From: a virus
Length of the DNA stretch: 64,000 nucleotides
IMG/VR virus record: IMGVR_UViG_3300037264_006128
Location: 32,452 to 96,451 of that record
Direction: 5' to 3' (one strand)
The notes under the pieces were generated by a model. That model was not told the origin of the DNA. It did not search any database and saw nothing but the letters and a program-made list of their open reading frames with translations. Within the stretch, counting starts at the first letter, position 1, and each line of letters starts with the position of its first letter. The position numbers and the translations under genes are program-made. Shown here piece by piece: positions 1-64,000 of this stretch.

Positions 1-159
1 CGCACGGTAGTCACAGTAGAACAGGCGGTCGTTGTTTGCCGCGAGCAGTGTGACGGTATCCCGATCGAACTCAATCACCCGGACTGCAACTGGCATCCCG
101 CCCAGAACAACCTGAACCACGTTCCCTTCCGCCATGATTGCCGCCAGGATCTTTTCCAT
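1..159 (-). CDS. Hypothetical protein, partial (runs off left edge)
   Basis: Open frame of 53 codons that starts at 159 and continues beyond base 1. Its ATG shares a base with the stop of the lipoprotein gene (TGATG at 161-157), so it is probably translationally coupled. A second ATG lies at 135. The visible part is a mixed beta-strand-like sequence (VVQVVLGGMPVAVRVIEF) with no recognised family. It is the last visible gene of the lysis-side operon. Confidence 0.55.
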   Translation of the reverse strand, partial: MEKILAAIMAEGNVVQVVLGGMPVAVRVIEFDRDTVTLLAANNDRLFYCDYRA

Positions 160-695
160 CACCGCCCATCGCCCAGCGCCTTTTCGATCAGCGCCCGGGT
201 TGCCGGATCCGCCGCCCCCAGTGCTTCCACCGCACGCCGCGTTTCCGTTGCCTTGTCTGCGTCCGTCATTGCACGCACGGTTGCCAGGGCTTCGCTGTAG
301 ATGGCACGGATATCGGCGGGGGACAGGTTCCCCGCAGCGGATTGTTCGCAAGCTGCGTAGAGCGTCGTTCGAAGTACGAGTACAACTTGTGTGCGCCCCG
401 CCAGTTCCACAACGCGCGCCGTCAATTCGGGGGTAAGGCTGCCGGTTGCACCTGCGTAGTTGGCGGTCAGTAAAAGCTTGGCCGTTTGTTCGACAGCAAC
501 ATCCGGGCTTGGCTCAGAGCAGATCGCCCGATGTTCGCCAGCTGGTAGGATGAACGCGCCGCGCCGCGTGGCGTCGTAGTTGGCCCAGTAGGCGCTGCGC
601 GCACCCCCCTTGATTTCCTTGATCCCCGCCGGGGCGGTCAGCATGGAACAGCCAGCGGGAAGAAGGAGCAGTAGGCCGGCTATCGCCTGGCGCAT
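159..695 (-). CDS. Putative lipoprotein of the lysis region
   Basis: 178 aa. The N-terminus is a short lipoprotein signal: residues 3-12 are hydrophobic and PAGC ends at Cys16, an approximate lipobox. The rest is polar and helical with many Ala/Thr/Glu. It lies two genes downstream of the endolysin, where Gram-negative phages often put an outer-membrane spanin (Rz1 type). It is long for Rz1 and not Pro-rich, so the spanin role is only positional inference. It overlaps the upstream small gene by 16 nt. Confidence 0.6.
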   Translation of the reverse strand: MRQAIAGLLLLLPAGCSMLTAPAGIKEIKGGARSAYWANYDATRRGAFILPAGEHRAICSEPSPDVAVEQTAKLLLTANYAGATGSLTPELTARVVELAGRTQVVLVLRTTLYAACEQSAAGNLSPADIRAIYSEALATVRAMTDADKATETRRAVEALGAADPATRALIEKALGDGR

Positions 696-895
696 CCCTT
701 CGCCTTCGCTGCCGCAGGCTTTGCCTTCGCCTTCGCCACAACAGGCGCGATCACGTTGGCCTGGACTTGCAGAACTTTCCCAAGCAGATCACCGAGGATG
801 TGCTGCCACATCTTCTTGTCGCGAAGCAAGGCCAGCTTCTCCTTCGACTCCATCTCGATCGCAATCGTCAACTTACGCATCTGCACAACCTTCAT
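680..895 (-). CDS. Small basic helical protein
   Basis: 71 aa (or 66 aa from the second Met at 880). Residues about 10-50 form an amphipathic helix and the tail is Lys/Ala-rich (KAKAKPAAAKAKG). There is no signal peptide or membrane segment. It sits between the endolysin and the lipoprotein genes in the same leftward operon. No family recognised. Confidence 0.55.
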   Translation of the reverse strand: MKVVQMRKLTIAIEMESKEKLALLRDKKMWQHILGDLLGKVLQVQANVIAPVVAKAKAKPAAAKAKGCARR

Positions 896-913
896 CCGAT
901 TTCTCCCTTTCTG

Positions 914-1477
914 TCAGTTGATCCAGAGCGACGTAGGATCGTATTCCGCACGCCGCAACCATCCATCCAGGAAAACCGCCTGGCCCGGGTTACGCTTCAC
1001 AACTTCCCTGTGGTACTTCGCTTGCAGGTGGGATAATCCGTCGATGACAAGAGGATACCCCTTGATCTCGTCGGCCCGATTCGCGGTGAACGGTCCCAAT
1101 ATGGAATCGATCTTTAGCGCCGCCCCCTGGCCGTGTTCAGCCTGGTAGGCCATGTTCAGGGCTTTCTGGAGGAACTGGATAGCCTTGGGCCCCATCAACA
1201 CCACTTGATCGAACACCTTACAAGCAATCGTAGCAGGCCCCCGCCCGGTAAGCCGCCATAATCCGTTTTTCTGCCACACGTTGCCGTAATACAACTCCAG
1301 CGCATCGGCTAGCGTCAGCTTCGCCGGGTCGGCATCGTCGCCATGCCCGCATTCCCGCAGGAAGCGTTGCGTGATGCCGTACTTCGTGCGCCCGCCAGCA
1401 TCGGCGGGGTGATCCGTGAACCCTTCGCCTTCCCACTGCAACGTGCCGGTGACGGCACGAAGAAAGTCAAGCGTCAT
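914..1477 (-). CDS. Endolysin, glycoside hydrolase family 108 (ZliS-like muramidase)
   Basis: 187 aa, the usual length of GH108 phage lysozymes, which cut the glycan strand of peptidoglycan at the end of infection. The N-terminal block WEGEGFTDHPADAGGRTKYG matches the family's Glu-Gly-Gly ... Asp-x-Gly-Gly-x-Thr-x-x-Gly-Ile signature; the catalytic acid would be Glu16 or Glu18. The C-terminal half (about 95-187) resembles the peptidoglycan-binding domain that follows in this family. No signal peptide, so export would need a holin; a candidate lies at 6291-6578. The start overlaps the upstream gene by 11 nt. Confidence 0.88.
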   Translation of the reverse strand: MTLDFLRAVTGTLQWEGEGFTDHPADAGGRTKYGITQRFLRECGHGDDADPAKLTLADALELYYGNVWQKNGLWRLTGRGPATIACKVFDQVVLMGPKAIQFLQKALNMAYQAEHGQGAALKIDSILGPFTANRADEIKGYPLVIDGLSHLQAKYHREVVKRNPGQAVFLDGWLRRAEYDPTSLWIN

Positions 1478-1973
1478 CCTCTTCCACTGGATCCTTCAAC
1501 ATCGGCCACAACTGCAACAGCTGTTCCGGCGTGGTTTCCATCGGGATGTCCACCTGCCCGATCCTGTGAACCTTCACTTCGACGGGGCCTTGGATCAGTT
1601 CTTCCAGGTCCTTCTCGTGCTTTTCCTGTTCCGCGATCTCAGCTTCGTACAGCTTCTTCAGTTCCCCTTCGCGGCGTTCGAATTCCGCACGGTTGTCCCG
1701 GATCTGGAACATCTCCCGCCCATTCGGCAGCGTCTGCACGATCGGGTTCCCCCGCTCATCCTTGTCCGACATTTCCACCAACAGGGCATTCCGCGCGTCG
1801 GAATACTTCGAAAACCCCGGCAGGGGCTTCAAGGCATCCGTGATGCTTTCCACTTCATTCCGCAATCGCCGCGCGTTGATCGCCACTGCGTAAGAAAAGG
1901 TGCCGCCCCTGGGCAACCGTTTCTGCATCAGCCCGCGGTAGAACTCCATCACGTCTCGTCGCTTCAGAAGCAT
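1467..1973 (-). CDS. DUF1617-like phage protein
   Basis: 168 aa. The ATG at 1973 is preferred over a GTG 15 nt upstream because AAGGGGGAA lies just before it. The protein opens with a basic strand (MLLKRRDVMEFYRGL) and has a long charged helix (residues about 95-125, rich in Glu/Lys). Size and opening resemble the DUF1617 family of siphophages, usually encoded in the tail-to-lysis interval; this is a pattern match. It is the first gene behind the promoter at 2011-2040. Confidence 0.55.
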   Translation of the reverse strand: MLLKRRDVMEFYRGLMQKRLPRGGTFSYAVAINARRLRNEVESITDALKPLPGFSKYSDARNALLVEMSDKDERGNPIVQTLPNGREMFQIRDNRAEFERREGELKKLYEAEIAEQEKHEKDLEELIQGPVEVKVHRIGQVDIPMETTPEQLLQLWPMLKDPVEEDDA

Positions 1974-2010
1974 TCGTTCCCCCTTCACTTGCGGATTGCC
2001 AATGCGAGCG

Positions 2011-2040
2011 GTCTTACCACCGCTGGCTGTCGCCTGTCAA
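2011..2040 (-). promoter_or_regulatory. Putative promoter TTGACA-N18-TAAGAC (leftward)
   Basis: On the minus strand, TTGACA (2040-2035) is followed after 18 nt by TAAGAC (2016-2011). It lies in the 98-nt gap between 2072 and 1973, and the -10 box is 38 nt before the start of the DUF1617-like/endolysin operon. The -35 box is perfect and the -10 box is weak. The same -35 box and 18-nt spacing recur at 32083-32112 and 36173-36202. Confidence 0.5.
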
Positions 2041-2071
2041 TGCCCAGGCGGTAAATTCGCTTCTAATGGGA

Positions 2072-2659
2072 TCACGGGTAATTGGCCAGGTTCGTCACGC
2101 ACGCCGTGTATTCGGCCGTCAGCTGCCCCCCGCCCACCCACGTTGATTCCATCGTCAGGCGGTTGTACTGCACGGCCTGCCCGCGCGGCAATACGCAATG
2201 CTGCCCAGCAGCGCAGTTCGGATCCCCCACGCAGCACGTTGCCGGCGAACCGCTGCACTTCCCCACGATCGCGTGGGTGCCCGATGAAAACACGACCGTG
2301 AACGGGTTGCTGTTTGGGTCAACGCTGGTTTCTGCGAGCACTTCGCATTCGTTGCTGGCTATCTTTTCCCAGTACCGCAGCTCCGTCCAATCATTCGGGT
2401 CCACCATCGCCCCCGTCAACCCCAACGCCGTGCAGTTCGGATCTTGCACGCCAACCCCATCGCACAGGGTAAGCTGCAAGGCCCCGGTGCTTTGCTCGTT
2501 CACAGAAAGCGTGCAGGTGGGGGCCGTGATTCCTTCGGCAGCAGGCAGTAAGCCGAAAAGGCGGGCCCCAAAAAACAGCGCTACCATCACAGCCAGCCAG
2601 AAGCCGAAGGTGACTAAGGCGGGCAGAATGTTGCCCTCAAAATCCCAATTCTTCTTCAT
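2072..2659 (-). CDS. Membrane-anchored Cys-rich protein
   Basis: 195 aa. One N-terminal membrane segment (residues about 12-38, starting after MKKNWDFEGN) is followed by an exported-looking domain with about ten Cys residues, some paired as CC and CxxxxC, which suggests disulfides in the periplasm or outside the cell. Its ATG overlaps the stop of the DUF1566 gene (ATGA at 2659-2656). No family recognised; it belongs to the block of secreted proteins between the tail fibre and lysis genes. Confidence 0.6.
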   Translation of the reverse strand: MKKNWDFEGNILPALVTFGFWLAVMVALFFGARLFGLLPAAEGITAPTCTLSVNEQSTGALQLTLCDGVGVQDPNCTALGLTGAMVDPNDWTELRYWEKIASNECEVLAETSVDPNSNPFTVVFSSGTHAIVGKCSGSPATCCVGDPNCAAGQHCVLPRGQAVQYNRLTMESTWVGGGQLTAEYTACVTNLANYP

Positions 2660-4425
2660 GGCACTTGGACCTCCTGTGCGTTCATTCCTGGGCTAACCCC
2701 ATCATCGCCAGCTTGCGCGGGGCAACGTTGGGCAACTTCTGCGGCAGAGACAAGCGCAACCGGCGCAGCCCCGGCAGCTTGCGGGGTAACCGCAGCCATG
2801 GGGGGGATGGCAAGCGCTGCCATTTCGGCCGGTACCGGCGTGTTCGTGTGGGTCTTCGTAGGCGTTGCGGTTGGTGTCCATGCGGGGCACCCTTCCACCG
2901 ACACGTCATCAACGTACCAACCGGACCACCCGAAAGATTCGTCCGACCCGAGTCGGAGCCGGAACCTGACCGACATGCCTGCGTAACCGCTTACGTCGGC
3001 AACGACGTGAACGTAACTAGCGAGGTCGGTCCACGCGAGTAAGCCACTCAAGGGGTTCCCGGTAATCGCAAGCGTAGTCGAGTAAGGGCCAATCAGCAGA
3101 TCGTCGTTGGGAACTTGGGCCCACGTCGCCCCGTCGTTCGTCGATACCTCCAGGATTCCACCGTCCCAATCGTCTTCAAGGTCGGGCATGTGCCAGAATT
3201 TGAGGAGTAGTGGGTCTTGCCCAGATGGGAGAACGAGAGAGGGAGACATCAAGCGTTGATCAGAAACACCATCTGGATTGTCGGCGTGGTAAGCGGACAA
3301 CCCGCTGTATGGGTTGCTGGTGAGGATTGCCCAACTGTTATTCGTTCCACTTGAGGTCCACCCATCTGCGCCGGACTCGAAATCGTACGCATGCAACACT
3401 TGCGTGGACGTGCCATAAGAACAGAAGGTTGGTTCTGGTGTGCTAGTTTTGGTTGCGGTTGGCGTTGCCGTAACGGTGGATGTTGCCGTTGTGGTCGAGG
3501 TTCTCGTAACGGTGAATGTTGCCGTTGGGGTCGAGGTCACTGTCGGCGGAGGCCCGCGCACAGCGCGCACCAGGGTGAAATACTGCTGAGCTGGCGCGTA
3601 TTTAGAGACTTTATCCTTAATTGGCCAGTCCAGGAATTGCACGACGTTTTGCTGATTTTGAGTGTACGGGAAGTAGTAATAGCTGCTTGCTGACGCATAC
3701 ATCAGATGGTTCAGCATCCCGGTACAACTACAAGAGGTATTGACGCACCCGGCAACGCACCCTGCATTGAACTCAGGATACACACAAGGACCGCTATTGT
3801 CAGAGCACCCGGGAGCACCGTAGTTGATCAAAGTATCCAACTCCGAGACTGCCGGGACAGAATCTCCCGGTAAACTCACCTGGTTCATCAAGGGGAGCCT
3901 CCAATCGGAGTACCCAGCAAAATTTGAGTCGTTTAGCGCCTTCAGCCACGACCACACCGTGTCGCCGCTAGGGTCGAACGTCACGCATGCGCCAACCAGG
4001 CACATGTCGCACCCACCGTATGGAACCCCGGCGTTCACCCCTCGCGTCACCGAATTGCATAGGGCAGCAAGTTCTGCCGTAGATTGGCAAAACCTCGCCG
4101 CCGCGCACTTCCCAGCCCATTGGTACCCAGCGAGCTTATCGTGTAGCCCGCCAGCCATATCCTTCTTCTCCCACATCAGCCCCGTGCAGTTGTCGGTAGT
4201 GGTGCCGTCACCGTTGTCCGTGAAGCATGAGGTGGGCGTCGGCGTCTGCGTGGCCGTCTGGGTCTGTGTGATCGTCGGCGTTTCTGCCTGCCCAAACGCA
4301 GGTATTGCCCAGACGGCCAGCGCTAGAAGTGTTGCGACGGCGAGGCTGCCACGCATGGGAAGGGGAGCCCGCGTGGCGCCTGGGAGGGGGTGCCTCGCCG
4401 TCACGCTGTCAGATGCCGCCGCCAT
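2656..4425 (-). CDS. Secreted DUF1566 (Lcl C-terminal-like) adhesin with Thr/Pro linkers
   Basis: 589 aa from the ATG that overlaps the upstream stop (TGATG at 4427-4423); a later ATG at 4356 gives a tighter signal peptide. Order: hydrophobic export segment (about 27-45), a Thr/Pro stretch, a DUF1566 domain (about 66-295) marked by DNGDGTTTDNCTGLMWEK and GYSDWRLP, a second Thr/Pro linker, then a jelly-roll/MAM-like domain (about 345-510) with DFESGADGWT and GWSGWYVDDVSV, and a final Thr/Pro tail. DUF1566 is a C-type-lectin-fold, carbohydrate/collagen-binding domain of surface proteins such as Legionella Lcl. Probable surface-exposed binding protein; whether it is on the virion or the host surface cannot be told. 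Confidence 0.75.
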   Translation of the reverse strand: MAAASDSVTARHPLPGATRAPLPMRGSLAVATLLALAVWAIPAFGQAETPTITQTQTATQTPTPTSCFTDNGDGTTTDNCTGLMWEKKDMAGGLHDKLAGYQWAGKCAAARFCQSTAELAALCNSVTRGVNAGVPYGGCDMCLVGACVTFDPSGDTVWSWLKALNDSNFAGYSDWRLPLMNQVSLPGDSVPAVSELDTLINYGAPGCSDNSGPCVYPEFNAGCVAGCVNTSCSCTGMLNHLMYASASSYYYFPYTQNQQNVVQFLDWPIKDKVSKYAPAQQYFTLVRAVRGPPPTVTSTPTATFTVTRTSTTTATSTVTATPTATKTSTPEPTFCSYGTSTQVLHAYDFESGADGWTSSGTNNSWAILTSNPYSGLSAYHADNPDGVSDQRLMSPSLVLPSGQDPLLLKFWHMPDLEDDWDGGILEVSTNDGATWAQVPNDDLLIGPYSTTLAITGNPLSGLLAWTDLASYVHVVADVSGYAGMSVRFRLRLGSDESFGWSGWYVDDVSVEGCPAWTPTATPTKTHTNTPVPAEMAALAIPPMAAVTPQAAGAAPVALVSAAEVAQRCPAQAGDDGVSPGMNAQEVQVP

Positions 4426-5129
4426 CAGAACTCCACGTAAACCGGCTTCAACAGCCGCGCATTGCGCCGCCTTGGCAGGCAGCAATCGCCGCCAGCCATC
4501 AATAGCCGGTCCATGTCGTCGAAATTCATGTACATCCGGCCCTTCACGCCCCAACTGCGGCCCCAGGAGTTCTGGCCGATGAAGTACCGCTTCGGGGCGT
4601 TCACGCCGATCCAGACAACTTCATGCCCGCCGACAACGCTGCCCTTTGGGTAGATGAACCCAGTCGAACTTACCCGGCACATATGTTCGTGCCACGACAG
4701 GCCAGTCAACACCGGGCCGCGGTAGGCGATCGCAAGCGCCATCTCGTGCGCCGTGCGTGCCCAGTGGTAGGCATTGTAATACCCCAGCTTCACGCACGCC
4801 TTTGCGCCGGCAGTGGTGGAGGTACCCGAATCGTTGTTCTGGTCGTTGTCCGGATCCTCGTCCAGCGTGGTGGCCAGCCCGTACACCATGTCCCGTGCGT
4901 AGCCGTACGCCGCACGCGAAGATGGGAACTTCACCGGGGCCGGCGTAGCGATCAGTTCGCCCGTGAAGCCGCAGCCGACGCAAGTCGAGTCGTTCCCCTG
5001 CGAAAGCACCAGCGGCAGTTCCCACCGCCACGACTTGAGCGGTCGATCTACATTCATCGCCAACCTCAGCGGGAAGTGCAACGATCGCGGGTCGTGCTCC
5101 GCGTTCCAGCCGAATCGGAATTTCGCCAT
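4425..5129 (-). CDS. Papain-like (C1 family) cysteine peptidase
   Basis: 234 aa from the ATG at 5129, preceded by AGGAG; an earlier ATG at 5156 overlaps the upstream stop (ATGA) but would add a non-homologous leader. The opening FRFGWNAEHDPRS resembles the RFGW-x-P-DxRD start of phage and bacterial C1-like peptidases. Active-site candidates: Gln44 and Cys50 in SQGNDSTCVGC, His169 in GGHEVVWIG, Asn187 in IGQNSWGRSWG. No signal peptide. It could cleave host envelope proteins or mature a virion protein; the position beside lysis genes fits either. Confidence 0.85.
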   Translation of the reverse strand: MAKFRFGWNAEHDPRSLHFPLRLAMNVDRPLKSWRWELPLVLSQGNDSTCVGCGFTGELIATPAPVKFPSSRAAYGYARDMVYGLATTLDEDPDNDQNNDSGTSTTAGAKACVKLGYYNAYHWARTAHEMALAIAYRGPVLTGLSWHEHMCRVSSTGFIYPKGSVVGGHEVVWIGVNAPKRYFIGQNSWGRSWGVKGRMYMNFDDMDRLLMAGGDCCLPRRRNARLLKPVYVEF

Positions 5130-5152
5130 TATTCTCCTCATCTCAGCGTCGA

Positions 5153-5614
5153 TCATTTGGCCCCCACCCCCAACAACCACGCCAAGAACAAAACCAACAG
5201 TGACCCGACCACAGATGATCCACCACACAATGCGACAATTACTCCGTAACGGCCTCGCAAATGCTCAAGTGCCTCTGCACGTTCGGATCGCAGCATTTCT
5301 GTATGTTCGGCCCGCTCATCTTCGCGCTCTTTTCGCGTGTCCTTCATCACCTGATCAAAGTGCCTAGAACAGTTGGCCTTGATCGAGTCGATGGCCCCGT
5401 GCAGATCGCTGCACATACGCTCCACCTCTCGCGTGCGTGCCAGCAGGCCAGTCATCCCGTTGCCGTCGCCGCGCACCGCAGTCACCATGGCAGTCATGTC
5501 CCGCTGCAACACTCCGAGAATCGTGGAAGCATCACGCAACTCTCCCGTGAGTGATGCCACCAGAGCGTTGCTGCTCGTGACGGCGTGGGCGAGTTCGCGG
5601 ATCAGTTGCTCCAT
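5153..5614 (-). CDS. Coiled-coil protein with C-terminal membrane anchor
   Basis: 153 aa. Residues about 1-125 are heptad-like helix, ending in a highly charged stretch (KDTRKEREDERAEHTEML). One membrane helix (about 125-148, VIVALCGGSSVVGSLLVLFL) closes the protein, giving a tail-anchored topology with the coil in the cytoplasm. It starts directly after the TAG of the receiver-domain gene. Possible partner of the holin or of the receiver protein; no family recognised. Confidence 0.6.
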   Translation of the reverse strand: MEQLIRELAHAVTSSNALVASLTGELRDASTILGVLQRDMTAMVTAVRGDGNGMTGLLARTREVERMCSDLHGAIDSIKANCSRHFDQVMKDTRKEREDERAEHTEMLRSERAEALEHLRGRYGVIVALCGGSSVVGSLLVLFLAWLLGVGAK

Positions 5615-6100
5615 CTACTCACCTTTGGTCACGCCCAGTGCGCGTGCCGTATCGCTTAATGCCTCACGAATCTCCACCAGCTCACGCTCGATGCGGCAGC
5701 GGAAGATTGCGTATCGCAGTGTGTGTGCGACCATGAGTGGCGACAGCGCCGTCTTGGGGATGATTTCATCGGCCCCGTCTTCGATCCACTCGATTGCCGA
5801 CTTGTCGTGCTCGGACGTTGTAAACACAACAATCGGCACGTCGGGGGCAAGTCCCTTGAGCCGTTGCACGGACTCCGTGCTGTTCGCGCCAGGAACCGTC
5901 GCGTCCAGCAGCACTACATCAGGTGGTTGCCGAATCGCCTCCTCCATCATGTCCAGTGTGGCTAGTGTATTCACCACGAAGGGCGCGGTGGTTTCTGAGC
6001 CATTGGCAAGCCACTCGCGCACACGTTGGGCAGTCTCGTGCTCTGCCTGGACGACCAGCACACGAATCGGAGGAGGAAGCAGTCGGCTGCGATGATTCAT
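5615..6100 (-). CDS. Stand-alone response-regulator receiver domain
   Basis: 161 aa from the ATG at 6100, which overlaps the upstream stop (ATGA at 6100-6097). Nearly the whole protein is a CheY-like fold: IRVLVV (12-17), phosphoacceptor Asp66 in VVLLDATVPG, switch Thr94/95 in VVFTTSEHD, and Lys116 in IIPKTAL. The usual acidic pair after strand 1 is reduced to Gln-Ala-Glu (18-20), so Mg binding and phosphorylation may be weak. No output domain follows. Receiver domains are uncommon in phages; it may capture or titrate host phosphorelay signals. Confidence 0.8.
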   Translation of the reverse strand: MNHRSRLLPPPIRVLVVQAEHETAQRVREWLANGSETTAPFVVNTLATLDMMEEAIRQPPDVVLLDATVPGANSTESVQRLKGLAPDVPIVVFTTSEHDKSAIEWIEDGADEIIPKTALSPLMVAHTLRYAIFRCRIERELVEIREALSDTARALGVTKGE

Positions 6101-6291
6101 AGATCCCTCACGCGACCAACGAACTCTTGCATCTCTTCCGTCACGCCCCGCAATCGCGCTTGTACATCCTCCAACTGCGCGCATGTGTCGCGCAGGCAAA
6201 CGGGGGCATCTAGGGGCCGCGCATACGACAACCGCAAGTAGCGATCCGGCACTGCCGCAACGAGCATCGTGGGCGCGACGACTAAGCACAT
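6097..6291 (-). CDS. Small protein, function unknown
   Basis: 64 aa. The ATG overlaps the holin-candidate stop (TAATG at 6293-6289), and the stop overlaps the receiver-domain start, so it is a coupled link in the lysis-region operon. N-terminal 15 residues are hydrophobic (CLVVAPTMLVAAVP); residues about 30-64 are a charged amphipathic helix. Possibly a small spanin- or antiholin-like protein, but nothing decisive is seen. Confidence 0.55.
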   Translation of the reverse strand: MCLVVAPTMLVAAVPDRYLRLSYARPLDAPVCLRDTCAQLEDVQARLRGVTEEMQEFVGRVRDL

Positions 6292-6578
6292 TACTTCTTC
6301 TCGTCCACGAGAGCAGTAGCTGTTGCGACCCGCTCCTCTTTGCGCAACTCCGGCAAGGTCTTGTTCATCTCGCCGGCTGGGATTAGGCCACCGAGGCCCT
6401 GCATCGCTGCGGCAACAAACAGCCACGTCTCGCGGTCTATGAGCATGAACATGAACGCCGGTAGCGTCCAGGTAATAGCTGCGGCAGACAGCCCAGCTCC
6501 ACCTGTCAGCAGAACCAGCCGGGCGTACCGCGCGAACGCCGATTCGTCCCAGAGTAGTCGCTTCAAGAATGCAAGCAT
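6291..6578 (-). CDS. Holin candidate
   Basis: 95 aa with two membrane segments (about 20-42 and 44-66, separated by a short turn around LIDRE), a short N-terminal amphipathic stretch and a charged C-terminal tail (LRKEERVATATALVDEKK). Size, two-helix topology and charged tail fit a class II-type phage holin, which would open the inner membrane for the GH108 endolysin. No holin family assigned. AGGAG lies upstream of the ATG. Confidence 0.6.
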   Translation of the reverse strand: MLAFLKRLLWDESAFARYARLVLLTGGAGLSAAAITWTLPAFMFMLIDRETWLFVAAAMQGLGGLIPAGEMNKTLPELRKEERVATATALVDEKK

Positions 6579-6589
6579 CTCGCTCCTCC

Positions 6590-8506
6590 TTATCCTGGCG
6601 CCTGGTAGTAGTGCGTCCGTGTCGGCGCCACCGTCCTGGTCCTAGTTGCCACTTGCCCGCAAAAAAAGCCACCCCGCAGTTCGCCGCCGTCCAGCTCCGC
6701 GCACGGCGTCTCAGGAACGGGTGTGGGCGTGATCGTGGGTGTAGGCGTCCGTGTCGCTCCGCAATATTCACAGTCAAGACTCATCTGATCCACCCCAACG
6801 CCAGCACCAGCTGATCGCATCATATTCCACGTGAATCCAGTGTCTACACTGTTGACCAGATCGGGCGTCCAGGGGTAGTCAGACACGTACTCGATGATCT
6901 CGTCATCCGCAGGGTCGACAGAGTGCTGGACGTCCTGATAGTCGGACAGATCGGACCCTACTGGCACGGGGGTTATTCCCGGAGCTACAAAGCGCGCATG
7001 ATTATCCCAGACCCATTTTGTTCCCGGCGTTGCTGGAATCGCTCGCACTTCTACCCTGCCGGTGAGTTTGATGCCTGTCGCTTCCGTGGGAATCGGAGTA
7101 AGGTCAAATCCCGAGCAACGCATATAGCACCCATTGCCGCCATTAGGGTTGACAACGATGACTCCAGGCGTAGCCTCTCCATGCGGCGCGTACACGTTAT
7201 CACTCTCCTGCGCATATTCCGGGTGTCCCAAACAATAGCCCCCTGTGGTGTTTCGGCAGTACGTCGGCTTCGCCCGCTGTGTATACAAACCGCCTGCGGG
7301 GCACGTCGGCGTGGGTGTCGCCGCTGGTGTAATTGTCGGAAGACCACGTAACCCCCAGGCGTAGTATCCCGCCGTTGGGGCATTGCATGGCCCCTCCGCA
7401 ACAAAACCATTTGGATCAGTACTGAGGGTCAGGCCACGCTGAATTAGATCGGTATTACCTTGCAGGTACGGATTCGTGGCTAGGTCTGATTGATTATGAC
7501 GCAAGCCACGACACAAGTAAGCGGTTTTTGCGTCGGACGTTATCATCGCCATGCGGGCCATTCCACCGACATTAATAGCCTGCGGTTCCCTTCCGACACC
7601 AGACCAGGTGCTGGTCCATAACCAGTTGCTAACCTCAGCGTTCTTTTTTGCGGCAAAGAAGTAGTATGTTTTCCCCCCCAACACCAGATCGCCAGAGGCA
7701 ACGAACCCCGTGTCTGAGAATGTCAGTAACCCAGTGCCGCACGACGTTACACCTGTAGCCTGAAGGTAAGCGCACGACGTCGTAGTTGGCATGTCTGAGG
7801 TTTTGATTTGGTTGTATTCGGTAAAGCTCGAAGTCGTAATCGTCATCAGTACATCTGGACGCCAACCGAAATCGACCGCTTGAGTAACGCCACTGCCAAT
7901 CCAGGCACCATCTGTCGCTAATGCCCAGCTTTTGCCAAAGGCGTAGTAACAAAACCGAGTATTGTTCTGATTCACATTTTGGTTTGTCCCGAGAGTGAAC
8001 CCATTATCCGTAAGGTCTAAGATTTGGGTTGTATAGCAGGTGGTTCCCCCCTGCCATCCACACGATAAATCCGATGGCATTGTGTCGGTCGCTAGAACGC
8101 CAGAGAAGTCATCGTATGCGCTTCTCACAAACACTATAGATGAGCGAAACCCAACGGTGATCTCGCGAGCAACGCCCGTTCCTGTGTAACAGTCAAACGC
8201 AACGTCCACGAATGCGGGGGGCGTTGGGCTCGATCCAGGGGTGATTGTGGGGGTGCGAGTCCAGGTAGGGGTGTGTGTTTGTGTCGGTGTTCTTGTCAGT
8301 GTTTCCGTCGGTGTTGGGGTTCGAGTCGGAGTAATCGTCCTCGTGTTGGTCGCGGTATTCGTGGGGACAGTCGCGGTTTCGGTGGCTGTCGGAACCGTGG
8401 CCGTCTCGGTTGGCGTCTCAGTAGGGACTGTTTCTGTCGGCGACTGCGCCCACAGCGGCGCGGCGACCAGCAGGCACAGCGCGATCGCAGCAAAGGACTG
8501 CTTCAT
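6590..8506 (-). CDS. Large secreted protein with Thr/Pro linkers, repeated beta modules
   Basis: 638 aa from the ATG at 8506, which gives a clean signal peptide (MKQSFAAIALCLLVAAPLWA, cut near AQS); an ATG at 8554 would add a polar leader. A Thr/Pro/Glu-rich linker (about 22-90) precedes a beta-rich domain (about 95-400) with paired Cys, a short Pro/Thr stretch, and a second domain (about 415-590). Its middle contains IVFVRSAYDDFSG and VDFGWRPDVLMTITTSSF, like beta-sandwich proteins of environmental phages. Probably surface-exposed adhesin or spike component; no enzyme motif found. Confidence 0.65.
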   Translation of the reverse strand: MKQSFAAIALCLLVAAPLWAQSPTETVPTETPTETATVPTATETATVPTNTATNTRTITPTRTPTPTETLTRTPTQTHTPTWTRTPTITPGSSPTPPAFVDVAFDCYTGTGVAREITVGFRSSIVFVRSAYDDFSGVLATDTMPSDLSCGWQGGTTCYTTQILDLTDNGFTLGTNQNVNQNNTRFCYYAFGKSWALATDGAWIGSGVTQAVDFGWRPDVLMTITTSSFTEYNQIKTSDMPTTTSCAYLQATGVTSCGTGLLTFSDTGFVASGDLVLGGKTYYFFAAKKNAEVSNWLWTSTWSGVGREPQAINVGGMARMAMITSDAKTAYLCRGLRHNQSDLATNPYLQGNTDLIQRGLTLSTDPNGFVAEGPCNAPTAGYYAWGLRGLPTITPAATPTPTCPAGGLYTQRAKPTYCRNTTGGYCLGHPEYAQESDNVYAPHGEATPGVIVVNPNGGNGCYMRCSGFDLTPIPTEATGIKLTGRVEVRAIPATPGTKWVWDNHARFVAPGITPVPVGSDLSDYQDVQHSVDPADDEIIEYVSDYPWTPDLVNSVDTGFTWNMMRSAGAGVGVDQMSLDCEYCGATRTPTPTITPTPVPETPCAELDGGELRGGFFCGQVATRTRTVAPTRTHYYQAPG

Positions 8507-8522
8507 GGAAGAATCACGCCCA

Positions 8523-8636
8523 TCAATCGTCTCGCTTACTGAAGAAGTGCTCACACGCGATCAACACCAGGACCACGGTAAAGAGCCCATAGAGGAAGCC
8601 GCAGAAGATCGTGTCAAGCACACCTATGTCGTTCAT
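8523..8636 (-). CDS. Very small membrane protein (37 aa)
   Basis: A 37-codon frame from ATG 8636 to TGA 8523, between two secreted-protein genes. It is almost entirely one membrane helix (residues about 5-29, [20 protein letters not shown]), with a short charged end (SKRDD). The position in an otherwise unassigned 137-nt gap and the hydrophobic composition support a real gene. Role unknown. Confidence 0.5.
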
Positions 8637-8643
8637 TTCATTA

Positions 8644-9624
8644 TCAGAGGAAGATCCACGGGGTGTCGCCCCCTGGGACTTCAGTTGCGGTTGCTGTCTC
8701 GGTCATCGTGACAGTAACCGTGTGCGTTGCGGTTTGTGTCGGCGTCTCAGTTGGAACGGTTGCCGTCGCTGTCTCGGTTGGTGTCTCAGTAGGGACCGTC
8801 GCCGTCGGCGTGTTCGTCGGGGTTGCCGTCGGCGTCTCCGTCGGCGTGTTGGTCGGTGTTTGCGTCGGCGTCGCCGTCGGGGTTTCCGTCGGCGTGTTGG
8901 TCGGTGTTTGCGTCGGCGTGTTGGTCGGTGTTTGCGTCGGCGTCGCCGTCGGCGTGTTGGTCGGCGTGCTCGTGGGGACAGTGCTTGTCCGGGTTTGGGT
9001 AGGAGTTCGCGTAACCGTTGGGGTTGGGTTGTTGTAATAGATACGCACTTCAATATGGTTTACACGAGCGGTATTCGTTGTTACTCCTGTCTTTAAAACA
9101 CCAATAGCGACACCCCACGTAGCAGAATTGACAAATGCGCTATCCCATGTGCTTCCCCAAAGGTCAGTAGAACCACCGTAGGTGACATACGCCTCACTTG
9201 CAGCTACGGGCCAAGCAGTACCGGACGCTTTATCGGTCCCAGTTAGGAACCCAACCCACACCGTTTTGACAACCTTGTCCACAAAATTTGTTGATGTGCC
9301 CGACGAACTCTTCTTAAACCGTGCCTCCATACCTACCACTTGGCTTCCGACTGGGATCGAAAAACCCCAGTTGTATCCAGCGAGGCAGTCCGAGAAGTTC
9401 CCATTAGTTGGCGCGGCAGTAGCACGATTCGTGTCGTCAGCTACTATGTAACTGTCGTTTGACCAGGGGTAGGGGGAATTACAAAGTGCGTCGCCAGTAG
9501 CCGTTCCATGGGTCGTTGACCCTGGGCTAGTCCATGCCGTTACTTCAACCGCAAGCGTTTGCCGTGATGCAAACGCTGTGATCGCAGCAACACAAAGCAA
9601 AATGGCCAGAACTTGGCGCATCAC
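8644..9624 (-). CDS. Secreted protein with beta-domain and long Thr-Pro repeat tail
   Basis: 326 aa. Signal peptide (about 1-25), then a beta-sandwich-like domain (about 28-200) with two Cys, then about 115 residues of Thr/Pro/Val/Glu repeats ([18 protein letters not shown] type). The N-terminal domain has an aromatic-rich core ([31 protein letters not shown]) typical of phage or surface binding modules. The repeat tail could span a cell wall or be a glycosylation target. Overlaps the SGNH gene stop by 4 nt (ATGA). Confidence 0.65.
8741..8980. repeat. Imperfect tandem DNA repeats coding Thr-Pro runs
   Basis: Blocks built from gtcggcgtgttggtcggtgt and gtcggcgtcgccgtcggcgt recur many times. 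On the minus strand they encode alternating Thr-Pro pairs in the tail of the 326-aa secreted protein. Slippage or recombination here would change linker length. Confidence 0.8.
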
Positions 9625-10226
9625 ATTGCTGCAACCACGAGGTTTTTCAGCCGTGTGTGGCCGATAAGAGTTAGATGATACTCGTCACGGAAATACCTAA
9701 TCCCGTAGGGCAGACCGGCCTGTGTTTCGACGACGATCTTCCCGGTGCAGACCTGCCGGATCGCAGCGCGATAGTTATCGAGTGTCAGACCGAGGGTGTT
9801 TGTCTCACCATCGTGCGCGTTCGGCGGTGGGATAACGCACACGACCTGCGCGTAGGGCCATGAATCGCACATTACCGAGTAAGCAGCGGTGAAATCGGCA
9901 AGCGTCGTAGATAGTATCCAATCGTTTGTACCGAGCAGGACGAACAACCGAGTTGCCCAGAGATCCTGCAAAGGTGGGACGTACGAGACGACTGCGCCGC
10001 CCATGTTCCAGAAAAACGGCTCAGTTGGGTTCCCCGCCGTCTGCCCCTCGCGCGCAAAGACGTGAGGCAAGAAATTCAGCGAATTGGACACCTGCCCCCA
10101 CCATAAGTTATCCGTGTTCCCAAACGTGGTGTCTCGCGTGAGGCTATCCCCTACGAAAGCGACCGGCTCAAGTGTAGCCGCACACGGCGCGCAGAGGAGC
10201 GCGAGCAACAGCAACATTTTTTTCAT
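9621..10226 (-). CDS. Secreted SGNH/GDSL-type hydrolase
   Basis: 201 aa with a signal peptide ([17 protein letters not shown]). It carries the SGNH blocks in order: Ser28 in VAFVGDSLT, Gly around NMGGA (74-78), Asn101 in LLGTND, and Asp181/His184 in [15 protein letters not shown] enzymes are esterases or deacetylases that often remove acetyl groups from polysaccharides. Lying among secreted binding proteins next to the tail fibre gene, it may deacetylate a host surface glycan. Confidence 0.85.
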
Positions 10227-10229
10227 TTC

Positions 10230-11192
10230 TCATTCCCCCAACTGATCGGTTGGGTACAGCACCGACACCGACAGCAGTTTGATGTCTGCAACAGTCGTGT
10301 TAGTGGTGTCCACCACGGTGTAACAACTCAGAGAGTCACCAGAGTTACATGGCCCGTCGATAAACACACCCAGCGCTTGCGTATGCACACGATCATTCGC
10401 CACGCCGTGAACAATGTCTGCATCCTTCTTTATACCCCAGGTATTGTTTTCTGGATCGTCACCAGTGCGGCAGTGACAGTAGAGATCAAGGGCTAGGGTG
10501 CCAGAACCAGCAGCTTGCCAGCTTGTAAACAGGAGGTTAATGGTTGTCTCACCTGACGACCACTCCTCTGGCATCCGCTCCACGCCGAAGTCAAAACGAC
10601 CATCGGCATGATCAGCGCAGGTGACGGTACTCTTGAACGGGCCACTGTTGAGCTGTTCGGTTGCTTTGACACACTGGGCACCATCCACTACCCAGGCACC
10701 AGTATGGATCAGAATAGGCTTGATCGGCCAGCTCGCGGTGAAGGTATTGCTCTCAGTGGTCAGGATGCCGGACGAAGCCCCGGTGATCCCAACAACGTCA
10801 TTCGGATCAACGCAATGCGAGCACGCGAGGTTCGCAACATCAACTTCGTCAGCACCGCCGTTGGAATGACGAGCAGCGTGGGTGTTGATCGTGGCGAGGT
10901 GCGCCAGGTCGCCGGTTGGCGATTGGCAGGCGTAGTCCGTGTTCGGATCCCCGCACCGGTTGTCCACATCGCCGCACCACATTTCACCACCAACGACTGC
11001 GGGCGGCACCCCGGCCGTTACGCCGCAGTTCGGGTAGAGCGTCATCCCGGCAGGCTTGCTCGGGTTCATGTTCCGCGCCGCCTGGGTATCGCAGGTTTGG
11101 ACGCCCGCCACTTCAACGCAGGCCGCGCCCCAGGCAGAGACCGGCAAGGAAACTGCAAGAATAAGAAGGGTTGCTAGTCTGAGATTCTTCAT
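10230..11192 (-). CDS. Secreted/virion-surface protein, function unknown
   Basis: 320 aa with an N-terminal signal peptide (MKNLRLATLLILAVSLPVSA, cut near WGA). Many Cys in the first 130 residues (DNRCGDPNTDYAC; LACSHCVDPNDVV) are probably disulfide-bonded. The second half is beta-rich. AARHSNGGADEVDVANL resembles the HxxGGxDEI repeat often seen in phage tail fibres (ARHASGGADE), suggesting a fibre-associated or fibre-derived protein that is exported. Confidence 0.6.
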   Translation of the reverse strand: MKNLRLATLLILAVSLPVSAWGAACVEVAGVQTCDTQAARNMNPSKPAGMTLYPNCGVTAGVPPAVVGGEMWCGDVDNRCGDPNTDYACQSPTGDLAHLATINTHAARHSNGGADEVDVANLACSHCVDPNDVVGITGASSGILTTESNTFTASWPIKPILIHTGAWVVDGAQCVKATEQLNSGPFKSTVTCADHADGRFDFGVERMPEEWSSGETTINLLFTSWQAAGSGTLALDLYCHCRTGDDPENNTWGIKKDADIVHGVANDRVHTQALGVFIDGPCNSGDSLSCYTVVDTTNTTVADIKLLSVSVLYPTDQLGE

Positions 11193-11569
11193 GCAGGGGC
11201 CTCGTGCTCGTGATCGTGCAGTATGATGCGGAAGCGAAATGCAACGTCGAATCCGTCAACATCCCCGCCCTCGTCAAATACAACACGGAAGCGGTCGCCG
11301 TCGTAGACACCAACCGGGCCTAGGTCGGTTTGCGCCTCGGTTGTGGTTGTCGCGATTGCGTTCCCACCGGGCAGGTGCCCGAACGTAGGCATGTCCCTAG
11401 TTTTGCGCTGCACGGCAAACACGCCGGAACCAGAAACGGTGGCATGCTCCACGCCGATCAGCCACGCCTTCTGCCCTGGGCCGACCGCAATGAACAGGGC
11501 GTGGGTGGTTACACCGCCAAGCGGGCCTACGATCGCCAGACATTCCGCCCTGTAGATCTCGTGTGCCAT
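11189..11569 (-). CDS. Hypothetical protein after tail fibre
   Basis: 126 aa, beta-rich, Gly-rich and acidic at the C-terminus (FRIILHDHEHEAPA). No signal peptide, unlike its downstream neighbours. Start and stop overlap the adjacent genes (1 nt with the tail fibre gene, 4 nt with the secreted protein). Size and position suggest a fibre accessory or chaperone-type protein, but no family is recognised. Confidence 0.55.
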   Translation of the reverse strand: MAHEIYRAECLAIVGPLGGVTTHALFIAVGPGQKAWLIGVEHATVSGSGVFAVQRKTRDMPTFGHLPGGNAIATTTTEAQTDLGPVGVYDGDRFRVVFDEGGDVDGFDVAFRFRIILHDHEHEAPA

Positions 11570-14500
11570 CAGCTATCCACTGCAAGCGTAACCGTGTACC
11601 CGTCGCCGAAGGTAACCTTCAGGTCCCCATCGGCCGTGTCTACAAAGATGGTCGCTGTGCCTGCGATGGCAGCCGGTGCGGTTACGCCGTCCGTGATGCC
11701 CAAGACGCCCGCAGCCCCGCCAAGCCGCAACGCGAGGTTTGGGTGGGCATTGATGTCAACGCCAAGGTGGTTGTCGATCCGAACCTGGTCCCCGTCTATG
11801 GTAACCACTTCGCTTCCGGCGGGATCGCCCAGATACGTACCGCCGTTGGCAATCTTGAACTTGTCCCCATCGCTGTTATCGACCCCGAGAACCCAATCGT
11901 AAGTTCCGGTGATGCAGAAGTGGATGTACGTGTCCGCATCGCTGTCGTTCTCGATCTTCATCCATGCGTGTTCGTTGGCCGTGTTCCGGTAGATGTGCAG
12001 CATGGACTCTGGCGTCGGCAGCACTGTTTCTGGGGTTAACAGCAGGGTGCCCGCCAAGAGGCTATCTTCCGTGCCCGTCTGTTTGATGCCCCATCGGTTT
12101 GTTGCCGTGCCCGTTACCGTGAATGCCGGAAGGAGGAGGCCAACAGCGTCCGTTGCTTCCCCCGCCACGGAAACCGCAGCTTCAACCCCAGCAAGAACAG
12201 CAACCACGCCACCTGTAGCCCCGGCGTACGCCCTGCCGTACACGCCAACAACCTTTGCGGCGGTACCGCTGCCGTAGTGTAGGGCATATCCGTAGAGCCC
12301 GGAAAGATTCGGATAATTGCCTGCGGTAAGATCCATCGCGCACGCAACGGCGGACGCTGCCCGGCCTTGCACTCCCGTGAAACCAGCCACAGAAGCTGAA
12401 GCGGGGTCCGCTTCGACGCTAGCATAGGCCGCCGGTTCGAGAGTAGCCCCAATCGCGGTGTAAGATGCTGGCTCGACACTCAGAAAGCCGGGCCTCGTAG
12501 GGTACGACGTTGCATCGTGGACAACGACGGAACCCGTACCGCTTAAGACCTCGAATCCCTTCGACGGCTTTACCGAACTGCCGAAAATCGTACGCCCCGC
12601 GAACACGTTGCACTGGTCCGTGCTCGGCTGGTAAATCCCGTAGTTGTTCGTTGCCGATGCGCCAAGGTCGTCTGCGATGTACACCCGGTAGGCGTTGGTC
12701 ATCGTAGCGTTGTTAGTGATGCCGACGTACAGGCCGTAGGCGTCTGTGATCGTACCGCTGCCGTCGTGGGTAACCTGGGCGTAGAGCGCGCGTAGGCGGT
12801 TAAGATCGCCGCTTCCCGTGGGCCAAATGTGGAAATAGCCTCCGTCCGAGTTGTAGCTGTCGCCAGATCCGGTAACTGTCAACGTGCCGCTGAACAGACG
12901 GAACGTTTCCCCCGCAGCAGCACCGGTGAGCGTTGCGGTGAGGTTTGAGATGAAGGCGAAGGCGCTTGTGTGCTCGGATGGGGTAACATCGACACGTACC
13001 ATGCCGTCGCTTTGGATGGCGCGATAAGCCTGGTCCCCCGCCACCACATAGAGTGGAACGGTGGTAGAGGCTGCCGGCGTGGCAACTTTGAGTAGATAGT
13101 TCGAATCGCCAGTGCCTGCCGCCTCTTCGGTGACCACGAACCCTAACTGGTTGTCGTTGCCACTGAAGTTCCACCGCCACGTTTGGGTGTATGCCTCGCA
13201 GTCTATTGTGCTGGCTGCGGCGGCGTCCCCAAGCCCAGAAATGTACCCAAGCGGGCCTACTACCACACCAGCGTCGTCTTCTGTGTACAGCCCGTCTGAC
13301 TTGAAGAACAACCGCCAGTGATCGGCATCGGGATCGCCAGCCGGGTTCCCCGCCAGTTCCCGCCACAGGATGGTGCGGTCATCTGGGATCGAGAAAACGT
13401 GGGTTGAGCCGTCTAGGATCTCCAGGTACCGGCCAACCCCATCGCTAGTAAGCCGCAACAACGGTTTGTCGTCTGTAACGTTGTCTGCGAAAATCTCCAC
13501 GATCGCTTCTGCAGGTGCAGATGTGGAATCCCTGTAGAAATACCCAGCCCGCCCGGTTGTCGAACTGCCGTAAATCCCAGTACCAGATGCGCTGCTTCCG
13601 GTCGTGCCGACACCAATCGTTCCGGTTCCCTTCACGCCGCTCTTGCCGGCGGTGCTTGCGCTACCTACGATAGCGTCCTTGCCATCGCCGACGACGTTGA
13701 ATTCCCCGCTGCCAGAGAATGCGTTGATGCAGACGCTTGCGGCATCGCCGTCAACAAAGAACAGCGGAGTTGCGCCCGTTCCGTACACGGCGAAGTCGTA
13801 GGCGGACTGTGTCGCGTTGACAACGAACGCGGTGTTCCCAACTGAGACGATCTCGTCACTCCCGATATACGCATACAGTAAACCGGCGTCTGGGCTTGCT
13901 ACCTTCAGAAGCAACGCCGCCTGCGTTGCGGTGGCATCCTGGTCTTCAATCTGCACCACAGGTTCGGTTGGGGAACTTTGCGCCCGCAGAAAATACCCAG
14001 CCTGCACTGCGCCCCCGCTGGCCATGATGGTTGCGCCTAGATTGCCCGGCGTTGTGGCCGTTGCCCCATCCATCGCCGCCACGATCGCACCGTAGGCCGT
14101 ACCGCCCTGCCCCAGGGCGTAGATTGCCGGCCGCGCGGTGCCCACAGAGGAAGCGTGAAATACCCCAAGTGCCGTGCCGGAAGCGTTCACGAACACCGCA
14201 TTCGTGCCTGCGTCGATGTTGAAGGCGTACTCTAGGCCGGTTGTTTCGACACGCAAGTTCCAATCAGCCCCAGCGTCGTTGAACACGGTGTCCGTTGTCG
14301 CCGGTTGCCGCAGGGCGTACTGCGTGTGGTCGTCGTCGGCAAGGCCGGCCAGATCCCCGTGGTGCACAACGCCGCCAGTCAGCACGGGGCCGACTTCCAC
14401 GCCGGCATCGCTGACGTAGTACAATCCACCTGCCTTGAAGTACAACTTCCATTGGCCTGTACTTGGAACAACCGGCTTCGCGCCAATTTCGGTGACAAGT

Positions 14501-15357
14501 AAGCTGTGGGCGCCAAGCTGCAGGTCCCCGGCCATCACTCTGGTGCCGTCCGCGAGTACGTACTGCGAATGGTCGTCGTCGGCAAGGCCGGTCAGCCCCC
14601 CGTGGTCCGTTACGCCACCCCCGCCTGCACCAAGCGGCCCTATTTCCGCCCCGGTAGCGTCTTGGTAGTACAAACCGTCCGACTTGGCGTAGGCGAAGAT
14701 CGATCCTGCGGCGGGATAAACTGCGGGGGTAGCGCGATTGTAAAGCTGAAGCGTACGGTTTGCGACACGCAGGTCTTCCTGAAGTGATCCAGCCCGCATC
14801 GAGGAGATCGCCAGGTAGGCATCCAGACCTGTGGCAATGTTCGCATCCTCCCATGCCCACACGAACTTCGCCGCAAGGTTGCTCGTTCCGCCGTCATCTT
14901 CCAAATACACAGGCAGGGCGCCACCGAACCCATCTTGGGCTGCGCCGGTCGTGTTCAGCTTCAGCGTCAGTAGGTCGTAGACTGCCGCAGTGCCGGCCAC
15001 CTCCCGTTCGACAACCACGCCGTTCGAAACGGTCGTTGGGATGTTGATGGTAGTTGAACCGTCCGCGAGAACGTACTCGCTTCCCTGTTTTCCGTCGAGC
15101 AAGTCCGCATCTAGGCCAGTGTCGTGCCCATCCTGAAACGAGAGCGCCCACAGCACATCCTCTGGGTCTAGGTTGGCCCCCGGGATGTAACTGCCGTCAA
15201 GCATTGGAATGCCATCGGTCGCGTTGCGGGCTGCGATGATGATGTTGACGGCATCCACCAAATCAAGAAGGTCCTCCCTCGCATCGTCCGGGTCCTTGCT
15301 TGAATCGATCAGGTTGCTGCGGTTGATTGGGGCGGTTGGCCACGACATGATGGGCAC
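11569..15357 (-). CDS. Long tail fibre protein
   Basis: 1262 aa. The N-terminus (about 1-45) is an attachment-type region. Next come repeated fibre motifs such as LLDGKQGSEYVLADGS, GLADDDHSQYVLADGT and GLADDDHTQYALRQPA, and four copies of a GLYY-x-D-(A)-G-x-x-x-GPL strand. The rest is Gly/Ala/Thr/Ser-rich beta sequence typical of trimeric fibres. The C-terminal GTATIFVDTADGDLKVTFG block is common in environmental phage fibres. It is directly downstream of the J-like hub. It should bind the host receptor. RBS AAGGAGT precedes the ATG. Confidence 0.85.
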   Translation of the reverse strand: MPIMSWPTAPINRSNLIDSSKDPDDAREDLLDLVDAVNIIIAARNATDGIPMLDGSYIPGANLDPEDVLWALSFQDGHDTGLDADLLDGKQGSEYVLADGSTTINIPTTVSNGVVVEREVAGTAAVYDLLTLKLNTTGAAQDGFGGALPVYLEDDGGTSNLAAKFVWAWEDANIATGLDAYLAISSMRAGSLQEDLRVANRTLQLYNRATPAVYPAAGSIFAYAKSDGLYYQDATGAEIGPLGAGGGGVTDHGGLTGLADDDHSQYVLADGTRVMAGDLQLGAHSLLVTEIGAKPVVPSTGQWKLYFKAGGLYYVSDAGVEVGPVLTGGVVHHGDLAGLADDDHTQYALRQPATTDTVFNDAGADWNLRVETTGLEYAFNIDAGTNAVFVNASGTALGVFHASSVGTARPAIYALGQGGTAYGAIVAAMDGATATTPGNLGATIMASGGAVQAGYFLRAQSSPTEPVVQIEDQDATATQAALLLKVASPDAGLLYAYIGSDEIVSVGNTAFVVNATQSAYDFAVYGTGATPLFFVDGDAASVCINAFSGSGEFNVVGDGKDAIVGSASTAGKSGVKGTGTIGVGTTGSSASGTGIYGSSTTGRAGYFYRDSTSAPAEAIVEIFADNVTDDKPLLRLTSDGVGRYLEILDGSTHVFSIPDDRTILWRELAGNPAGDPDADHWRLFFKSDGLYTEDDAGVVVGPLGYISGLGDAAAASTIDCEAYTQTWRWNFSGNDNQLGFVVTEEAAGTGDSNYLLKVATPAASTTVPLYVVAGDQAYRAIQSDGMVRVDVTPSEHTSAFAFISNLTATLTGAAAGETFRLFSGTLTVTGSGDSYNSDGGYFHIWPTGSGDLNRLRALYAQVTHDGSGTITDAYGLYVGITNNATMTNAYRVYIADDLGASATNNYGIYQPSTDQCNVFAGRTIFGSSVKPSKGFEVLSGTGSVVVHDATSYPTRPGFLSVEPASYTAIGATLEPAAYASVEADPASASVAGFTGVQGRAASAVACAMDLTAGNYPNLSGLYGYALHYGSGTAAKVVGVYGRAYAGATGGVVAVLAGVEAAVSVAGEATDAVGLLLPAFTVTGTATNRWGIKQTGTEDSLLAGTLLLTPETVLPTPESMLHIYRNTANEHAWMKIENDSDADTYIHFCITGTYDWVLGVDNSDGDKFKIANGGTYLGDPAGSEVVTIDGDQVRIDNHLGVDINAHPNLALRLGGAAGVLGITDGVTAPAAIAGTATIFVDTADGDLKVTFGDGYTVTLAVDS

Positions 15358-15375
15358 TCCTTTTGCTTTCTTCTA

Positions 15376-18300
15376 TCATACAACGGACGACGGACCTTCG
15401 ATAGAAAGATCCACCTTCCCGCTGCACTCTTGGCCGGTTTGGGCATCGAATAACTTCACCCGCACGCCATACGGCTCGCGGGCCACAATACGCGCCACAG
15501 CAATAGACTCCCCGGCCGCCGTTCCCTGAATAGCTGAAACCATCGCGGTAGTAACCGCACGAAACCGCCGCTTCGGTATGTACGTGAAGTCGCCGGATGA
15601 ACATCGGGTGCCAAACCGGAATTTGAACTTCCTGATATACGGTCTGGGGAACTCGAATTCGCCCACCTCTGCGACGATGAAGATCCGAGCGTAGACCCTG
15701 TAGTTGAACAGGTCTTCGCCGTGCAACGCGCCATTGCGTTGGAATTCCTCAAACGGCAGCTCCCCATCGCACGCTTCACCGCCATACTCCATTGAAGTCC
15801 AGTCGTGCGTTACCTCTTCGGTTCCGTTCTCTTTGATGTGCGCCAGCTTGACATGCACGGCCATGAAAGCCTCAAGGCCCCCGGAAGCCTGCCAGTTCAA
15901 CCTCGCACTCATTAGGCACTGGATCACATCGCAGTTGAACGGGGGGGGCAGCCAGGTACAATATCGCACTCGTGCTGGGCTTTGCATGGTAGCCATGTGC
16001 ATCGCGTTTTTCGTGAGATCCCAAATCACCTCCCCATCTTCCTCTGAGCATGGCCAGTAGCCCACTAACCCCGTCTCTGTGCCGTTGTGCACGGCCCAAC
16101 AATCCGCGGCAACATCACCCTTCGACCTTGCGTAGTTCCACACCCGTATTTCTTCGACGATCCCAGAGAAGTAATCACTTACCGTTCCTGGGGCAGGGGC
16201 AGGGCCACTGGGTGCCCCCGCACCGACCATGAATAGGGAGTCTGAAGGGTTGATGGTGAACGCTAGCTGATCTTTTTCGAACTGAAGCACGCCGTCGAGA
16301 TACCCGCGGAACAAGCCACGCTCCTCATCGATCGCATCATATGTGTAGGCGATGGTGGTGGGCGCGAACCCTTCGTTCCCGATGTTCATCATGGAATACG
16401 GCTGCGGGTCGTCTCCGCTATGCCCCACGCAACAGAAGTCGATCACCCCATTGCCTGCCATACCGTAACGAATCCGCCAGTCTGGGCCTTTCCCAACCAA
16501 AACCCCGCTGCTCAACCACGACAGTGGCCTAACCTTGATTTCGACGGTCCAACTGCCTGGAAGGCGCAGGTGGGGGGCGTCACTGGAAAACGCCCCCTGT
16601 TCCGCTGTCTCGTCAAGGTACAGGGACGGGTCGTGCTCCGGGCAGAGGCACGCCTTTGGTTTTTGGTTGGTATCCGCGGCCCCGCTTTCGCCGTCCCCGG
16701 TGATATTGAAGGCATGTTCGAGCACGTGCGTGTTGCCGTGCGTTCCCGTGTTCCACTCGGAAGTATATTCGATGCGATAAGAAACCGCCCGAAGCAAGGA
16801 AGTGCCCCCTACGCCATCCGGTACGGTAGACATGCAATCGTTGGCAACTTCACGCACCGCGTTTTCAACCAAGTACATCGCCATGCGATTGATGCGGGAG
16901 GCCATCTGAGATTCGTCTTGCCTCCATCCGACCATTCTGAATTCCACGAAGCGAACGTCACCAAGATCCCCCAGGGGCTGGAAGACTCCGAACTCTCCCG
17001 TAGCCGAACGGCCACGCGCAAACACGAACACGAAGGCGTTCTCGCTTGAAATGTCGCATACGGCAGAAACGTTCGTATCTGTGCCAAGATCGATCTCGTG
17101 CGTGTACGAAAACGCATTCGCGGAAATTGGCCAACGCGGGAACGTCCCCCACGTATGCTCATCCCCACCCGCATCCGCCCACGTTCCGACACCACGGGCG
17201 AACAGCGCACCGCCTTCGGTGGAGCGCCGGCACCTGACAAGAGTGCCGGGCCAATTCATTTCACTCGCCTCTTCGGTGCGTACGATGTTCCTGTGTAAGG
17301 TGTCCTGCACTTCGACCACGATCGCCGTGGTGTTGTCACTCAAAAACCCCTGGGCATCCAAGGCGCGGATGTAAAAGGTGTACTCGCCTGGCGCGTTCGG
17401 GAACGGGGTGCTTACTTTGTTACCCTTTACGGTCAGGAAATTGCTTGCGTCTTCCCATTCGGTGTTGGGATCTGTGCCCAGGAGGCCATTGCGGTAGCGG
17501 ATCTGATACCCCACCAGGTCGCTTGGTTCCGGCTCTGCCATCGACCATTCGAAGACGCGAGCGCCGTTCTGGATAGAGAACAGAAAGGAAGTCACGTCCG
17601 GCGGCCCGATGGTAAGGATGGTAGTTGAAACGTAGGCCCGCGCCGCGTGAATACTCTGGACCCCCATCTGGTTCACCGTCCAAACGTAAATGCGGTACAT
17701 GCCCTGTTCCATGCCGCGAAATTCGTAGTGCCTCCCTGCCGTTTTTACATGACTAGCACTCGCAGCCGGCTCCCCGATCTTGCGCAGACGGATATGGTAG
17801 TGCCCCACGTGCGTTCGGTCTGCTGGGGCATCCCAATCCAGGACTATCTTTGACGTTCGCTTTCCATCCGGCTGTACATGCGTAGCTTCTACCGCTACTA
17901 GGTTTGTTGGGGTACCGCACGTAAATGGGTTCGCCAGCGAAGTGTCAGGTGCGGCATCGCCAACGATCGCGTCTTGTTCCGTCCAGGCGTAGACGCTGTC
18001 GCTGTATTCGGTCAACTTGAGCGTCACCCCCGCATCTTCGGAGAATCGCCAATCCTGGACAAGGAACTCTTTTGGGGAATCCCCATCGACTCCCCACCCG
18101 AACGTAGTGCTAGTTACGCCAAGAACGTCCCCCTCCTTCACCGTGATCTTTTTCGGCTTAGCGACCGCTTCGCACACGATTCCCTGCCGCATCCTCTTCA
18201 GGTGGATTTGGGCAACGCGCTGCGCGCGGTACACGTCGTTGATGAAGGGGAAGTCCACATCTTGAACGTATTCGTGGCCACCATCTTCTTTCACATACTG

Positions 18301-19500
18301 ATCTATCACCACCTTCGGAAATTCCGAACTTACCCACTGGTTCTGTGGGTCAATAAAGGTCCCCTTGATGGCGTTCACCTTGCCTTTGCGCCCCGGTTTC
18401 GGCAAGACCGAAATTGAGCCGCAAATATCATCCTCCGTAAGCTCCCCGACTTCCCCATCGTACTGCGGATTCAGCTCCCCCCCCGTTCCAACGACGTACA
18501 TTTCGCTCTCGTACGGCCTGCCGCAGCGGATCTGCCATTTGCCCTGAACGAAGGAGATGGAACCTGCGGCAGAGGCGAGGAGGCTGGTGAGCACTTCTAT
18601 CCGCGGGGTTGTAGTTTCCCACACCCCATCGATGGTGTACCGCGCCTGCGTCGTTACCGGGTCTGGGTCGGCAAGCGAATTCGCCTCAAGCAAACTCTGC
18701 GGAATGTCCACGGGTTGGTCGCAATAATCCGCTTCGGCCGCAATCTGCACAAGGTCAAATTCTTCGATCGAAATGCCCATTCCGTACCGGGTGCTCGTCA
18801 AGAAGTCCAACACGCACAAGACCCAGTTGTTCGACCATGCCCAGGTTACGTCATTAGATGAACTCTGCGTACCGTCCCTGGGGTCGTACACCAACCGGCC
18901 ATCTATCGTTGCGGTGATATTCGGGGCCCCGGACGGAAACGATTCGGCGTTGAACTCCATACACATCCACAGATATGCAATCCCACGAAGCCTGTGCTTG
19001 GCAGTCCATAGATCCCCGCCATTCCAGTCCGTTTTGGGAATGGAGATTTCCGTTGACCCGATCTTTATCTTTGGGTCGATGGCTTCCTGGTCGGTTGTCC
19101 CCAGGAACGGGATGGCGATGGCCTTGTCCGCAAACATCGGATCGTCCATGCTGGCCCCGTTGAACTGCACATCGTAAATACTTTGAATAGGGCCATCGGC
19201 CATAAGTAGGCACGAATGGAAATACTTCGCTCCGTTCGTCTCTACGCCGTCCTTGTCTGTTGTATCTGCAAATGCCAGCACACCGCTTGTTCTTACCGTT
19301 CCGTAAATGATCCGCGTGGGGGCAGCCGCATCACGTTGAATGTCGCTCAGGCCGAGGCGGGAAGAAGATGGCTTTTTCTTCGGGCGCGGCGCCAGGGCAG
19401 CGGAAACAAACTGAATCGTTGTCATAAGCAGGGCGGACGCGAAGATTGCCCCTGCCGGATGAGCCAAGAATGCCAAGAGGGCTACGCTTATTCCCGCCAT
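15376..19500 (-). CDS. J-like tail tip/hub protein with Fn3 and LamG domains
   Basis: 1374 aa from ATG 19500, supported by GAGGTGATC just upstream; the longer frame has a low-complexity out-of-family leader. Residues about 1-520 resemble lambda gpJ/central tail hub: hydrophobic opening, Pro/Lys-rich segment (APRPKKKPSSSR), then DAAAPTRIIYGTVRTSG, a hallmark of the J-type N-terminus. Two Fn3-like domains follow (about 525-625 and 630-725). A LamG/concanavalin-like domain lies at about 975-1170 (SWTVEIKVRPLSW; EEIRVWNYARS; GYWPCSEEDG). It sits at the tail tip, initiates tail assembly and contacts the receptor; the LamG domain may bind surface glycan. Confidence 0.85.
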   Translation of the reverse strand: MAGISVALLAFLAHPAGAIFASALLMTTIQFVSAALAPRPKKKPSSSRLGLSDIQRDAAAPTRIIYGTVRTSGVLAFADTTDKDGVETNGAKYFHSCLLMADGPIQSIYDVQFNGASMDDPMFADKAIAIPFLGTTDQEAIDPKIKIGSTEISIPKTDWNGGDLWTAKHRLRGIAYLWMCMEFNAESFPSGAPNITATIDGRLVYDPRDGTQSSSNDVTWAWSNNWVLCVLDFLTSTRYGMGISIEEFDLVQIAAEADYCDQPVDIPQSLLEANSLADPDPVTTQARYTIDGVWETTTPRIEVLTSLLASAAGSISFVQGKWQIRCGRPYESEMYVVGTGGELNPQYDGEVGELTEDDICGSISVLPKPGRKGKVNAIKGTFIDPQNQWVSSEFPKVVIDQYVKEDGGHEYVQDVDFPFINDVYRAQRVAQIHLKRMRQGIVCEAVAKPKKITVKEGDVLGVTSTTFGWGVDGDSPKEFLVQDWRFSEDAGVTLKLTEYSDSVYAWTEQDAIVGDAAPDTSLANPFTCGTPTNLVAVEATHVQPDGKRTSKIVLDWDAPADRTHVGHYHIRLRKIGEPAASASHVKTAGRHYEFRGMEQGMYRIYVWTVNQMGVQSIHAARAYVSTTILTIGPPDVTSFLFSIQNGARVFEWSMAEPEPSDLVGYQIRYRNGLLGTDPNTEWEDASNFLTVKGNKVSTPFPNAPGEYTFYIRALDAQGFLSDNTTAIVVEVQDTLHRNIVRTEEASEMNWPGTLVRCRRSTEGGALFARGVGTWADAGGDEHTWGTFPRWPISANAFSYTHEIDLGTDTNVSAVCDISSENAFVFVFARGRSATGEFGVFQPLGDLGDVRFVEFRMVGWRQDESQMASRINRMAMYLVENAVREVANDCMSTVPDGVGGTSLLRAVSYRIEYTSEWNTGTHGNTHVLEHAFNITGDGESGAADTNQKPKACLCPEHDPSLYLDETAEQGAFSSDAPHLRLPGSWTVEIKVRPLSWLSSGVLVGKGPDWRIRYGMAGNGVIDFCCVGHSGDDPQPYSMMNIGNEGFAPTTIAYTYDAIDEERGLFRGYLDGVLQFEKDQLAFTINPSDSLFMVGAGAPSGPAPAPGTVSDYFSGIVEEIRVWNYARSKGDVAADCWAVHNGTETGLVGYWPCSEEDGEVIWDLTKNAMHMATMQSPARVRYCTWLPPPFNCDVIQCLMSARLNWQASGGLEAFMAVHVKLAHIKENGTEEVTHDWTSMEYGGEACDGELPFEEFQRNGALHGEDLFNYRVYARIFIVAEVGEFEFPRPYIRKFKFRFGTRCSSGDFTYIPKRRFRAVTTAMVSAIQGTAAGESIAVARIVAREPYGVRVKLFDAQTGQECSGKVDLSIEGPSSVV

Positions 19501-19502
19501 GA

Positions 19503-19964
19503 TCACCTCAACGGAAACACGCGGACACCCATGCGCAGGAGGGGGTTGATGGGGATCGAACGCAAGCCGTCTGTGGCAAGGAAAATGCCCGCTTCGCCTA
19601 CCGCGACCCCAAGCATCCCTATGGGGCCGCCATCGGGCAACCCGGGGCCGGCAGGGGGAATCAGCAAGATGTCCCCCGAACGTACGCACGCTGGATTCTT
19701 CATCGCTGGGGCCACAAGCGATTCGAGCATTTCGCCCAGATTCACCCAACCGAATTGGGCCAGAATCGCGATCGCTTCCGCTTCGGTTGCGTACGGGGGA
19801 ACGTTCAGGTGCTTGATGAAATCAACCCCACAGACTGCGCGAATCGCGCCGGCAGCCCACAATACGCAGTCGTGCACCCCGTACGCCAATTTGCGGTCCT
19901 GCGCCTCGTTGACGTAACGGATCAGTTCGGTTTCCCAGCCGGGCAATTTGCGGAGTAACACCAT
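19503..19964 (-). CDS. DUF6950/NlpC-like tail-tip protein
   Basis: 153 aa. YGVHDCVLWAAGAIRAVCGV (residues 28-47) matches the G-x-x-DC signature of the DUF6950/NlpC-P60-like tail proteins, with Cys33 as possible nucleophile. A clear catalytic His further on is not seen, so enzyme activity is uncertain. It lies between the J-like hub and a minor tail protein, the place of lambda gpK-type proteins, and is separated from the J-like start by 2 nt. Confidence 0.7.
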   Translation of the reverse strand: MVLLRKLPGWETELIRYVNEAQDRKLAYGVHDCVLWAAGAIRAVCGVDFIKHLNVPPYATEAEAIAILAQFGWVNLGEMLESLVAPAMKNPACVRSGDILLIPPAGPGLPDGGPIGMLGVAVGEAGIFLATDGLRSIPINPLLRMGVRVFPLR

Positions 19965-22205
19965 CTAGAATCCGCCACCCACACCGGGGGTGCTGACGCC
20001 ACCTGGATACGAGGGCACCCCGCCGCCGGTTTCCCAATCCCCACCTTCGGATGCCACTTCGGTGGCAATCCTCCCTGGCCACCACAATTCCTTGTCCTTC
20101 ATTACGGCGATAAACTCCAACCCCTTGTCGTCTGGAAATCGCCGACGCTGTTCTGCGTACGACCATCTCCTCGTAGCGGACGATTCCCATTCCGCGAATC
20201 TGGATTCGATCGTGACTGAAACAGCACCGCGTTCCTTTTCGATGGCGATCGGCATGGTATCCATCTTGCCCTGGAACAAGAGAACCGGATCGGCAACCAT
20301 CACGCCATCTTCGTCGAAGTACACCCCGTACAGCTTTGCCCCGCGATCCATGTAGTGCTGGCCCAGCGCCAACGAAATGAAATCCGGGATTACACCGGAA
20401 AGCGTTAGCTTGATCGTTCGCGACTCCAAATCGGACGTTTCCTGTATCTCCCCATCAACACCACCGAAATTGCCAACCCCAATGTAGGTGTTGCCATCCC
20501 ATGCGATGTCGAAGGGGGCGTTCGTGATGTGCAGCGTATCCCCCGCGTACCCCAATGACATCGCCCGCGAAACGCGGAATGGGTAAAGTCTACCGCTCGG
20601 ATCGTTCGGGATTCTCCTACCTGGCCACCCCTTTGGCGATTGGGTTCCCATGACGAGCAGCCCCATAGGATCGTGCTGCCCGTAACAAATTGGCTCAAGC
20701 ATGATCCCGTTGCTCGTTTTTGACCGTCTGCGCTCGCTCCTTGAACTGCCTTCGAAACTCCAATACGCTTTCAGCCCGATCAGTTCGAACCTGGCCACTT
20801 CCTGCGCCGTCAACGGCCTGCGTTGGCGGCTTCCAAGGCCGGTCACCCCACGTTCGGAATTCCACAGGCGGATGTCCCCAATTTTCCCGTTCAAGAACCG
20901 AGTCGGCAGGGTTCCGGTTGGATCGCACCCGATCGTCAACGTTCCCCTTGTTTCGCAAATGAACCCTCGGCTTAACCGCCTCGTTCGCCACCCCCCGGTC
21001 TGGTAGGAGTCGCCCCACCATATCGTTTCGCCGGTTTCGGGATCCTTCATCGATTGAGCGAAATCAGCCACGGTTGTAGATACGTAGGCAACGGACTTTC
21101 CATCAACAACGATCTGCGCCTGCGTTCCACTATGCACGAATGCGATGTGGTGCCATATGCCAATCTGAACCACGCCGGCTCGGCTGGAAAAGTGCATCCC
21201 ACGGTGGCGTGCGCTAAGGGCACCCACGGTTGGGTGCGCCGGCCAGTAAAGGAACCGAGAGTCAACCCTGATAGACCCATCCGATTGGACGCGCAGCGAA
21301 GTGCCAATCGTCGGATCCCCATCGGGATCGTTTACCGTTGGCGGCCAAGCCCCCGCTGGTGAAGTTGTGCGCGGCGGCCCCTTCCAAAACCACAAAGCGA
21401 TCGGATCGTTCGCAGCGGGGAGCGCGTTCAAGAAGACCCACATCTCGACCGTCATTGCGGCATCTTCGGCCGTTGTGTACTGGATAGCTGTAGTGTCAAT
21501 GTAATACTGGTCTATGGGTGCGCCCACGAAGGTCCACGCCCCTTCCTTTCCTCTCGACAACCACAGATCTCGCTCTGAATAACTCTGCCTCGCTACAAAG
21601 CAGGCGCCCGCGGGTGGGGTCGCAGTTGGGGATGGGGTAAACGCAGCCGCATTGTAGAATTTTGTAACCAGCTTGCCATCTTCAGGGTCGTTTGGGTTGG
21701 CCACAGCGATACATCCGTACAAGTCGCCATCTGCCCATTCGTCGTACGTCCGCTCTGTGTATTCCCTGGTGAGCACCTCGTCATTAGCGTTGACCATGAC
21801 GGCCCGGATAGTAACGTAGTTGATCGCCAAGCCCGGGTATAGAAGCGTTATCCGGGTACGAATGCTCGTGCCACCCAACGAATCGCCGATTTGGATGTTA
21901 GGCAGTGGCGCGGAAGTGACCCCAGTGCCGTGATCTAAGGAATACGACCACCCGGCTTTTTCGGCTTCCACGATCGGGCTGTACCACGTTTCCCCATCGT
22001 AGCTGACTTCAACCATCTCGGCTGGTTGCTCTGTCCCCATCACAGATGGGATTGTTTTCCATTCGATCAGTGTGTCTGGTTCTCCCGGATGGGTGAGGCT
22101 TTCCCGCACCTTGCTGTCGAACTCCAGCTCCGCCATGAAGAAAAACTGCTGCCGCTTCTGTTCCTCTGCCGCTTCGACGGCAGCCGCTGTCATGTTTCGC
22201 GCCAT
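19965..22205 (-). CDS. Minor tail protein with internal LamG-like domain
   Basis: 746 aa. The N-terminal (about 1-160) and C-terminal (about 540-735) parts form a tail-tip protein of the DUF2163 kind. Its C-terminal hallmarks are APFDIAWDGNTYIGVGNFGG, SLALGQHYMDRGAKLY and KGLEFIAVMKDKELWW. Between them is a LamG/pentraxin-like domain (about 240-482; AMTVEMWVFLNALP, KIGDIRLWNSERG, LKAYWSFEGSS) which looks like an insertion in an otherwise conserved protein. It starts 1 nt into the stop of the upstream gene. Confidence 0.75.
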   Translation of the reverse strand: MARNMTAAAVEAAEEQKRQQFFFMAELEFDSKVRESLTHPGEPDTLIEWKTIPSVMGTEQPAEMVEVSYDGETWYSPIVEAEKAGWSYSLDHGTGVTSAPLPNIQIGDSLGGTSIRTRITLLYPGLAINYVTIRAVMVNANDEVLTREYTERTYDEWADGDLYGCIAVANPNDPEDGKLVTKFYNAAAFTPSPTATPPAGACFVARQSYSERDLWLSRGKEGAWTFVGAPIDQYYIDTTAIQYTTAEDAAMTVEMWVFLNALPAANDPIALWFWKGPPRTTSPAGAWPPTVNDPDGDPTIGTSLRVQSDGSIRVDSRFLYWPAHPTVGALSARHRGMHFSSRAGVVQIGIWHHIAFVHSGTQAQIVVDGKSVAYVSTTVADFAQSMKDPETGETIWWGDSYQTGGWRTRRLSRGFICETRGTLTIGCDPTGTLPTRFLNGKIGDIRLWNSERGVTGLGSRQRRPLTAQEVARFELIGLKAYWSFEGSSRSERRRSKTSNGIMLEPICYGQHDPMGLLVMGTQSPKGWPGRRIPNDPSGRLYPFRVSRAMSLGYAGDTLHITNAPFDIAWDGNTYIGVGNFGGVDGEIQETSDLESRTIKLTLSGVIPDFISLALGQHYMDRGAKLYGVYFDEDGVMVADPVLLFQGKMDTMPIAIEKERGAVSVTIESRFAEWESSATRRWSYAEQRRRFPDDKGLEFIAVMKDKELWWPGRIATEVASEGGDWETGGGVPSYPGGVSTPGVGGGF

Positions 22206-22822
22206 TAGACTGCCACCAGATCTTCCGTCATGCTTGCCGTGAAAGAATAGAACGCAGGCGGAACGGCCTGCGGGATAACCGGGCCGTCAAGCCGCACTTT
22301 CAGAATCGCGCTGGTCCCCGTTTGGATCAGCTTCCCGTTAGTCGGGGAATCGCGGATGTAGGGCGCTATCGATACAGCCGCAAGGCCGGTCGGGCCTGCG
22401 TTTACGTCGTCTGTAACCACAAAGTATTCCCCGGTCGTTTCTATCGAAAACACATCGCCCGCGAGGAGCACGCCAGTGGCGTTATGCGTCCACCCCTTGG
22501 TGTTGAGCGTTGTACCGGTTTGCCCAGAACCGTTAACGAGCGGCGTGCCGGCTACGCTTCCCAGCGGCGTGCACCGAATGTCATCGTACAACGTAAACAC
22601 GTCGTTCTGCCCGTTCATCTTGTCAAAGAAGGCAAGAAGCGGCAGGGCATCTTGGCGGTCGATCATTTCCCATTCGAGTTCCACCTTCCACACCGCCGGC
22701 CGGCGCAACCGCTGTTCCGTCCGCGTGAAAGGGGAGGTGAACACGACCGCAGCGTGGTCGAGGTAAAACTTGCCCCGGCCTGGCAGGTACAAGTTTCCTT
22801 GCGGCATCGCTGGGTACGACAT
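22205..22822 (-). CDS. Tail-tip protein (distal-tail/minor-tail type)
   Basis: 205 aa. It shows a pattern common in phage proteins just after the tape measure: an Arg- and Trp-containing strand (RRPAVWKVELEWEMI), an aromatic segment (LLAFFDKMNGQNDVFTLYD), then GTPLVNGSGQTGTTLNTKGW and LLAGDVFSIETTGEYFVVTD. By order it corresponds to the protein between tape measure and hub genes that builds the tail end. No enzymatic motif. Confidence 0.7.
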   Translation of the reverse strand: MSYPAMPQGNLYLPGRGKFYLDHAAVVFTSPFTRTEQRLRRPAVWKVELEWEMIDRQDALPLLAFFDKMNGQNDVFTLYDDIRCTPLGSVAGTPLVNGSGQTGTTLNTKGWTHNATGVLLAGDVFSIETTGEYFVVTDDVNAGPTGLAAVSIAPYIRDSPTNGKLIQTGTSAILKVRLDGPVIPQAVPPAFYSFTASMTEDLVAV

Positions 22823-22827
22823 CTACG

Positions 22828-25800
22828 CTAACTCCTTCGCCCCACAGCCCGGGCCAGGGTGCCCCCACGTTCGATTGCCCGGTAGATCCCTGCTTCAATC
22901 TGCGGCATCTGGGCCTGAATCACTGCGGCTGCGCCGCGGGGGTCCAGGCTCGTCACGCCGATCGGCATGGAAAGGTTGATCATTATGCCGCCGCTTCCAC
23001 CACCACCGCTATCGCCAGCACCGCCGGCGCCGGACAACACCCCGGCCACATGCTCCTTCGGCACCACCAGTTCACCGCGCTGCAGGATGGCAGGCATTTC
23101 GTTGGAAGCTAGGCCCCCGGAATGCTTCTTGGGCGCGGAAGCGTACCGTTCCCCGAAGTTGGCCGCGTTCCAATCCATCTGCTCGCCCTGCGTCATGGGA
23201 ATCCGGGTCTGCTGCGATGGCCCAGCTGCCAGTGCGCCCATCCCCCAACCAAACGCTGCCCCGCCCGTGTTGATAGCAAGCGACTTGAAAAACCCCCCTG
23301 CGGAAACATCGGGCTGGCCGCCGATCAGCGCGGTAAGCAGGGTACCCATCATGGTGTTGAAGGCGCCGCCCACCCATTGCAGCATGCCAACGAACTCGCT
23401 GCCCATCTTGACGGTTTCCTGTTTCCAGGAAGTGCCCATTTCCTCGACGCCCTTTTCTACGACATCCCCGGTTGGGGCCATCCCTTCACCCCAGGGGCCA
23501 TTGCCGGTAGGCTCTAGCCCCCTACGATACGGCGATGCGGGCACTTCGTATGGTTGCTCGTACCCAAGGGGGGATGTTGGGTATCCAGTTAGGCTCGGGC
23601 GCCCCCCGTGGCCGATCGTTACTGGCGTGTAATGTTCTTCAAGTCTTAGGGAATCCTGCGGTGGTTGAACCTCGATCCCGCGCCCCAGCCGGTATGGCGA
23701 ATACGCCGGCCCTTCGTTCACAGGCTGCGTGTTGGCGGTGTTCCAGATCGCCTGTTGCCCACGTTGCCCAACGTTCGCAATCGCTTCCGGCATGAGGCCG
23801 GCTTCGGCCCGGGCCTTTACGCTACCGATCGTTTCGTATTCGTACCCGGCGACCTGCGCCATCATCTTCTTCAACGGCGTCTCGATCGGCATCACTAGCG
23901 CCTGGTGGATGTTCCACTTCAGAAGATCCTTCGCCAGCGACTCGAAGAAACCCTTCCAGTCCCCCTTCCCGGTAAGCAGCGTTTCCGCCAGCGTGTCCTC
24001 GAAGGAACTGCAGAAGTTGTCCACGACGGACATCAGGCTTGAGAACCCCCTGTTCACCGTGTCGAAGTATTCGTTCCACCGCTCCTGCGAACTGTTCATG
24101 TCGTTCGCGATCTGGTCCCACAGCTGTTCCCGCAGGCGGGATGAAACTTCCGGCGTCATGCCACCAACCATCGGGCCTTCCAGGTCGGCATCGCGATGTA
24201 CCTTTGCGTACGCCTCTTCCTGTGCCCTTAGTTCGCGCATGCCTTCCGCAAGGGCGTACAAGGGATCCACAGACGCTCGGCGTTGCCTTACCGTTTCCTC
24301 TTCCGCGGCAGTCTGTTGGCGTTGGGCGTTGGTCATCTCGAAGATTTTGTCCAGCCGCCTCTGTTCGACCGCAGATAGGCCAGAACTGGATTCCCCGAGC
24401 CCGTCCACAGCTTTCCGTGCCAGTTCGTACGTGAACGTAACACCTTCAACGGTGTGCCCAACTGAAGCCCAAATCAAACGCTCCTGTTCGGCAACCAACG
24501 CCGCTGACGACCCATATTCCTCTACCGCCTTCTTGGCAGCTTCGAACTGTTCCGGGAACCACTTCTTCCAGGTCCCCTCTTGAAGCTCGGCTGCCATCTT
24601 CGCCGTAATGAGAATGCCGTTGTAGTATTGCCCCTCTGTAGGTTGCCTTGGGCCGACTGCCCCAGGGCCGCCGGCCAACTCCTCCAGCTCTTCCTGGTAG
24701 CTTCGTTTGTACAGGGCCGATTTGTACGATTCGGAAAGTTTCTCCAGCTGCGGCCCTATCCTTTGCATCTGCTCGCTATACAGCACTTGCGAATCGAGGA
24801 GTTCTTTTTGTAGGTCGGAAAAGCGCCCGACGAAACTTTCCCAAGCCCCCATAAGCCCAACCAGGAAGTTCTCCTGATCCGCGAACGCAACGCCCCCCTC
24901 CTTCGTGGCGTCCGTTATGTCCTTCAGTGCGTCGATGATCTCCCCGGTGATCGGAATCATCTCTCCGCGAACGTTCTCAAACAGTGCTGCAAGGATGGGG
25001 GTGCCCCTCATCACCGCCTTTGTCTGCTCGTCGAAGGCGGCCGTGAAGTTCTGCGTCCACTGCACCAACTCCTTCGACTCGTCCGGTATGCCCCCTACGT
25101 ACCCTCCCTTTTCGCCGTACAGCTCGGCGCGCGTCATCACTTTCGGCAGGTACTTCGACTTAACCAGCGTCTTCGCCCAATCATCCGATGCCAGCTGCTT
25201 CAGCCAGGCTTCAAGAAAATCCGTTGCTGTCGGAAGTTTCGCGACTTCGGTTTTCAGGAACCCCGCCGGGACTTCGAACATGCCCTGAATCCCGTCCGTG
25301 AATTCTTCCGAAAACGTCTGCGTGCTGTCGCGCAGGTGCTCCGCGCCTTCCCTTACCCGATCCCCCATGTCCTTGAAGAACGTCTTCAGTTCGTGCTCGG
25401 TTGGGGCACGCAGTTCCGCAAATTTTGGGGCGAGCGCTGGCGCCTGAAGTTCAAGTTCGGTTGGGGCGCGCAATTCGCCAACTGCCCCCTTCGCGGAAGC
25501 GGCAAAATCAGAGATCGAGGACGCAAACTGGCTGCCAAGATCGCGCATCGCCTTTCCGGCAAGTTCGCTTTCCCTGTCTACTGGGGCTGGGAAGTTTCGA
25601 ACTGCCTGGGTGAGGTTCTTCAGCGCCCCGTCAAACGGGGACTCCACTGCCTCGCCTTTATCGCCTACGAACAAATTCGCTATACGTTGGTCAAGCGATT
25701 CGAAGTCTCGCCTGAAATCACTGAGCGACAATACGCGATTGCGCGACCCGGAAGGAAATACATCGTTGGTGAGCGCCCCCGGCATCCTGCGTTCGAAAAT

Positions 25801-27453
25801 CTCCCGAACTTCCCCCGTATTGATGCCGCGTGCGAATTCCCTGAAAACATCACCAAGCTCGCTTAAGGCATCCCCTGCCTCCAAAGTGCCTTCCTTGGTT
25901 TTCCGCACGTCTTCTAGGTAGGCAGTGACGAATTTGGAGCCGAGCCAAGCAGCGCCCGACTTCGTGTACTCCATCGAGCTTTGCCCGCTTTCCTCCGCTG
26001 CCTTACCGTAAAAGTGCGCCCCGATTCCGCCAGCAGCAATGGCGCTAGTAAGTGGGCGTGTTTGCGGGATGGCCATGCCAAGCAGGAAAGCCCCCTTTGC
26101 CCACTCTGGAATCTTGTCGAAGGAAGCCGCCAATTCACCAATGGCAAGGGCGAATTTGCCGACGTAGGGGGCTGCAACCTGCGCCGTCTTTCCCATCCCC
26201 TCCATGACCCCGCGCATGCCTTCAGCAAGCGCTGGCTCGTTTGCTGCAACCCAATCGCGGGTTGCGGAAATCATGTCCCTCATGGCCGGCAGGTAATCGT
26301 TACCAACCGCAATGGCCACCCGGGTAAAGTCGTTCGCCAGCAGGGTCAACTGGTTGCGGATCGTTGCGAAGCGCACTTCTGATTGCCGCTGTAGGGCGAT
26401 GTCCTTCTCATACGCATCCTTGTTTAGCTTCATCGCAGATTCGAGAACGCGATACCCAGCAGCCACCCTCAACAAAGCATCGCGCAAGCGGATCTCCTGC
26501 AGCCCAAGCTGCCTGACGGCTTCGTACTGTTCGCCGGAGCCTTTCTTCATCTGCCCAAGGCCCTTGAGGAAATCCGCGTACACCCTGGCGGGGTCCCCAG
26601 TCTCGGGATCCAGTCCGGCCTTGAACGCATCGACGCTCGCCCTTATGGCCGCGCTGCGGTCTGTCTTCCACAGTTGCGTAAATTTCTGGGCCCCCTTCGC
26701 CGCGATTTCCGCGAATAGCTCAAGTTTGTGTCCGCCAGTTGAGGCGGCTTCTCCGATGCGCAGCATCATCCTGGAAATGGCCGAACCACCGGCATCGGAC
26801 CGAACGCCCAACGAGGCCAGGGCGGTACCAAATGCCAGGATGCGGTCTTCGCCAACGCCAACCACGCTGGCCGCACCAGCGATCCGCAGCGTCATGTCCA
26901 AGATTTCGGATTCCGTGGCTGCCGACTTCACCCCCAATTCCACCAACGCGCTGGCCAGATTCGTCAGCTTGTCCCCAGCCGTTCCGGTCATGTTCTTCAG
27001 CTTGGCCAGGCCCACGATCGCCTCTTCGGCGGACATATTCGTGGCTACGCCCAAGCGAACGGCCGTTTCAGCGAAGTTCTCGATATCCGCGGTTGCTACA
27101 CCCAGCTGCCCTGCCGCTTCACCAAGTTTGTAAATGTCGTCCACGGAAACTGGCAGGGTGCGGGTCATCCCCATCATGGTCTTGCGCAGCTCTTCCAGTT
27201 GGTTGTTGGTTGCCTCCACCGTTCGCTTGACGCCGGCAAAGGCACTTTCGGCCGATATTGCCGGGCCCGCGATGGCACCCATCACGATTTCCACACTGCG
27301 GAAAGTGCGGCGGGCAAGATCCAGCGCCTGGTTGAAGGTGATGATCCGATATTCGAGGCCGGAAAAGGCGTTGTCGATGCCCTTCACCCCGGTGATCACC
27401 GCCGCCTGGCCAGATGTCTGGAAGGCAAACGTCGTCCCGCTGCCTACAGCCAT
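22828..27453 (-). CDS. Tail tape measure protein (TP901/PhageMin_Tail type)
   Basis: 1541 aa, the longest protein in the window. Residues about 60-300 match the TP901 core: YKLGEAAGQLGVATADIENF, NMSAEEAIVGLAKL and MTLRIAGAASVVGVGEDRIL. The centre is long helical sequence (GELRAPTELELQAPALAPKF repeated as LRAPTEHELKTFF) and the C-terminus is Gly-rich (GAGGAGDSGGGGSGGIMINL). It sets tail length and fills the tube; 1541 aa implies a tail of roughly 230 nm at about 0.15 nm per residue (a family rule of thumb). It follows the GT frameshift gene. Confidence 0.95.
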   Translation of the reverse strand: MAVGSGTTFAFQTSGQAAVITGVKGIDNAFSGLEYRIITFNQALDLARRTFRSVEIVMGAIAGPAISAESAFAGVKRTVEATNNQLEELRKTMMGMTRTLPVSVDDIYKLGEAAGQLGVATADIENFAETAVRLGVATNMSAEEAIVGLAKLKNMTGTAGDKLTNLASALVELGVKSAATESEILDMTLRIAGAASVVGVGEDRILAFGTALASLGVRSDAGGSAISRMMLRIGEAASTGGHKLELFAEIAAKGAQKFTQLWKTDRSAAIRASVDAFKAGLDPETGDPARVYADFLKGLGQMKKGSGEQYEAVRQLGLQEIRLRDALLRVAAGYRVLESAMKLNKDAYEKDIALQRQSEVRFATIRNQLTLLANDFTRVAIAVGNDYLPAMRDMISATRDWVAANEPALAEGMRGVMEGMGKTAQVAAPYVGKFALAIGELAASFDKIPEWAKGAFLLGMAIPQTRPLTSAIAAGGIGAHFYGKAAEESGQSSMEYTKSGAAWLGSKFVTAYLEDVRKTKEGTLEAGDALSELGDVFREFARGINTGEVREIFERRMPGALTNDVFPSGSRNRVLSLSDFRRDFESLDQRIANLFVGDKGEAVESPFDGALKNLTQAVRNFPAPVDRESELAGKAMRDLGSQFASSISDFAASAKGAVGELRAPTELELQAPALAPKFAELRAPTEHELKTFFKDMGDRVREGAEHLRDSTQTFSEEFTDGIQGMFEVPAGFLKTEVAKLPTATDFLEAWLKQLASDDWAKTLVKSKYLPKVMTRAELYGEKGGYVGGIPDESKELVQWTQNFTAAFDEQTKAVMRGTPILAALFENVRGEMIPITGEIIDALKDITDATKEGGVAFADQENFLVGLMGAWESFVGRFSDLQKELLDSQVLYSEQMQRIGPQLEKLSESYKSALYKRSYQEELEELAGGPGAVGPRQPTEGQYYNGILITAKMAAELQEGTWKKWFPEQFEAAKKAVEEYGSSAALVAEQERLIWASVGHTVEGVTFTYELARKAVDGLGESSSGLSAVEQRRLDKIFEMTNAQRQQTAAEEETVRQRRASVDPLYALAEGMRELRAQEEAYAKVHRDADLEGPMVGGMTPEVSSRLREQLWDQIANDMNSSQERWNEYFDTVNRGFSSLMSVVDNFCSSFEDTLAETLLTGKGDWKGFFESLAKDLLKWNIHQALVMPIETPLKKMMAQVAGYEYETIGSVKARAEAGLMPEAIANVGQRGQQAIWNTANTQPVNEGPAYSPYRLGRGIEVQPPQDSLRLEEHYTPVTIGHGGRPSLTGYPTSPLGYEQPYEVPASPYRRGLEPTGNGPWGEGMAPTGDVVEKGVEEMGTSWKQETVKMGSEFVGMLQWVGGAFNTMMGTLLTALIGGQPDVSAGGFFKSLAINTGGAAFGWGMGALAAGPSQQTRIPMTQGEQMDWNAANFGERYASAPKKHSGGLASNEMPAILQRGELVVPKEHVAGVLSGAGGAGDSGGGGSGGIMINLSMPIGVTSLDPRGAAAVIQAQMPQIEAGIYRAIERGGTLARAVGRRS

Positions 27454-27456
27454 CGT

Positions 27457-28256
27457 TTACCTCTTCTTGCCGCGCGGCTTTCGCGGCGGTTGTTCTTTCG
27501 GTGGTTTATCATCGGCGGCCTTCTTCCGTCTCGACTTCCGCGCTGATTCTTCGCTGTGGATCTTCATGTATTCGCGATCCAGGTGTTCTGTGACTTCCGC
27601 AAGCTCCTCCCATCGTCGCCGCGGCACATTGTGCAGAACGCAGTACGCCAGCATTTCCGACTGGGGGATCCCCTGCGGGTCCCCCATGTCGCGCTGACGT
27701 GCGTTGGCAAGCGTGCTGTAAGCGTCCCAGAGCCACTGTAGATCGTGTCGTAGGCATGGCCCTGGCGGTTCCTTCTTGCGCAGCCCTAATCGGACGAGTT
27801 CGTCGAGGATGTCTCTGTCTCGCTTCCCCCGCCGGTAGTTCCAACGAAGGAAGCGAGCAAGTTTCCCAGGGCGTTCCCATCCGTGTGCGCCATGTACGGC
27901 TCCCGCAGCTGGGCCATTCGCCAGATGCGTTCGCGGAACCACGAAACGTTCTTCAGGATGACGTAAGCAGCTTCCGGGCTGTACGGGATCACCTGATCGC
28001 GGAACTTCATGTTCTCCCATCCCAACAGCGTGGCCTCTGCCATCGTCTTCGCCAGGGCTTCTTCCGTGATTTCGTTCGCCCTGCCATCGGCGCTTGCGTC
28101 AAGGAACTCCTCTCGTCGTTCCTCCATGTTCTTCTGCAGGCACTCCGCGTACCTGCGGCTGAACGCGCGGCCGATCAGAACCTTCGCGTCGTCGATCTCT
28201 TGCCAAACGCCATCCTCGACCTTCTCCGAGTCGAGGACCCATTCTTCGATGTTCAC
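27457..28256 (-). CDS. Tail assembly chaperone GT fusion made by -1 frameshift
   Basis: Predicted 266-aa product: residues 1-132 from the G-like frame, then after a -1 slip at 27867-27861 the frame continues to a stop at 27457 (134 more residues, starting LARFLRWNYRRGK). The extension is basic (PPKEQPPRKPRGKKR at its end) and has no plausible start of its own. Lambda makes gpG and gpGT (140 and about 279 aa) in the same way at the same place, just before the tape measure. The fusion would recruit tail tube protein to the tape measure. Confidence 0.85.
27786..28256 (-). CDS. Tail assembly chaperone, G-like
   Basis: 156 aa, mainly helical. It precedes the tape measure and follows the tail tube gene, matching lambda gpG in size and place. 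C-terminal 25 residues are low complexity (GGGSETETSSTNSSD) and would be replaced in the frameshift product. In-frame heptamer G GGA AAC (codons 131-132) allows the -1 shift. Most ribosomes should make this short form. Confidence 0.85.
   Translation of the reverse strand: MNIEEWVLDSEKVEDGVWQEIDDAKVLIGRAFSRRYAECLQKNMEERREEFLDASADGRANEITEEALAKTMAEATLLGWENMKFRDQVIPYSPEAAYVILKNVSWFRERIWRMAQLREPYMAHTDGNALGNLLASFVGTTGGGSETETSSTNSSD
27861..27867 (-). promoter_or_regulatory. -1 programmed ribosomal frameshift site GGGAAAC
   Basis: The minus strand reads G GGA AAC in the zero frame of the G-like gene (GGA is codon 131, AAC is 132), fitting X XXY YYZ. Slipping gives GGG AAA and enters the frame that ends at 27457. 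Lambda G/T uses GGGAAAG. No downstream pseudoknot was worked out. Confidence 0.85.
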
Positions 28257-28292
28257 GGCATTCCCCTTCCTGCCCCCGCCGGGCGCTTCTTC

Positions 28293-29537
28293 CTACGCAA
28301 ACGAATCCACTTGGATCATGTACTTTTCGTTGTCGCTGGCGGTGTACGGCTCAACGCCGAAGTTGATCGTTTCGATGATGTCCGTGTTCAGCCCGCTTGC
28401 CGGCGTGTCTTCCGCCATCAGCTCGATCTGCGGCAGCGTCACGATGAAGTAGTTTCTGGCGGGGTTTCCGACGGTCACGCCGTAGCCATCGTGCATGGTG
28501 TATTCGAGGGAAGTTCGTTCGTCCGCCAGGAACTTCGTGTACAGGGCCAGGTTCTGGAAGTACATTTGCACCTGGCCGGTGATCTCCACATCGCCTTGCC
28601 CGAAGCTGATCGGCCGATCGCGCCGCGGCGTGTCGTCCGGGCATCCCAAGCCGGTACGCTGCCGGATGTTGTTCATCATCTCCAGCGTGATCCCACTGAC
28701 GACCACGGTCATCGTAGTCCCATCCTCTTTGATCGGGCACACGTTCAAGCTGCCCACATACGGGGTGAAGTCGATCGCATCCAGAATGGACCCGCCACCA
28801 GGGATGGTGCCGTCCGAAACGAGCACGGTGTTCGCGCCTATCCACGTGAAGCTCGTCTGGATGATCTGCTTCGCCGCAGCTTCCAACCGCCAGCGGTCCA
28901 CTTCACAGCCCGTGTGGTAGATCCTGGCGCCCAGCGCGTTCACGTCGGTCATGTCCGTCATCGACTTGATCAGCGTGAAGGCAGTTTCACGTGTTCCGTT
29001 GCGAATGCAGTGAACGTTCACGTCCCCGGTTTCAGTCCCGTTGGTCAAGGTTTCACTGACAACCACGGTGGTTTCGTTCGTCACTGCGGTGATCGTATGC
29101 ACGCCGTTGTCCGCCAATAGCCCAGTCGTGAACCCCTTCAGGCGGATCTTCATCCCCACCTGCACCCCGCTCGTCACGAATGTGGCCCCAACGACGGCAA
29201 TGGTATGCGTGGTGCTGACGGTAACGCTTGCCGTGTAGTCGCAAGTGACCCACGTGTTCATCATCACGGCCTTCAGCCAGTCGTCCATGGCCAGGTATCC
29301 CAGCTCCGTAGCCACGTCGCCTTCGGCCCCCTGCATCACCTGCATGTACTGGCCGCCCATGCGGTCGGATCGCAGCCGCGCAGACTTGATCGTTTCCTTC
29401 GTCGGCTTCAGCGTTTCCGAGTTGATGTAGATCGCCCGCTTGTTTTCGGTCGGTACGACGTTCCATCCGTTGGTGCTGGCGCGGAGTTCTTCCCCGTACG
29501 CCATCTGCATCCTGTTGCTTTGCGCCTGGTTGCCCAT
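28293..29537 (-). CDS. Major tail tube protein
   Basis: 414 aa. The opening (AYGEELRASTNGWNVVPTEN; LKPTKETIKSARLRSDRMGG) matches the Phage_tube_2-type tail tube family. Residues about 105-190 look like an inserted Ig/SH3-like domain (VSTTHTIAVVGATFVTSGVQ; NGVHTITAVTNETTVVV), which may project from the tail. RBS AAGGAGAG precedes the ATG. Next gene is the tail chaperone, as expected for this module. Confidence 0.88.
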   Translation of the reverse strand: MGNQAQSNRMQMAYGEELRASTNGWNVVPTENKRAIYINSETLKPTKETIKSARLRSDRMGGQYMQVMQGAEGDVATELGYLAMDDWLKAVMMNTWVTCDYTASVTVSTTHTIAVVGATFVTSGVQVGMKIRLKGFTTGLLADNGVHTITAVTNETTVVVSETLTNGTETGDVNVHCIRNGTRETAFTLIKSMTDMTDVNALGARIYHTGCEVDRWRLEAAAKQIIQTSFTWIGANTVLVSDGTIPGGGSILDAIDFTPYVGSLNVCPIKEDGTTMTVVVSGITLEMMNNIRQRTGLGCPDDTPRRDRPISFGQGDVEITGQVQMYFQNLALYTKFLADERTSLEYTMHDGYGVTVGNPARNYFIVTLPQIELMAEDTPASGLNTDIIETINFGVEPYTASDNEKYMIQVDSFA

Positions 29538-29550
29538 TGATTCTCTCCTT

Positions 29551-29961
29551 TTACTGCGTCAAGTGATAGAAATACTCCCAGGCGAATCCCTCGCCGTACC
29601 ATTCTTCCTCTTCGGCCATCGACCACGGGATGCGATCCCCGGTGGTGATGCCATCGAACTGTTGCGTAGCAAAGATCCCCTCTGCGCGATCCAACAAAAC
29701 CGAAACCTCATGCCGCCCCGAATCCCTCGGTACGAAGATGTACAGAACAACGTGCCCAAAGTTCCGCAGCCGCGTGCTTCCCGGGCCGCACCCCAAGCTG
29801 ATCGGGCCACCTAACCCCTCCTGAATGCGCAACCGCACCCACGGTGCCGGCGGATTGCGTGGCGGCGTGAAATCCAGGTTTGGCAGCGCGTACGGACACG
29901 CACCAGCCCAGCCGGTTATGAAATGCGATTTCAAGGCAATGTCCACTTCCGCCGCGGTCAT
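29551..29961 (-). CDS. Tail terminator-like protein (DUF4128 type)
   Basis: 136 aa from ATG 29961; the longer frame with an upstream Met has no support. Opening TAAEVDIALKSHFITGW and core WVRLRIQEGLGG plus GHVVLYIFVPRDSGRH follow the DUF4128/lambda gpU-like fold, which caps the tail tube and joins it to the head. It is between the tail tube gene and the HK97 gp10-like gene, where the terminator is expected, but separated from the latter by a rightward homing endonuclease gene. Confidence 0.75.
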   Translation of the reverse strand: MTAAEVDIALKSHFITGWAGACPYALPNLDFTPPRNPPAPWVRLRIQEGLGGPISLGCGPGSTRLRNFGHVVLYIFVPRDSGRHEVSVLLDRAEGIFATQQFDGITTGDRIPWSMAEEEEWYGEGFAWEYFYHLTQ

Positions 29962-29996
29962 TTGCTTGCCCTCGCGTGAGATGCTAAAACGCCGCC

Positions 29997-30560
29997 ATGG
30001 ACGAACAGATGGCAATTGCCGAATGTGCCCCCAACGAAGAATGGCGCCCCGTCGAAGGGTACGTGGGCCTGTACGAAGTCAGCAACCTCGGCCGCGTCCG
30101 ATCCCTCCCGCGCTTCGTGCGTTCCCGTGGCGGTGGAACTGCCTCGATCGACGGCCGCATCCTGAAGCCCTCCCCTGTGGAGGGGGGCTACCTGCAAGTA
30201 CGGCTTGCGCGGGACGGAAGGCAGAAAGCCGTTAACATCCACAGACTCGTGCTGGCCGCCTTCTGCGGGCCCCGGCCGCCCGGAATGGAAACGCGGCACC
30301 TGAACAACGACCCGGCCGACAACCGGGTTGAAAACCTCCGGTGGGGCACCCGCAAGGAGAACGCTGCGGACAAAGAACTGCACGGGACGGTTGTGCGTGG
30401 AAGTTCCCATCCGATGGCCACCCTCAACGAATCCCAAGTGCTTTCCGTTCTGGCGCGCATTGAACGCGGGGACAAGATGACCGACATCGCCCGGGACCTG
30501 GGGGTTTCCACCCACGCGATCTTCAGAATCAAACATGGCATTTCCTATCGCCATCTGTAG
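29997..30560 (+). CDS. NUMOD4-HNH homing endonuclease
   Basis: 187 aa, rightward, against the direction of all neighbours. NUMOD4 motif EEWRPVEGYVGLYEVSNLGR (14-33). HNH core has His82 in IHRLVLAAFC and RHLNNDPADNRVENLRWGTR (100-119) with His101, Asn104 and Asn109. A C-terminal DNA-binding helix-turn-helix follows (about 143-180, VLARIERGDKMTDIARDLGV). This is the classic free-standing phage homing endonuclease. It lies 36 nt from the divergent tail terminator start and 6 nt from the convergent connector gene, so it seems to have inserted between two tail-assembly genes without damaging them. Confidence 0.92.
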   Translation: MDEQMAIAECAPNEEWRPVEGYVGLYEVSNLGRVRSLPRFVRSRGGGTASIDGRILKPSPVEGGYLQVRLARDGRQKAVNIHRLVLAAFCGPRPPGMETRHLNNDPADNRVENLRWGTRKENAADKELHGTVVRGSSHPMATLNESQVLSVLARIERGDKMTDIARDLGVSTHAIFRIKHGISYRHL

Positions 30561-30565
30561 CCCGC

Positions 30566-31162
30566 CTAGAACTTCCTCGTCTTCAGCTGCTTCAGGTGGC
30601 CGGCAAGCCCTTCAGTCTTGCCATGCCACTTCACGTACACATCGACTTCCGGGGCAATCGGGACATCCATCCTGGGCAGCACGACGGTGAAATCACCGCT
30701 GTACTTGTTCTTCACGGCACGCTGCGCATCCAGCACCCAGTTCTCCGATTGCTGGTCGCTCCACCCGTGCATCAACCTGAAGATGTAGGGCACGCTGTTC
30801 GTGATGAACACCGCCGTGTCCAGATCGATGTTCTTTATCAGCGCGGTTGGAACCTTGGGGCGGATGTAGTAGCGCCCACTGCCCCACGGGATCGGGGCTT
30901 CCGGTAGCGCGTACGAGTCCACGTAATCCAGGCCCATGCGCCAGCTTCCCTGCGCGCGGCCGGAATCGACCGGTGTTCCGTTGACCGCCAGGATCCAGAA
31001 ATCCCGCGCCATCGCCCGCTTCGTGTCCCGCATCGCCTGCCAGCACGCAGGCGCCAGGCCGAACGGCATAGCCCTGTAACCGATGCGCGTACCCTGGCCT
31101 TCGAATTTCCCAGCCCGGTACACTGGTTTTCGCATCGTCACGTTGACTTTGAGATCCATCAA
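30566..31162 (-). CDS. HK97 gp10-like head-tail connector/tail completion protein
   Basis: 198 aa (start at 31162 or second Met at 31159). Characteristic strings are NGTPVDSGRAQGSWRMGLDY and VFITNSVPYIFRLMHGWSDQ, matching the gp10-like family in which a protein gaining structure in the neck carries a TGR/SGR-A-x-G-x-W motif and an NxxPYxxxLexG motif. It sits between the head-closure-like gene and the tail terminator gene. Confidence 0.8.
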   Translation of the reverse strand: MMDLKVNVTMRKPVYRAGKFEGQGTRIGYRAMPFGLAPACWQAMRDTKRAMARDFWILAVNGTPVDSGRAQGSWRMGLDYVDSYALPEAPIPWGSGRYYIRPKVPTALIKNIDLDTAVFITNSVPYIFRLMHGWSDQQSENWVLDAQRAVKNKYSGDFTVVLPRMDVPIAPEVDVYVKWHGKTEGLAGHLKQLKTRKF

Positions 31163-31163
31163 C

Positions 31164-31532
31164 TCATCCTGCCCGCAGCTGCAAGATCCACAATGCCGCG
31201 GCCGGGTCGGTCTTCCACTTCACCACCCGCACAATCCCACCGCCCGGCCGCGTGATCACATCGCCTTTGCCCGGCGTAATTTCCAGATCCAACCTCGCAA
31301 TGTACCCCTTCATGTCTGTGGCCAACACCTGCGGGTTCATGCGCTCGTATTCCGTGTACTCGTCGAAAACGACAGGGATGGCAGTGTAGTCGGTCGATGT
31401 CGCCGTCACGGCCCCTGTGGCTGGATCTTCCACCGAATCCGCCTTCACGGAATACGTGCAGCTTTCCGGGATGTTCCCGGTTGCCCCAATCGCCATTTGC
31501 GCGACTTTTCTTACTGTCTCCGCCAAGCCCAT
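31164..31532 (-). CDS. Head closure-like protein
   Basis: 122 aa with a beta-barrel look: SCTYSVKADSVEDPATGAVT, IPVVFDEYTEYERM, and ITPGKGDVITRPGGGIVRVV. The composition and place between the adaptor and gp10-like genes fit head-closure proteins of siphophages (gp16/FII-like). Assignment is by gene order and fold pattern, not a specific motif. Confidence 0.65.
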   Translation of the reverse strand: MGLAETVRKVAQMAIGATGNIPESCTYSVKADSVEDPATGAVTATSTDYTAIPVVFDEYTEYERMNPQVLATDMKGYIARLDLEITPGKGDVITRPGGGIVRVVKWKTDPAAALWILQLRAG

Positions 31533-31535
31533 AAC

Positions 31536-32060
31536 TCACGCCCGCAGGATCGGGATCGTCCATTCCGTCGAACTCGTCTCCGCGTACTGATCCAGCAACG
31601 CGCGAATGTACCGCGGAATGATCGCCGACCTTCCGATCGTACCATAGAACCCATTCTGCAACTCGATCTCGATTGGCCCAACCCGCAGGCGGCGAATCCC
31701 CGCCATGGAGCCCGTTTCCGATTCCCGATCGCCAGCCAAGATCAGATCCGCCACCTGGCACTGCGCCAGCTTCACGTCTTCCGGGTGGCTGTCTTCTGCA
31801 ACTTCCCTGCCGTACTTGTCGTACAGCCCATCCCGCGGCCAATCCCTGGCCTGATCGTCATAAGTGCGCGTGCCTTTGAACTTGTACTCCCGCTCAATTT
31901 CCTTCACTGCGTATACCAACGCCTCGTTCCGCCAGTCGGCATCCGCGGCATCCCACCCGTACCTGTACGGCAATGCCATCAGGATCGCGTCCGCTTCGAT
32001 CGCCGTCACGTACGAGTTTGCGGCGGTTCCGCCGACCGTTGCGTCAATCACCACCGGCAT
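31536..32060 (-). CDS. Head-tail adaptor (DnaT_2-type)
   Basis: 174 aa. The opening TAANSYVTAIEADAILMALP and the following WRNEALVYAVKEIEREYKFKG, DWPRDGLYDKYG match a family often labelled putative DnaT-like ssDNA-binding protein but located at the head-tail adaptor position in phage genomes. It is the first gene of the connector operon and lies 23 nt after the -10 box of the promoter at 32083-32112. Confidence 0.78.
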   Translation of the reverse strand: MPVVIDATVGGTAANSYVTAIEADAILMALPYRYGWDAADADWRNEALVYAVKEIEREYKFKGTRTYDDQARDWPRDGLYDKYGREVAEDSHPEDVKLAQCQVADLILAGDRESETGSMAGIRRLRVGPIEIELQNGFYGTIGRSAIIPRYIRALLDQYAETSSTEWTIPILRA

Positions 32061-32082
32061 CGCATCACCATTCCCTTATGTC

Positions 32083-32112
32083 GCTATACTCCGCCCGAAC
32101 TTCAACTGTCAA
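32083..32112 (-). promoter_or_regulatory. Putative promoter TTGACA-N18-TATAGC (leftward)
   Basis: On the minus strand TTGACA (32112-32107) is followed after 18 nt by TATAGC (32088-32083). It is in the 168-nt gap between the small basic gene and the adaptor gene, 23 nt before the adaptor ATG. Probably drives connector and tail genes. The -35 box is perfect; -10 is 4/6. Confidence 0.6.
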
Positions 32113-32220
32113 CTTCGAACACCCCACCAGGCCATCAAAACCCGCCCCAGGGGCACCATCAGCCATTCTGCGGGCCGTTCCCATCAATCTACCCCCACCT
32201 GCCAACCAGCGGCAAAGGAA

Positions 32221-32252
32221 GCCGCAAATCACCGCTTTCGCCGTTTGCGGCT
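32221..32252 (-). terminator. Possible hairpin terminator at end of small basic gene
   Basis: GCCGCAAA (32221-32228) pairs with TTTGCGGC (32244-32251). On the minus strand the stem is followed by TTCCTTT. It spans the stop codon at 32229-32231 of the 54-aa gene and would separate head transcription from the next promoter. The U tract is short. Confidence 0.35.
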
Positions 32253-32393
32253 AGGCTTCCATCCATGGGCGATGGCGTTCAGTAGCCGCTGTTGCGCCTG
32301 GGCCTTCCTCTTGCTTGTGCCCTTCGCGTGCGCTTTCCCCGTGTTGTCAACCACTTTCCACCTCTTGCCCGACTTCCGAAGACGCACGGGCAT
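32229..32393 (-). CDS. Small basic conserved phage protein
   Basis: 54 aa from ATG 32393, strongly basic. RLRKSGKRWKVVDNTGKAHA followed by KGTSKRKAQAQQRLLNAI and a Lys/Arg tail is the pattern of a small protein often found near phage head genes (charged strand, then a helix). It is divergent from, and 36 nt away from, the rightward AP2/HNH-type gene. Possibly nucleic-acid binding. Confidence 0.6.
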   Translation of the reverse strand: MPVRLRKSGKRWKVVDNTGKAHAKGTSKRKAQAQQRLLNAIAHGWKPSRKRRKR

Positions 32394-32428
32394 TGAAATC
32401 ACCGCCCCCCTGTGCCAAGGTGGGCACC

Positions 32429-32998
32429 ATGAGGGGAAAGAAGGTCGCGCCGGAAGTCGAAGCAGCAATCATCCGCCAGTACGCTACTGGCCGATTCACC
32501 CAGGCTTTGCTGGCAAGCGCCTTTCACCTTTCCATTCCCACCGTGAACAAGATCCTGCGCGCGGCGGCCCCCCGGTACTCCAAACACGGGATGTCCAGCA
32601 GCCCGGAATACGATATGTGGGTGAAGCTGCGCCGCAAGCCGAACGTTTGCGCCAGGTGGAAGGCGTCCTTTTCCGACTTCATCCTGGACGTTGGCCCCCG
32701 GGCTACCCCGGAATGGGTGTTGCGCAGAAAGAATCCGATGCGGCCGTACGAACGCTCCAACTGCCAATGGGTGAAACGCCCCCGGGCAGTGCCGCAAAAG
32801 CCACGAACCGCCATCCGGGCACGCCAGCTGCCGAAGCACCTGACTTTCCGTGGCCGGACCATGAGCATCGCAGCCTGGGCGCGGGAAACCGGCCTCGGCT
32901 TTACCCGCCTGCGGGGAAGACTGCGCACAGGTTGGGGCACGGAAGAGGCCCTGACCACACCGCCGAACCAACCCCGCCAGACCCGGGCCGAAGGGTAA
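32429..32998 (+). CDS. HTH plus AP2/HNH-like homing-type DNA-binding protein
   Basis: 189 aa from ATG 32429 (AAGGTG upstream), rightward. Residues about 5-40 form a helix-turn-helix (ALLASAFHLSIPTVNKILRA). The middle, HGMSSSPEYDMWVKLRRKPN ... ARWKASFSDFILDVGPR ... YERSNCQWVKR, matches phage AP2/HNH-related proteins. In those the central catalytic/zinc part is longer; here it is shortened, with few of the usual Cys/His residues. The C-terminus (FRGRTMSIAAWARETGL; GWGTEEALTTP) is the associated HTH. Probably a degraded homing endonuclease that may still bind DNA. Confidence 0.75.
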   Translation: MRGKKVAPEVEAAIIRQYATGRFTQALLASAFHLSIPTVNKILRAAAPRYSKHGMSSSPEYDMWVKLRRKPNVCARWKASFSDFILDVGPRATPEWVLRRKNPMRPYERSNCQWVKRPRAVPQKPRTAIRARQLPKHLTFRGRTMSIAAWARETGLGFTRLRGRLRTGWGTEEALTTPPNQPRQTRAEG

Positions 32999-33201
32999 CC
33001 AACAGCGCAACGCCGATGCCCGCAATTCGCTTGTGGGCGCCCACCCCGTTCCCACCGCTGCCACGTTGGAATGCACGTGACCGGATGAGGCATTCGGGCG
33101 CAACGATCCGGCAGGCCGCACCACTAGCCCCCTCACGCCATCTTCCTGCGTGCGCGGTTTCCAGCTTTTCGCCATCGGGGTATCCCCCGCGGCGAGTCTA
33201 G
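32999..33201. other. Intergenic gap, nothing recognised
   Basis: About 200 nt between the rightward AP2/HNH-type gene and the leftward 164-aa head-region gene. No supported frame, promoter or strong hairpin was seen. The two flanking genes are convergent. Confidence 0.5.
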
Positions 33202-33696
33202 CTATGCGGACTTTTCGATGCCGATCTTGCGTGCGGTTGGGTCGTCCCCCAATGCGGCCGATGCGGGCGGTGGCCCTTCGCCGGCCGGGAACGGCGATAC
33301 TGAACCTACGTTCCCAACCCTGCCCTTGAACGGAACGCGCCCAGCCTGCTTCTGCGGTGCGGGGCTGGGCCCTTGGGCAACGGCTTCTCCATCTTCGCCT
33401 TCGTCGTCTCCGTTGCCTTCTGCCACATCAGGAACATCCGGCCCTGGGTCCACCAACAGGCTTACCGCCCCGGGCAGGGCCTCTATCGGATCCCCATCCT
33501 CGACGATCTGCTTCTTGCGCAACTTCCCGCCAAAGGATTCTACCGACCGTTTCAGCTTGGCGAACTCGCTCCGTTTGATTCGCACCTCGCCGCCTGTGAG
33601 CAATTCGACTGCATCGATTGGGCGGCGGCGTATTTCCATGCCGTCCGGCAGATGCAACTTCACCCAGTACGCTACGTTCGGTGCCTGCTTCGCCAT
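33202..33696 (-). CDS. Head-region protein with Pro/Gly-rich tail
   Basis: 164 aa. The N-terminal half (MEIRRRPIDAVELLTGGEVR; FAKLKRSVESFGGKLRKKQI) is structured; the second half is acidic and then Pro/Gly/Ala-rich (GNGDDEGEDGEAVAQGPSPA). No family recognised. It is downstream of the capsid and decoration genes and of a strong hairpin, so it is probably expressed less than capsid. Confidence 0.6.
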   Translation of the reverse strand: MAKQAPNVAYWVKLHLPDGMEIRRRPIDAVELLTGGEVRIKRSEFAKLKRSVESFGGKLRKKQIVEDGDPIEALPGAVSLLVDPGPDVPDVAEGNGDDEGEDGEAVAQGPSPAPQKQAGRVPFKGRVGNVGSVSPFPAGEGPPPASAALGDDPTARKIGIEKSA

Positions 33697-33735
33697 GTCG
33701 GTCGTTGTTCCTTTCTCTTCGTTTTCGGCCAGAGT

Positions 33736-33767
33736 GCCCGGCGTGGATTCTGTAACCCACGCCGGGC
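33736..33767. terminator. Strong hairpin, possible terminator/attenuator
   Basis: GCCCGGCGTGG (33736-33746) pairs perfectly with CCACGCCGGGC (33757-33767) around a 10-nt loop. It lies in the gap after the decoration-type gene. There is no clear U tract on either strand, so it may attenuate, mark a processing site or stabilise mRNA ends rather than act as a classical terminator. Confidence 0.5.
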
Positions 33768-33802
33768 GTGTTGTCCGCGCTCGCTAGCCTCCCGCTTCTC
33801 GC

Positions 33803-34219
33803 TTAGGCCCGGTTGGCGATGGTGGCCTTACGCACCGTCTGTGGCCGCAGATAGCACCCGTAGGTGATGCTCGGATCACCTGCCGAACCCGTCACGTCCA
33901 GCCGGCAACGGATGTGCGTGGGGGCGGCCAGCTGTGCGCCGATCGAGGCCCCGTTGCCGATGGCCAGGGGGTATTCCCCTACCGCATCGACGGTCAGGCT
34001 GGCCAGGATCGCGCTCGTTCCGAAGCCAACCGCCGTGGCAGCCTCGACGTAGATGGTGTAAACCCCATCCCCCGTGGCTGCGTGCAGGTCCGTCACGAAC
34101 AGCACTGCTTCCGTGGGGCCAAGGCGCAACAGATCCAGGGCGATCCCCGTCTCCGAAGCGTCTGCGACTTCTGCTCCGTCCGCGTAGTTGCGGAGAACAG
34201 TCAGCGTATCGTAATTCAT
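33803..34219 (-). CDS. Putative capsid decoration/cement protein
   Basis: 138 aa, beta-rich and directly downstream of the major capsid gene. TEAVLFVTDLHAATGDGVYT, ASLTVDAVGEYPLAIGNGAS and HIRCRLDVTGSAGDPSITYG resemble capsid cement proteins of the Bbp16 kind, which form beta-barrels on the shell. This is pattern and position, not a proven family. GGGAGGATC precedes the ATG. Confidence 0.6.
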   Translation of the reverse strand: MNYDTLTVLRNYADGAEVADASETGIALDLLRLGPTEAVLFVTDLHAATGDGVYTIYVEAATAVGFGTSAILASLTVDAVGEYPLAIGNGASIGAQLAAPTHIRCRLDVTGSAGDPSITYGCYLRPQTVRKATIANRA

Positions 34220-34240
34220 GTTTGATCCTCCCGATCTTTT

Positions 34241-34279
34241 CTTTCGTTCAGTACGAAAGCCAGAACGCGATCAATCGCG
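34241..34279. terminator. Two hairpins between capsid and decoration genes
   Basis: CGCGAT/ATCGCG (34266-34279, 2-nt loop) directly follows the capsid stop, and CTTTCGT/ACGAAAG (34241-34259, 5-nt loop) follows it in the leftward direction, then AAAAGATCGGGAGG. They probably tune or protect the 3' end of capsid mRNA. No long U tract. Confidence 0.35.
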
Positions 34280-34281
34280 CT

Positions 34282-35211
34282 TTACACCGTGACGGCTGCG
34301 TTCGTGATTGCGCGCAGGCGGGCCGCGCAGCGCCCATGCTCGGCGGCGATGGCACTGTACCACTCCACCCGAGTCCGCATCACCGGCTGCGCCTGCACTT
34401 CGCCCAGGTCGTCCACCCGCATGGCCCCGTTCTGGATGCCATACAGGTACCCCTCGGAGAGGTTGACGCAGTAGATCGAGGTGCACAGCGCGGCTGCCCC
34501 GGTTGCCGATGCCTCCGTGAACGGCAGGATCTCGTTCCCGTCGTTGTCCTCCTCCACCACCACAATCGGAAGGCCGTTGTACTGGGTGACGGTGCGGCCG
34601 AACTCGTCCTTCACGTAGTTGATGTTTCCGGCAACCGCCGTGTCCCGCGCTGCCTGACTCAAGCGCAGGCGCAAGGTGTCGTTCATCAACAGGTGGGTCG
34701 GGTCCACCACCTTGCTGATCATCGTGTCCAACTGGAACAGCGAAAGGGCCGCGCCGGCAGCGCCAGCGTTGTTGTTCACCAGCTGGTTGCCGGTGATCCT
34801 GGTCTGCAGCCCGTCGAATTCCCGCGGGTTGCTGGCGGAATCACCCTTGATGAACGCTTCGGTCCATCGCAGGGCCAGGGCCTTCACCTTCATCTGCTCG
34901 TGCACCGCACGGATGCGGGCGCCGCGGGTTTGGATCAGGAACTTGTCCACATCCAGGTCCCCACCGGCAATCGCCAGCAATTCGGTGACGGGGTTCAGGA
35001 TGCCCGTGCTCTCCGTGTACGCCTCGTTGACGCCACGAAATCCGATGCCCGGGAGCGTTTGTTCGCGGTTGTAGGTGAGGGACGCCCCATCGATGTCAAC
35101 GAACGGAAGGGCGAGCAACAGGGCACTCGACTTTGCGTACATTTCGACGATGGCCGCTTGAAGGGTATCCCCCGAGTTCAGCTTCGATGCTTCAAGAATC
35201 GTGAGAGCCAT
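34282..35211 (-). CDS. Major capsid protein (HK97 fold)
   Basis: 309 aa. The opening MALTILEASKLNSGDTLQAA and LPFVDIDGASLTYNREQTLP, GFRGVNEAYTESTG are hallmarks of a siphophage capsid family without a cleaved scaffold domain. Later strings NPREFDGLQTRITGNQL and FGRTVTQYNGLPIVVVEED match the spine and P-domain. The scaffold-like gene lies immediately upstream (2 nt). It builds the icosahedral head. Confidence 0.93.
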   Translation of the reverse strand: MALTILEASKLNSGDTLQAAIVEMYAKSSALLLALPFVDIDGASLTYNREQTLPGIGFRGVNEAYTESTGILNPVTELLAIAGGDLDVDKFLIQTRGARIRAVHEQMKVKALALRWTEAFIKGDSASNPREFDGLQTRITGNQLVNNNAGAAGAALSLFQLDTMISKVVDPTHLLMNDTLRLRLSQAARDTAVAGNINYVKDEFGRTVTQYNGLPIVVVEEDNDGNEILPFTEASATGAAALCTSIYCVNLSEGYLYGIQNGAMRVDDLGEVQAQPVMRTRVEWYSAIAAEHGRCAARLRAITNAAVTV

Positions 35212-35213
35212 TA

Positions 35214-36041
35214 TCAGGCACCTCCTCCTTTGTTAGCGGCGCGCTCCTGGCGGATGCGCGTCAGTCTGTCCACAGGGGGCAAGTTCGCGTAGTCGTCTTT
35301 CCCGCCACGCTTTTTGCTCCCGCCAGCACCACCGCCATCAGACGGCGGCCAGAAGCTGGGGACCTTCTCGCGGAGATGATCCATGAATTCCGTTGGTGTC
35401 AGCTCAGAAAACCCGTCGCGCCCGACCCAGATTTCTCCGTCTTCGGGGCGCTTGGCGTGCAGCTTGCCGTCGTCATCAAGGGCGAAGATCCTGACCCCCC
35501 GCGCCACAATGTCTTCCATCGTGTCCGGGTTAGCCTTCTTCTCCGCCGCCGCAGCCAGCAAGCGTTCGCGAACGCGGTCGTTCTTCCACTTGCTCTTCCA
35601 TTCCGCCGCTTCGGTGGTCTTCGCCAGGTTCTCGTCTTCCTTGGCCTTGACCATGCGCTCGTAGTGTTCACGCATGTCCGCTGTGTGCTTGGCCTTCAGG
35701 GCTTCCAGGCCGTCCTTGTCGAGAACGCTCTTATCAGCCAGTGCGGCTATCTTGTCCAGCGCTTCCCGCGCCACAGCGGGATCGAGTCCATCGAACCGCT
35801 GTTCAAGTTCCGCCTTCGCCCGGCGCATTGCGTCGGTTTCTTCCCTGGATTTCTGAAGTGCACTCTTCAGGCCGGTCACGTCCTCGGAAATGCACAGCCG
35901 GTAGGTCTTCTGATCCTTGTTCTGCACCAGCAATGCGGTTCGCACCTCTTCCGGCAATTGGTCGTACGCCTCCTGGTCGAACACGAGTCTGCCGGCGAAC
36001 GTCTGGTCGAGGAACGCTTTCACCTCTGCTGCTGTCACCAC
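35214..36041 (-). CDS. Head scaffold protein
   Basis: 275 aa, mainly charged coiled coil (residues about 55-185, for example KSREETDAMRRAKAELEQRF) with a Gly/Lys-rich linker (GGGAGGSKKRGGKDD) and a short C-terminal helix that could bind the capsid protein. It is immediately upstream of the capsid gene, the usual scaffold position. No protease motif, and the capsid lacks a delta-domain, so a separate scaffold fits. Confidence 0.78.
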   Translation of the reverse strand: MVTAAEVKAFLDQTFAGRLVFDQEAYDQLPEEVRTALLVQNKDQKTYRLCISEDVTGLKSALQKSREETDAMRRAKAELEQRFDGLDPAVAREALDKIAALADKSVLDKDGLEALKAKHTADMREHYERMVKAKEDENLAKTTEAAEWKSKWKNDRVRERLLAAAAEKKANPDTMEDIVARGVRIFALDDDGKLHAKRPEDGEIWVGRDGFSELTPTEFMDHLREKVPSFWPPSDGGGAGGSKKRGGKDDYANLPPVDRLTRIRQERAANKGGGA

Positions 36042-36172
36042 GTGAATTCCTTCCCTTCTCCGCTCGATTCGGGCTTCCCGCCCTCAAAGGCCCCACGGCG
36101 GCTCTCGGTTCCCCCGTAGCAATCGGCAGTTCCCCCGCCAACGCACCACCACGGCTTCATCATCTTGCTTCG

Positions 36173-36202
36173 CTTCTACTCCCGATCATCTTCGGGTGTC
36201 AA
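36173..36202 (-). promoter_or_regulatory. Putative promoter TTGACA-N18-TAGAAG (leftward)
   Basis: On the minus strand TTGACA (36202-36197) and TAGAAG (36178-36173) are 18 nt apart, inside the 177-nt gap between portal and scaffold genes, 132 nt before the scaffold ATG. The spacer includes a small hairpin (CCCGA/TCGGG). Would give extra transcription of scaffold and capsid. Confidence 0.5.
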
Positions 36203-36218
36203 CTGCTTTGCGTAAATA

Positions 36219-37733
36219 TCACTGCTTGGGCACCGCTGGATCACCTGGATTGCCCCCATCCCCCTTGCCTTTAGCCCCGGCGGAATCCGCCAAACGCTTG
36301 GCAGCCAGGAGGGCTTTCGCCTCTTCCTCTTTAACCGCAGCCAGGTACTTCTCCAGCGTCCATCCTGGCGGGATACGTTCCCCGTGCTCCAGGTTCCAAA
36401 ATAGAATCTCGGTTGGCAACTTGCCAGCCTGGTGCAGGAGCAACAGGGCCTGCATTTCGGCTGGATCGATTGCGATGTCCAGGAAGTCGTCGTTAACGGA
36501 TACGATCGCCTGCTTGGCCGTTGCATCCGGCACCCCAGCCCATGCCAGCAACGTCCGCGAAGAAGTCGTCAACGCCGAACTCAGCTGTTTCGCCAGCCTT
36601 GCCAGCCTGATTGTGCGGCTACTGATCTTCATCCGCATGCTCAGCGCAACTTCCGGCTGCCGCTTCTCTGGCATCAGCATCGCAACCCCCAGTTGCGCCA
36701 TCTGATCCTCAAGATCCCCCAACAGTTCCCTGGATTGCTGCGCGGCGGCGCCGGTGACTTCCAGCATTCCGCAACGCCCCCCTTCAGGAAGCGTCAACAG
36801 CCTGGAACTTCCCATCCTGATCACCAGGGGCCTGCCTTCCGCGTCCGTAGACGAAGGGCTCAAACCCTGCGCGGAAGCCCACGCCATCGGGCACGTCGTC
36901 AGGTGCATCATGTGGGCAAGATCGGCCGCCCGCATGTACCAGTCCCAGTTCAGGTCAACCACCGGTAAGATCGGTGGCGGCTGGACCGTCCACGTGCGCC
37001 CGAACGGGGTGCACAAGGTGAACGGAATTTCCCGCAATGGCACATCGTTGATCGTCGGCTGGATCAGGTCAATCTGCTTGAACCGCCCACCCCCCTTGTT
37101 TCGTACCCAGATCGACTGGATGTAGTTCCCATTCTGGTCGATCTCCAGCACGCGCCACTGCACGTTCGAGTCCAGTTTGTACCGATCGAGTGGGTCTGGT
37201 TCATCCTGAACCTCCTCCAGCACCACCCACTGCAGAACCTGGCGCCCGTTCTCTATGGTGGTCCACCAGTTGATGATGCTCTCCGCCGGGTAAGCCGCCA
37301 GGTACGGTCGGCCCTGCGGTTGATCCTTCGGGGTGTGATCGACCAGGACCCCCACCCGGCCAGTCAGGATGAACTCAGTTGCCAGCGAATCCAGAAACGG
37401 CTCGATTCCCGTCCCACTGCGGTCGATATCGTCGCTGAACTTTGGGCCGGAAAGCCCGGGGATCGGCACCTGCAAGGCGGTGACTTCAGGCGGCTTGCGC
37501 GTCATCACGCCGGAAAGCATCTCCAACGCCGCCCCGCTGGCGTTGTAGAACGGCGTACGCATCAAGTACGCCAGGTACTCTTCGCTGTCCAGCCCCCCCG
37601 GCTGCGGCAGGAACGCCGTTTCCTCCGCTTTGACGGCATCGCGCCCTTCGCAAAATGTGCGGCAACGATGCCATCGGTCTGCCATGCCTGTGTATTCGGG
37701 ATGCCTTCGATCGACCTGCGGTTGACTAGCCAT
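36219..37733 (-). CDS. Portal protein (DUF4055 type)
   Basis: 504 aa from ATG 37733; an upstream TTG frame overlaps the terminase stop but is unneeded. Family strings: RRHPEYTGMADRWHRCRTFC, FYNASGAALEMLSGVMTRKP, EFILTGRVGVLVDHTPKD, PYLAAYPAESIINWW and WYMRAADLAHMMHLTTCP. The DUF4055 family is annotated as portal in siphophages; it forms the dodecameric ring through which DNA enters. Downstream of TerL as usual. C-terminus ends in a Lys/Gly-rich tail. Confidence 0.9.
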   Translation of the reverse strand: MASQPQVDRRHPEYTGMADRWHRCRTFCEGRDAVKAEETAFLPQPGGLDSEEYLAYLMRTPFYNASGAALEMLSGVMTRKPPEVTALQVPIPGLSGPKFSDDIDRSGTGIEPFLDSLATEFILTGRVGVLVDHTPKDQPQGRPYLAAYPAESIINWWTTIENGRQVLQWVVLEEVQDEPDPLDRYKLDSNVQWRVLEIDQNGNYIQSIWVRNKGGGRFKQIDLIQPTINDVPLREIPFTLCTPFGRTWTVQPPPILPVVDLNWDWYMRAADLAHMMHLTTCPMAWASAQGLSPSSTDAEGRPLVIRMGSSRLLTLPEGGRCGMLEVTGAAAQQSRELLGDLEDQMAQLGVAMLMPEKRQPEVALSMRMKISSRTIRLARLAKQLSSALTTSSRTLLAWAGVPDATAKQAIVSVNDDFLDIAIDPAEMQALLLLHQAGKLPTEILFWNLEHGERIPPGWTLEKYLAAVKEEEAKALLAAKRLADSAGAKGKGDGGNPGDPAVPKQ

Positions 37734-37765
37734 AGGGGACCCTCTGCTCCTAAATGCCCCCCCTG

Positions 37766-39316
37766 TCAAGCCCGAACTGGAATGAACCCCAGATGCCCAT
37801 GCCCGCGGTAGTATCTACTTAGGGCCTGCGTCATGGCGTCCACCTGATCGTCGTACCGCCCGATAGGGAAGGCCGATGCCTCGTCTAGGAACGCTTCAAC
37901 CCACGGGGCGTGGGCCGGAACGTGAACGTTCCCAGCTTCCACCTTCGGTGCCACTGCGTTGCCACGGGCAATCTTCCCGCCCTCCGGCGGAACCCCGATC
38001 AAGCCAGGCACCTGGCTTTTAAGGGCATTGACGATCGCCGTTCCGTTGGCCTTGTCCTCCACCAACGTAACGTTGGCCTGCGGCCACCGGCGGTCCATGC
38101 GCAGCACCAAGGACAGGGACTGCGTGAACGTTGCCCGGACGCGGACCAGATCGAGCAGGAACGCATCGGCGCCCAGGAATCCCCAAACCTGCCCGGCGAC
38201 GTAACTCGAATCTGTGGTGTCCTTGAAGCTCATGTCCCAGCTGACCACGATTGTGTCTACGCGATCAGGCAGCTGCGCCTTGTGGTAACGCACGAAGCTG
38301 TCCCGCTTGAAGATGCCACCACCGATTGGAACGGGACGTTGCTGAAACTGCGCTGAAAAGGCCACGTCCCCCAGTGTAATCCGCAAACTCTCGGTCATTT
38401 CCCGACCGAGACGCTCTGGGCATAGAAGTTCCCCTTCTTCTGTGCGCGGGTCGATCCATCCTATAGACGTGGGCCTCTTGTTGCCCTCGAACTCGTTCGG
38501 GAAGGACAGAAGTTCCACGCCCGAGTCGATCAAGTAGGCGGCAAGGTCATCGTTGTGACCACGTTGCATGATCGTGACACGGCAGTCGCTTTGTTGGTCG
38601 TTTAATCTAGTGCTCCATACTTCTCGATACCACCTAATTACACCTTTGCGTATAGGTTCGCTATGTATCTCTTCCAAGTTGTGCGGGTCGTCGCAAACCA
38701 GAAAATTGGCGCCCTGCCCCGTAGAACTACCACCTACGCTTGTGCTTATACGAAAGCCGCTTTTATTGTTCTGGAAGTGCGACTTTATGTTCTGGTCTGT
38801 GGTCATCGAGAACTTCGCACCCCAATGCTCTTGATACCACGCGCTATCGAGAAGCCTACGCGAAGTTACTGCGTGCGCTAGGCTAAGGGAACTTGAATAC
38901 GAAGCGAACAAGAACCGCAAAGACGGATCTATCGTCCATGCCCAGCACGGCCACGCTATGGACGTTATGGTACTTTTCGAAAAGCGCGGTGGCACGTTTA
39001 TGAGCAAATTACGTATACGTCTGGACATGACAGCTTCCAAATGGTCGCATATAGCTGTCATGTGCCAAGACCATACTAATGGCGCCCCAGGCTCAATATA
39101 CGGCCACGCTTGCTTAAAGAACTCCGCCAGCGTCAGCGCGGGCGCAGCCACGCGCGGCGTTTCGCCGCGCAGCACCGCGTCTGGGTCGTCAGAAACGAGT
39201 CCTTCCGCAAGCCGCTTAATTGCCAGCTGGCGCGGCGAGAACTTGGGTTTGGACTTCGACTTCGATTGGGTCTTCGTAGATTTTTGGCTTTGGGGCATCG
39301 ATGCGTACCGGGGCAT
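37766..39316 (-). CDS. terL: Terminase large subunit
   Basis: 516 aa (a second Met at 39298 is equally possible). ATPase: Walker A-like NVPPRFSKST (107-116), Walker B FLVCDDPHN (205-213). Nuclease of the RNase H type: Asp361 in VVSWDMSFKD, Glu420/Asp421 in LVEDKANG, Asp489-Asp493 in YDDQVDAM. It pumps and cuts DNA during packaging. It overlaps the upstream gene by about 100 nt. N-terminal 25 residues are Ser/Lys/Gln-rich and unstructured. Confidence 0.95.
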   Translation of the reverse strand: MPRYASMPQSQKSTKTQSKSKSKPKFSPRQLAIKRLAEGLVSDDPDAVLRGETPRVAAPALTLAEFFKQAWPYIEPGAPLVWSWHMTAICDHLEAVMSRRIRNLLINVPPRFSKSTITSIAWPCWAWTIDPSLRFLFASYSSSLSLAHAVTSRRLLDSAWYQEHWGAKFSMTTDQNIKSHFQNNKSGFRISTSVGGSSTGQGANFLVCDDPHNLEEIHSEPIRKGVIRWYREVWSTRLNDQQSDCRVTIMQRGHNDDLAAYLIDSGVELLSFPNEFEGNKRPTSIGWIDPRTEEGELLCPERLGREMTESLRITLGDVAFSAQFQQRPVPIGGGIFKRDSFVRYHKAQLPDRVDTIVVSWDMSFKDTTDSSYVAGQVWGFLGADAFLLDLVRVRATFTQSLSLVLRMDRRWPQANVTLVEDKANGTAIVNALKSQVPGLIGVPPEGGKIARGNAVAPKVEAGNVHVPAHAPWVEAFLDEASAFPIGRYDDQVDAMTQALSRYYRGHGHLGFIPVRA

Positions 39317-40325
39317 GAACCAGCGTGGTTATCTTCGCGCTGATCCGCTTCATCGCAGCAGGATCAGTCACTTCCTCCCTCAGAATCCAAACCAGCTGGT
39401 GCATGATCTGCAAGAACTCCTGCACGCTGATCAGGTTTTCCAGTTCCGTCTGCCGCTTGCGTTCCGTCTCTACCAGCTTCCTTCGTTGCTCGAACACCAT
39501 CTGCAACTCAGCCCATACGGCGGAATCGTTTTTGCGGTACAGGGCTTTGCGCATCTCCTCGACGTGCACTTGCGCCCCTTCGTAGTCCTGCCGGCGCATC
39601 GCCAGTTCCCACCGTTCGAACGCTTGCTTGGCCTGCACCCAACCCGGGCGGCTTTCGCCGGATTCCAGCTTTTCTAGCAGTTCGCAGGATCGCGCATCGA
39701 GCAGTGCGATCTCCTCCTGAAGCTCAAGTAGGTCGTCGGAAAGCCGCGACTTCTCGTACCGATCGGAAAGCCCGTGCGGAACTGCCTTACTGTACCTGGC
39801 AATCTTAGTCATGTGATTCAGAACCCCCATCAGGGCCTTGCCGCCGTGGAACCGGCACACGTGCCTGCCGCGGATAGACCAGTGCTTGCACCGGAACCGC
39901 CTCCCCCCATACTTCGTCACCCTTGGGGTCTTCCACGTGTGCGTGCACTGCTTCAGTCTCAAGGGCCCCTTCCAGTAGCGAATCATCACCATGAAGCGCT
40001 TGATCGCCTTGAACGTGTACGCATGCCGCTGCATGGCCTCGCGGAACTCCTGGTTCTTCCTGGCCATGATCAGGATATCCCGGCGCGTGAAGGGGCTGGT
40101 GAACTCCTTCGGGAGGAGCAGCTTCATTTCGAAGATCTTCTCCTCCACGAACATCTCGTGTTCGGCCAGGATGGCGCAGCGTTCTTCCCACGGCAGGGTG
40201 GTGTTGAGGCCGCGGATCTGTGCGGCCCTGCGGTTGTACGCTTCTTTCCATTCCGGCGTGCGCTTTTCGTCCGGCATGTTGTCCATGTCGAACTCTAGGC
40301 GCAGGATATCGATCTCTCTCATCAC
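39216..40325 (-). CDS. Putative terminase small subunit-like protein
   Basis: 369 aa, directly before TerL and overlapping it. The middle holds CKHWSIRGRHVCRFHGGKAL, a Cys-x...-Cys-x-x-HGG signature of DNA-packaging-associated proteins, here with HGGKA. Long helices flank it (residues about 195-330), as in small terminases. It is much longer than typical TerS (about 150-200 aa), so it may be fused to another function or be an unusual recognition subunit. An ATGATG start shares bases with the methyltransferase stop. Confidence 0.55.
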   Translation of the reverse strand: MMREIDILRLEFDMDNMPDEKRTPEWKEAYNRRAAQIRGLNTTLPWEERCAILAEHEMFVEEKIFEMKLLLPKEFTSPFTRRDILIMARKNQEFREAMQRHAYTFKAIKRFMVMIRYWKGPLRLKQCTHTWKTPRVTKYGGRRFRCKHWSIRGRHVCRFHGGKALMGVLNHMTKIARYSKAVPHGLSDRYEKSRLSDDLLELQEEIALLDARSCELLEKLESGESRPGWVQAKQAFERWELAMRRQDYEGAQVHVEEMRKALYRKNDSAVWAELQMVFEQRRKLVETERKRQTELENLISVQEFLQIMHQLVWILREEVTDPAAMKRISAKITTLVHAPVRIDAPKPKIYEDPIEVEVQTQVLAAPAGN

Positions 40326-43231
40326 TCATTTGCGGTTGCAATCGCCATCCCTTCTACTTCAACCGGCCCGCAGGCGCGCGTTGCAGCAAGCGGATCGCCT
40401 TTGCAAAAGACGAGGACGGTTTGATGCGAATGACCAAGTTTGCGGGCTTGCTGAAATTGGGCCTGAACTCGCAGCGGTAGGCTCCCAACCGGGGAAACGA
40501 TGATCGCCTCATTGTACAGCATTGCCCCAGCCGCTTCGAAAGCCGCAATCGCGTCCTTTGCGAACTTTCGATAGAATCCGGTCTTCTTGTCTCGGAAGTT
40601 CCCCACCACCACCATCGCGAAGCGATCGTTTTTCAGCGCCATCACAGCCTGCGCCACGATGGACGAAAAGGCCAGCATGAAGTCTTCGTACGACGGTGCG
40701 TTGCTTAGGTCTAGCGGATCGTCTGTGTAGATTTCCAAGTCCCCGTAAGGCGGACAGGTCATAATCATGTCAACCTGCTCCGCAATCCCCGCATTTCCCA
40801 GCACGGTTGCCAGATTGCGGCTGTCCCCTTGCAGCCACACCGGGGCCGGGAAGTCCGTTTCCGCTTGCGTCGGCAGTTCGCCGGATGCCTGCCCAGCTTC
40901 GCGGGTAACGGTATCGGCAGCCATCGCCGCAAGCGTTGCTGCCTGCCCCGGCGGGTTTGCATTCTCCCGTTCCTGCTTCTTTTCCCCCAGGTAACACTGC
41001 CAAACGTTTTCCGGCACGATAACTTCGATGTCCTCGCCCCGCACAACCCCATCGCGGATGCGTGTGTATTCCTCCTCCCCAAACAGCAACGTCAAGTTAC
41101 GGGCTAGGGCGTCAACTAGCATCGGCCCATTCCCGTGGGCCGTCTTGCAACAGCTGGTCTTCTGGGTGGTTCGGTTGTGTAGCACCACCGTTCCATTCTC
41201 GTTCAGGCGCAGCGGGTACAGATGGCACGTCACTGGGCGATCATCCCCCAGGGAACACCCTTGCGGCGTCAGGTGCGCGCAGGCCATGCCGGGGGTTGCC
41301 CGGGGCGGCCAGTATCCAACAGCATTGCAACACCCACCGCCGCAGCGGTCCCGGATTCCTTCCGCCGTGCAGTCGTGATTCCTTCGCAGCCAGGCAGCAC
41401 TGAACTTCCAGCGGACGGTGTTGCCGCTGGCCCCGGGGACCGCCACGCGCCTACCGACGCTCATCGTTTGCCGCACCCCGACCATCCACAGGAGGTCCCC
41501 ATCGTCAAGAAACGGAACGCACTTCGCTTCGTACACCGGATCCAGATTCAGACCGCCCCACGCGCGGTCCTGCGCCGGGGCCCACTGGTGGTAGTCGATC
41601 TGGGCATTCACCAATGTGCACATCTGCCGCCACAGGGGCGGGGCGTAAGCGTCAAGGCGGGCAGTTGGGTCCGCCCCTACCACAACCCCCAGCACCGGGA
41701 TGGTGATCCCCTTTTCCTGAAGGCCACGAAGGATGCCGGAAAGCGTCATCCCACTTCCAACCGGCACCACGATCCTCCGTACCCCATCCGGGAAACGATC
41801 TGGGATTTCCGTCGCCGTTTGTTCTGGCGCCTCTCGGCATTCCATCCCGAACGGAATCAGCCGCCACCCGGAACGCGCTTCGCAGTCTTCACGTGCGCGT
41901 GCCACGATCACGCTGTTATGCCCGGGGCTATGCTGGATCACTTCAGCCCCAGCGTTCGCTGCGGCCCGGATCTCCGGCGTCCATTCCCCTTCCGGCGTAT
42001 GCACCCGGCACGGGATTTCCAGGCCACGCGCGATGTGCGCCACGATCGCCACCTGTGGGCTTTGCCTGGAACCGGCCGTGATCAGGCCGGCCGGGATTTC
42101 CCCCGCAGAAGCGATGTGGAAGCACGTACGGGCCTTTCCCCCGCGCACCCCAGCGATGGCGTACAGATCATCCCGCTTCGCCCAGATCGACTTCCCGCCG
42201 ATCGTTTCCGGCGCAACCTGTTCGATCGGGGTTTGCCCCCCGTTCCAATCCGGCGCGGCTTCCCACACCACCTGCCCCCCGAACACCTGGCGCACCCGCG
42301 GGCCAACCTCTTTCCACTGTTCGTCGTTCGCATCGCATTGATCTTGCCGCAGGTCCACACCGATGTACTTCCGCCCCAGGGCCGCCGCCACAATCCCACG
42401 CACGCTTCCGCCAGCGAAAGGGTCCAGCACGACTCCCGCAATCGGGCAGAACCATCGATACGCCAGCTCCGCCACCACGGGATCAAAGATGCTGATATTC
42501 TGAACGTCGGCATCCGACGCTGTGCGGCGGGTAGTGATCTGGAACGTGGGCAGCTTCATCTCCGGCCGCCCCAGTTCGCTGCGAATCCCCAAAGAAAGCC
42601 ACGCCCGCTTACGTTCGATCCAGTACCCCTGCCTGCCATCCCACACCGTGAAGGGCGGGATCAGGAACCGTTGGGCAAGGCTACCCACCACGCCATCGCA
42701 GTATCGTTCGTCAGGCGTCAGGCCGTCCGAGTACACGTTCAGATCACCCGGCTGCCGCTGCGTGGCAACCCGGCGCGCGTTAAGCTCCTGCAGCTGCTCC
42801 GTAGAAAAGATCCCCTGCGTTGCGCCAGCCTTCGCCAGCATTTGAAGGCGGTCCACGTTCCACGTTGCCAGTTCCGCCGTGCGGTTGTCGTACAAGGCAA
42901 GGCGCTTCTTCTGTTCTTCGGTAAGGCCCGTACGTCGAACGGCAACCAGTTCGTCAGCTTTGGCATCGACGATACGAACCTTCTTGACGCCAGCTTCCAA
43001 CGCCCCCAGCTGCGTAGCGTTCCCGGCCAGGATCACGTTGTTCTCGTCGATCACGATACTGCGCGCCGTACCCACTTCGCGGATCGAACCGGCAATCATG
43101 CCGATGTTCTCCAGCGTGTGATCCCGGGCATTCTCGGGGTCTTGCACCAGCTTGTTCAGCTTCTTGTAGGTATCGCGTTCGACCGGTTCGCCTTCGCACT
43201 CGTCGTCTTCCACCTGATCGTCAGTCGGCAT
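40322..43231 (-). CDS. ParB-DNA methyltransferase split by PLP-enzyme and Cys-cluster domains
   Basis: 969 aa. ParB/sulfiredoxin-like domain (27-140; DPENARDHTLENIGMIAGSI, VILAGNATQLGALEAGVKKV). SAM-binding motif I DPFAGGSVRGIVAAALG (270-286) and GVDLR (291-295). Then residues about 332-590 form a fold-type-II PLP enzyme like ACC deaminase/D-Cys desulfhydrase: WAKRDDLYAIAGVRGGKART with PLP Lys366, and VVPVGSGMTLSGILRG (488-503) for phosphate binding. Residues about 610-700 hold a Cys cluster (C621, C630, C634, C635, C651, C659, C669, C694, C695). Methyltransferase resumes at about 793 with GDS (802) and catalytic TCPPYGDLE (825-833), ending HQTVLVFCKGD. Phage ParB-MTases normally keep the two MTase halves about 30 residues apart; here the gap is about 460. 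It modifies DNA bases; the PLP part may add or supply a further group. Its start overlaps the GT gene stop. Confidence 0.85.
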   Translation of the reverse strand: MPTDDQVEDDECEGEPVERDTYKKLNKLVQDPENARDHTLENIGMIAGSIREVGTARSIVIDENNVILAGNATQLGALEAGVKKVRIVDAKADELVAVRRTGLTEEQKKRLALYDNRTAELATWNVDRLQMLAKAGATQGIFSTEQLQELNARRVATQRQPGDLNVYSDGLTPDERYCDGVVGSLAQRFLIPPFTVWDGRQGYWIERKRAWLSLGIRSELGRPEMKLPTFQITTRRTASDADVQNISIFDPVVAELAYRWFCPIAGVVLDPFAGGSVRGIVAAALGRKYIGVDLRQDQCDANDEQWKEVGPRVRQVFGGQVVWEAAPDWNGGQTPIEQVAPETIGGKSIWAKRDDLYAIAGVRGGKARTCFHIASAGEIPAGLITAGSRQSPQVAIVAHIARGLEIPCRVHTPEGEWTPEIRAAANAGAEVIQHSPGHNSVIVARAREDCEARSGWRLIPFGMECREAPEQTATEIPDRFPDGVRRIVVPVGSGMTLSGILRGLQEKGITIPVLGVVVGADPTARLDAYAPPLWRQMCTLVNAQIDYHQWAPAQDRAWGGLNLDPVYEAKCVPFLDDGDLLWMVGVRQTMSVGRRVAVPGASGNTVRWKFSAAWLRRNHDCTAEGIRDRCGGGCCNAVGYWPPRATPGMACAHLTPQGCSLGDDRPVTCHLYPLRLNENGTVVLHNRTTQKTSCCKTAHGNGPMLVDALARNLTLLFGEEEYTRIRDGVVRGEDIEVIVPENVWQCYLGEKKQERENANPPGQAATLAAMAADTVTREAGQASGELPTQAETDFPAPVWLQGDSRNLATVLGNAGIAEQVDMIMTCPPYGDLEIYTDDPLDLSNAPSYEDFMLAFSSIVAQAVMALKNDRFAMVVVGNFRDKKTGFYRKFAKDAIAAFEAAGAMLYNEAIIVSPVGSLPLRVQAQFQQARKLGHSHQTVLVFCKGDPLAATRACGPVEVEGMAIATANE

Positions 43232-43901
43232 ATTCGATCCCCTTCGCCCTCGGGAACTTCTCGTACGGTGTGGTTGGTTCCCACTTAGCCATCCGTACCG
43301 GCTTCCCTAGATCATAGTCCTCTTGTGCCTGGTAACGCCAGTGCGTAACCGCACCTAGGCAAACTATTCTCGGCTGCGGGTCCATTTCCCCCACCTGCCA
43401 CCAGAAGCGCAGATCGCTACCGTGCCCTTTCGTTGCCTGCCGCCGCGGGTCCGGGTGCCAGCCGATAGGGGATAGATCGAAGGAAAATCTGGCTGGGGCA
43501 AAGATGCTCCGTTTCCCCCAGTCGGTCATCTCCCGAAGCAGGTCGATCGATACCCGCAGCATCACCGTCCCGGAAAACAGGAACATCCCTTCCCTATTGC
43601 TGTGCAGGTTCCATTGCCCATTGCGGCACGGGGCAGCGGCGAAAAGTATCGTTTTGGTGTGGTTCGCGGGGGACATCGCCAGATCCCAGATCCGGGCATC
43701 CGCCGTGATGTCGTCTTCGATCAGCAACAGATCCCGGCCCTCCCCCATGGCGATCCTTACCGCTTCGTTCTTTGCCTCCGCCGCCGGCAATCCCGACACA
43801 AGCCGGAATATCCCCCCGTGCCTGTATGCGTGCGCGACCGCTTCCGACAAGCACAAGGCCGGGCACACCCCGCGGGTGATAACTACGGCTACGGGGTACA
43901 T
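43221..43901 (-). CDS. GT-A-like glycosyltransferase
   Basis: 226 aa from ATG 43901; the longer frame lies over the GT9 gene. YPVAVVITRGVCPALCLSEA opens a Rossmann-like half, LLLIEDDITADARIWD carries a DxD-like metal site (EDD), and GSDLRFWWQVGEM plus GAVTHWRY form an acceptor-side block. This is the layout of small GT-A transferases that act on surface glycans or DNA sugars in phages. Overlaps the GT9-like stop by 13 nt and the methyltransferase start by 11 nt. No clear Shine-Dalgarno; coupling is likely. Confidence 0.65.
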   Translation of the reverse strand: MYPVAVVITRGVCPALCLSEAVAHAYRHGGIFRLVSGLPAAEAKNEAVRIAMGEGRDLLLIEDDITADARIWDLAMSPANHTKTILFAAAPCRNGQWNLHSNREGMFLFSGTVMLRVSIDLLREMTDWGKRSIFAPARFSFDLSPIGWHPDPRRQATKGHGSDLRFWWQVGEMDPQPRIVCLGAVTHWRYQAQEDYDLGKPVRMAKWEPTTPYEKFPRAKGIEYAD

Positions 43902-44761
43902 TTCAGGAGGCTTTCTGTGACTTCGACAACCATCGCCGGATCGATACCTTGGCACTTCCAGTCCGTGCACTTGTGCCAAACTGGGGTCGAAACACACGGC
44001 TGGCATACGTAGTTCGTGTGCAGCTTGTAGGTAGGGCGGCCGACCGGATCGCCCTTCATGGCGCTTACGGCAGTATACAGAACGACGGTTGGCACCCCAA
44101 GGGAAGACGCCATGTGCACCTGCCCACTGTCGATGCCAACGATCACCCGGCACATCGCCAGGTGTTCCGGCAGCTGCACCAACGGAACGTTCCCGATCAC
44201 CTGCGTGTCGTCAATCCCTTCTGTGTCCATCGGAACCCCAATCGCCGCAACGTTCAACCCTTTCGCGCGGAGCATCTTCGATACTTCACCCATGGCCGGG
44301 TAACGCTTCCGCGCCCAAACGGAACTTGGTTTGCACCCATTGACCAGCCCAACATCGAACCGTGGCACCGTGCGATGCAAGCCGGAACACCAGTTGGAAA
44401 CATCGATCAGGCCGGGGCTGCCGATCATCTTGCACGGCAGTTCCCATTCCGGGCATTCGTAAACAGGCTCGTGCAACCACCGTGCGTGCATCAGGAGGGG
44501 GAACCCGCGCAGCTTCCTGGGGCACCAATGCCCAGAGATGTAGAAGTCTGCCTGCGGAACGTCTTCCCACCGACCGTCCAGCACCCGTTCCGCGAAAGCG
44601 CACCGGTTCCACAGGGGCGTCATGTCGTAGTCGCCATCCACGAACAGCGTGATGCGCGCTCCGGCCGTGCGCAGCTTCTTGATCGCAGGAAGGCAAAAGA
44701 TCGAATTCCCGATCCCGGAACTCAACCCGAAGACGACACTTTTTCCAGCAAACTGCTCCAT
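43889..44761 (-). CDS. Glycosyltransferase family 9 (heptosyltransferase-like)
   Basis: 290 aa from ATG 44761 (a GTG at 44773 also possible). GLSSGIGNSIFCLPAIKKLR is the GT9 opening (GIGDxxxxxPxLxxLR), and CRVIVGIDSGQVHMASSLGV with PTVVLYTAVS is the donor-site block near residues 205-235. GT9 enzymes add heptose to LPS core, but in phages may use other sugars. Two shared pairs of Cys (CQPCVSTPVWHKC) near the C-terminus are unusual. Start overlaps the GT-B gene by 40 nt. Confidence 0.85.
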   Translation of the reverse strand: MEQFAGKSVVFGLSSGIGNSIFCLPAIKKLRTAGARITLFVDGDYDMTPLWNRCAFAERVLDGRWEDVPQADFYISGHWCPRKLRGFPLLMHARWLHEPVYECPEWELPCKMIGSPGLIDVSNWCSGLHRTVPRFDVGLVNGCKPSSVWARKRYPAMGEVSKMLRAKGLNVAAIGVPMDTEGIDDTQVIGNVPLVQLPEHLAMCRVIVGIDSGQVHMASSLGVPTVVLYTAVSAMKGDPVGRPTYKLHTNYVCQPCVSTPVWHKCTDWKCQGIDPAMVVEVTESLLKCTP

Positions 44762-45606
44762 GCTTTTGCCCACACCTCGAATCCGTAGTTGCCGTAGAAG
44801 GATGGATGGAAGCGCCCGCGCGCCATTGCGGCAAGCACGATCCCGGCGATCTGCCCCGGCTCTGCGTCCAGGGGAATTACATGCGCCCGGAATTCCGCTG
44901 CGTTCCCCACCGGGGTACTGATCACAGTCAGGCCGGCAGCTTCCGCATCAGCAACCGAATACGAACCGCCTTCGCTCAACGACAGGCACAGGTAGCCATC
45001 TGCCTTAGCGTACGTGATGGCCCGCTGCACATCGGTCGTAAAGTGCAGCGGAACGAACTCGAACTGCGGGAGCAAACGAGCAACGCTTTCCCACAGTCCC
45101 GCCCCCTTGTTAGCGTCCCTGAAGTCCCCAACGATTCGCAATCTGTCCCGCCCCATCTTCCGGCCAGTGGGCTTTCGTTTGATAGGCGGTACCCAGTTCA
45201 CGATCACCGTGGCGTAATCCAGGGGCAGACCGTAGTGGCGGCAGAACTGATCCCGCACCCAAGCGGAAGGCGCCACGTAGGTCCGGTTGGGTTTGTCGAA
45301 CATCTTCCGTTGGCCGTTGCAGATCTCAAGCGTTCTGCGCGTGCGCCATTCTGGGTCGCGGTCGTAATGGCACTGCGCCATCCCGTGGTGCGTGACCACG
45401 GTGCGAATATCGTCGGGCACAAGCAACGAAAGGTGGTTGTCCACAATCACGATGTCGTCACGATCGAACCGCGGAAGCTCGTCCGGTGTGATGGATTCCA
45501 GCCCCGGAATCGCCATCCGCAAGTAGGAATCAAACCGCACCACCCCCGTACGGATCTGCCCCGGCGGGACATCTTCTTGCCGCTTCGCTACCAGGGAATA
45601 GATCAC
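44722..45606 (-). CDS. GT-B glycosyltransferase
   Basis: 294 aa from a GTG start at 45606, coupled to the upstream stop (GTGA at 45606-45603). The longer frame is a shadow of the deacetylase gene. C-terminal half is GT4-like: RLRIVGDFRDANKGAGLWES, AKADGYLCLSLSEGGSYSVADA and AGLTVISTPVGNAAEF, the EGGSYSV part corresponding to the E-x7-E donor site. The N-terminal half (DDIVIVDNHLSLLVPDDIRT) is the acceptor domain. Cytoplasmic. Part of the sugar cassette. Confidence 0.8.
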   Translation of the reverse strand: MIYSLVAKRQEDVPPGQIRTGVVRFDSYLRMAIPGLESITPDELPRFDRDDIVIVDNHLSLLVPDDIRTVVTHHGMAQCHYDRDPEWRTRRTLEICNGQRKMFDKPNRTYVAPSAWVRDQFCRHYGLPLDYATVIVNWVPPIKRKPTGRKMGRDRLRIVGDFRDANKGAGLWESVARLLPQFEFVPLHFTTDVQRAITYAKADGYLCLSLSEGGSYSVADAEAAGLTVISTPVGNAAEFRAHVIPLDAEPGQIAGIVLAAMARGRFHPSFYGNYGFEVWAKAWSSLLEKVSSSG

Positions 45607-46361
45607 TGCTTGCCCACACACGCCGCCGCAATGAATCCCTCTGGCGAAAGCGCATACGGCGCAATCATTGCGGCAAGTGCTTCTACCCCTTTGAACAACG
45701 GGGCGGAAGTGACCTCCCACGGAATATGCACAACAATCACGGCAAAACCGGGAGTCTCCAGCATGCCAGGAATCGTTTCGAGCAACGGCGCCACAGTGCC
45801 TTCGCCCATCCGCTTGCACGTCGCCCCGTACAGTGGGTACCAGGATGGAATGAACGTCGTGCCACGCGCCGGGTATGGCGGCGGAGGGGTGTCCCACCGC
45901 GAGGGAGAAACGTCGTCGTGGTTTGCGCCGCCCCAAACGTAGTCTATTTCCTCCGCGTGCAAGATATCCAAGGTCTCGCAAGTCACGGCGTTGAATGGCG
46001 GAACGTAGTGCCTGGTTTTGCTTCCCGTGCAGTCGAGCAAGAGCGCCTGCCCTGCCGCAACCCGCGCCCTTTGCTGATCGGGCGTAAGGCAGTGAAATTC
46101 GTGCCGTACACCGCCGGAGGTCGTATGGTCCCAGCCGTGCAGTGCGACGGTTAAACCATCCGGCTTGCTAGAGAGCCATTGCTTGGCTTCAACGTCGTTC
46201 ACAACGGAAGCCGGGATCAGCGCCCCAAGGTACGGAACCCCATTCATCGCATCGTGGAATGCCCGGGCCAGCCGCAGCCCAGTATCAGGCTTTTTGAGCG
46301 GGAAGTCATCAGCGGCATCGCCAGAGAAGCCAATGTCATCGACCCTTGTCAGAAATCTCAT
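45603..46361 (-). CDS. Polysaccharide deacetylase-like (NodB-type) protein
   Basis: 252 aa. RVDDIGFSGD (6-15) gives Asp8/Asp9, VALHGWDHT (72-80) gives the metal ligands His75/His79, and RHYVPPFNAVTCETLD (117-132) is the motif-3-like RxPY/F site. This is the TIM-barrel of carbohydrate esterase 4-like enzymes, in the DUF2334-like branch. Removes acetyl groups from sugars. Overlaps both neighbours by 4 nt (ATGA and GTGA), so expression is coupled. Confidence 0.8.
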   Translation of the reverse strand: MRFLTRVDDIGFSGDAADDFPLKKPDTGLRLARAFHDAMNGVPYLGALIPASVVNDVEAKQWLSSKPDGLTVALHGWDHTTSGGVRHEFHCLTPDQQRARVAAGQALLLDCTGSKTRHYVPPFNAVTCETLDILHAEEIDYVWGGANHDDVSPSRWDTPPPPYPARGTTFIPSWYPLYGATCKRMGEGTVAPLLETIPGMLETPGFAVIVVHIPWEVTSAPLFKGVEALAAMIAPYALSPEGFIAAACVGKQ

Positions 46362-47068
46362 TCACGGCCTCCTGCATTGCCCCAAATAAAGTCGCCAGCT
46401 TTCCCCCCTACCATGAAGAGTAGGTCCACAATGGACACCTGCGGATCGTACGGAGGGTAAAGCTGTGGGTATTCTGGATAATCGTAAGTCATGTACTCAA
46501 GGCCGATTCCGGCGATGTGGAACTTCTCCTCCTCTAGGTAGTTGCTGGCGGCTGGCCCGGTGATGTAGTGCGTCGCCTTCAATTGCCCGAGAATCGATAA
46601 AAGCCGGTCAGTTTTTTCCCCTTCCGCGTCAAGGGTAGACGACCGCACGAATTTCGTATCGCGAATGCCAAGCAACCAAGAAAGCTCAATGGTCAGGTCA
46701 ATTACGAAATCCGCCAGGAATTCCGGCTGCCGCTCGTAAAAGTTCCTTATAGCATGGCCGTATTCGCTGAAGCATGGGGCCCTTCCATAGGACTGCTCGA
46801 TTGTCATCCAATGCTTCCTGCCCCACCGCTCTGCCTGCGAAACGCGGATCTCGTTTGTTTTTCTGCCATCCGCCACGTTGCCTTTGCTTTGCACGGGAAT
46901 CGTCAACCACCTGCTTCCCTGCGCCGTCTTCACGCGATTGCGGTTACGCCAGCCATGCTTGTCGTACTGTACGTCATCGTAGAATACGAATGTGTCGGCA
47001 CGGTATATCTGGTGGAAGTGCCCTCGCCACGGCACGTACGATGGCTGTAGGATCACGCACTTCATCAC
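46358..47068 (-). CDS. WbqC-like family protein
   Basis: 236 aa. The opening is diagnostic: LQPSYVPWRGHFHQIYRADT, FVFYDDVQYDKHGWRNRNRV and GSRWLTIPVQSKGN. WbqC proteins are found in O-antigen and sugar-nucleotide clusters and are predicted aminosugar or amino-acid transferases; no enzymatic assay is cited here. It sits with aminotransferase and acetyltransferase genes, which suits synthesis of an N-acylated aminosugar. Confidence 0.9.
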   Translation of the reverse strand: MMKCVILQPSYVPWRGHFHQIYRADTFVFYDDVQYDKHGWRNRNRVKTAQGSRWLTIPVQSKGNVADGRKTNEIRVSQAERWGRKHWMTIEQSYGRAPCFSEYGHAIRNFYERQPEFLADFVIDLTIELSWLLGIRDTKFVRSSTLDAEGEKTDRLLSILGQLKATHYITGPAASNYLEEEKFHIAGIGLEYMTYDYPEYPQLYPPYDPQVSIVDLLFMVGGKAGDFIWGNAGGRE

Positions 47069-47071
47069 ACC

Positions 47072-47620
47072 TTATTCCGTTCCAACCTTAAGCTGCCTGA
47101 AGTCCGACTCGACAATCCCCATATACAGCATCGGCAGCCACCGCCCATCATGTAGGCGTTCGTCTCGCAGCACCCCTTCGAGTACATATCCAACTCGGCT
47201 GAAGGCGTTGAGCGATGCCCAGTTGTCGGCGTGAATGCTGGCCCATACTTTATGCAACCCGTGCTTCTCGATTCCCGCCTGGGTGCCCAAATAGATTGCC
47301 GTACGCCCTACCCCCCTGCCACGGCATTCAGCCTGGCCCACATAGAGCGATAGTCGCGCATTTTTCACATATGTGTCAATCCGATCCAACACCACGTTCC
47401 CGACATGCGCGCCATTGGCGATTACCGCGAATGCACTGATTGATGGATCATCGCAGGCCCGCTCAATCCACGCCGCAGTTGCGCTGAGGCTTGGCTGCCT
47501 TCTAAGCCCGAAATTCACGCTGACTTGCGGGTCGCACATCCACGCATACATAGCTGGTGCGTGTTGTGCTCCGATGGGCGCGAGCGCTATGTCTGATCGT
47601 ATTGTAATCGCAGAGCACAT
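47072..47620 (-). CDS. GNAT acetyltransferase
   Basis: 182 aa. The acetyl-CoA site is GQAECRGRGVGRTAIYLGTQ (Q/RxxGxG/A type), with ARLSLYVG before and LHKVWASIHADNWASLNAFS, RVGYVLEGVLRDE after, matching RimJ/RimL-type N-acyltransferases. In sugar operons such enzymes N-acetylate aminosugars. Next to the DegT-like gene (3-nt gap). Confidence 0.88.
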   Translation of the reverse strand: MCSAITIRSDIALAPIGAQHAPAMYAWMCDPQVSVNFGLRRQPSLSATAAWIERACDDPSISAFAVIANGAHVGNVVLDRIDTYVKNARLSLYVGQAECRGRGVGRTAIYLGTQAGIEKHGLHKVWASIHADNWASLNAFSRVGYVLEGVLRDERLHDGRWLPMLYMGIVESDFRQLKVGTE

Positions 47621-47622
47621 AA

Positions 47623-48252
47623 TTACCCCACCATTCGTGCGGCAACCCTAACGGCAGCGGCGGTGTAGACAGGTGATTTTTCCAGATCCGGGTATCCCTG
47701 CTCTTCAACGGGCAAGTCTGCTAATTCCTTGTGGGCAACCGCATCGAACAGCAGTATTCCACGTGCTGCTTGCTCTGGCATCATATAAGCGTTCACACCG
47801 ATCACCTCGAATCGGCCCTGCATGTTCAGGCCGCACTCCTCCCGGCCATCGAATCGAGCCAGGCGTAGCCACCGAGCCGCATCGGGATCGTTCGTCAAGA
47901 TCATCCCGCCGCGCCCAATCGGAAGGTGCTTGCGGATGTGAAAAGATAGGCAGTGTAGGCCACCGGCATACATCTTGCGCCTGAACCGCAATGCGCCGTC
48001 CCAGATGTTGTAGGGTCTTAACTCGTAGGCGCCATCCCATGATTCGCGGAGGAAGACAACTGAACCCCCAGCCAGGATGATGGAACATGGGACGCTGGGG
48101 TAGGTTCTGGCCGGGATGTAGGTCCTTCCTACCTTTACGTACATGCAACTGAGCAGGATAGCCGCAGATCCACTTTCTACAGCAATGGCATGTTTGGCAC
48201 CGGCATATTCAGCCACCCGACGCTCGAATTCCCTGACGATTCCGTATGGCAT
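47623..48252 (-). CDS. Short DegT/DnrJ/EryC1 aminotransferase-like protein
   Basis: 209 aa against about 370 for full enzymes. It keeps the large-domain core: Gly-Ser-rich phosphate site (ESGSAAILLSC, 26-36), Asp85 in YNIWDGALRF, and PLP Lys108 in CLSFHIRKHLPIGRGGMILT. FDGREECGLNMQGRFEVIGV and NAYMMPEQAARG follow. The C-terminal small domain is missing, a known shorter phage-type form. Likely transaminates a keto-sugar, or acts as a PLP-binding partner. Confidence 0.78.
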   Translation of the reverse strand: MPYGIVREFERRVAEYAGAKHAIAVESGSAAILLSCMYVKVGRTYIPARTYPSVPCSIILAGGSVVFLRESWDGAYELRPYNIWDGALRFRRKMYAGGLHCLSFHIRKHLPIGRGGMILTNDPDAARWLRLARFDGREECGLNMQGRFEVIGVNAYMMPEQAARGILLFDAVAHKELADLPVEEQGYPDLEKSPVYTAAAVRVAARMVG

Positions 48253-48282
48253 TTCAATCCTCGGCTACTTAGCTGTGCAGGA

Positions 48283-49017
48283 TCAGGAAAGCGGCCACCG
48301 ATTTTTGCGGACAAAATGGAATTTTAGGATTTCGCCACCAACATTACCTTGTTCGTCCATTCGGTACAGCTTCTTTCCGCGCAGCACGCATCTGTTCCAC
48401 ACTTCATGCCGATCGTGGGCGTTAATCCCGGCAGCGTACAGGCAGCGCATTCGGCCGGCGGCGGATGCATTCCGCACGATGCTCTCCATGCCAGCCTCAC
48501 CTAAGTGGTAGTCCCCTGTTGGGCACCGGACCATATCTGGCCGATCTTGGTATAGCCGCACAATCGAAGGCGTGTTCTTGAACAACTGAAGCGGGCCGTT
48601 CACAGTAGCGCCGTTAGTTGATATCGCATCGAACTGAGACAAGATCCCGTCATTGAGGAACGAGTCCCAATCCCCCCACACCACGTCCCAGTCTCCATAG
48701 CCCCACCACGGATAATCCTGAATGATCTCCTGATACACGTCGGCCATCAACGGGCACAATTCGCACACCAGCTGCCCTGGGATATATCGTGGATCATACT
48801 TATGAATTGCGATCCCCGAAACCTCCGATGCCCGGCGTTGGAATTCGTCCATGGTGCATGGGATACGCACCACCCGCACTTCTGGAACCCAGGCGGCTGC
48901 ATCGCCGACTAGCACCGGCATCAGCGCCTCTATGTCTGTCGTGCGCAGCAGGAATTGCCGCTCCCAACCAGGCGATGGCCCCCACCAGGGCAGGAACACA
49001 GCAACCTTTGCCGTCAT
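48283..49017 (-). CDS. DUF6625-like glycosyltransferase
   Basis: 244 aa. AVFLPWWGPSPGWERQFLLR opens the protein and WWGYGDWDVVWGDWDSFLND is its most telling block: a (W)GxGDxDVVxGD site like the D-x-D of GT-A enzymes in the DUF6625/TupA-like group. FHFVRKNRWPL closes it. No signal peptide; cytoplasmic. Part of the sugar cassette. Confidence 0.7.
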   Translation of the reverse strand: MTAKVAVFLPWWGPSPGWERQFLLRTTDIEALMPVLVGDAAAWVPEVRVVRIPCTMDEFQRRASEVSGIAIHKYDPRYIPGQLVCELCPLMADVYQEIIQDYPWWGYGDWDVVWGDWDSFLNDGILSQFDAISTNGATVNGPLQLFKNTPSIVRLYQDRPDMVRCPTGDYHLGEAGMESIVRNASAAGRMRCLYAAGINAHDRHEVWNRCVLRGKKLYRMDEQGNVGGEILKFHFVRKNRWPLS

Positions 49018-49033
49018 TGTCAGAACTACCTTC

Positions 49034-49657
49034 CTAGCAAGCCTCGGTGCGTGCGATTTCGTCTGAATTCATACGTGTCCACCAAATGCTCGTATTCGGC
49101 ACTACGTTGATGTGCCATCCCGCGAAAGAGTGAACGGCGGCCCGAACTCGCTGGTCGGCATAATCGTGTCCGCAAAGCAGGCCGCCGGGTTTCAGGTTTG
49201 GCAGCCACGCCTTTATGTCTCCGGTGACACCTTCCGTGTGATGTGCCGCATCGACAAACACTACGTCCGTAGATCGACCATCAACCAAGGTGGCCGCCTG
49301 AATCGTAAATTCGTGGATCACCGGGCAAAGGAGGTCCGGCCGGATGCGCATCACTTCATCACGTACGGCCATGAATTCGCGCTCTGTGCTGCCACCCGAT
49401 TTTTCGAGTTCTACCTCGACCGCCGCATCGTACGTTCCGGTTCCGCCATCGAATGTATCGACGGCTATGATCGTTGAGCCCGCAGGTAGGCTTAGAGCAA
49501 CGCAGGCCCAACTGCGCCCCCGCCAGGTGCCGAGTTCCACCCACTGCGCACCGGGCGTTAGATAGCCAGCAATAAAGGAAAGCCAACGCAGTGCCGCTTC
49601 CTCCATCCAGCCACTGACCCCAAGTGAAAATCCAACCGGTGAAACGTCTGCCTGCAT
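49034..49657 (-). CDS. SAM-dependent methyltransferase (Methyltransf_24)
   Basis: 207 aa from ATG 49657, just after the upstream TAA. Motif I WVELGTWRGRSW, motif II STIIAVDTFDG, motif IV DVVFVDAAHHTEGVTGDIKA and LKPGGLLCGHDY match class I O-methyltransferases of the Methyltransf_24 group, often found in glycan biosynthesis loci. Acceptor unknown, probably sugar hydroxyl. Confidence 0.88.
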   Translation of the reverse strand: MQADVSPVGFSLGVSGWMEEAALRWLSFIAGYLTPGAQWVELGTWRGRSWACVALSLPAGSTIIAVDTFDGGTGTYDAAVEVELEKSGGSTEREFMAVRDEVMRIRPDLLCPVIHEFTIQAATLVDGRSTDVVFVDAAHHTEGVTGDIKAWLPNLKPGGLLCGHDYADQRVRAAVHSFAGWHINVVPNTSIWWTRMNSDEIARTEAC

Positions 49658-49659
49658 TG

Positions 49660-50301
49660 TTACACGCTTGTTCCGTATCCCCATACCTGCGCTAGGTTCA
49701 CGAGGGGCAAGTTGCATTCAAACACGCCGCGCAGGTAGGTTTTGTCTTCTTCGCTGGCCCACTTGTAGCTAGCCGCCCGATCTGCATCCAAGGCACGTAT
49801 GCCCCCCATGGTCAAGGCCGCCTCTGGCGAACACCTCATGCTGGCTGCCAGCTCGTCAAAATGCTTACGTGCATCTTTGGCCCCAAAGAACTTGAGCAAA
49901 TCCGATTCAATAGACAACGGGGCGCACACGAGATCCTCGAACTTTACAACCCTCGCCTGATCTGCATATGCCGGCATCAGCGCCATAGCCGTGGCAACCT
50001 GCGCACACGCGATCCACCGATCTGGCGACACCCAATACTGGCCCGGGGCCTTCCAGTGCTTAGAGATCAGCACGCAGCGTGGGTCGCGCATCACGTAGAC
50101 GATGCGGAGTTCCGGGTCTTCGTCCGCAAGGATCAAGGCGCGCTCGCCAACGAGGGGAAGCCTTCCAATGCTGTAGGGGGCGTCGTTCCTCTCTGGCATC
50201 CCCTCCCACTCTAAAATTACGGCCCCTGGAAGGGCAGCCGCTAGCAAGTGCGCCATCAGCGTGGTGCCGCTTCTCGCGCATCCTGTCACAAGAACCCTCA
50301 C
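49660..50301 (-). CDS. Sulfotransferase
   Basis: 213 aa from GTG 50301 coupled to the upstream stop (GTGA). The 5'-phosphosulfate loop RVLVTGCARSGTTLMAHLL (2-20) and the 3'-phosphate block RIVYVMRDPRCVLISKHWKA are the PAPS-binding signatures. Transfers sulfate from PAPS to a hydroxyl or amine, presumably a sugar. PAPS would come from the host, as no synthesis gene is seen here. Sulfotransferases are rare in phages. Confidence 0.88.
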   Translation of the reverse strand: MRVLVTGCARSGTTLMAHLLAAALPGAVILEWEGMPERNDAPYSIGRLPLVGERALILADEDPELRIVYVMRDPRCVLISKHWKAPGQYWVSPDRWIACAQVATAMALMPAYADQARVVKFEDLVCAPLSIESDLLKFFGAKDARKHFDELAASMRCSPEAALTMGGIRALDADRAASYKWASEEDKTYLRGVFECNLPLVNLAQVWGYGTSV

Positions 50302-50801
50302 TGCTTCACCCCGGACATAAGGGCGTGAAGTTCCCCCATCCACTCAAAATCGCGGATGTCAACGCCCCACTTCACGGCATCTCCGAACAGCCGCATGTAG
50401 TCCGCAACCTCCATGTCCCGCACGTGCACCGCGCCAGGGGACTCGACGTTCTCAAGGAGGACCATGGCGCCACCAGGGCGTAACGCGCGAACAAGAGAGA
50501 GTGCCGCCGCATCGAGTAGATCGTCGTCCGTAATGTGCTGAAGCACCGTGCAGGTGATCACCAGATCGACGCCAATCAAAAACGCCCCGGGGAATCTTGT
50601 CCGCAGCCGCTTTAACATGCGCCCGTAGCCGCTTCCGAATTCAAGGATCTGGTCAGCAGCCTCGGGAAGGAACGGAAGCATCTGCGCAAAATAGAAGTCC
50701 CCCTGTTCCTCAACGGCCTTCCCGCCATGCGCCGCCTGTTCAGCCCCGGCGCCCATGCGGGTGCGCCAGTAGTCCACGTACGTCTTCCCGGTCAGCTTCA
50801 T
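50298..50801 (-). CDS. SAM methyltransferase with shortened core
   Basis: 167 aa. Motif I ILEFGSGYGRMLKRL (52-66) and GVD (77-79) run straight into VITCTVLQHITDDDLLDAA (81-99), then LRPGGAMVLLENV. The usual 25-35 residues between the second strand and motif IV are absent, so it has a small internal deletion or an unusually compact core. It may be inactive. Couples to the GT2 gene upstream (ATGA) and the sulfotransferase downstream (GTGA). Confidence 0.72.
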   Translation of the reverse strand: MKLTGKTYVDYWRTRMGAGAEQAAHGGKAVEEQGDFYFAQMLPFLPEAADQILEFGSGYGRMLKRLRTRFPGAFLIGVDLVITCTVLQHITDDDLLDAAALSLVRALRPGGAMVLLENVESPGAVHVRDMEVADYMRLFGDAVKWGVDIRDFEWMGELHALMSGVKQ

Positions 50802-51532
50802 GCGTCAATGTCCGGCCCCAATGGGGCCCGGTTGTTCCAGCATGAATCTTCAGCCTTCCATAGAAAAGTGAGCACTAACCCAGGCACGCAAACGACGTAG
50901 CCTCCTTTGGCGACAACGGATTGCGGGGCCCGGTGCGTGATCCAATGATCCACTTCGCTACCGCATCCACGGCTTTCTGGGGTCTTGGCGTAACGTTCCC
51001 GCCATTCAGGCGGCATCATATCCGGCCTGCACGGGGTATGCAGGCCGCGGCTTTGGAGCGGCATCACGCCAGCCCAATAATCGCGGTGGGCATGCAGGTG
51101 CGTGGCCCGGCAGTTGCCTTTGCCGGTAACGCTGACGCCGTTGACAACTTCGCTGCGGACCGCCTTGTGCTCCGCGGCATCATGCCCAGTCAGAAGCGGC
51201 CTTGTGCCCCGGTCTTGCACTTTTGCCAGCACCTGCAGGGCGTCTTTCCGCACGTCCACGTCGTCCTGGAAGTACGATATCCATTCGACTGCGGGGTCTG
51301 CCAGCCAGTAAGACAGCCCGATGTTCATTGCGGCGGCTAGGCCACGGTTCTCCGGCAGGAACAAGAACGCAGCGCCGTGATCTTCGGCTAGGGATTCGTT
51401 CTGGTCAAGATCCGCAGGATTCGATCCGTCGTCAACCACCAGCACGGGGGCCCCCAACCCAACGATCTGCGGCAACGATCGCGCCAGGGCCTGCGGCCGG
51501 TTGTAGGTGGTAACAAAGACGGCGGTGCTCAT
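50798..51532 (-). CDS. GT2-type glycosyltransferase
   Basis: 244 aa from ATG 51532. STAVFVTTYNRPQALARSLP, VLVVDDGSNPADLDQ and WISYFQDDVDV give the GT-A opening, the first Asp and the DxD. The rest is an extended acceptor domain with Trp/His-rich segments (CRATHLHAHRDYWAG). Starts the sugar cassette in transcription order and is coupled (ATGA) to the 53-aa gene. Confidence 0.87.
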   Translation of the reverse strand: MSTAVFVTTYNRPQALARSLPQIVGLGAPVLVVDDGSNPADLDQNESLAEDHGAAFLFLPENRGLAAAMNIGLSYWLADPAVEWISYFQDDVDVRKDALQVLAKVQDRGTRPLLTGHDAAEHKAVRSEVVNGVSVTGKGNCRATHLHAHRDYWAGVMPLQSRGLHTPCRPDMMPPEWRERYAKTPESRGCGSEVDHWITHRAPQSVVAKGGYVVCVPGLVLTFLWKAEDSCWNNRAPLGPDIDA

Positions 51533-51690
51533 GCCCCGACATCCCTCTTCGCCCGACGCCACACGGATTTCGTGGTGGGCGCCCACCCCCCCAGCTTCAA
51601 CAGCCGATCCCGTTCCTGTTCGGCGTGCTTGCCGATCAGCCTGGCAATCCGCCCCCGGTTCGCATCGGTCCCGCGCAACGTTTTTGCCAT
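51529..51690 (-). CDS. Small basic protein
   Basis: 53 aa, basic, mostly helical (DANRGRIARLIGKHAEQERD). Its ATG overlaps the upstream stop (TGATG) and its TGA overlaps the GT2 start (ATGA). No family recognised. Confidence 0.55.
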   Translation of the reverse strand: MAKTLRGTDANRGRIARLIGKHAEQERDRLLKLGGWAPTTKSVWRRAKRDVGA

Positions 51691-51896
51691 CACCCCTCCT
51701 GGCCGTCTACCAGCCCGGCCCGATTCGCCGCTTCCACCATCGCCGTCAGAACATGCTTCGTATGTGCACCCGTTACCCGGGGCCTGTACACTACTTTCCC
51801 AAGGTTGTCCATCACCATCCACCCATCGTTGGCACCACCGCAACAATCCTGCACCACCCGCCAGGGCAGGCTGAGCAGCCGTTGGGCTTCCGTCAT
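51690..51896 (-). CDS. Small protein, unknown
   Basis: 68 aa from ATG 51896 (ATGA overlap with upstream). It has a beta-hairpin-like middle with paired Cys (RVVQDCCGGANDGWMVMDNL). C-terminal helix. No family recognised; a link in the coupled chain. Confidence 0.55.
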   Translation of the reverse strand: MTEAQRLLSLPWRVVQDCCGGANDGWMVMDNLGKVVYRPRVTGAHTKHVLTAMVEAANRAGLVDGQEG

Positions 51897-52096
51897 TGCG
51901 CCGGGAACCATGCGAAACCCGGCGTGGCCTGCCGCTTAGAATGGGCCCTGCGCGCTTCCAGGGCCTTCTTAAGGGCGTATGCCGGCGTGCCGAAGGTTCG
52001 CTGCGATTCCGCCACCACGCGGCCCGCAAGCATCAACTGGGCGCGGTACTGGCCGTGATCTACCAACTGGGCACGAATTGCCATCGGTTGCGGCAT
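51893..52096 (-). CDS. Small basic protein, unknown
   Basis: 67 aa (start 52096 or 52084). Beta-strand opening (IRAQLVDHGQYRAQLMLAGR) then a basic helix with repeated Ala/Arg/Lys (YALKKALEARRAHSKRQAT). Possibly nucleic-acid binding; no family recognised. Confidence 0.5.
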   Translation of the reverse strand: MPQPMAIRAQLVDHGQYRAQLMLAGRVVAESQRTFGTPAYALKKALEARRAHSKRQATPGFAWFPAQ

Positions 52097-52120
52097 CCCC
52101 CTTCCCCTTCCCGATCCACC

Positions 52121-52372
52121 CTACTGGGGCAAGATGTCGATCTTCCCCCACGACTTCTTCCCACAAAGGCACGGGGCACCGACCGGGATCCAGCAATTGT
52201 GGGAACGCTCGCTGGTCACCATCCAAACGTGGTTGCTGCCGCAGCACGGGGATGGGGCAACCGGTGGCGTTGGCACCGGGGCAACGCTTCCGACCCCCGC
52301 GGGCACCCCATCGGCAGGGTTTTTCTTCCAATCCCTGGCCTTCACTTCGCCCCACACCTGGGCAAGGATCAC
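52121..52372 (-). CDS. Small zinc-ribbon protein A
   Basis: 83 aa. C-terminal CCGSNHVWMVTSERSHNCW and PVGAPCLCGKKSWGK give an C-C-x...-C-x...-C-x-C arrangement that could hold zinc. A second copy of this module is the 63-aa protein at 63792-63983. Follows the MazG-like gene with a 2-nt gap. N-terminus is a short helix with Trp/Lys. Confidence 0.6.
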   Translation of the reverse strand: MILAQVWGEVKARDWKKNPADGVPAGVGSVAPVPTPPVAPSPCCGSNHVWMVTSERSHNCWIPVGAPCLCGKKSWGKIDILPQ

Positions 52373-52374
52373 GC

Positions 52375-52620
52375 TCAGGTCCAGCCGCGCCGGCCACAGT
52401 AGTCCGCCAGGTACACGATCACATCCCCAACGGCATCTTTGGCTAACGCTTGGAGTTCTTCGGCCGTGCCGCGGATTTTCTGCTCTTCTTTCAGGTGAGC
52501 GTGGGCCAGCTCGCCAATTTCCTCAACCGCGCCAAGCAGGGGCCTGTACGCGGGTTGGTCGCCGAAGTTCCGGCGTGTCCATTCCGAGACTTCACCTTGA
52601 AACTTTTCCAGGTCGAACAT
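52375..52620 (-). CDS. MazG-like nucleotide pyrophosphohydrolase
   Basis: 81 aa from ATG 52620, the short size of single MazG domains. Metal site: E33-E34 and E37 in LLGAVEEIGELAHAHLK, and D62/D66 in LAKDAVGDVIVYLADYC. Such enzymes split nucleoside triphosphates to monophosphate and pyrophosphate. Phage copies control host nucleotide or ppGpp-type pools. Its ATG overlaps the upstream stop (TGATG). Confidence 0.88.
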   Translation of the reverse strand: MFDLEKFQGEVSEWTRRNFGDQPAYRPLLGAVEEIGELAHAHLKEEQKIRGTAEELQALAKDAVGDVIVYLADYCGRRGWT

Positions 52621-52802
52621 CACCCCTCCCTTCCCGCCTCTAGCCGTTCCAGCAGTTCCTTCTGGGCCTCCACGGCAGCGTGGGCCTGGACCCATTCGGG
52701 AAAATTCTCGGCATCGACCCCCACTTCCCCCGCTTTCATCCTGGCGTCAACCGCCCTCCACACCAACGTGCACAAGTGGCTACGCGCCTCCCAGTAGTCC
52801 AT
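52620..52802 (-). CDS. Small acidic helical protein
   Basis: 60 aa, rich in Trp/Ala/Glu (SHLCTLVWRAVDARMKAGEV). Two amphipathic helices. TGATG overlaps on both sides. No family recognised. Confidence 0.5.
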   Translation of the reverse strand: MDYWEARSHLCTLVWRAVDARMKAGEVGVDAENFPEWVQAHAAVEAQKELLERLEAGREG

Positions 52803-53032
52803 CAGTAGTCCCTCTCGATCTCGCGCCGCGCTTCTTCCTTCTCCCCAACTGGGCCGTATCCGTTGACAACGGCGACAAGTCTTATGACTCGTTGCAGTTC
52901 ATTCAAGAATCTTTGAGCATCCGCAACCGGCACCTCCCCTAAAGAAGACCAGCTAATCCCCCATGCTTTTCGGTTAGAGCACCACGGTTTGATTACGTGG
53001 ACGAATTTTCGTGCTTGCTTTGATGTCATCAC
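52802..53032 (-). CDS. Small protein, unknown
   Basis: 76 aa (start 53032 or 53029). Basic N-terminus (TSKQARKFVHVIKPWCSNRK) and a charged C-terminus (EKEEARREIERDY). Coupled to both neighbours by overlapping codons. No family recognised. Confidence 0.5.
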   Translation of the reverse strand: MMTSKQARKFVHVIKPWCSNRKAWGISWSSLGEVPVADAQRFLNELQRVIRLVAVVNGYGPVGEKEEARREIERDY

Positions 53033-53295
53033 TCCCCCCGCTCGATCTCCTCGGCCGTCCGTTCCGCAAAATCGACAATCCGTGGGCCTACGGAATCATC
53101 CGGCAGCGCCAGCGCAGAGCGCCTGATTACCTCCGCCGCCCGCTCGAAGGCGCGGCGGCGTGCATCAGCCAGCGCGAGGCGGAGTTCGGTGATGGTGGAT
53201 TCGGTACGGCAAAGCGGGCATTTTGGTCCGTAAGCGTGTCCGGTATCGTCACCTGAGTGGTCCGGGCAAAGCAACTCTTCGATCTTGTAGGCCAT
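53029..53295 (-). CDS. Small zinc-motif/helical protein, copy 1
   Basis: 88 aa from ATG 53295. N-terminal CPDHSGDDTGHAYGPKCPLC suggests a Cys/His zinc site. The helix TITELRLALADARRRAFERA is nearly the same as TIAELRLALADARQRERERC in the next gene upstream (53295-53564). Ends with EEIERGE like the partner's EEIEREE. Tandem paralogue. Confidence 0.62.
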   Translation of the reverse strand: MAYKIEELLCPDHSGDDTGHAYGPKCPLCRTESTITELRLALADARRRAFERAAEVIRRSALALPDDSVGPRIVDFAERTAEEIERGE

Positions 53296-53564
53296 CACTC
53301 CTCCCGCTCGATCTCCTCGACGAGCGCAGCGGCGTAGTACCAGTTGCAACGCGCCGCGAATTTGCGAGCCACGTCCGCGCACCGCTCCCGCTCTCGCTGT
53401 CGCGCATCGGCCAGAGCGAGGCGGAGTTCGGCGATGGTGGCGTCTTGCGCCATCGCCTTCAGCGCACCTTCCCCACACGCCGTTGCTCCACACTTGGCGC
53501 AACATCCGTCCTCGTCAAAATGTTCGACCGGACCGCAGATGGGACACCATCCGTTTGCCATCAC
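53295..53564 (-). CDS. Small zinc-motif/helical protein, copy 2
   Basis: 89 aa. Four N-terminal Cys (CPICGPVEHFDEDGCCAKC) form a zinc-ribbon-like pair, followed by the helix TIAELRLALADARQRERERC shared with its downstream neighbour. The two genes join by TGATG. Probably arose by tandem duplication of a Cys-head plus helical body. Confidence 0.62.
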   Translation of the reverse strand: MMANGWCPICGPVEHFDEDGCCAKCGATACGEGALKAMAQDATIAELRLALADARQRERERCADVARKFAARCNWYYAAALVEEIEREE

Positions 53565-53611
53565 TCCTCCATTGTTCCTTTACGGTTCTCGTTGATCGGC
53601 CTTCGCGCCTC

Positions 53612-53824
53612 TCATTCCTCCTCTTCTCGGAAGAACTTTTCCGCTAGCGTCATCATCTCGACGACCGCGTGAATCGCGTCAGCCGTCGGGCGCTCCCTGA
53701 TTACCACCATGGCCGTAGGTGTTTTCCACACCGCTCGGGTGCTGCGATCGCTTACGTCGTGGAGCTGGCCGACATCACAGCGGACAAACCGTGCACCGCA
53801 ATCTGGACACGTCGTCGCCATCAT
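53612..53824 (-). CDS. Small zinc-ribbon protein B
   Basis: 70 aa (ATG 53824, or 53821). N-terminal CPDCGARFVRCDVGQLH is a C-x-x-C-x7-C pattern for zinc. Rest is short helices, ending in EKFFREEEE. No family recognised. Confidence 0.55.
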   Translation of the reverse strand: MMATTCPDCGARFVRCDVGQLHDVSDRSTRAVWKTPTAMVVIRERPTADAIHAVVEMMTLAEKFFREEEE

Positions 53825-53904
53825 CCCTCCATCACTCGCCGCAGGCGGGCGAGCTTGCAGCGCTCGCGCCACACGTTCTTCTCTGGGGCCATGCCGTCAG
53901 ACAT
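53821..53904 (-). pseudogene. 27-aa mini-frame, deletion relic of 54466-54738 type gene
   Basis: A 27-codon frame that begins MSDGMAPE and ends ELARLRRVMEG-like (LARLRRVMEG), the same start and finish as the 90-aa protein at 54466-54738, with the middle missing. It is overlapped by its neighbours (ATGA at 53824-53821). Looks like a duplicated copy with an internal in-frame deletion; may be inert. Confidence 0.55.
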
Positions 53905-54142
53905 CACGCCTCCTTATCCCCAGCATGGCGTTGTCAAACGCAAACATGGCGGCCTCCGGCGTGTCGCCGAATGCGGCAATGCCATCCTGTATGTTCTCCC
54001 CCCACAGCACGCACCATTTGTCTCCGTCCTGGAATGGGCATAGCCGCAGGATCGTGGCCCACCAACTACTCCGATGGGCGGCTATTGTTTGAAGGTCGAT
54101 CAGTTGCGCTGCATGTTGGTGCAGATGTTCAGGCACTTCCAT
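53897..54142 (-). CDS. Small protein, unknown
   Basis: 81 aa from ATG 54142, preceded by GGAGGAGTG, an excellent Shine-Dalgarno. Contains FQDGDKWCVLWGENIQDGIA and PEAAMFAFDNAML, a mixed alpha/beta pattern. No family recognised. Confidence 0.6.
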   Translation of the reverse strand: MEVPEHLHQHAAQLIDLQTIAAHRSSWWATILRLCPFQDGDKWCVLWGENIQDGIAAFGDTPEAAMFAFDNAMLGIRRRDV

Positions 54143-54155
54143 CACTCCTCCATTT

Positions 54156-54305
54156 CTAACGCACATTACGCATACCATCCAGCTCCTCGGACACGCTACG
54201 CCAGAACGGCCAGAGCACGTACGTCAACCACGCGACGGCACACAGTGCGGATAGCGTCACGCCGACAGCGATGCCGACGCAGAACGGGACGAGCCAGAGA
54301 GCCAT
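54156..54305 (-). CDS. Small membrane protein (49 aa)
   Basis: A 49-codon frame from ATG 54305 to TAG 54156. Residues about 2-35 are hydrophobic (ALWLVPFCVGIAVGVTLSAL), making one or two close membrane helices, then a polar tail. Its ATG overlaps the upstream stop (TGATG). Fits the coupled operon. Confidence 0.55.
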   Translation of the reverse strand: MALWLVPFCVGIAVGVTLSALCAVAWLTYVLWPFWRSVSEELDGMRNVR

Positions 54306-54466
54306 CACCCCTCCATCACCCGCCGCATTCGTTCGGCAAGTTCGTAGAAGTTGTCCATCCCGTAGGCAATACTGTGCCCGCAGTTCGTTCGGTGGGCGTT
54401 CTCCGCCAGCATGCCCTCACGCTCTGTTTTGAGGGCTTCAAATTCGATTGTCTGTGCGTCGGTCAT
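54305..54466 (-). CDS. Small protein, unknown
   Basis: 53 aa, ending ELAERMRRVMEG. The last dozen residues resemble the end of the 54466-54738 protein (LARLRRVMEG), so the 3' end may share ancestry with it. TGATG overlaps on both sides. No family recognised. Confidence 0.5.
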   Translation of the reverse strand: MTDAQTIEFEALKTEREGMLAENAHRTNCGHSIAYGMDNFYELAERMRRVMEG

Positions 54467-54738
54467 CACCCCTCCATCACCCGCCGCAAGCGGGCGAGTT
54501 CTGTGCGCAAGTCATCCCGCTCTTTCTCGGTGGCTTCGAGGCGGCACTGAAGCCCATTGGCACACTCATACCACTCGTCGCGTTGCTGTTCGACAATCTT
54601 CCGAGATCGGCACGTGGGGACTAACATCGCACCATCCTCGTCTAGGAGTTCCCGTATCGCCTCCCGCGCCTCAAGCACGATCGTGTACTGCTCGCGCCAA
54701 TGATGTTCGCCCCGCTCTGGGGCCATGCCGTCAGACAT
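54466..54738 (-). CDS. Small helical protein, unknown
   Basis: 90 aa from ATG 54738. Opens MSDGMAPERGEHHWREQYTI and ends with a charged coiled coil RLEATEKERDDLRTELARLR then RVMEG. The opening and the end recur in the 27-codon relic at 53821-53904. Coupled on both sides. Confidence 0.55.
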   Translation of the reverse strand: MSDGMAPERGEHHWREQYTIVLEAREAIRELLDEDGAMLVPTCRSRKIVEQQRDEWYECANGLQCRLEATEKERDDLRTELARLRRVMEG

Positions 54739-55088
54739 CACTCCTCCTTCTCTAGACACCATGCCGCATTTATCCACGCCAGCACGGCGTTGCAGATGGC
54801 CTCGGCGATGGTGTCGCCCTTCTCCAAGAACTCGGTGTAGTCATCCACTTCGATGCGGCATTGCCAGGGAGGTACATCCAGAGCAGGTGTTCCTTCGATG
54901 CTAATCCATACGCCCTGGTGGAGGCAATGCTCAAACAACTCCATCGCGTCAACGATGCAGTCCTGGGGCCGAAACAGACTGCGGGTTACGTGTGATGTCC
55001 CGATCGTTAGACCGTCCGCGTCTGACCAGCCTCGGATCTCGTATCCCATCCACTTCGCCAGCTTCTCAACTTTCTCTCGGTCGGTCAT
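54738..55088 (-). CDS. Phage protein of BC1872-like/DUF2591-like appearance
   Basis: 116 aa from ATG 55088 (ATGA with upstream). Contains EKVEKLAKWMGYEIRGWSDA, DAMELFEHCLHQGVWISIEG and AICNAVLAWINAAWCLEKEE. The order 'locus number, short helix, then IAEAICNAVLA' is common in small phage proteins of unknown role. Acidic, cytoplasmic. Confidence 0.6.
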   Translation of the reverse strand: MTDREKVEKLAKWMGYEIRGWSDADGLTIGTSHVTRSLFRPQDCIVDAMELFEHCLHQGVWISIEGTPALDVPPWQCRIEVDDYTEFLEKGDTIAEAICNAVLAWINAAWCLEKEE

Positions 55089-55399
55089 ATCGCCTCCTCC
55101 GTCGCCTTCTTCAACGCCTCGCACAGCGCCGCCTCGTTTGCCAATTCACCCGCAGCGATCATCCCGCCGGCAATGCCGATGATTCCGGCAGGCCAGCCGC
55201 ACCATTCGACGTATGCGCAGAACGGCTCGACGGTCACGTCCTTGTACTTGCGCGGCTCTCGATGCCCGTTGACTGCAATCGTCCAGTTCTCGTCCACCAC
55301 GATCTCGCAGCAATCCGGGTGCTTGTGCAGCGGGTGCAGGTTGCGTGCGATTGCCAGGTCGGCGATGAGCTTGAACAGCTCGGATACTTGGTCAGCCAT
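55085..55399 (-). CDS. Conserved small phage protein, unknown
   Basis: 104 aa. CCEIVVDENWTIAVNGHREP, VEPFCAYVEWCGWPAGIIGI and GELANEAALCEALKKATEEA are well-formed secondary-structure blocks. No enzymatic motif. Start and stop are linked to neighbours. Confidence 0.6.
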   Translation of the reverse strand: MADQVSELFKLIADLAIARNLHPLHKHPDCCEIVVDENWTIAVNGHREPRKYKDVTVEPFCAYVEWCGWPAGIIGIAGGMIAAGELANEAALCEALKKATEEAI

Positions 55400-55586
55400 C
55401 CCGCCTCCTCATTTCCGCCAGCGCCCGCGTCAGGTCGAGACTTGCGCGACGGCACGCGGCAGCGCCAGCGCCAGCCTCGATGTAATCCGTCAGGTTGATG
55501 GACCTTACAGTTTGCTTTGCCCCGCGCGCGGTGCGCAGAAATCGCTCTGCCTCACGAATGGCAACGTCAACGCTATCGGCTCTCAT
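55392..55586 (-). CDS. Small helical protein, unknown
   Basis: 64 aa from ATG 55586 (ATGA with the repeat gene). The body is helical (DVAIREAERFLRTARGAKQT; DLTRALAEMRRRDG). The longer frame upstream is a shadow of the tandem repeats. No family recognised. Confidence 0.5.
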   Translation of the reverse strand: MRADSVDVAIREAERFLRTARGAKQTVRSINLTDYIEAGAGAAACRRASLDLTRALAEMRRRDG

Positions 55587-56164
55587 ATCACCACCTCCAT
55601 GTTTGGAGGCGTCGGGTAGTGCTCGCGCACGATCTCGGCGCAGCGCAGGAGTGCGGCGTCCCTTGCTGCGGCCCATGCGGCGGCCCCTGCGGCGTCCCCT
55701 GCGTCCCCTGCGGCGGCCCATGCGGCCCATGCGGCGGCCCCTGCGGCGTCCCCTGCGTCCCCTACGCCCCATGCGGCGGCCCATGCGGCGGCCCCTGCGG
55801 CGTCCCCTGCGTCCCCTGCGGCGGCCCATGCGGCGTCCCATGCGGCGGCCCGCACGTCATCTAGTGAGCACGAGGCATCTCCGCGAGCCCAACGCTCCGC
55901 AGTCTCTATCGCTACTCGTGGCCGATACTCACCAGACGGCACCAAATGCAGTGCCGTATGCGCACACGCACATGCGGCCATCACCACACGACGGCGCGAA
56001 ACACTTTCCGACGGGCCGCTTATCCGTCCCACATACCACAGCAGCCAGTCGCCTCGATCACACGCGGCCCACGCAGCGTCGAGGGTGGCGTAGCCACGCG
56101 CCCACTCGACTGCATCGGAGCATGCGTCAAGGGCAACCAGTGCGTCTGTCCAGTGTCGTGTCAT
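55583..56164 (-). CDS. Ala/Trp-rich repeat protein
   Basis: 193 aa from ATG 56164. The N-terminal domain (RHWTDALVALDACSDAVEWA; LLWYVGRISG; VMAACACAHTALHLVPSGEY) resembles small phage and Planctomycetes proteins that carry a run of Ala-rich repeats. Residues about 110-172 consist of AAWDAAWAAAGDAGDAAGAA-type repeats with an 18-residue period, probably a helical solenoid. Function unknown. Confidence 0.65.
   Translation of the reverse strand: MTRHWTDALVALDACSDAVEWARGYATLDAAWAACDRGDWLLWYVGRISGPSESVSRRRVVMAACACAHTALHLVPSGEYRPRVAIETAERWARGDASCSLDDVRAAAWDAAWAAAGDAGDAAGAAAWAAAWGVGDAGDAAGAAAWAAWAAAGDAGDAAGAAAWAAARDAALLRCAEIVREHYPTPPNMEVVI
55677..55817. repeat. Three 33-bp perfect copies with a 54-bp period
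   Basis: gcggcggcccctgcggcgtc followed by ccctgcgtcccct occurs at 55677, 55731 and 55785, exactly 54 bp apart, with variable spacers. They encode the Ala/Asp/Trp repeats of the 193-aa protein. Such repeats can expand or contract by recombination. Confidence 0.85.
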
Positions 56165-56559
56165 ACCGTCACCTCCACGTCTTCGGTGTCCGCGAGCGTC
56201 CAGTGCTCGCACTGCACCCACTCGCGGCACCATTCGTCGAGAGCGTCGTTCAGCGCGGCCTGGGCCTCACCCTCGGTCCCGCGCACGGAAAAGATGGTGT
56301 CTTCGAGGGCCAGCTCGTCGCAGGCAGATTCCTCCATCCGTTCGAGCACCTCGTCAACGCCGATCGTCAGACGATCGGCCGGAATGACCGGCTCGCAGCG
56401 CCCGACGCGAAATGCGATGGATTCAACGTCTTCGTTCTCAAGCTCGTCGGCGAAGTGATCACGCGCATCCCCCTCGGCCTCAGCGCGCGACTCAAACGGC
56501 CCGAACGCTTCTTCGGCGCCGATCTCCATCCAGCCCCATTTGCGGTCGTCAACGCTCAT
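56161..56559 (-). CDS. Acidic protein, unknown
   Basis: 132 aa, strongly acidic. RKWGWMEIGAEEAFGPFESR, DELENEDVESIAFRVGRCEP and RTLADTEDVEVTV-like strands suggest a small alpha/beta fold. It ends in ATGA with the repeat gene. No family recognised. Confidence 0.55.
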   Translation of the reverse strand: MSVDDRKWGWMEIGAEEAFGPFESRAEAEGDARDHFADELENEDVESIAFRVGRCEPVIPADRLTIGVDEVLERMEESACDELALEDTIFSVRGTEGEAQAALNDALDEWCREWVQCEHWTLADTEDVEVTV

Positions 56560-56713
56560 GCTGCCTCCTCTTATTCCTGAGTTGCTGATTCACCTGCATC
56601 CCCAAGAACTTCCGCCAGATTGGCGGCGCCTTGCAGATCTTGCCGTTACGCACCAGCACGGCCCCAGTAGCGAACCGGCTGGAAACGTAGAACCATTCCC
56701 CTTCTTCAGTCAC
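56549..56713 (-). CDS. Small basic protein (54 aa, GTG start)
   Basis: From GTG 56713, which overlaps the upstream stop (GTGA at 56713-56710), to TGA 56549. Beta-rich: EEGEWFYVSSRFATGAVLVR, then KICKAPPIWRKFLGMQ and a Lys/Arg tail. It overlaps the next gene's start by 11 nt. Not in a start-ATG search because of the GTG. Confidence 0.5.
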   Translation of the reverse strand: MTEEGEWFYVSSRFATGAVLVRNGKICKAPPIWRKFLGMQVNQQLRNKRRQHER

Positions 56714-57006
56714 GATGCCCCACCCCCCTTATGCCACCCCACCAACCGCAGCACTTGCGCCCCCAGGCGCGATACTGGGCGCACTTCCGTGTGCACCCCC
56801 AGCTTCTGCAATACCGCCTGCAGTTCCTTCCGCTTCACCGCCACGGCATCCTCCAGCACCTTCGCTTCTTCGTGCAGTTTGATCAGCCCTGCAATCGCCG
56901 GCACCTCGTCAAGGTGGGCGCCGCGCAGCACCGGAAGCGTCTCCTGCACAACGGCCATCGCCTTCTGGAACCTGCCCGCAGCTTCATTGATTTCTTTGTC
57001 CGTCAC
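56710..57006 (-). CDS. Small coiled-coil protein (Gp157-like look)
   Basis: 98 aa, long helix (KEINEAAGRFQKAMAVVQET; AIAGLIKLHEEAKVLEDAVA) then VSRLGAQVLRLVGWHKGG. Resembles small phage proteins with a long helix and a short C-terminal strand. No family confirmed. Confidence 0.5.
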   Translation of the reverse strand: MTDKEINEAAGRFQKAMAVVQETLPVLRGAHLDEVPAIAGLIKLHEEAKVLEDAVAVKRKELQAVLQKLGVHTEVRPVSRLGAQVLRLVGWHKGGGAS

Positions 57007-57015
57007 GTCCTCCTC

Positions 57016-57858
57016 CTATCGCCAGCGCAGATTCGGCCGTGCCGAATCCGGCGGTTCCACCCATTGCCTCCCATCAGGCAGGAACACGCAGTAGTACGCC
57101 TGCGTGGTTCGCATCGCGATCGGGTAGTGGTTTGATTTTTTCCCCAGCCGAACCTTTTTGCGCGGCATCGCACGGCGCACGGGGGCCCACCCTTCGTCAT
57201 CCCACGGCGATTCCGCCCCCGGCTTGCACCAGCCGCTGCCGCCGTATCCGAACCGGGATGGTTTCACTTTCACCCAGTAGCCATGTGACGCCAGCAGGGA
57301 CAGGCAGAGCATCAGGTGCAATCCTGCTTCCGTTTCCATCCACCCAACCCGCCGTTCATCCCTGCGGCGCGCAACCGCCTCCGCCATACGCTTCTTGCAA
57401 TGCTTCACCCTGGCGGCGGCGCACCCGTAGTAGTTCAGCACCTGCCTGATCCGCTCCCGCGTCACGCCAGCCCTGTCCCCGGTTTGCTGCAACGTCAATC
57501 CGTCCCGCACAGCCTGCCGCAGCACATCCCTTGCCGTCACCACGATTCCAAACGTGTTGGGTTCCCGTCCCCCGCGGCGAGGCCGGCATACTGCCCGCAC
57601 ATCCTCCAGCCCGAAGCGCAAGATCCACAGTTCGATCGTCGATTGCCCCGCTTTGAAAGCGTCCTGCATCGCCTGCCTTGTGGCCCCTTCGGCAACCATC
57701 ACGGCCAGCCTTGCCACTTCCTCGTCAGTTGGTTCCCGCTTGCGATGCTTCCCCGGCGGCCTGCCCCTGCGATTGGAAGCCCTTCCCCACCACAGGGTCG
57801 GTGGCGGTTCGTGCAGGTCTTCAGCGGGAAGCAGCAAGGGTTGGGGATGGCCGTTCAT
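57016..57858 (-). CDS. DNA-binding protein with sigma-region-4-like HTH
   Basis: 280 aa from ATG 57858 (ATGA with upstream). Basic linker (GRPPGKHRKREPTDEEVARL), then a helix-turn-helix around 121-145 (LTLQQTGDRAGVTRERIRQV), typical of sigma-70 region 4 and related homing/regulatory proteins. The C-terminal half has WWVKVKPSRFGYGG-like strands. It may be a regulator of phage genes or a homing-type DNA binder; its location in the middle of the early operon suits either. Confidence 0.6.
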   Translation of the reverse strand: MNGHPQPLLLPAEDLHEPPPTLWWGRASNRRGRPPGKHRKREPTDEEVARLAVMVAEGATRQAMQDAFKAGQSTIELWILRFGLEDVRAVCRPRRGGREPNTFGIVVTARDVLRQAVRDGLTLQQTGDRAGVTRERIRQVLNYYGCAAARVKHCKKRMAEAVARRRDERRVGWMETEAGLHLMLCLSLLASHGYWVKVKPSRFGYGGSGWCKPGAESPWDDEGWAPVRRAMPRKKVRLGKKSNHYPIAMRTTQAYYCVFLPDGRQWVEPPDSARPNLRWR

Positions 57859-58085
57859 TTTGCCCCCCATTCTTCCATCTGCTTGTTTAGGTCTGCGATT
57901 GCCGCTCTTCTCGTGCCGAATGGACCTTTCTTCTCAAGCAGGAACGCCTTGTGGCACCAGTACCACCCTGTTTTGTTCCGCTGGCTCGTAGCGGCCCCCC
58001 ATCCGCCTGCGTTACTCCACGACAGTACCTCCCATTCCCGTGTGGGATCCGCATACCAGCCAGCTTCTATTTTCTCCCACTTCAT
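57855..58085 (-). CDS. Small protein with KGPF module, copy 1
   Basis: 76 aa from ATG 58085. Trp-rich beta-strands (WYADPTREWEVLSW; GWYWCHKAFLLEKKGPFGTR) then helix AAIADLNKQMEEWG. The GPFGTRRAAI block resembles KGPFASMEKAMAEAER in the gene at 58318-58608, so they may be paralogues. ATGA overlaps on both sides. Confidence 0.6.
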   Translation of the reverse strand: MKWEKIEAGWYADPTREWEVLSWSNAGGWGAATSQRNKTGWYWCHKAFLLEKKGPFGTRRAAIADLNKQMEEWGAK

Positions 58086-58321
58086 CCTTCTTCCACCTCC
58101 CCCAACACCTGCCTGCCCAGCGGCGTAATCGCACACCGAAAGGCGTCCGTCCGTACCGCCAACCCGCGGTGCACCAGTGCAGCCACGTGCAGCCCCGATA
58201 CCGTGCTTGCCGTCGTGTTCACGCTACGCAGGAGCGGTTCTGGGGCATCGCACAGCCGTTGAAGCAACTTGAAGTGGTGCTCCCCCAACCCCCGCGCTTC
58301 CGGCGGTAATCTCTTCCTCAT
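58082..58321 (-). CDS. Winged-helix-like small protein
   Basis: 79 aa from ATG 58321. GLGEHHFKLLQRLCDAPEPL, SVNTTASTVSGLHVAALVHR, GLAVRTDAFRCAITPLGRQV is the three-helix plus wing pattern of MarR-like winged helices. Could regulate transcription of host or phage. Coupled to neighbours. Confidence 0.6.
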   Translation of the reverse strand: MRKRLPPEARGLGEHHFKLLQRLCDAPEPLLRSVNTTASTVSGLHVAALVHRGLAVRTDAFRCAITPLGRQVLGEVEEG

Positions 58322-58608
58322 CGCGTCTCCTTTGGCCCGCTTCTGGCCCGCTTCTTGACGAAGGGCCCGTTGCCCCGCTCGGCTTCCGCCATCGCCTTTT
58401 CCATGCTTGCGAATGGCCCCTTCCGCCCCCACAACGCCCTGCGCCGCCGGTAGCCCGGGACCAAACAAAACCAACCATCCCCCAGCCCCCTCGGTGGGGG
58501 CGATTCACCATCAGCCAACCGCACCACTTCCGCTTCTCCCGTGTTGCTCACAAAATGATCCGAATTGTGCTTCCTCCAATACGCAATCGGAACAATCATC
58601 GGCTTCAT
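58318..58608 (-). CDS. Small protein with KGPF module, copy 2
   Basis: 96 aa. GDGWFCLVPGYRRRRALWGR, KGPFASMEKAMAEAERGNGP matches the shape of the 57855-58085 protein. Basic C-terminus (FVKKRARSGPKETR). First gene after the promoter-proximal 69-aa gene, with RBS-containing gap. Confidence 0.58.
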   Translation of the reverse strand: MKPMIVPIAYWRKHNSDHFVSNTGEAEVVRLADGESPPPRGLGDGWFCLVPGYRRRRALWGRKGPFASMEKAMAEAERGNGPFVKKRARSGPKETR

Positions 58609-58609
58609 C

Positions 58610-58819
58610 TTACCACCTCCTCAGCGCAAAGGGCCGCTGCGCCGGCCCCTTCGCTGTACGAGCAGAGTTGTCGGTTAGACAACTACATCCGCGGGGGCGC
58701 AGCCCCGTTGATGCCAGCCCCAGCTTGCGTGCCATCCTGCGCACCTGCCCGACGGTTGCCCCGTTCTGGATCTGCCGGAACCCTTTCGTGTTGTGATGCC
58801 GCCGCCTGTGCCCTTTCAT
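58610..58819 (-). CDS. Small very basic protein
   Basis: 69 aa from ATG 58819 with GAAGGGGGT upstream. Basic (MKGHRRRHHNTKGFRQIQNG), then a short helix (VGQVRRMARKLG) and a Cys/Arg tail. It is the first gene after the promoter at 58857-58885. May bind nucleic acid. Short and biased, so moderate support. Confidence 0.5.
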   Translation of the reverse strand: MKGHRRRHHNTKGFRQIQNGATVGQVRRMARKLGLASTGLRPRGCSCLTDNSARTAKGPAQRPFALRRW

Positions 58820-58856
58820 CGCCACCCCCTTCGTAAAGCATTCGTACTGTGCAAGC

Positions 58857-58885
58857 ACACTACACGCAATGCCACTTGAAGTCAA
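58857..58885 (-). promoter_or_regulatory. Putative promoter TTGACT-N17-TAGTGT (leftward)
   Basis: TTGACT (58885-58880) and TAGTGT (58862-58857) are 17 nt apart on the minus strand, in the gap between the 69-aa gene and the dATP/dGTP-type gene. The -10 box ends 38 nt before ATG 58819. Good sigma-70-like spacing. Confidence 0.6.
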
Positions 58886-58902
58886 GCGGCGAAATCAAAT
58901 GA

Positions 58903-59277
58903 TCATTCCACAGGGAGCGTCGTCACCCCTCTCTCGCGCTCGCAATCCATCAGTTCCGGGTGTGCTTCCCGCATATGCAGCAAAGCCAGCAGGCCCCAGG
59001 CGGCATGCGCAAGGTGATCTTCTTCGCTGCTTTCCCCCGCCAACCACGCGAAGATGTGTTCCAGCGCGTGATCCATCAGGTTCGATGCCGGGATCCCCTT
59101 TTCCCAGTTGTACTTCCCGTATCGCCCGGCGCCGTAGGCGTAGACTTCCGCAACGGCACGCAAGGCGATGGGGCTAAGTAGATGCCACGCCCGTTCCGTT
59201 TCTGGCTTCGCCCGCTTCGCCCCGGTCGTGAAGTTTTCCATCGGTTCCGTACTGTTCGTTTCGATCATACCGTTCAC
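58903..59277 (-). CDS. dATP/dGTP diphosphohydrolase-like protein
   Basis: 124 aa (ATG 59277, with 59268 also possible). SPIALRAVAEVYAYGAGRYG, KYNWEKGIPASNLMDHALEH, WLAGESSEEDHLAHAAWGLL match the N-terminal dATP/dGTP diphosphohydrolase family of phages, metal-binding helical enzymes that trim purine dNTPs. With the MazG-like gene it suggests control of nucleotide pools, perhaps linked to DNA base modification. ATGA with upstream. Confidence 0.82.
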   Translation of the reverse strand: MNGMIETNSTEPMENFTTGAKRAKPETERAWHLLSPIALRAVAEVYAYGAGRYGKYNWEKGIPASNLMDHALEHIFAWLAGESSEEDHLAHAAWGLLALLHMREAHPELMDCERERGVTTLPVE

Positions 59278-59768
59278 GCAAACCTTCCTTTGGTTGATTC
59301 AAGCAGCATCAGATGCTCTTCGCGCCGCTTCTCGAACTCCTCGCGCATTTCCTGCGTCACCGCCACCAGATCCGGCGTGCTCGGCGCGAACGAAGCCAGG
59401 TCCGCTTGCGCCAGCTTTTCGATTGCCGCTTCCTTGTTCGGCCAACAGGCGGACATTTTCGCTCCGTCCCTAGCTGGTACGTTCCACCACAGATCTACGT
59501 ACTTGCGACGATTTTCCCGGGCCCTCTCGATCGTCAAGTTCACAAAGATCCGATCCCCAACCATCGGCACATGGTAGGGCGCGTACGGGTCGTTCTGCCA
59601 GTCAACGTGTTGCTGTTCTTGCCCGTTCCGGTTCGGCACGATGAACGGCGTGATCCCATCCCGGCTGTTCCAGATCCGCTCGATGTTCCCACCCGCATCC
59701 CGGTACTTCATCAACCGGAACGCTTCCGCGTATTCGTGGCCTTCCGGCGTTCGCCCTTCTTTGCTCAT
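59274..59768 (-). CDS. Protein of unknown function
   Basis: 164 aa. HEYAEAFRLMKYRDAGGNIE, VDWQNDPYAPYHVPMVGDRI, VNLTIERARENRRKYVDLWW are distinctive blocks; the DLWWNVPARDGAKM segment may be an active or binding site. No family recognised. ATGA with downstream neighbour. Confidence 0.55.
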   Translation of the reverse strand: MSKEGRTPEGHEYAEAFRLMKYRDAGGNIERIWNSRDGITPFIVPNRNGQEQQHVDWQNDPYAPYHVPMVGDRIFVNLTIERARENRRKYVDLWWNVPARDGAKMSACWPNKEAAIEKLAQADLASFAPSTPDLVAVTQEMREEFEKRREEHLMLLESTKGRFA

Positions 59769-59992
59769 CCAACCTCCTGCCGTTGTTCTTCCGCCGCCGG
59801 CCCGTCAAAGATCGCGTTCACCAACAGGCGGCATTTACCGCAGCCAATTATCACGAGGTGCTTGCCGCCCCTGACTGGGGACCGTTTCCACACAGCAAGG
59901 TCGTGCTCGCATTCCTTCATGCTTCGCAGCATCTGCCGGATTTCCGGGGCGAACTGTGAATCCTCCCACCCCACACCCTTACCGCAACTCAT
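59765..59992 (-). CDS. Small Cys/His protein
   Basis: 75 aa from ATG 59992. MSCGKGVGWEDSQFAPEIRQ then KECEHDLAVWKRS, HLVIIGCGKCRLLVNAI give a CxH...CGKC arrangement for a possible zinc site. Coupled to both neighbours. Confidence 0.55.
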   Translation of the reverse strand: MSCGKGVGWEDSQFAPEIRQMLRSMKECEHDLAVWKRSPVRGGKHLVIIGCGKCRLLVNAIFDGPAAEEQRQEVG

Positions 59993-60327
59993 CGCGCATC
60001 CCTCCTCCCGATCTCCCCGCCGAACAACCCCTTCCCCGCTGCCTGTTGCATCACGATGCTGCTCATGTAGTCCACGCCGTTTTCCTTCGCCCACCGCAGC
60101 AGGCCGTAGATGTAGCCGTCGATGTTCAGGCCCATCTTCTCGCAGTGGCGCAGCATCACCATTTCCGTGCTCTTCTCCGGCATGGCCCAGGTAACCCCAT
60201 GCTGCCCTGGGCCGAATCGAACGACGGCGAAGAAGCACAGGCCAGCCTCGTTGCAGCGTTCGGCAAGGGCCTTCAGTTGTGGCGCAACTTCCTCGTCGTA
60301 CCACCGCTCCTTTTCTTCATCCGTCAT
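59989..60327 (-). CDS. Small alpha/beta protein, unknown
   Basis: 112 aa. EERWYDEEVAPQLKALAERC-like helix, then FFAVVRFGPGQHGVTWAMPE, MVMLRHCEKMGLNIDGYIYG. No family recognised. Stop overlaps the next start (ATGA). Confidence 0.52.
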   Translation of the reverse strand: MTDEEKERWYDEEVAPQLKALAERCNEAGLCFFAVVRFGPGQHGVTWAMPEKSTEMVMLRHCEKMGLNIDGYIYGLLRWAKENGVDYMSSIVMQQAAGKGLFGGEIGRRDAR

Positions 60328-60764
60328 GCGAAATCACTTTCCCCATCCAGAAAGCGCAGGAATCTGCTTACGTCCGTGAGCCCGGACGCTGTGCGTTGGT
60401 GCAGGAATGCGCAGACGATCAGGGCCACCTGGCGGTTGGTGAAGATCGGGGCGGAAGCAGGCGATACCCCCGTCAGTATCCCCGCGGTCGTGTATTGCGG
60501 GTGGTCGTACAGCGGCGGATGCGGTTCGGGTTCCATTTCCGGCCTGCTTAGCGGCGGGTGGGCTTCCCCTTCCCTCAACTCTTCCCAATCGTCTGCGAAT
60601 AGGTCCCCCCCTCCCAGCAAGAACAACCTTCCCGTATCTCTCTCGTTGCACCACGCCAGATCATCAACATCCCCCACTTTTCTGATTCCATTCCCCACCG
60701 TCCACCGCTGCCGGCGGATCACCCAGCCGCTACGCAGCAACCCCATCGCTTCTTCGAACTTCAT
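60324..60764 (-). CDS. DUF2829/Tad2-like protein with C-terminal extension
   Basis: 146 aa. N-terminus MKFEEAMGLLRSGWVIRRQR and DLFADDWEELREGE are the classic DUF2829 signature (a conserved short domain with an M-K-F-EEA-x-x-L start and a D-x-x-A-x-D-W-E). In studied phages, DUF2829 is Tad2, which binds the Thoeris signal molecule gcADPR. The domain covers about 1-70; a Pro-rich and a second helical part (about 75-146) are added. Coupled to neighbours. Confidence 0.75.
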   Translation of the reverse strand: MKFEEAMGLLRSGWVIRRQRWTVGNGIRKVGDVDDLAWCNERDTGRLFLLGGGDLFADDWEELREGEAHPPLSRPEMEPEPHPPLYDHPQYTTAGILTGVSPASAPIFTNRQVALIVCAFLHQRTASGLTDVSRFLRFLDGESDFA

Positions 60765-60985
60765 TCGTGAAAATCCTCCTTCTCGCTCAGATCTTCGGGC
60801 ATGGCTTCGACAAACTCCGATTCTTCGCAGATGTACCGAATCCCAAACGGCGTGATCTCCTCCCCATCCTCCGGTTCCCCGTTTTCCTCTACGATCACCT
60901 CACGCCACGCTGCCAGCGCCTGTTCCCACGATGGGGCATGCACGTGCATCGGCCGATCCGGGTCCTGCACTTGATACAACGGCAT
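60761..60985 (-). CDS. Small acidic protein
   Basis: 74 aa from ATG 60985. MHVHAPSWEQALAAWREVIV, then acidic EENGEPEDGEEITPFGIRYI. A known small phage type with an HxHAxxxEQAL strand-helix and an acidic end, of unknown role. ATGA with the Tad2-like gene. Confidence 0.55.
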   Translation of the reverse strand: MPLYQVQDPDRPMHVHAPSWEQALAAWREVIVEENGEPEDGEEITPFGIRYICEESEFVEAMPEDLSEKEDFHE

Positions 60986-61191
60986 CAGTCCTCCTTCCTT
61001 TCCTTGCCGTACGTTTTCGGCGGCATCACCAAATCTTCCCCGTGAATCACCAACACCAACCTTGCCAGCGCCATCCACGCCGCCCGGTACGTTCCGTACC
61101 CATCAGGCCCGCACGTGGCCACCGTAGGCCCGTTCAACCCATAGATCCGCCAGAACCAGCGGCGGCGTTCGCTGTAGATTTCGGATCGCAT
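60985..61191 (-). CDS. Small protein, unknown
   Basis: 68 aa from ATG 61191 (TGATG at the stop). RSEIYSERRRWFWRIYGLNG, YRAAWMALARLVLVIHGEDL; likely short alpha/beta. It overlaps the following gene's frame (61134-61364) by about 58 nt, so one of the two starts may be wrong. Confidence 0.5.
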   Translation of the reverse strand: MRSEIYSERRRWFWRIYGLNGPTVATCGPDGYGTYRAAWMALARLVLVIHGEDLVMPPKTYGKERKED

Positions 61192-61364
61192 CCTTCCGCC
61201 TCCTTTTCGATCTTCCCCAGTAACCCTTCCACCACCCACTGCCCTTCGATCGTATCCAGTTGCCGCACCATCCACGCCCAGTTCAGCCCTGCATCAATCG
61301 CCCCCTTCTTCCCCACGCTGCGCACCGGCCGGGCCTTCCCGTTCCCACTCAGGCGCCATACCAC
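61134..61364 (-). CDS. Small protein, unknown
   Basis: 76 aa. MVWRLSGNGKARPVRSVGKK then AGLNWAWMVRQLDTIEGQWV. Long overlap with the downstream frame lowers support. No family recognised. Confidence 0.4.
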   Translation of the reverse strand: MVWRLSGNGKARPVRSVGKKGAIDAGLNWAWMVRQLDTIEGQWVVEGLLGKIEKEAEGCDPKSTANAAAGSGGSMG

Positions 61365-61627
61365 CAGCCGTTCGCAGCTAGGATCCAGCTACGCCCCGGG
61401 TTCGCATCGTCACTCCCTTCCCGCAACCGCCGGTCCGCTTTCCCGCCGTCGCACCCTTCCAAGTACAGATGCAAAAGTCTCGCCAATGCACGCAGGGTCG
61501 GGATAGGAATTTCATGCAGAAAGTGCACTGCTTGAAGCATCACATCAAGGGTTATTTCTTCAACTTCCCTCCCCTCTGTGCTCGCTTCCGCTAGCGTCAT
61601 CAAGTCCTTCCAGGTGCCCTTTCGCAT
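61349..61627 (-). CDS. Tandem paralogue HEIP-helix protein, copy 1
   Basis: 92 aa from ATG 61627 (a GTG 6 nt upstream gives 94). GTWKDLMTLAEASTEGREVE, LQAVHFLHEIPIPTLRALAR, YLEGCDGGKADRRL matches the next gene (61560-61862) almost block for block. Its 5' end overlaps that gene's 3' end by 68 nt. Role unknown; possibly protein-protein binding. Confidence 0.6.
   Translation of the reverse strand: MRKGTWKDLMTLAEASTEGREVEEITLDVMLQAVHFLHEIPIPTLRALARLLHLYLEGCDGGKADRRLREGSDDANPGRSWILAANGWWYGA
61401..61421. repeat. 21-bp direct repeat, copy 1
   Basis: ttcgcatcgtcactcccttc plus c occurs at 61401-61421 and 61621-61641, 220 bp apart. In the second copy it holds the Shine-Dalgarno-like GGAAGGGAGTGACG and ATG of copy 1 above. 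It marks a tandem duplication. Confidence 0.8.
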
Positions 61628-61862
61628 CGTCACTCCCTTCCTTCCGCTTGCGTTCTTCTTCCCCGGAATCGAAGCCTTCCAGATACCCCTGCAAAACCTC
61701 CGCCAGGCCGCGCAGGGTTACGATTGGGATTTCGTGCAGGAACAGCATGGCACGCAGCACGGTTTCGAAGTCTATCTCGCTGTCCTCCCCCACCGCTTTT
61801 GCTTGCGCCATCAGATCTTCCCAGGTGCCGATGTCCAGTTCCACGTTCTCCTTTTCAGCCAT
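61560..61862 (-). CDS. Tandem paralogue HEIP-helix protein, copy 2
   Basis: 100 aa. GTWEDLMAQAKAVGEDSEID, LRAMLFLHEIPIVTLRGLAE, YLEGFDSGEEERKRKEGSDD parallels the previous gene. C-terminal tail (HLEGLDDASGSEHRGEGS) is unrelated to the paralogue. Stop-to-start with downstream gene is via the long 3' overlap. Part of a duplication with a remnant third start at 61401-61421. Confidence 0.6.
   Translation of the reverse strand: MAEKENVELDIGTWEDLMAQAKAVGEDSEIDFETVLRAMLFLHEIPIVTLRGLAEVLQGYLEGFDSGEEERKRKEGSDDAKGHLEGLDDASGSEHRGEGS
61621..61641. repeat. 21-bp direct repeat, copy 2
   Basis: Second copy of the 21-bp repeat. On the minus strand it is GGAAGGGAGTGACGATGCGAA, containing the start of the HEIP copy-1 gene; the 61401 copy also contains an ATG, but that frame stops after 9 codons. 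Confidence 0.8.
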
Positions 61863-61863
61863 C

Positions 61864-62496
61864 CTACAGCTCCTCCTTCACTTCGATCGGTCCCGCCCGG
61901 AACGGCATCACGTGCACCACCACCACCCCCACGTCCGGCGCCGCCGCGGCGAAGCGAACCGGAACGTCGCCTTCACTTGCCCAGATCTCGATCTGCACAA
62001 ACTTCGCCCCGATGTCTTTCGCAGAAGCCGCCACCCGCGCCAGGTATTCCGTCTGTATCGCCACCTGCCCGGCCGGGGGCCCCTTCGGCACGATCGTCTT
62101 TTTGTCCGGGAAGTCCCCTGGCCACTTCTTGACGCGCCGGATGGAATCATCGCACGCCATCCCGAACGAAACCGCCCCGGTGGCCGTTTCCGCCCCGGCC
62201 GCAGCATGCCCGCGCGCGGCGATCTTAAGGAAGTGCTTGCGGGGCAGATCTTCGATGACTTTCCCCACCCCTTCCGCTTCCAGCACCACCACTTCATGCC
62301 CAGCCGCCTCAAAGCCATCGATCGTTGGCAGATCTTCCGCCTCGAATACCCGGGCCGGCGTGAACGTAGCGAACCCATGCCCGTTCGTTGCCGCCTGCTT
62401 GCCGTCTTCCCGTAGTTGCACCACCGGGATTGCAATCCTGCCGTAGGCCCCCGCCCACCGCACCACCGCCTTCGTTGCCCTTGTGATTGTGATCAT
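61864..62496 (-). CDS. Possible sliding-clamp-like protein
   Basis: 210 aa from ATG 62496 (ATGA with upstream). RWAGAYGRIAIPVVQLREDG, FTPARVFEAEDLPTIDGFEA, and the C-terminal EYLARVAASAKDIGAKFVQI ... PVRFAAAAPDVGVVVVHVMP (then FRA) mimic the last domain of DNA polymerase III beta clamps, whose C-terminus ends in VxxVMPxR. It is about half the length of a full beta subunit, so a reduced clamp or clamp-domain protein is suggested. Clamp status is inference. Confidence 0.5.
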   Translation of the reverse strand: MITITRATKAVVRWAGAYGRIAIPVVQLREDGKQAATNGHGFATFTPARVFEAEDLPTIDGFEAAGHEVVVLEAEGVGKVIEDLPRKHFLKIAARGHAAAGAETATGAVSFGMACDDSIRRVKKWPGDFPDKKTIVPKGPPAGQVAIQTEYLARVAASAKDIGAKFVQIEIWASEGDVPVRFAAAAPDVGVVVVHVMPFRAGPIEVKEEL

Positions 62497-62645
62497 CGCC
62501 ACTCCCTTATTGCCCTTCTGATCCGGTCCTGCTCGCCTCGCCTCGGCACTTCCCACCGGAAGTCCACAAACGCACAGTTTGCTTCGTGTGCTTTCTGCCC
62601 CAGGTCCTCAAGCGCAGCCGCAACCCGTTCGATCGTTTCCGTCAA
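62493..62645 (-). CDS. Small helical protein (50 aa, TTG start)
   Basis: From TTG 62645, coupled to the upstream stop (TTGA at 62645-62642), to TGA 62493. ETIERVAAALEDLGQKAHEA and NCAFVDFRWEVPRRGEQDRI, helix then short strand. No ATG is near, so TTG start is the simplest reading; a longer ATG frame at 62750 would overlap the Tad2-like gene in a shadow. Confidence 0.45.
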   Translation of the reverse strand: MTETIERVAAALEDLGQKAHEANCAFVDFRWEVPRRGEQDRIRRAIREWR

Positions 62646-62992
62646 GCGCCTGGTTTGATCTGCTCTTTGTGCTCCTTGCTCATCCGCGCAGCTTCTTCCG
62701 GGTTGAATGTTGAGATCGACACCGCAAGCGGGGCCTTCCCGGTGAAGCACCCAATATCCCGTTCCAGTTTCGTCACCCGCGCTTCCAGTTCAGCAAACCG
62801 GCCGCGTTCGGCAGCTTCGCGTTCGGCAGCTTCCGGCTGCCGTGCCATCACCACTTCCCAATCGTCTTCAAACAGATCCGTGGCCGCCACCAGGGAATCC
62901 CGGTGGCGCATCAAGCGCCTTCCCGGCCCCCACGCTTTCCTGTACACCGCCCCCCCGCTGGCAAGTACGCCCTGCACGTCTTCAAACTTCAT
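62642..62992 (-). CDS. DUF2829/Tad2-like protein, second copy
   Basis: 116 aa. MKFEDVQGVLASGGAVYRKA and DLFEDDWEVVMARQPEA reproduce the DUF2829 start and end as in the 60324-60764 protein, but with a distinct coiled-coil C-terminus (ELEARVTKLERDIGC). Two divergent copies in one genome suggest different ligands or partners. RBS present, and ATG overlaps the membrane-protein stop by 11 nt. Confidence 0.7.
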   Translation of the reverse strand: MKFEDVQGVLASGGAVYRKAWGPGRRLMRHRDSLVAATDLFEDDWEVVMARQPEAAEREAAERGRFAELEARVTKLERDIGCFTGKAPLAVSISTFNPEEAARMSKEHKEQIKPGA

Positions 62993-63239
62993 CGCTTTCC
63001 CCCTTCTTCAAGATGGCAATCGCCTCTTTCAGGTCGCACCCAGGATCGAACACCGCCACCCACACCAGCATTCCCAACCAGATCGGCCAGGCCAGCAGCA
63101 CCGATACCAGTATCCCTAAATGGGCCAACCACAGCTTCAGCCCGCACAACCCCTGCTTTTTCGCGATTTCTAAGTGTGGCCGCACCATGATCCCGATCGC
63201 AAACAAGGCCCCTAGTACCCACACGTCAATCAGATTCAT
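62982..63239 (-). CDS. Small membrane protein
   Basis: 85 aa with two membrane segments (about 5-20, VWVLGALFAIGIMV, and about 35-65, WLAHLGILVSVLLAWPIWLG) and a charged C-terminus (LKEAIAILKKGESDEV). Possibly superinfection exclusion or early membrane function; not a known family. GAGGAAGGAGGA precedes the ATG. Confidence 0.6.
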   Translation of the reverse strand: MNLIDVWVLGALFAIGIMVRPHLEIAKKQGLCGLKLWLAHLGILVSVLLAWPIWLGMLVWVAVFDPGCDLKEAIAILKKGESDEV

Positions 63240-63272
63240 CGCCGTTTTCCTCCTTCCTCTTCAAAACGAACC

Positions 63273-63305
63273 CGGGCCGGGCAGCTTCGTTCACCACCCG
63301 GCCCG
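63273..63305 (-). terminator. Hairpin terminator candidate
   Basis: CGGGCCGGG (63273-63281) pairs with CCCGGCCCG (63297-63305), 9 bp with a 15-nt loop. On the minus strand it follows the 90-aa gene and is followed by GGTTCGTTTTGAAG. The U tract is moderate. Likely ends or attenuates the first early transcript. Confidence 0.55.
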
Positions 63306-63347
63306 TCCCGCAATCACATCACCACGCCCCCCTACTGTGGGCCGCCC

Positions 63348-63620
63348 CTACTTCTTCGCCTTCTTCTTCCTACCCCCCTGCGGCACCACCTCCGTCGCCT
63401 CCACCCACATCAACCCGTTCCCCTTGTCCACCCCCACCCGCACCTTCACCCCCACCCGCTTCGCAGCCAGGTACACCACGGATCGCATCGCGTTCGCGTC
63501 CGTCTGAAAATCCACCCCCTGCGCCAACTCCCACACCTGCCCATCCAACCACTGATCCCACGGGTACTTGCTTTCACGCCGCCGTACCTGCGCCGGAAAT
63601 TCCTTCACTATCTTCGCCAT
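63348..63620 (-). CDS. Conserved small phage protein (PWDQW motif)
   Basis: 90 aa from ATG 63620 with AAGGAAGGGG upstream. RESKYPWDQWLDGQVWELAQ, DFQTDANAMRSVVYLAAKRV, GVKVRVGVDKGNGLMW is a recurring phage type: yPWdqWxdG, then a helix and a strand. Lys-rich end. Probably an early regulator or DNA binder; function not assigned. First gene after the promoter at 63685-63713. Confidence 0.62.
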   Translation of the reverse strand: MAKIVKEFPAQVRRRESKYPWDQWLDGQVWELAQGVDFQTDANAMRSVVYLAAKRVGVKVRVGVDKGNGLMWVEATEVVPQGGRKKKAKK

Positions 63621-63684
63621 GCTTGTTTCCCCTTCCTTCTTGCAGTTAACGCGATCGCACAACGCAATCGCTTCGTTACCACGC

Positions 63685-63713
63685 TAGATACATCTTTACC
63701 GTACATTCGTCAA
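63685..63713 (-). promoter_or_regulatory. Putative promoter TTGACG-N17-TATCTA (leftward)
   Basis: TTGACG (63713-63708) and TATCTA (63690-63685) are 17 nt apart on the minus strand, in the gap before the 90-aa gene, 65 nt upstream of ATG 63620. The -10 box is imperfect. Mirrors the promoter at 58857-58885. Confidence 0.5.
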
Positions 63714-63735
63714 GTGGTGCCGCTTGTAGTTAGGA

Positions 63736-63792
63736 TCACCTAGCGGCCTTCCGCGTCACGCTGAACAACAGCTCCCGCTTCTTCATCCCCAT
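63736..63792 (-). pseudogene. 18-aa frame, possible relic of release-factor-like gene
   Basis: From ATG 63792 (TGATG with the upstream zinc protein) to TGA 63736. KKRELLFSVTRKAAR resembles the start (K-x-LLFSVTxKD) of phage peptide-chain-release-factor-like proteins, but the frame ends before the GGQ region, and no continuation is seen. Either a decayed gene or a tiny peptide. Confidence 0.3.
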
Positions 63793-63983
63793 CACATTTC
63801 CCCCCACCGCCGCTGCCCACAGCTGCAGGGCTTGCCCAGTAGGATCTCCCCCGCCCCCTCCCTATCAATAAGCCAGGTGTGGGTGTTGTTGCAGCAGATC
63901 AATGGTGGCGGATCCCCCTGCGCCGCATCCAACTCCACCTCCTCCGCGTACCGCGCACCCTGCCCACCCCCACCCCGATCCAT
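63792..63983 (-). CDS. Small zinc-ribbon protein C
   Basis: 63 aa from the first ATG; the frame stays open to the window edge, so it could start further right. ICCNNTHTWLIDREGAGEIL and GKPCSCGQRRWGE show CC and CSC positions that match the 83-aa protein at 52121-52372 (CCGSNHVW ... APCLCGKKSWG). The two are likely paralogues. Confidence 0.5.
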   Translation of the reverse strand: MDRGGGGQGARYAEEVELDAAQGDPPPLICCNNTHTWLIDREGAGEILLGKPCSCGQRRWGEM

Positions 63984-64000
63984 GGGACCCCCCAGGAAGC

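Follow-up and report, generated by a model that had tools for sequence, protein, structure and literature searches.

The thymidine-hypermodification cassettes of phages M6, YuA and SN1 and of ViI-like Ackermannviridae use hydroxymethyl-dU together with an amino acid:DNA transferase (ADDT), and they include a fold-type-II PLP enzyme with a conserved catalytic lysine. Decarboxylase activity is ascribed to the PLP enzymes of the M6 and ViI pathways; in the M6-type pathway the enzyme is said, from work by Lee et al. in 2021, to decarboxylate an amino acid tethered to the base. All PLP-using phage hypermodification known to us begins at hydroxymethyl-dU. Fusions of ParB and methyltransferase domains (PF02195 plus PF01555) are described from phages, and the main text of the survey that covers them (PMC12704722) contains, by word search, no mention of PLP or pyridoxal. 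CmoX sets a precedent for phage DNA methyltransferase homologues that add a non-methyl group as a handle (PMC12783734). The flagellin lysine methyltransferase FliB holds a [4Fe-4S] cluster with the motif CX4CX3CC (PMC8598068).

In the window, the 64,000-nucleotide stretch of viral DNA analysed here, a 969-residue ORF with an ATG start (40322-43231, minus strand, as are all features below) encodes ParB, methyltransferase motifs I and II, a PLP enzyme, a nine-cysteine domain, and methyltransferase motifs III and IV, in that order. The ParB/Srx-like N-terminal domain (residues ~20-155; 42767-43174) matches phrog_620 over residues 21-133 (E 6e-24), with AlphaFold2 pLDDT mostly 84-96. The N-terminal half of the methyltransferase (residues ~189-306; 42314-42667; HMM MTN) carries the signature FLIPPFTV...DPFAGGSVRG...IGVDLR, which includes an intact SAM-binding motif I, DPFAGG, at residue 270, and motif II. 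The C-terminal half (residues ~798-955; 40367-40840; HMM MTC) holds motifs III, IV and beyond and matches phrog_498 over residues 782-959 (E 6e-89). Both halves are matched by phrog_498 and phrog_12517, and PF01555 (N6_N4_Mtase) matches the ORF in two pieces, one of them at 266-301 (44.2 bits, cut-off 26.7). Mean pLDDT is about 90-98 across most of both halves. The preliminary description had taken a spacing of about 30 residues between the two methyltransferase motifs as normal, a figure that proved too low: the unfused relative Vincenzo gp1 has about 62. Since the window ORF has 545, the insert amounts to some 480 residues. The domain calls themselves, including the split methyltransferase, Lys366 and the nine-cysteine domain, all held up.

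Judged by its PALP match, catalytic lysine and predicted fold, the PLP domain (residues ~331-587; 41471-42241) is intact and is a predicted fold-type-II enzyme of the ACC deaminase/D-cysteine desulfhydrase branch. PALP (PF00291) matches residues 331-524 (E 7e-20, 72 bits, cut-off 35), and PDB profile matches include 4d8t (E 2e-14) and 1j0a (E 3e-14). For most of this domain, too, mean pLDDT is about 90-98, and the predicted structure has the PLP fold that the preliminary description expected, with D-cysteine desulfhydrase (7ysl, E 1.5e-11) as the top Foldseek match. Lys366, the predicted Schiff-base lysine (codon 42134-42136), lies in the motif VRGGKA that begins at residue 362 and is lysine in all 69 relatives covering the column. 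Tyr567 and Lys570 of the Y-x-x-K motif are kept in 71 of 71 relatives, and each residue of the phosphate-binding GSG at 492-494 in at least 66 of the 71.

The closest phage relatives of this domain include PLP enzymes of the thymidine-hypermodification cassettes of M6, YuA, CN2 and Ackermannviridae. It is homologous to phrog_7093, the gene near the ADDT gene in M6, YuA and CN2, and to phrog_3650, which takes in Vincenzo gp2 and Montesquieu gp41; a search with Vincenzo gp2 matched Ackermannviridae. Phage SN1 carries the same PLP gene, of the phrog_7093 type, as part of an M6-like thymidine-modification cassette (PMC9476957). PLP phylogeny likewise links the domain with thymidine-hypermodification enzymes, so that by homology the cassette PLP enzyme of the M6/ViI pathway is present. 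Its partners were not found: ADDT (PF18724) and a thymidylate-synthase-like dUMP hydroxymethylase are both absent from the window's record, which may be incomplete, and from Pam4, R6L, ZS04, JY30, Alsa_1 and Vincenzo, while controls detected PF18724 in CN2 and thymidylate synthase in CN2 and Montesquieu. The 5-hmdU DNA kinase model (HMUDK, PF18723) matched neither the window's record nor the controls.

Related architectures in other phages, which the preliminary description thought might exist, were found, with the modules fused or adjoining in many viral loci. A single-sequence scan of IMG/VR with the whole protein gave no matches; profile scans did, and the same insert was found again in dozens of independent contigs, which places it far beyond chance. 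An assembly artefact or a one-off freak fusion is ruled out by the many independent loci. Viral loci retrieved by PLP motifs alone had this methyltransferase fused or nearby in 54 of 56 cases, those retrieved by the Cys domain alone in 22 of 23, and terminase-centred control loci in 0 of 80; the two modules hardly ever occur without a methyltransferase of this family. Scanning with the PLP motifs found none in bacterial genomes, and a ParB-MTase-PLP profile then gave 80 loci, 29 of which include a PLP or Cys module. Module order varies among the fusions, and in other loci each module has its own gene close by; the PLP-methyltransferase fusion arose at least twice independently, a single origin being rejected (p-AU 1e-10 against one clade). 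Near 68 distinct loci no recurrent modification gene was recognised; the neighbour families that recurred and could be recognised had packaging, portal or replication-type roles, or were spurious antisense ORFs. A PAPS-reductase-like gene lies near the R6L locus.

Motif IV of the N6/N4 amino-methyltransferases is defined as [SDN]PP[FYW] (PMC10853773). The window ORF has TCPPY instead (residues 825-829; 40745-40759), with Cys replacing S/D/N, and xCPPY is found in 128 of 128 methyltransferase lineages. Neither module accompanies 52 of those 128. Because so many lineages lack the modules, the methyltransferase must also act usefully alone, perhaps in plain methylation. This, with the intact motif I, favours the view that the window protein is an ordinary m6A or m4C methyltransferase in which the PLP and Cys modules serve regulation or metabolite binding and leave the base unchanged. 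We regard that view as improbable, given the uniform departure at motif IV and an invariant catalytic lysine that would not be required of a mere scaffold or sensor; a structural role confined to the insertion is unlikely too, since in other loci the modules lie beside the methyltransferase as genes of their own.

The Cys-cluster domain (residues ~601-757; 40961-41431) has nine cysteines, at 621, 630, 634, 635, 651, 659, 669, 694 and 695, in the pattern CX8CX3CC...C...C...C...C. Among 16 relatives, seven (621, 630, 634, 651, 659, 669 and 695) are invariant, and C635 is conserved in at least 90%. This eight-Cys domain probably binds metal, and a metal or Fe-S cluster would fit the invariant cysteines. 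AlphaFold is poor over 617-704, and Foldseek with this weak model matched no solved fold. The best phmmer PDB matches, to designed beta-trefoils, are a composition artefact. DUF3109 scores 19.9 bits on the domain against a cut-off of 33.5 and is below threshold in seven of the 16 members (best E 1.4e-6); membership in the YkgJ/YcgN family is unsupported, hhalign giving a match to neither, and no profile above cut-off or profile-profile match was obtained to the CxxCxxCC/YkgJ/DUF3109 metal-chelating families. It seems to represent a family not described before and dedicated to partnering the methyltransferase.

Sulfur chemistry would suit such a domain, which bears on another alternative: that the PLP enzyme uses a free amino acid and supplies the methyltransferase/Cys part with sulfide, ammonia or some small reactive molecule, so that the base ends up thiolated or aminated, for instance. 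The PDB profiles and Foldseek do show resemblance to enzymes that use free amino acids, the nearest solved relatives being D-cysteine desulfhydrase and ACC deaminase; the ACC-deaminase-like Y-x-x-K motif is present, and the R6L neighbour could be read in the same way. However, the deeper PLP phylogeny ties the domain to thymidine hypermodification, neither PAPS reductase nor any other modification gene recurs as a recognised neighbour, and most PLP-methyltransferase lineages lack the Cys domain. We consider this alternative unlikely.

As read from its motifs, the protein is a ParB-like domain and a SAM-methyltransferase fold whose motif II-III loop carries a PLP enzyme and a Cys domain. It is likely a self-contained phage hypermodification enzyme whose PLP chemistry is directed at DNA or supports its modification. 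The suggestion of a complex base modification in the preliminary description is much strengthened because the PLP domain is homologous to thymidine-hypermodification enzymes and the modules are near-obligate methyltransferase partners; what product would form, and from what PLP substrate, we can only infer. The ParB/methyltransferase part would engage DNA, the methyltransferase fold would place a SAM-derived group on a base, and the PLP domain would then process a base-tethered amino acid, most likely by decarboxylation as in the M6-type pathway. SAM's 3-amino-3-carboxypropyl (acp) arm would be the simplest donor, since from it the PLP enzyme would get an alpha-amino-acid substrate with no need for hydroxymethyl-dU or an amino acid:DNA transferase; this route would leave an N-(3-aminopropyl) base as its end product. 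The Cys domain may bind Fe-S or Zn and help in transfer or redox chemistry, and the modified base may shield phage DNA against host nucleases. The acp-plus-decarboxylation route on its own is a tentative proposal, and we hold as just as speculative the broader idea that the CPPY family does not methylate, but moves the acp arm to a base, leaving the DNA-linked amino acid for the PLP and Fe-S-like modules to decarboxylate or rearrange. No report of acp transfer to DNA was found in the searchable literature.

A carboxymethyl handle of the CmoA/CmoX/CmoY type, whose attached amino acid the PLP part would process, is a very remote prospect. CmoX loci are accompanied by ParB genes, and the handle can be joined to a glycine by ligation (PMC12783734), but CmoA (TIGR00740) is absent from nine records, the window's and eight phage records, while an E. 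coli control matches. A phage-encoded pathway is accordingly rejected for these records; a host CmoA is possible.

A PLP lineage of hypermodification phages is here joined to a DNA methyltransferase fold, across scores of viral lineages and in several phages in culture. What this predicts is a DNA base not yet described, an anti-restriction trait and, possibly, an enzyme that alkylates DNA with a portion of SAM other than the methyl group. If the acp reading is true, a single phage polypeptide needs nothing but SAM to make an aminoalkyl base, and both this type of DNA base and the enzymology behind it would be new. Cultured phages Pam4, R6L, ZS04, Vincenzo and Mae-JY30 open the question to nucleoside mass spectrometry.

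Compared with known systems, the PLP domain shares its fold, catalytic lysine, and K-R-D-D and Y-x-x-K motifs with D-cysteine desulfhydrase and ACC deaminase, but is shorter and embedded in a methyltransferase. FliB likewise combines a Cys-rich motif with SAM chemistry, although the spacing differs (CX8CX3CC in the window domain) and no homology was detected. The CmoX/CmoY 5-carboxymethylcytosine system also pairs a phage DNA methyltransferase homologue, often near ParB genes, with a handle for an amino acid; CmoX, however, is a CmoA-dependent C5-methyltransferase with SPPC (PMC12783734), whereas the window has CPPY in an N6/N4-type fold. ParB-methyltransferase fusions, as the main text of their survey presents them, have the same two domains as the window ORF, to which its kin add PLP and/or Cys modules, either inserted into the motif II-III loop or encoded alongside. 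The M6/YuA/SN1 and ViI-like cassettes supply the homologous PLP enzyme; where they have ADDT and thymidylate-synthase homologues, the window has an N6/N4-type methyltransferase in their place.

The ParB-methyltransferase-PLP-Cys architecture is real and recurrent. In the window it is encoded by an intact ORF of 969 aa with an ATG start (40322-43231, minus strand; source virus record G000, 96,451 bases), which shows a ParB match at residues 21-133 (PHROGs), a PALP match at residues 331-524 (Pfam, E 7e-20) and an N6_N4_Mtase match in two pieces (Pfam), both methyltransferase (MTase) halves matching a phage DNA methyltransferase family in PHROGs. Re-checking the sequence bore out the residue numbers of the preliminary description; its normal spacing of about 30 residues between the MTase motifs proved too short, as the unfused relative Vincenzo gp1 has about 62 between DPFAGG(S/P)VRG and CPPY, versus 545 between DPFAGG and CPPY in the window ORF. 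Box II of the ParB domain (42767-43174, minus strand) reads AGNATQ, and that of Pseudanabaena phage Pam4 reads AGNHTL, both without Arg; Erythrobacter phage R6L keeps it (AGHGRT). Because this Arg is required for NTP binding in ParB-fold proteins, according to a 2025 survey of ParB fusions (PMC12704722), nucleotide binding may have been lost in the window and Pam4 domains.

Profile searches of solved structures matched the PLP domain to 4d8t, a D-cysteine desulfhydrase (E 2e-14), and to 1j0a, an ACC deaminase (E 3e-14); the catalytic lysine and the tyrosine motif line up in these alignments. D-cysteine desulfhydrase was also the top Foldseek match (E 1.5e-11) of an AlphaFold model with mean pLDDT of about 94-98 across most of the domain. 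Among 71 aligned relatives, Lys366 is conserved in all 69 that cover the position, and Tyr567 and Lys570 in 71 of 71. These matches and invariant residues show a complete fold-II enzyme rather than a remnant.

The fused protein, without the Cys domain, occurs in the cultured phages Pam4, R6L and Erythrobacter ZS04. MTase and PLP are separate adjoining genes in Microcystis Mae-JY30 and Mycobacterium Vincenzo/AlanGrant, and in Staphylococcus Alsa_1 the PLP gene lies close to a more distantly related MTase. Scanning IMG/VR with PLP motifs only returned 56 loci, 54 of which carry this MTase family, fused or within the fetched stretch; scanning with the Cys domain only returned 23, with the MTase family in 22 and a cut-off contig as the sole remainder. 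No MTase, PLP or Cys match occurred in 80 control loci (684 kb) taken around terminases related to that of the window, a contrast that Fisher p values of 5e-36 and 2e-21 merely illustrate, related loci being non-independent. At one locus (L041:5467-8101) a second MTase gene without PLP stands beside a fused PLP-MTase, possibly a duplicated or two-subunit arrangement.

Module order varies. The window order, MTase-N/PLP/Cys/MTase-C, recurs in L025, L155, L156 and L160; other loci have MTase/Cys/PLP (L151-L153), three neighbouring genes with one module each (L030, L033, L044), MTase-N/Cys/MTase-C without PLP (L096, L100, L165, L169), MTase/Cys (L163, L224), Cys/MTase (L210), or MTase/PLP with PLP at the C-end (L177). 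Across 128 MTase lineages (80% clusters), PLP is fused in 40, adjacent in 28 and neither in 60, and the Cys domain is fused in 13 and adjacent in 5, frequencies biased by queries that contained PLP and Cys. The PLP tree has two sides (SH-aLRT 98), M6/CN2 with R6L/JY30 and Ackermannviridae/Montesquieu/Vincenzo with window/Pam4, and fused proteins fall on both; a single clade of fused PLP-MTases was rejected (p-AU 1e-10). Module types are interleaved in the poorly resolved MTase tree, a pattern that fits repeated gain and loss. PLP domains from either half of the PLP tree are inserted in the same gap, between MTase motifs II and III, which suggests that this loop brings the PLP site near the MTase site.

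The Cys domain has the pattern CX8CX3CC plus four further conserved Cys. It resembles the [4Fe-4S] motif CX4CX3CC of the SAM enzyme FliB (PMC8598068), although without detectable homology; hhalign gave no match to YkgJ or YcgN, the DUF3109 profile scored below threshold, and the domain model matched no solved fold. A second subtype (KPFGCIASPFTLNKNNTLIVRNRY) is fused to MTase without any PLP in L096, L100, L165 and L169, so the Cys module has a role independent of PLP.

Directly upstream of the fusion ORF, overlapping its start by 11 bp, lies a co-oriented island (43221-51586, minus strand) encoding GT9, GT1-like and GT2 glycosyltransferases, a polysaccharide deacetylase (DUF2334), WbqC, GNAT, a short DegT aminotransferase, DUF6625, SAM methyltransferases and a sulfotransferase. 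It looks like a phage-borne glycan-synthesis cluster; the modified base could conceivably be a further substrate of its GNAT and transferases. Between the fusion ORF and the terminase, a 369-aa ORF (39216-40325, minus strand) with a CRFHGGKALMG motif had no Pfam match and a marginal PHROG match.

Both homology and linkage lend good support to a role of the system in DNA hypermodification. Phage relatives of the PLP domain fall in two related families. One, phrog_7093, contains the PLP genes of Pseudomonas M6/YuA and Bordetella CN2; the CN2 gene is two genes away from an amino acid:DNA transferase (ADDT) gene. M6/ViI-type phage PLP enzymes reportedly decarboxylate amino acids linked to DNA (Lee et al. 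2021). M6 and ViI DNA contain 5-(2-aminoethyl)-dU and 5-(2-aminoethoxy)methyl-dU (PMC6449724), and the genome paper of the M6 relative SN1 places the PLP gene in a thymidine-modification cassette (PMC9476957). The other family, phrog_3650, includes the Vincenzo protein, which matches 342 phage records, including many from Ackermannviridae; next to the Montesquieu PLP gene are a gene annotated as a thymine pyrophosphorylase and others that encode P-loop nucleotide kinase domains. Searchable papers contained no description of this architecture, though major hypermodification papers lay outside that search and an earlier mention is possible; the methyltransferase fusions are listed in the 2025 survey, whose main text gave no hit in a word search for PLP (PMC12704722).

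No ADDT or thymidylate-synthase homologue was found in the window's record or in the complete Pam4, R6L, ZS04, Mae-JY30, Alsa_1 and Vincenzo records. Of the controls, CN2 was positive in both searches and Montesquieu in the one for thymidylate synthase. CmoA was also not found, and no other recurring modification gene was recognised among the neighbours of 68 distinct loci. With these partners lacking, we infer that the MTase itself occupies the role of the amino-acid-installing enzyme. In R6L a PAPS-reductase-like gene (L003:3541-4584) is located upstream of the fused ORF, a few genes away; its recurrence was not seen in other loci. Motif IV reads [x]CPPY in 128 of 128 lineages, a count that holds for this MTase family, from which the HMM was built, with more distant kin outside it, such as the Alsa_1 MTase (TSPPY); the N6/N4 MTase motif is [SDN]PP[FYW] (PMC10853773).

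In known hypermodification phages ADDT attaches an amino acid to hydroxymethyl-dU. PLP enzymes require an amino group, usually from an alpha-amino acid, and here the simplest amino-acid source on a DNA base would be SAM: the MTase would move the aminocarboxypropyl arm instead of methyl, and the PLP domain would then decarboxylate the group on the base. TYW2 transfers this same arm of SAM in tRNA. For DNA, a precedent is CmoX, a phage DNA-MTase homologue that attaches a SAM-derived group other than methyl, which serves as a handle (PMC12783734).
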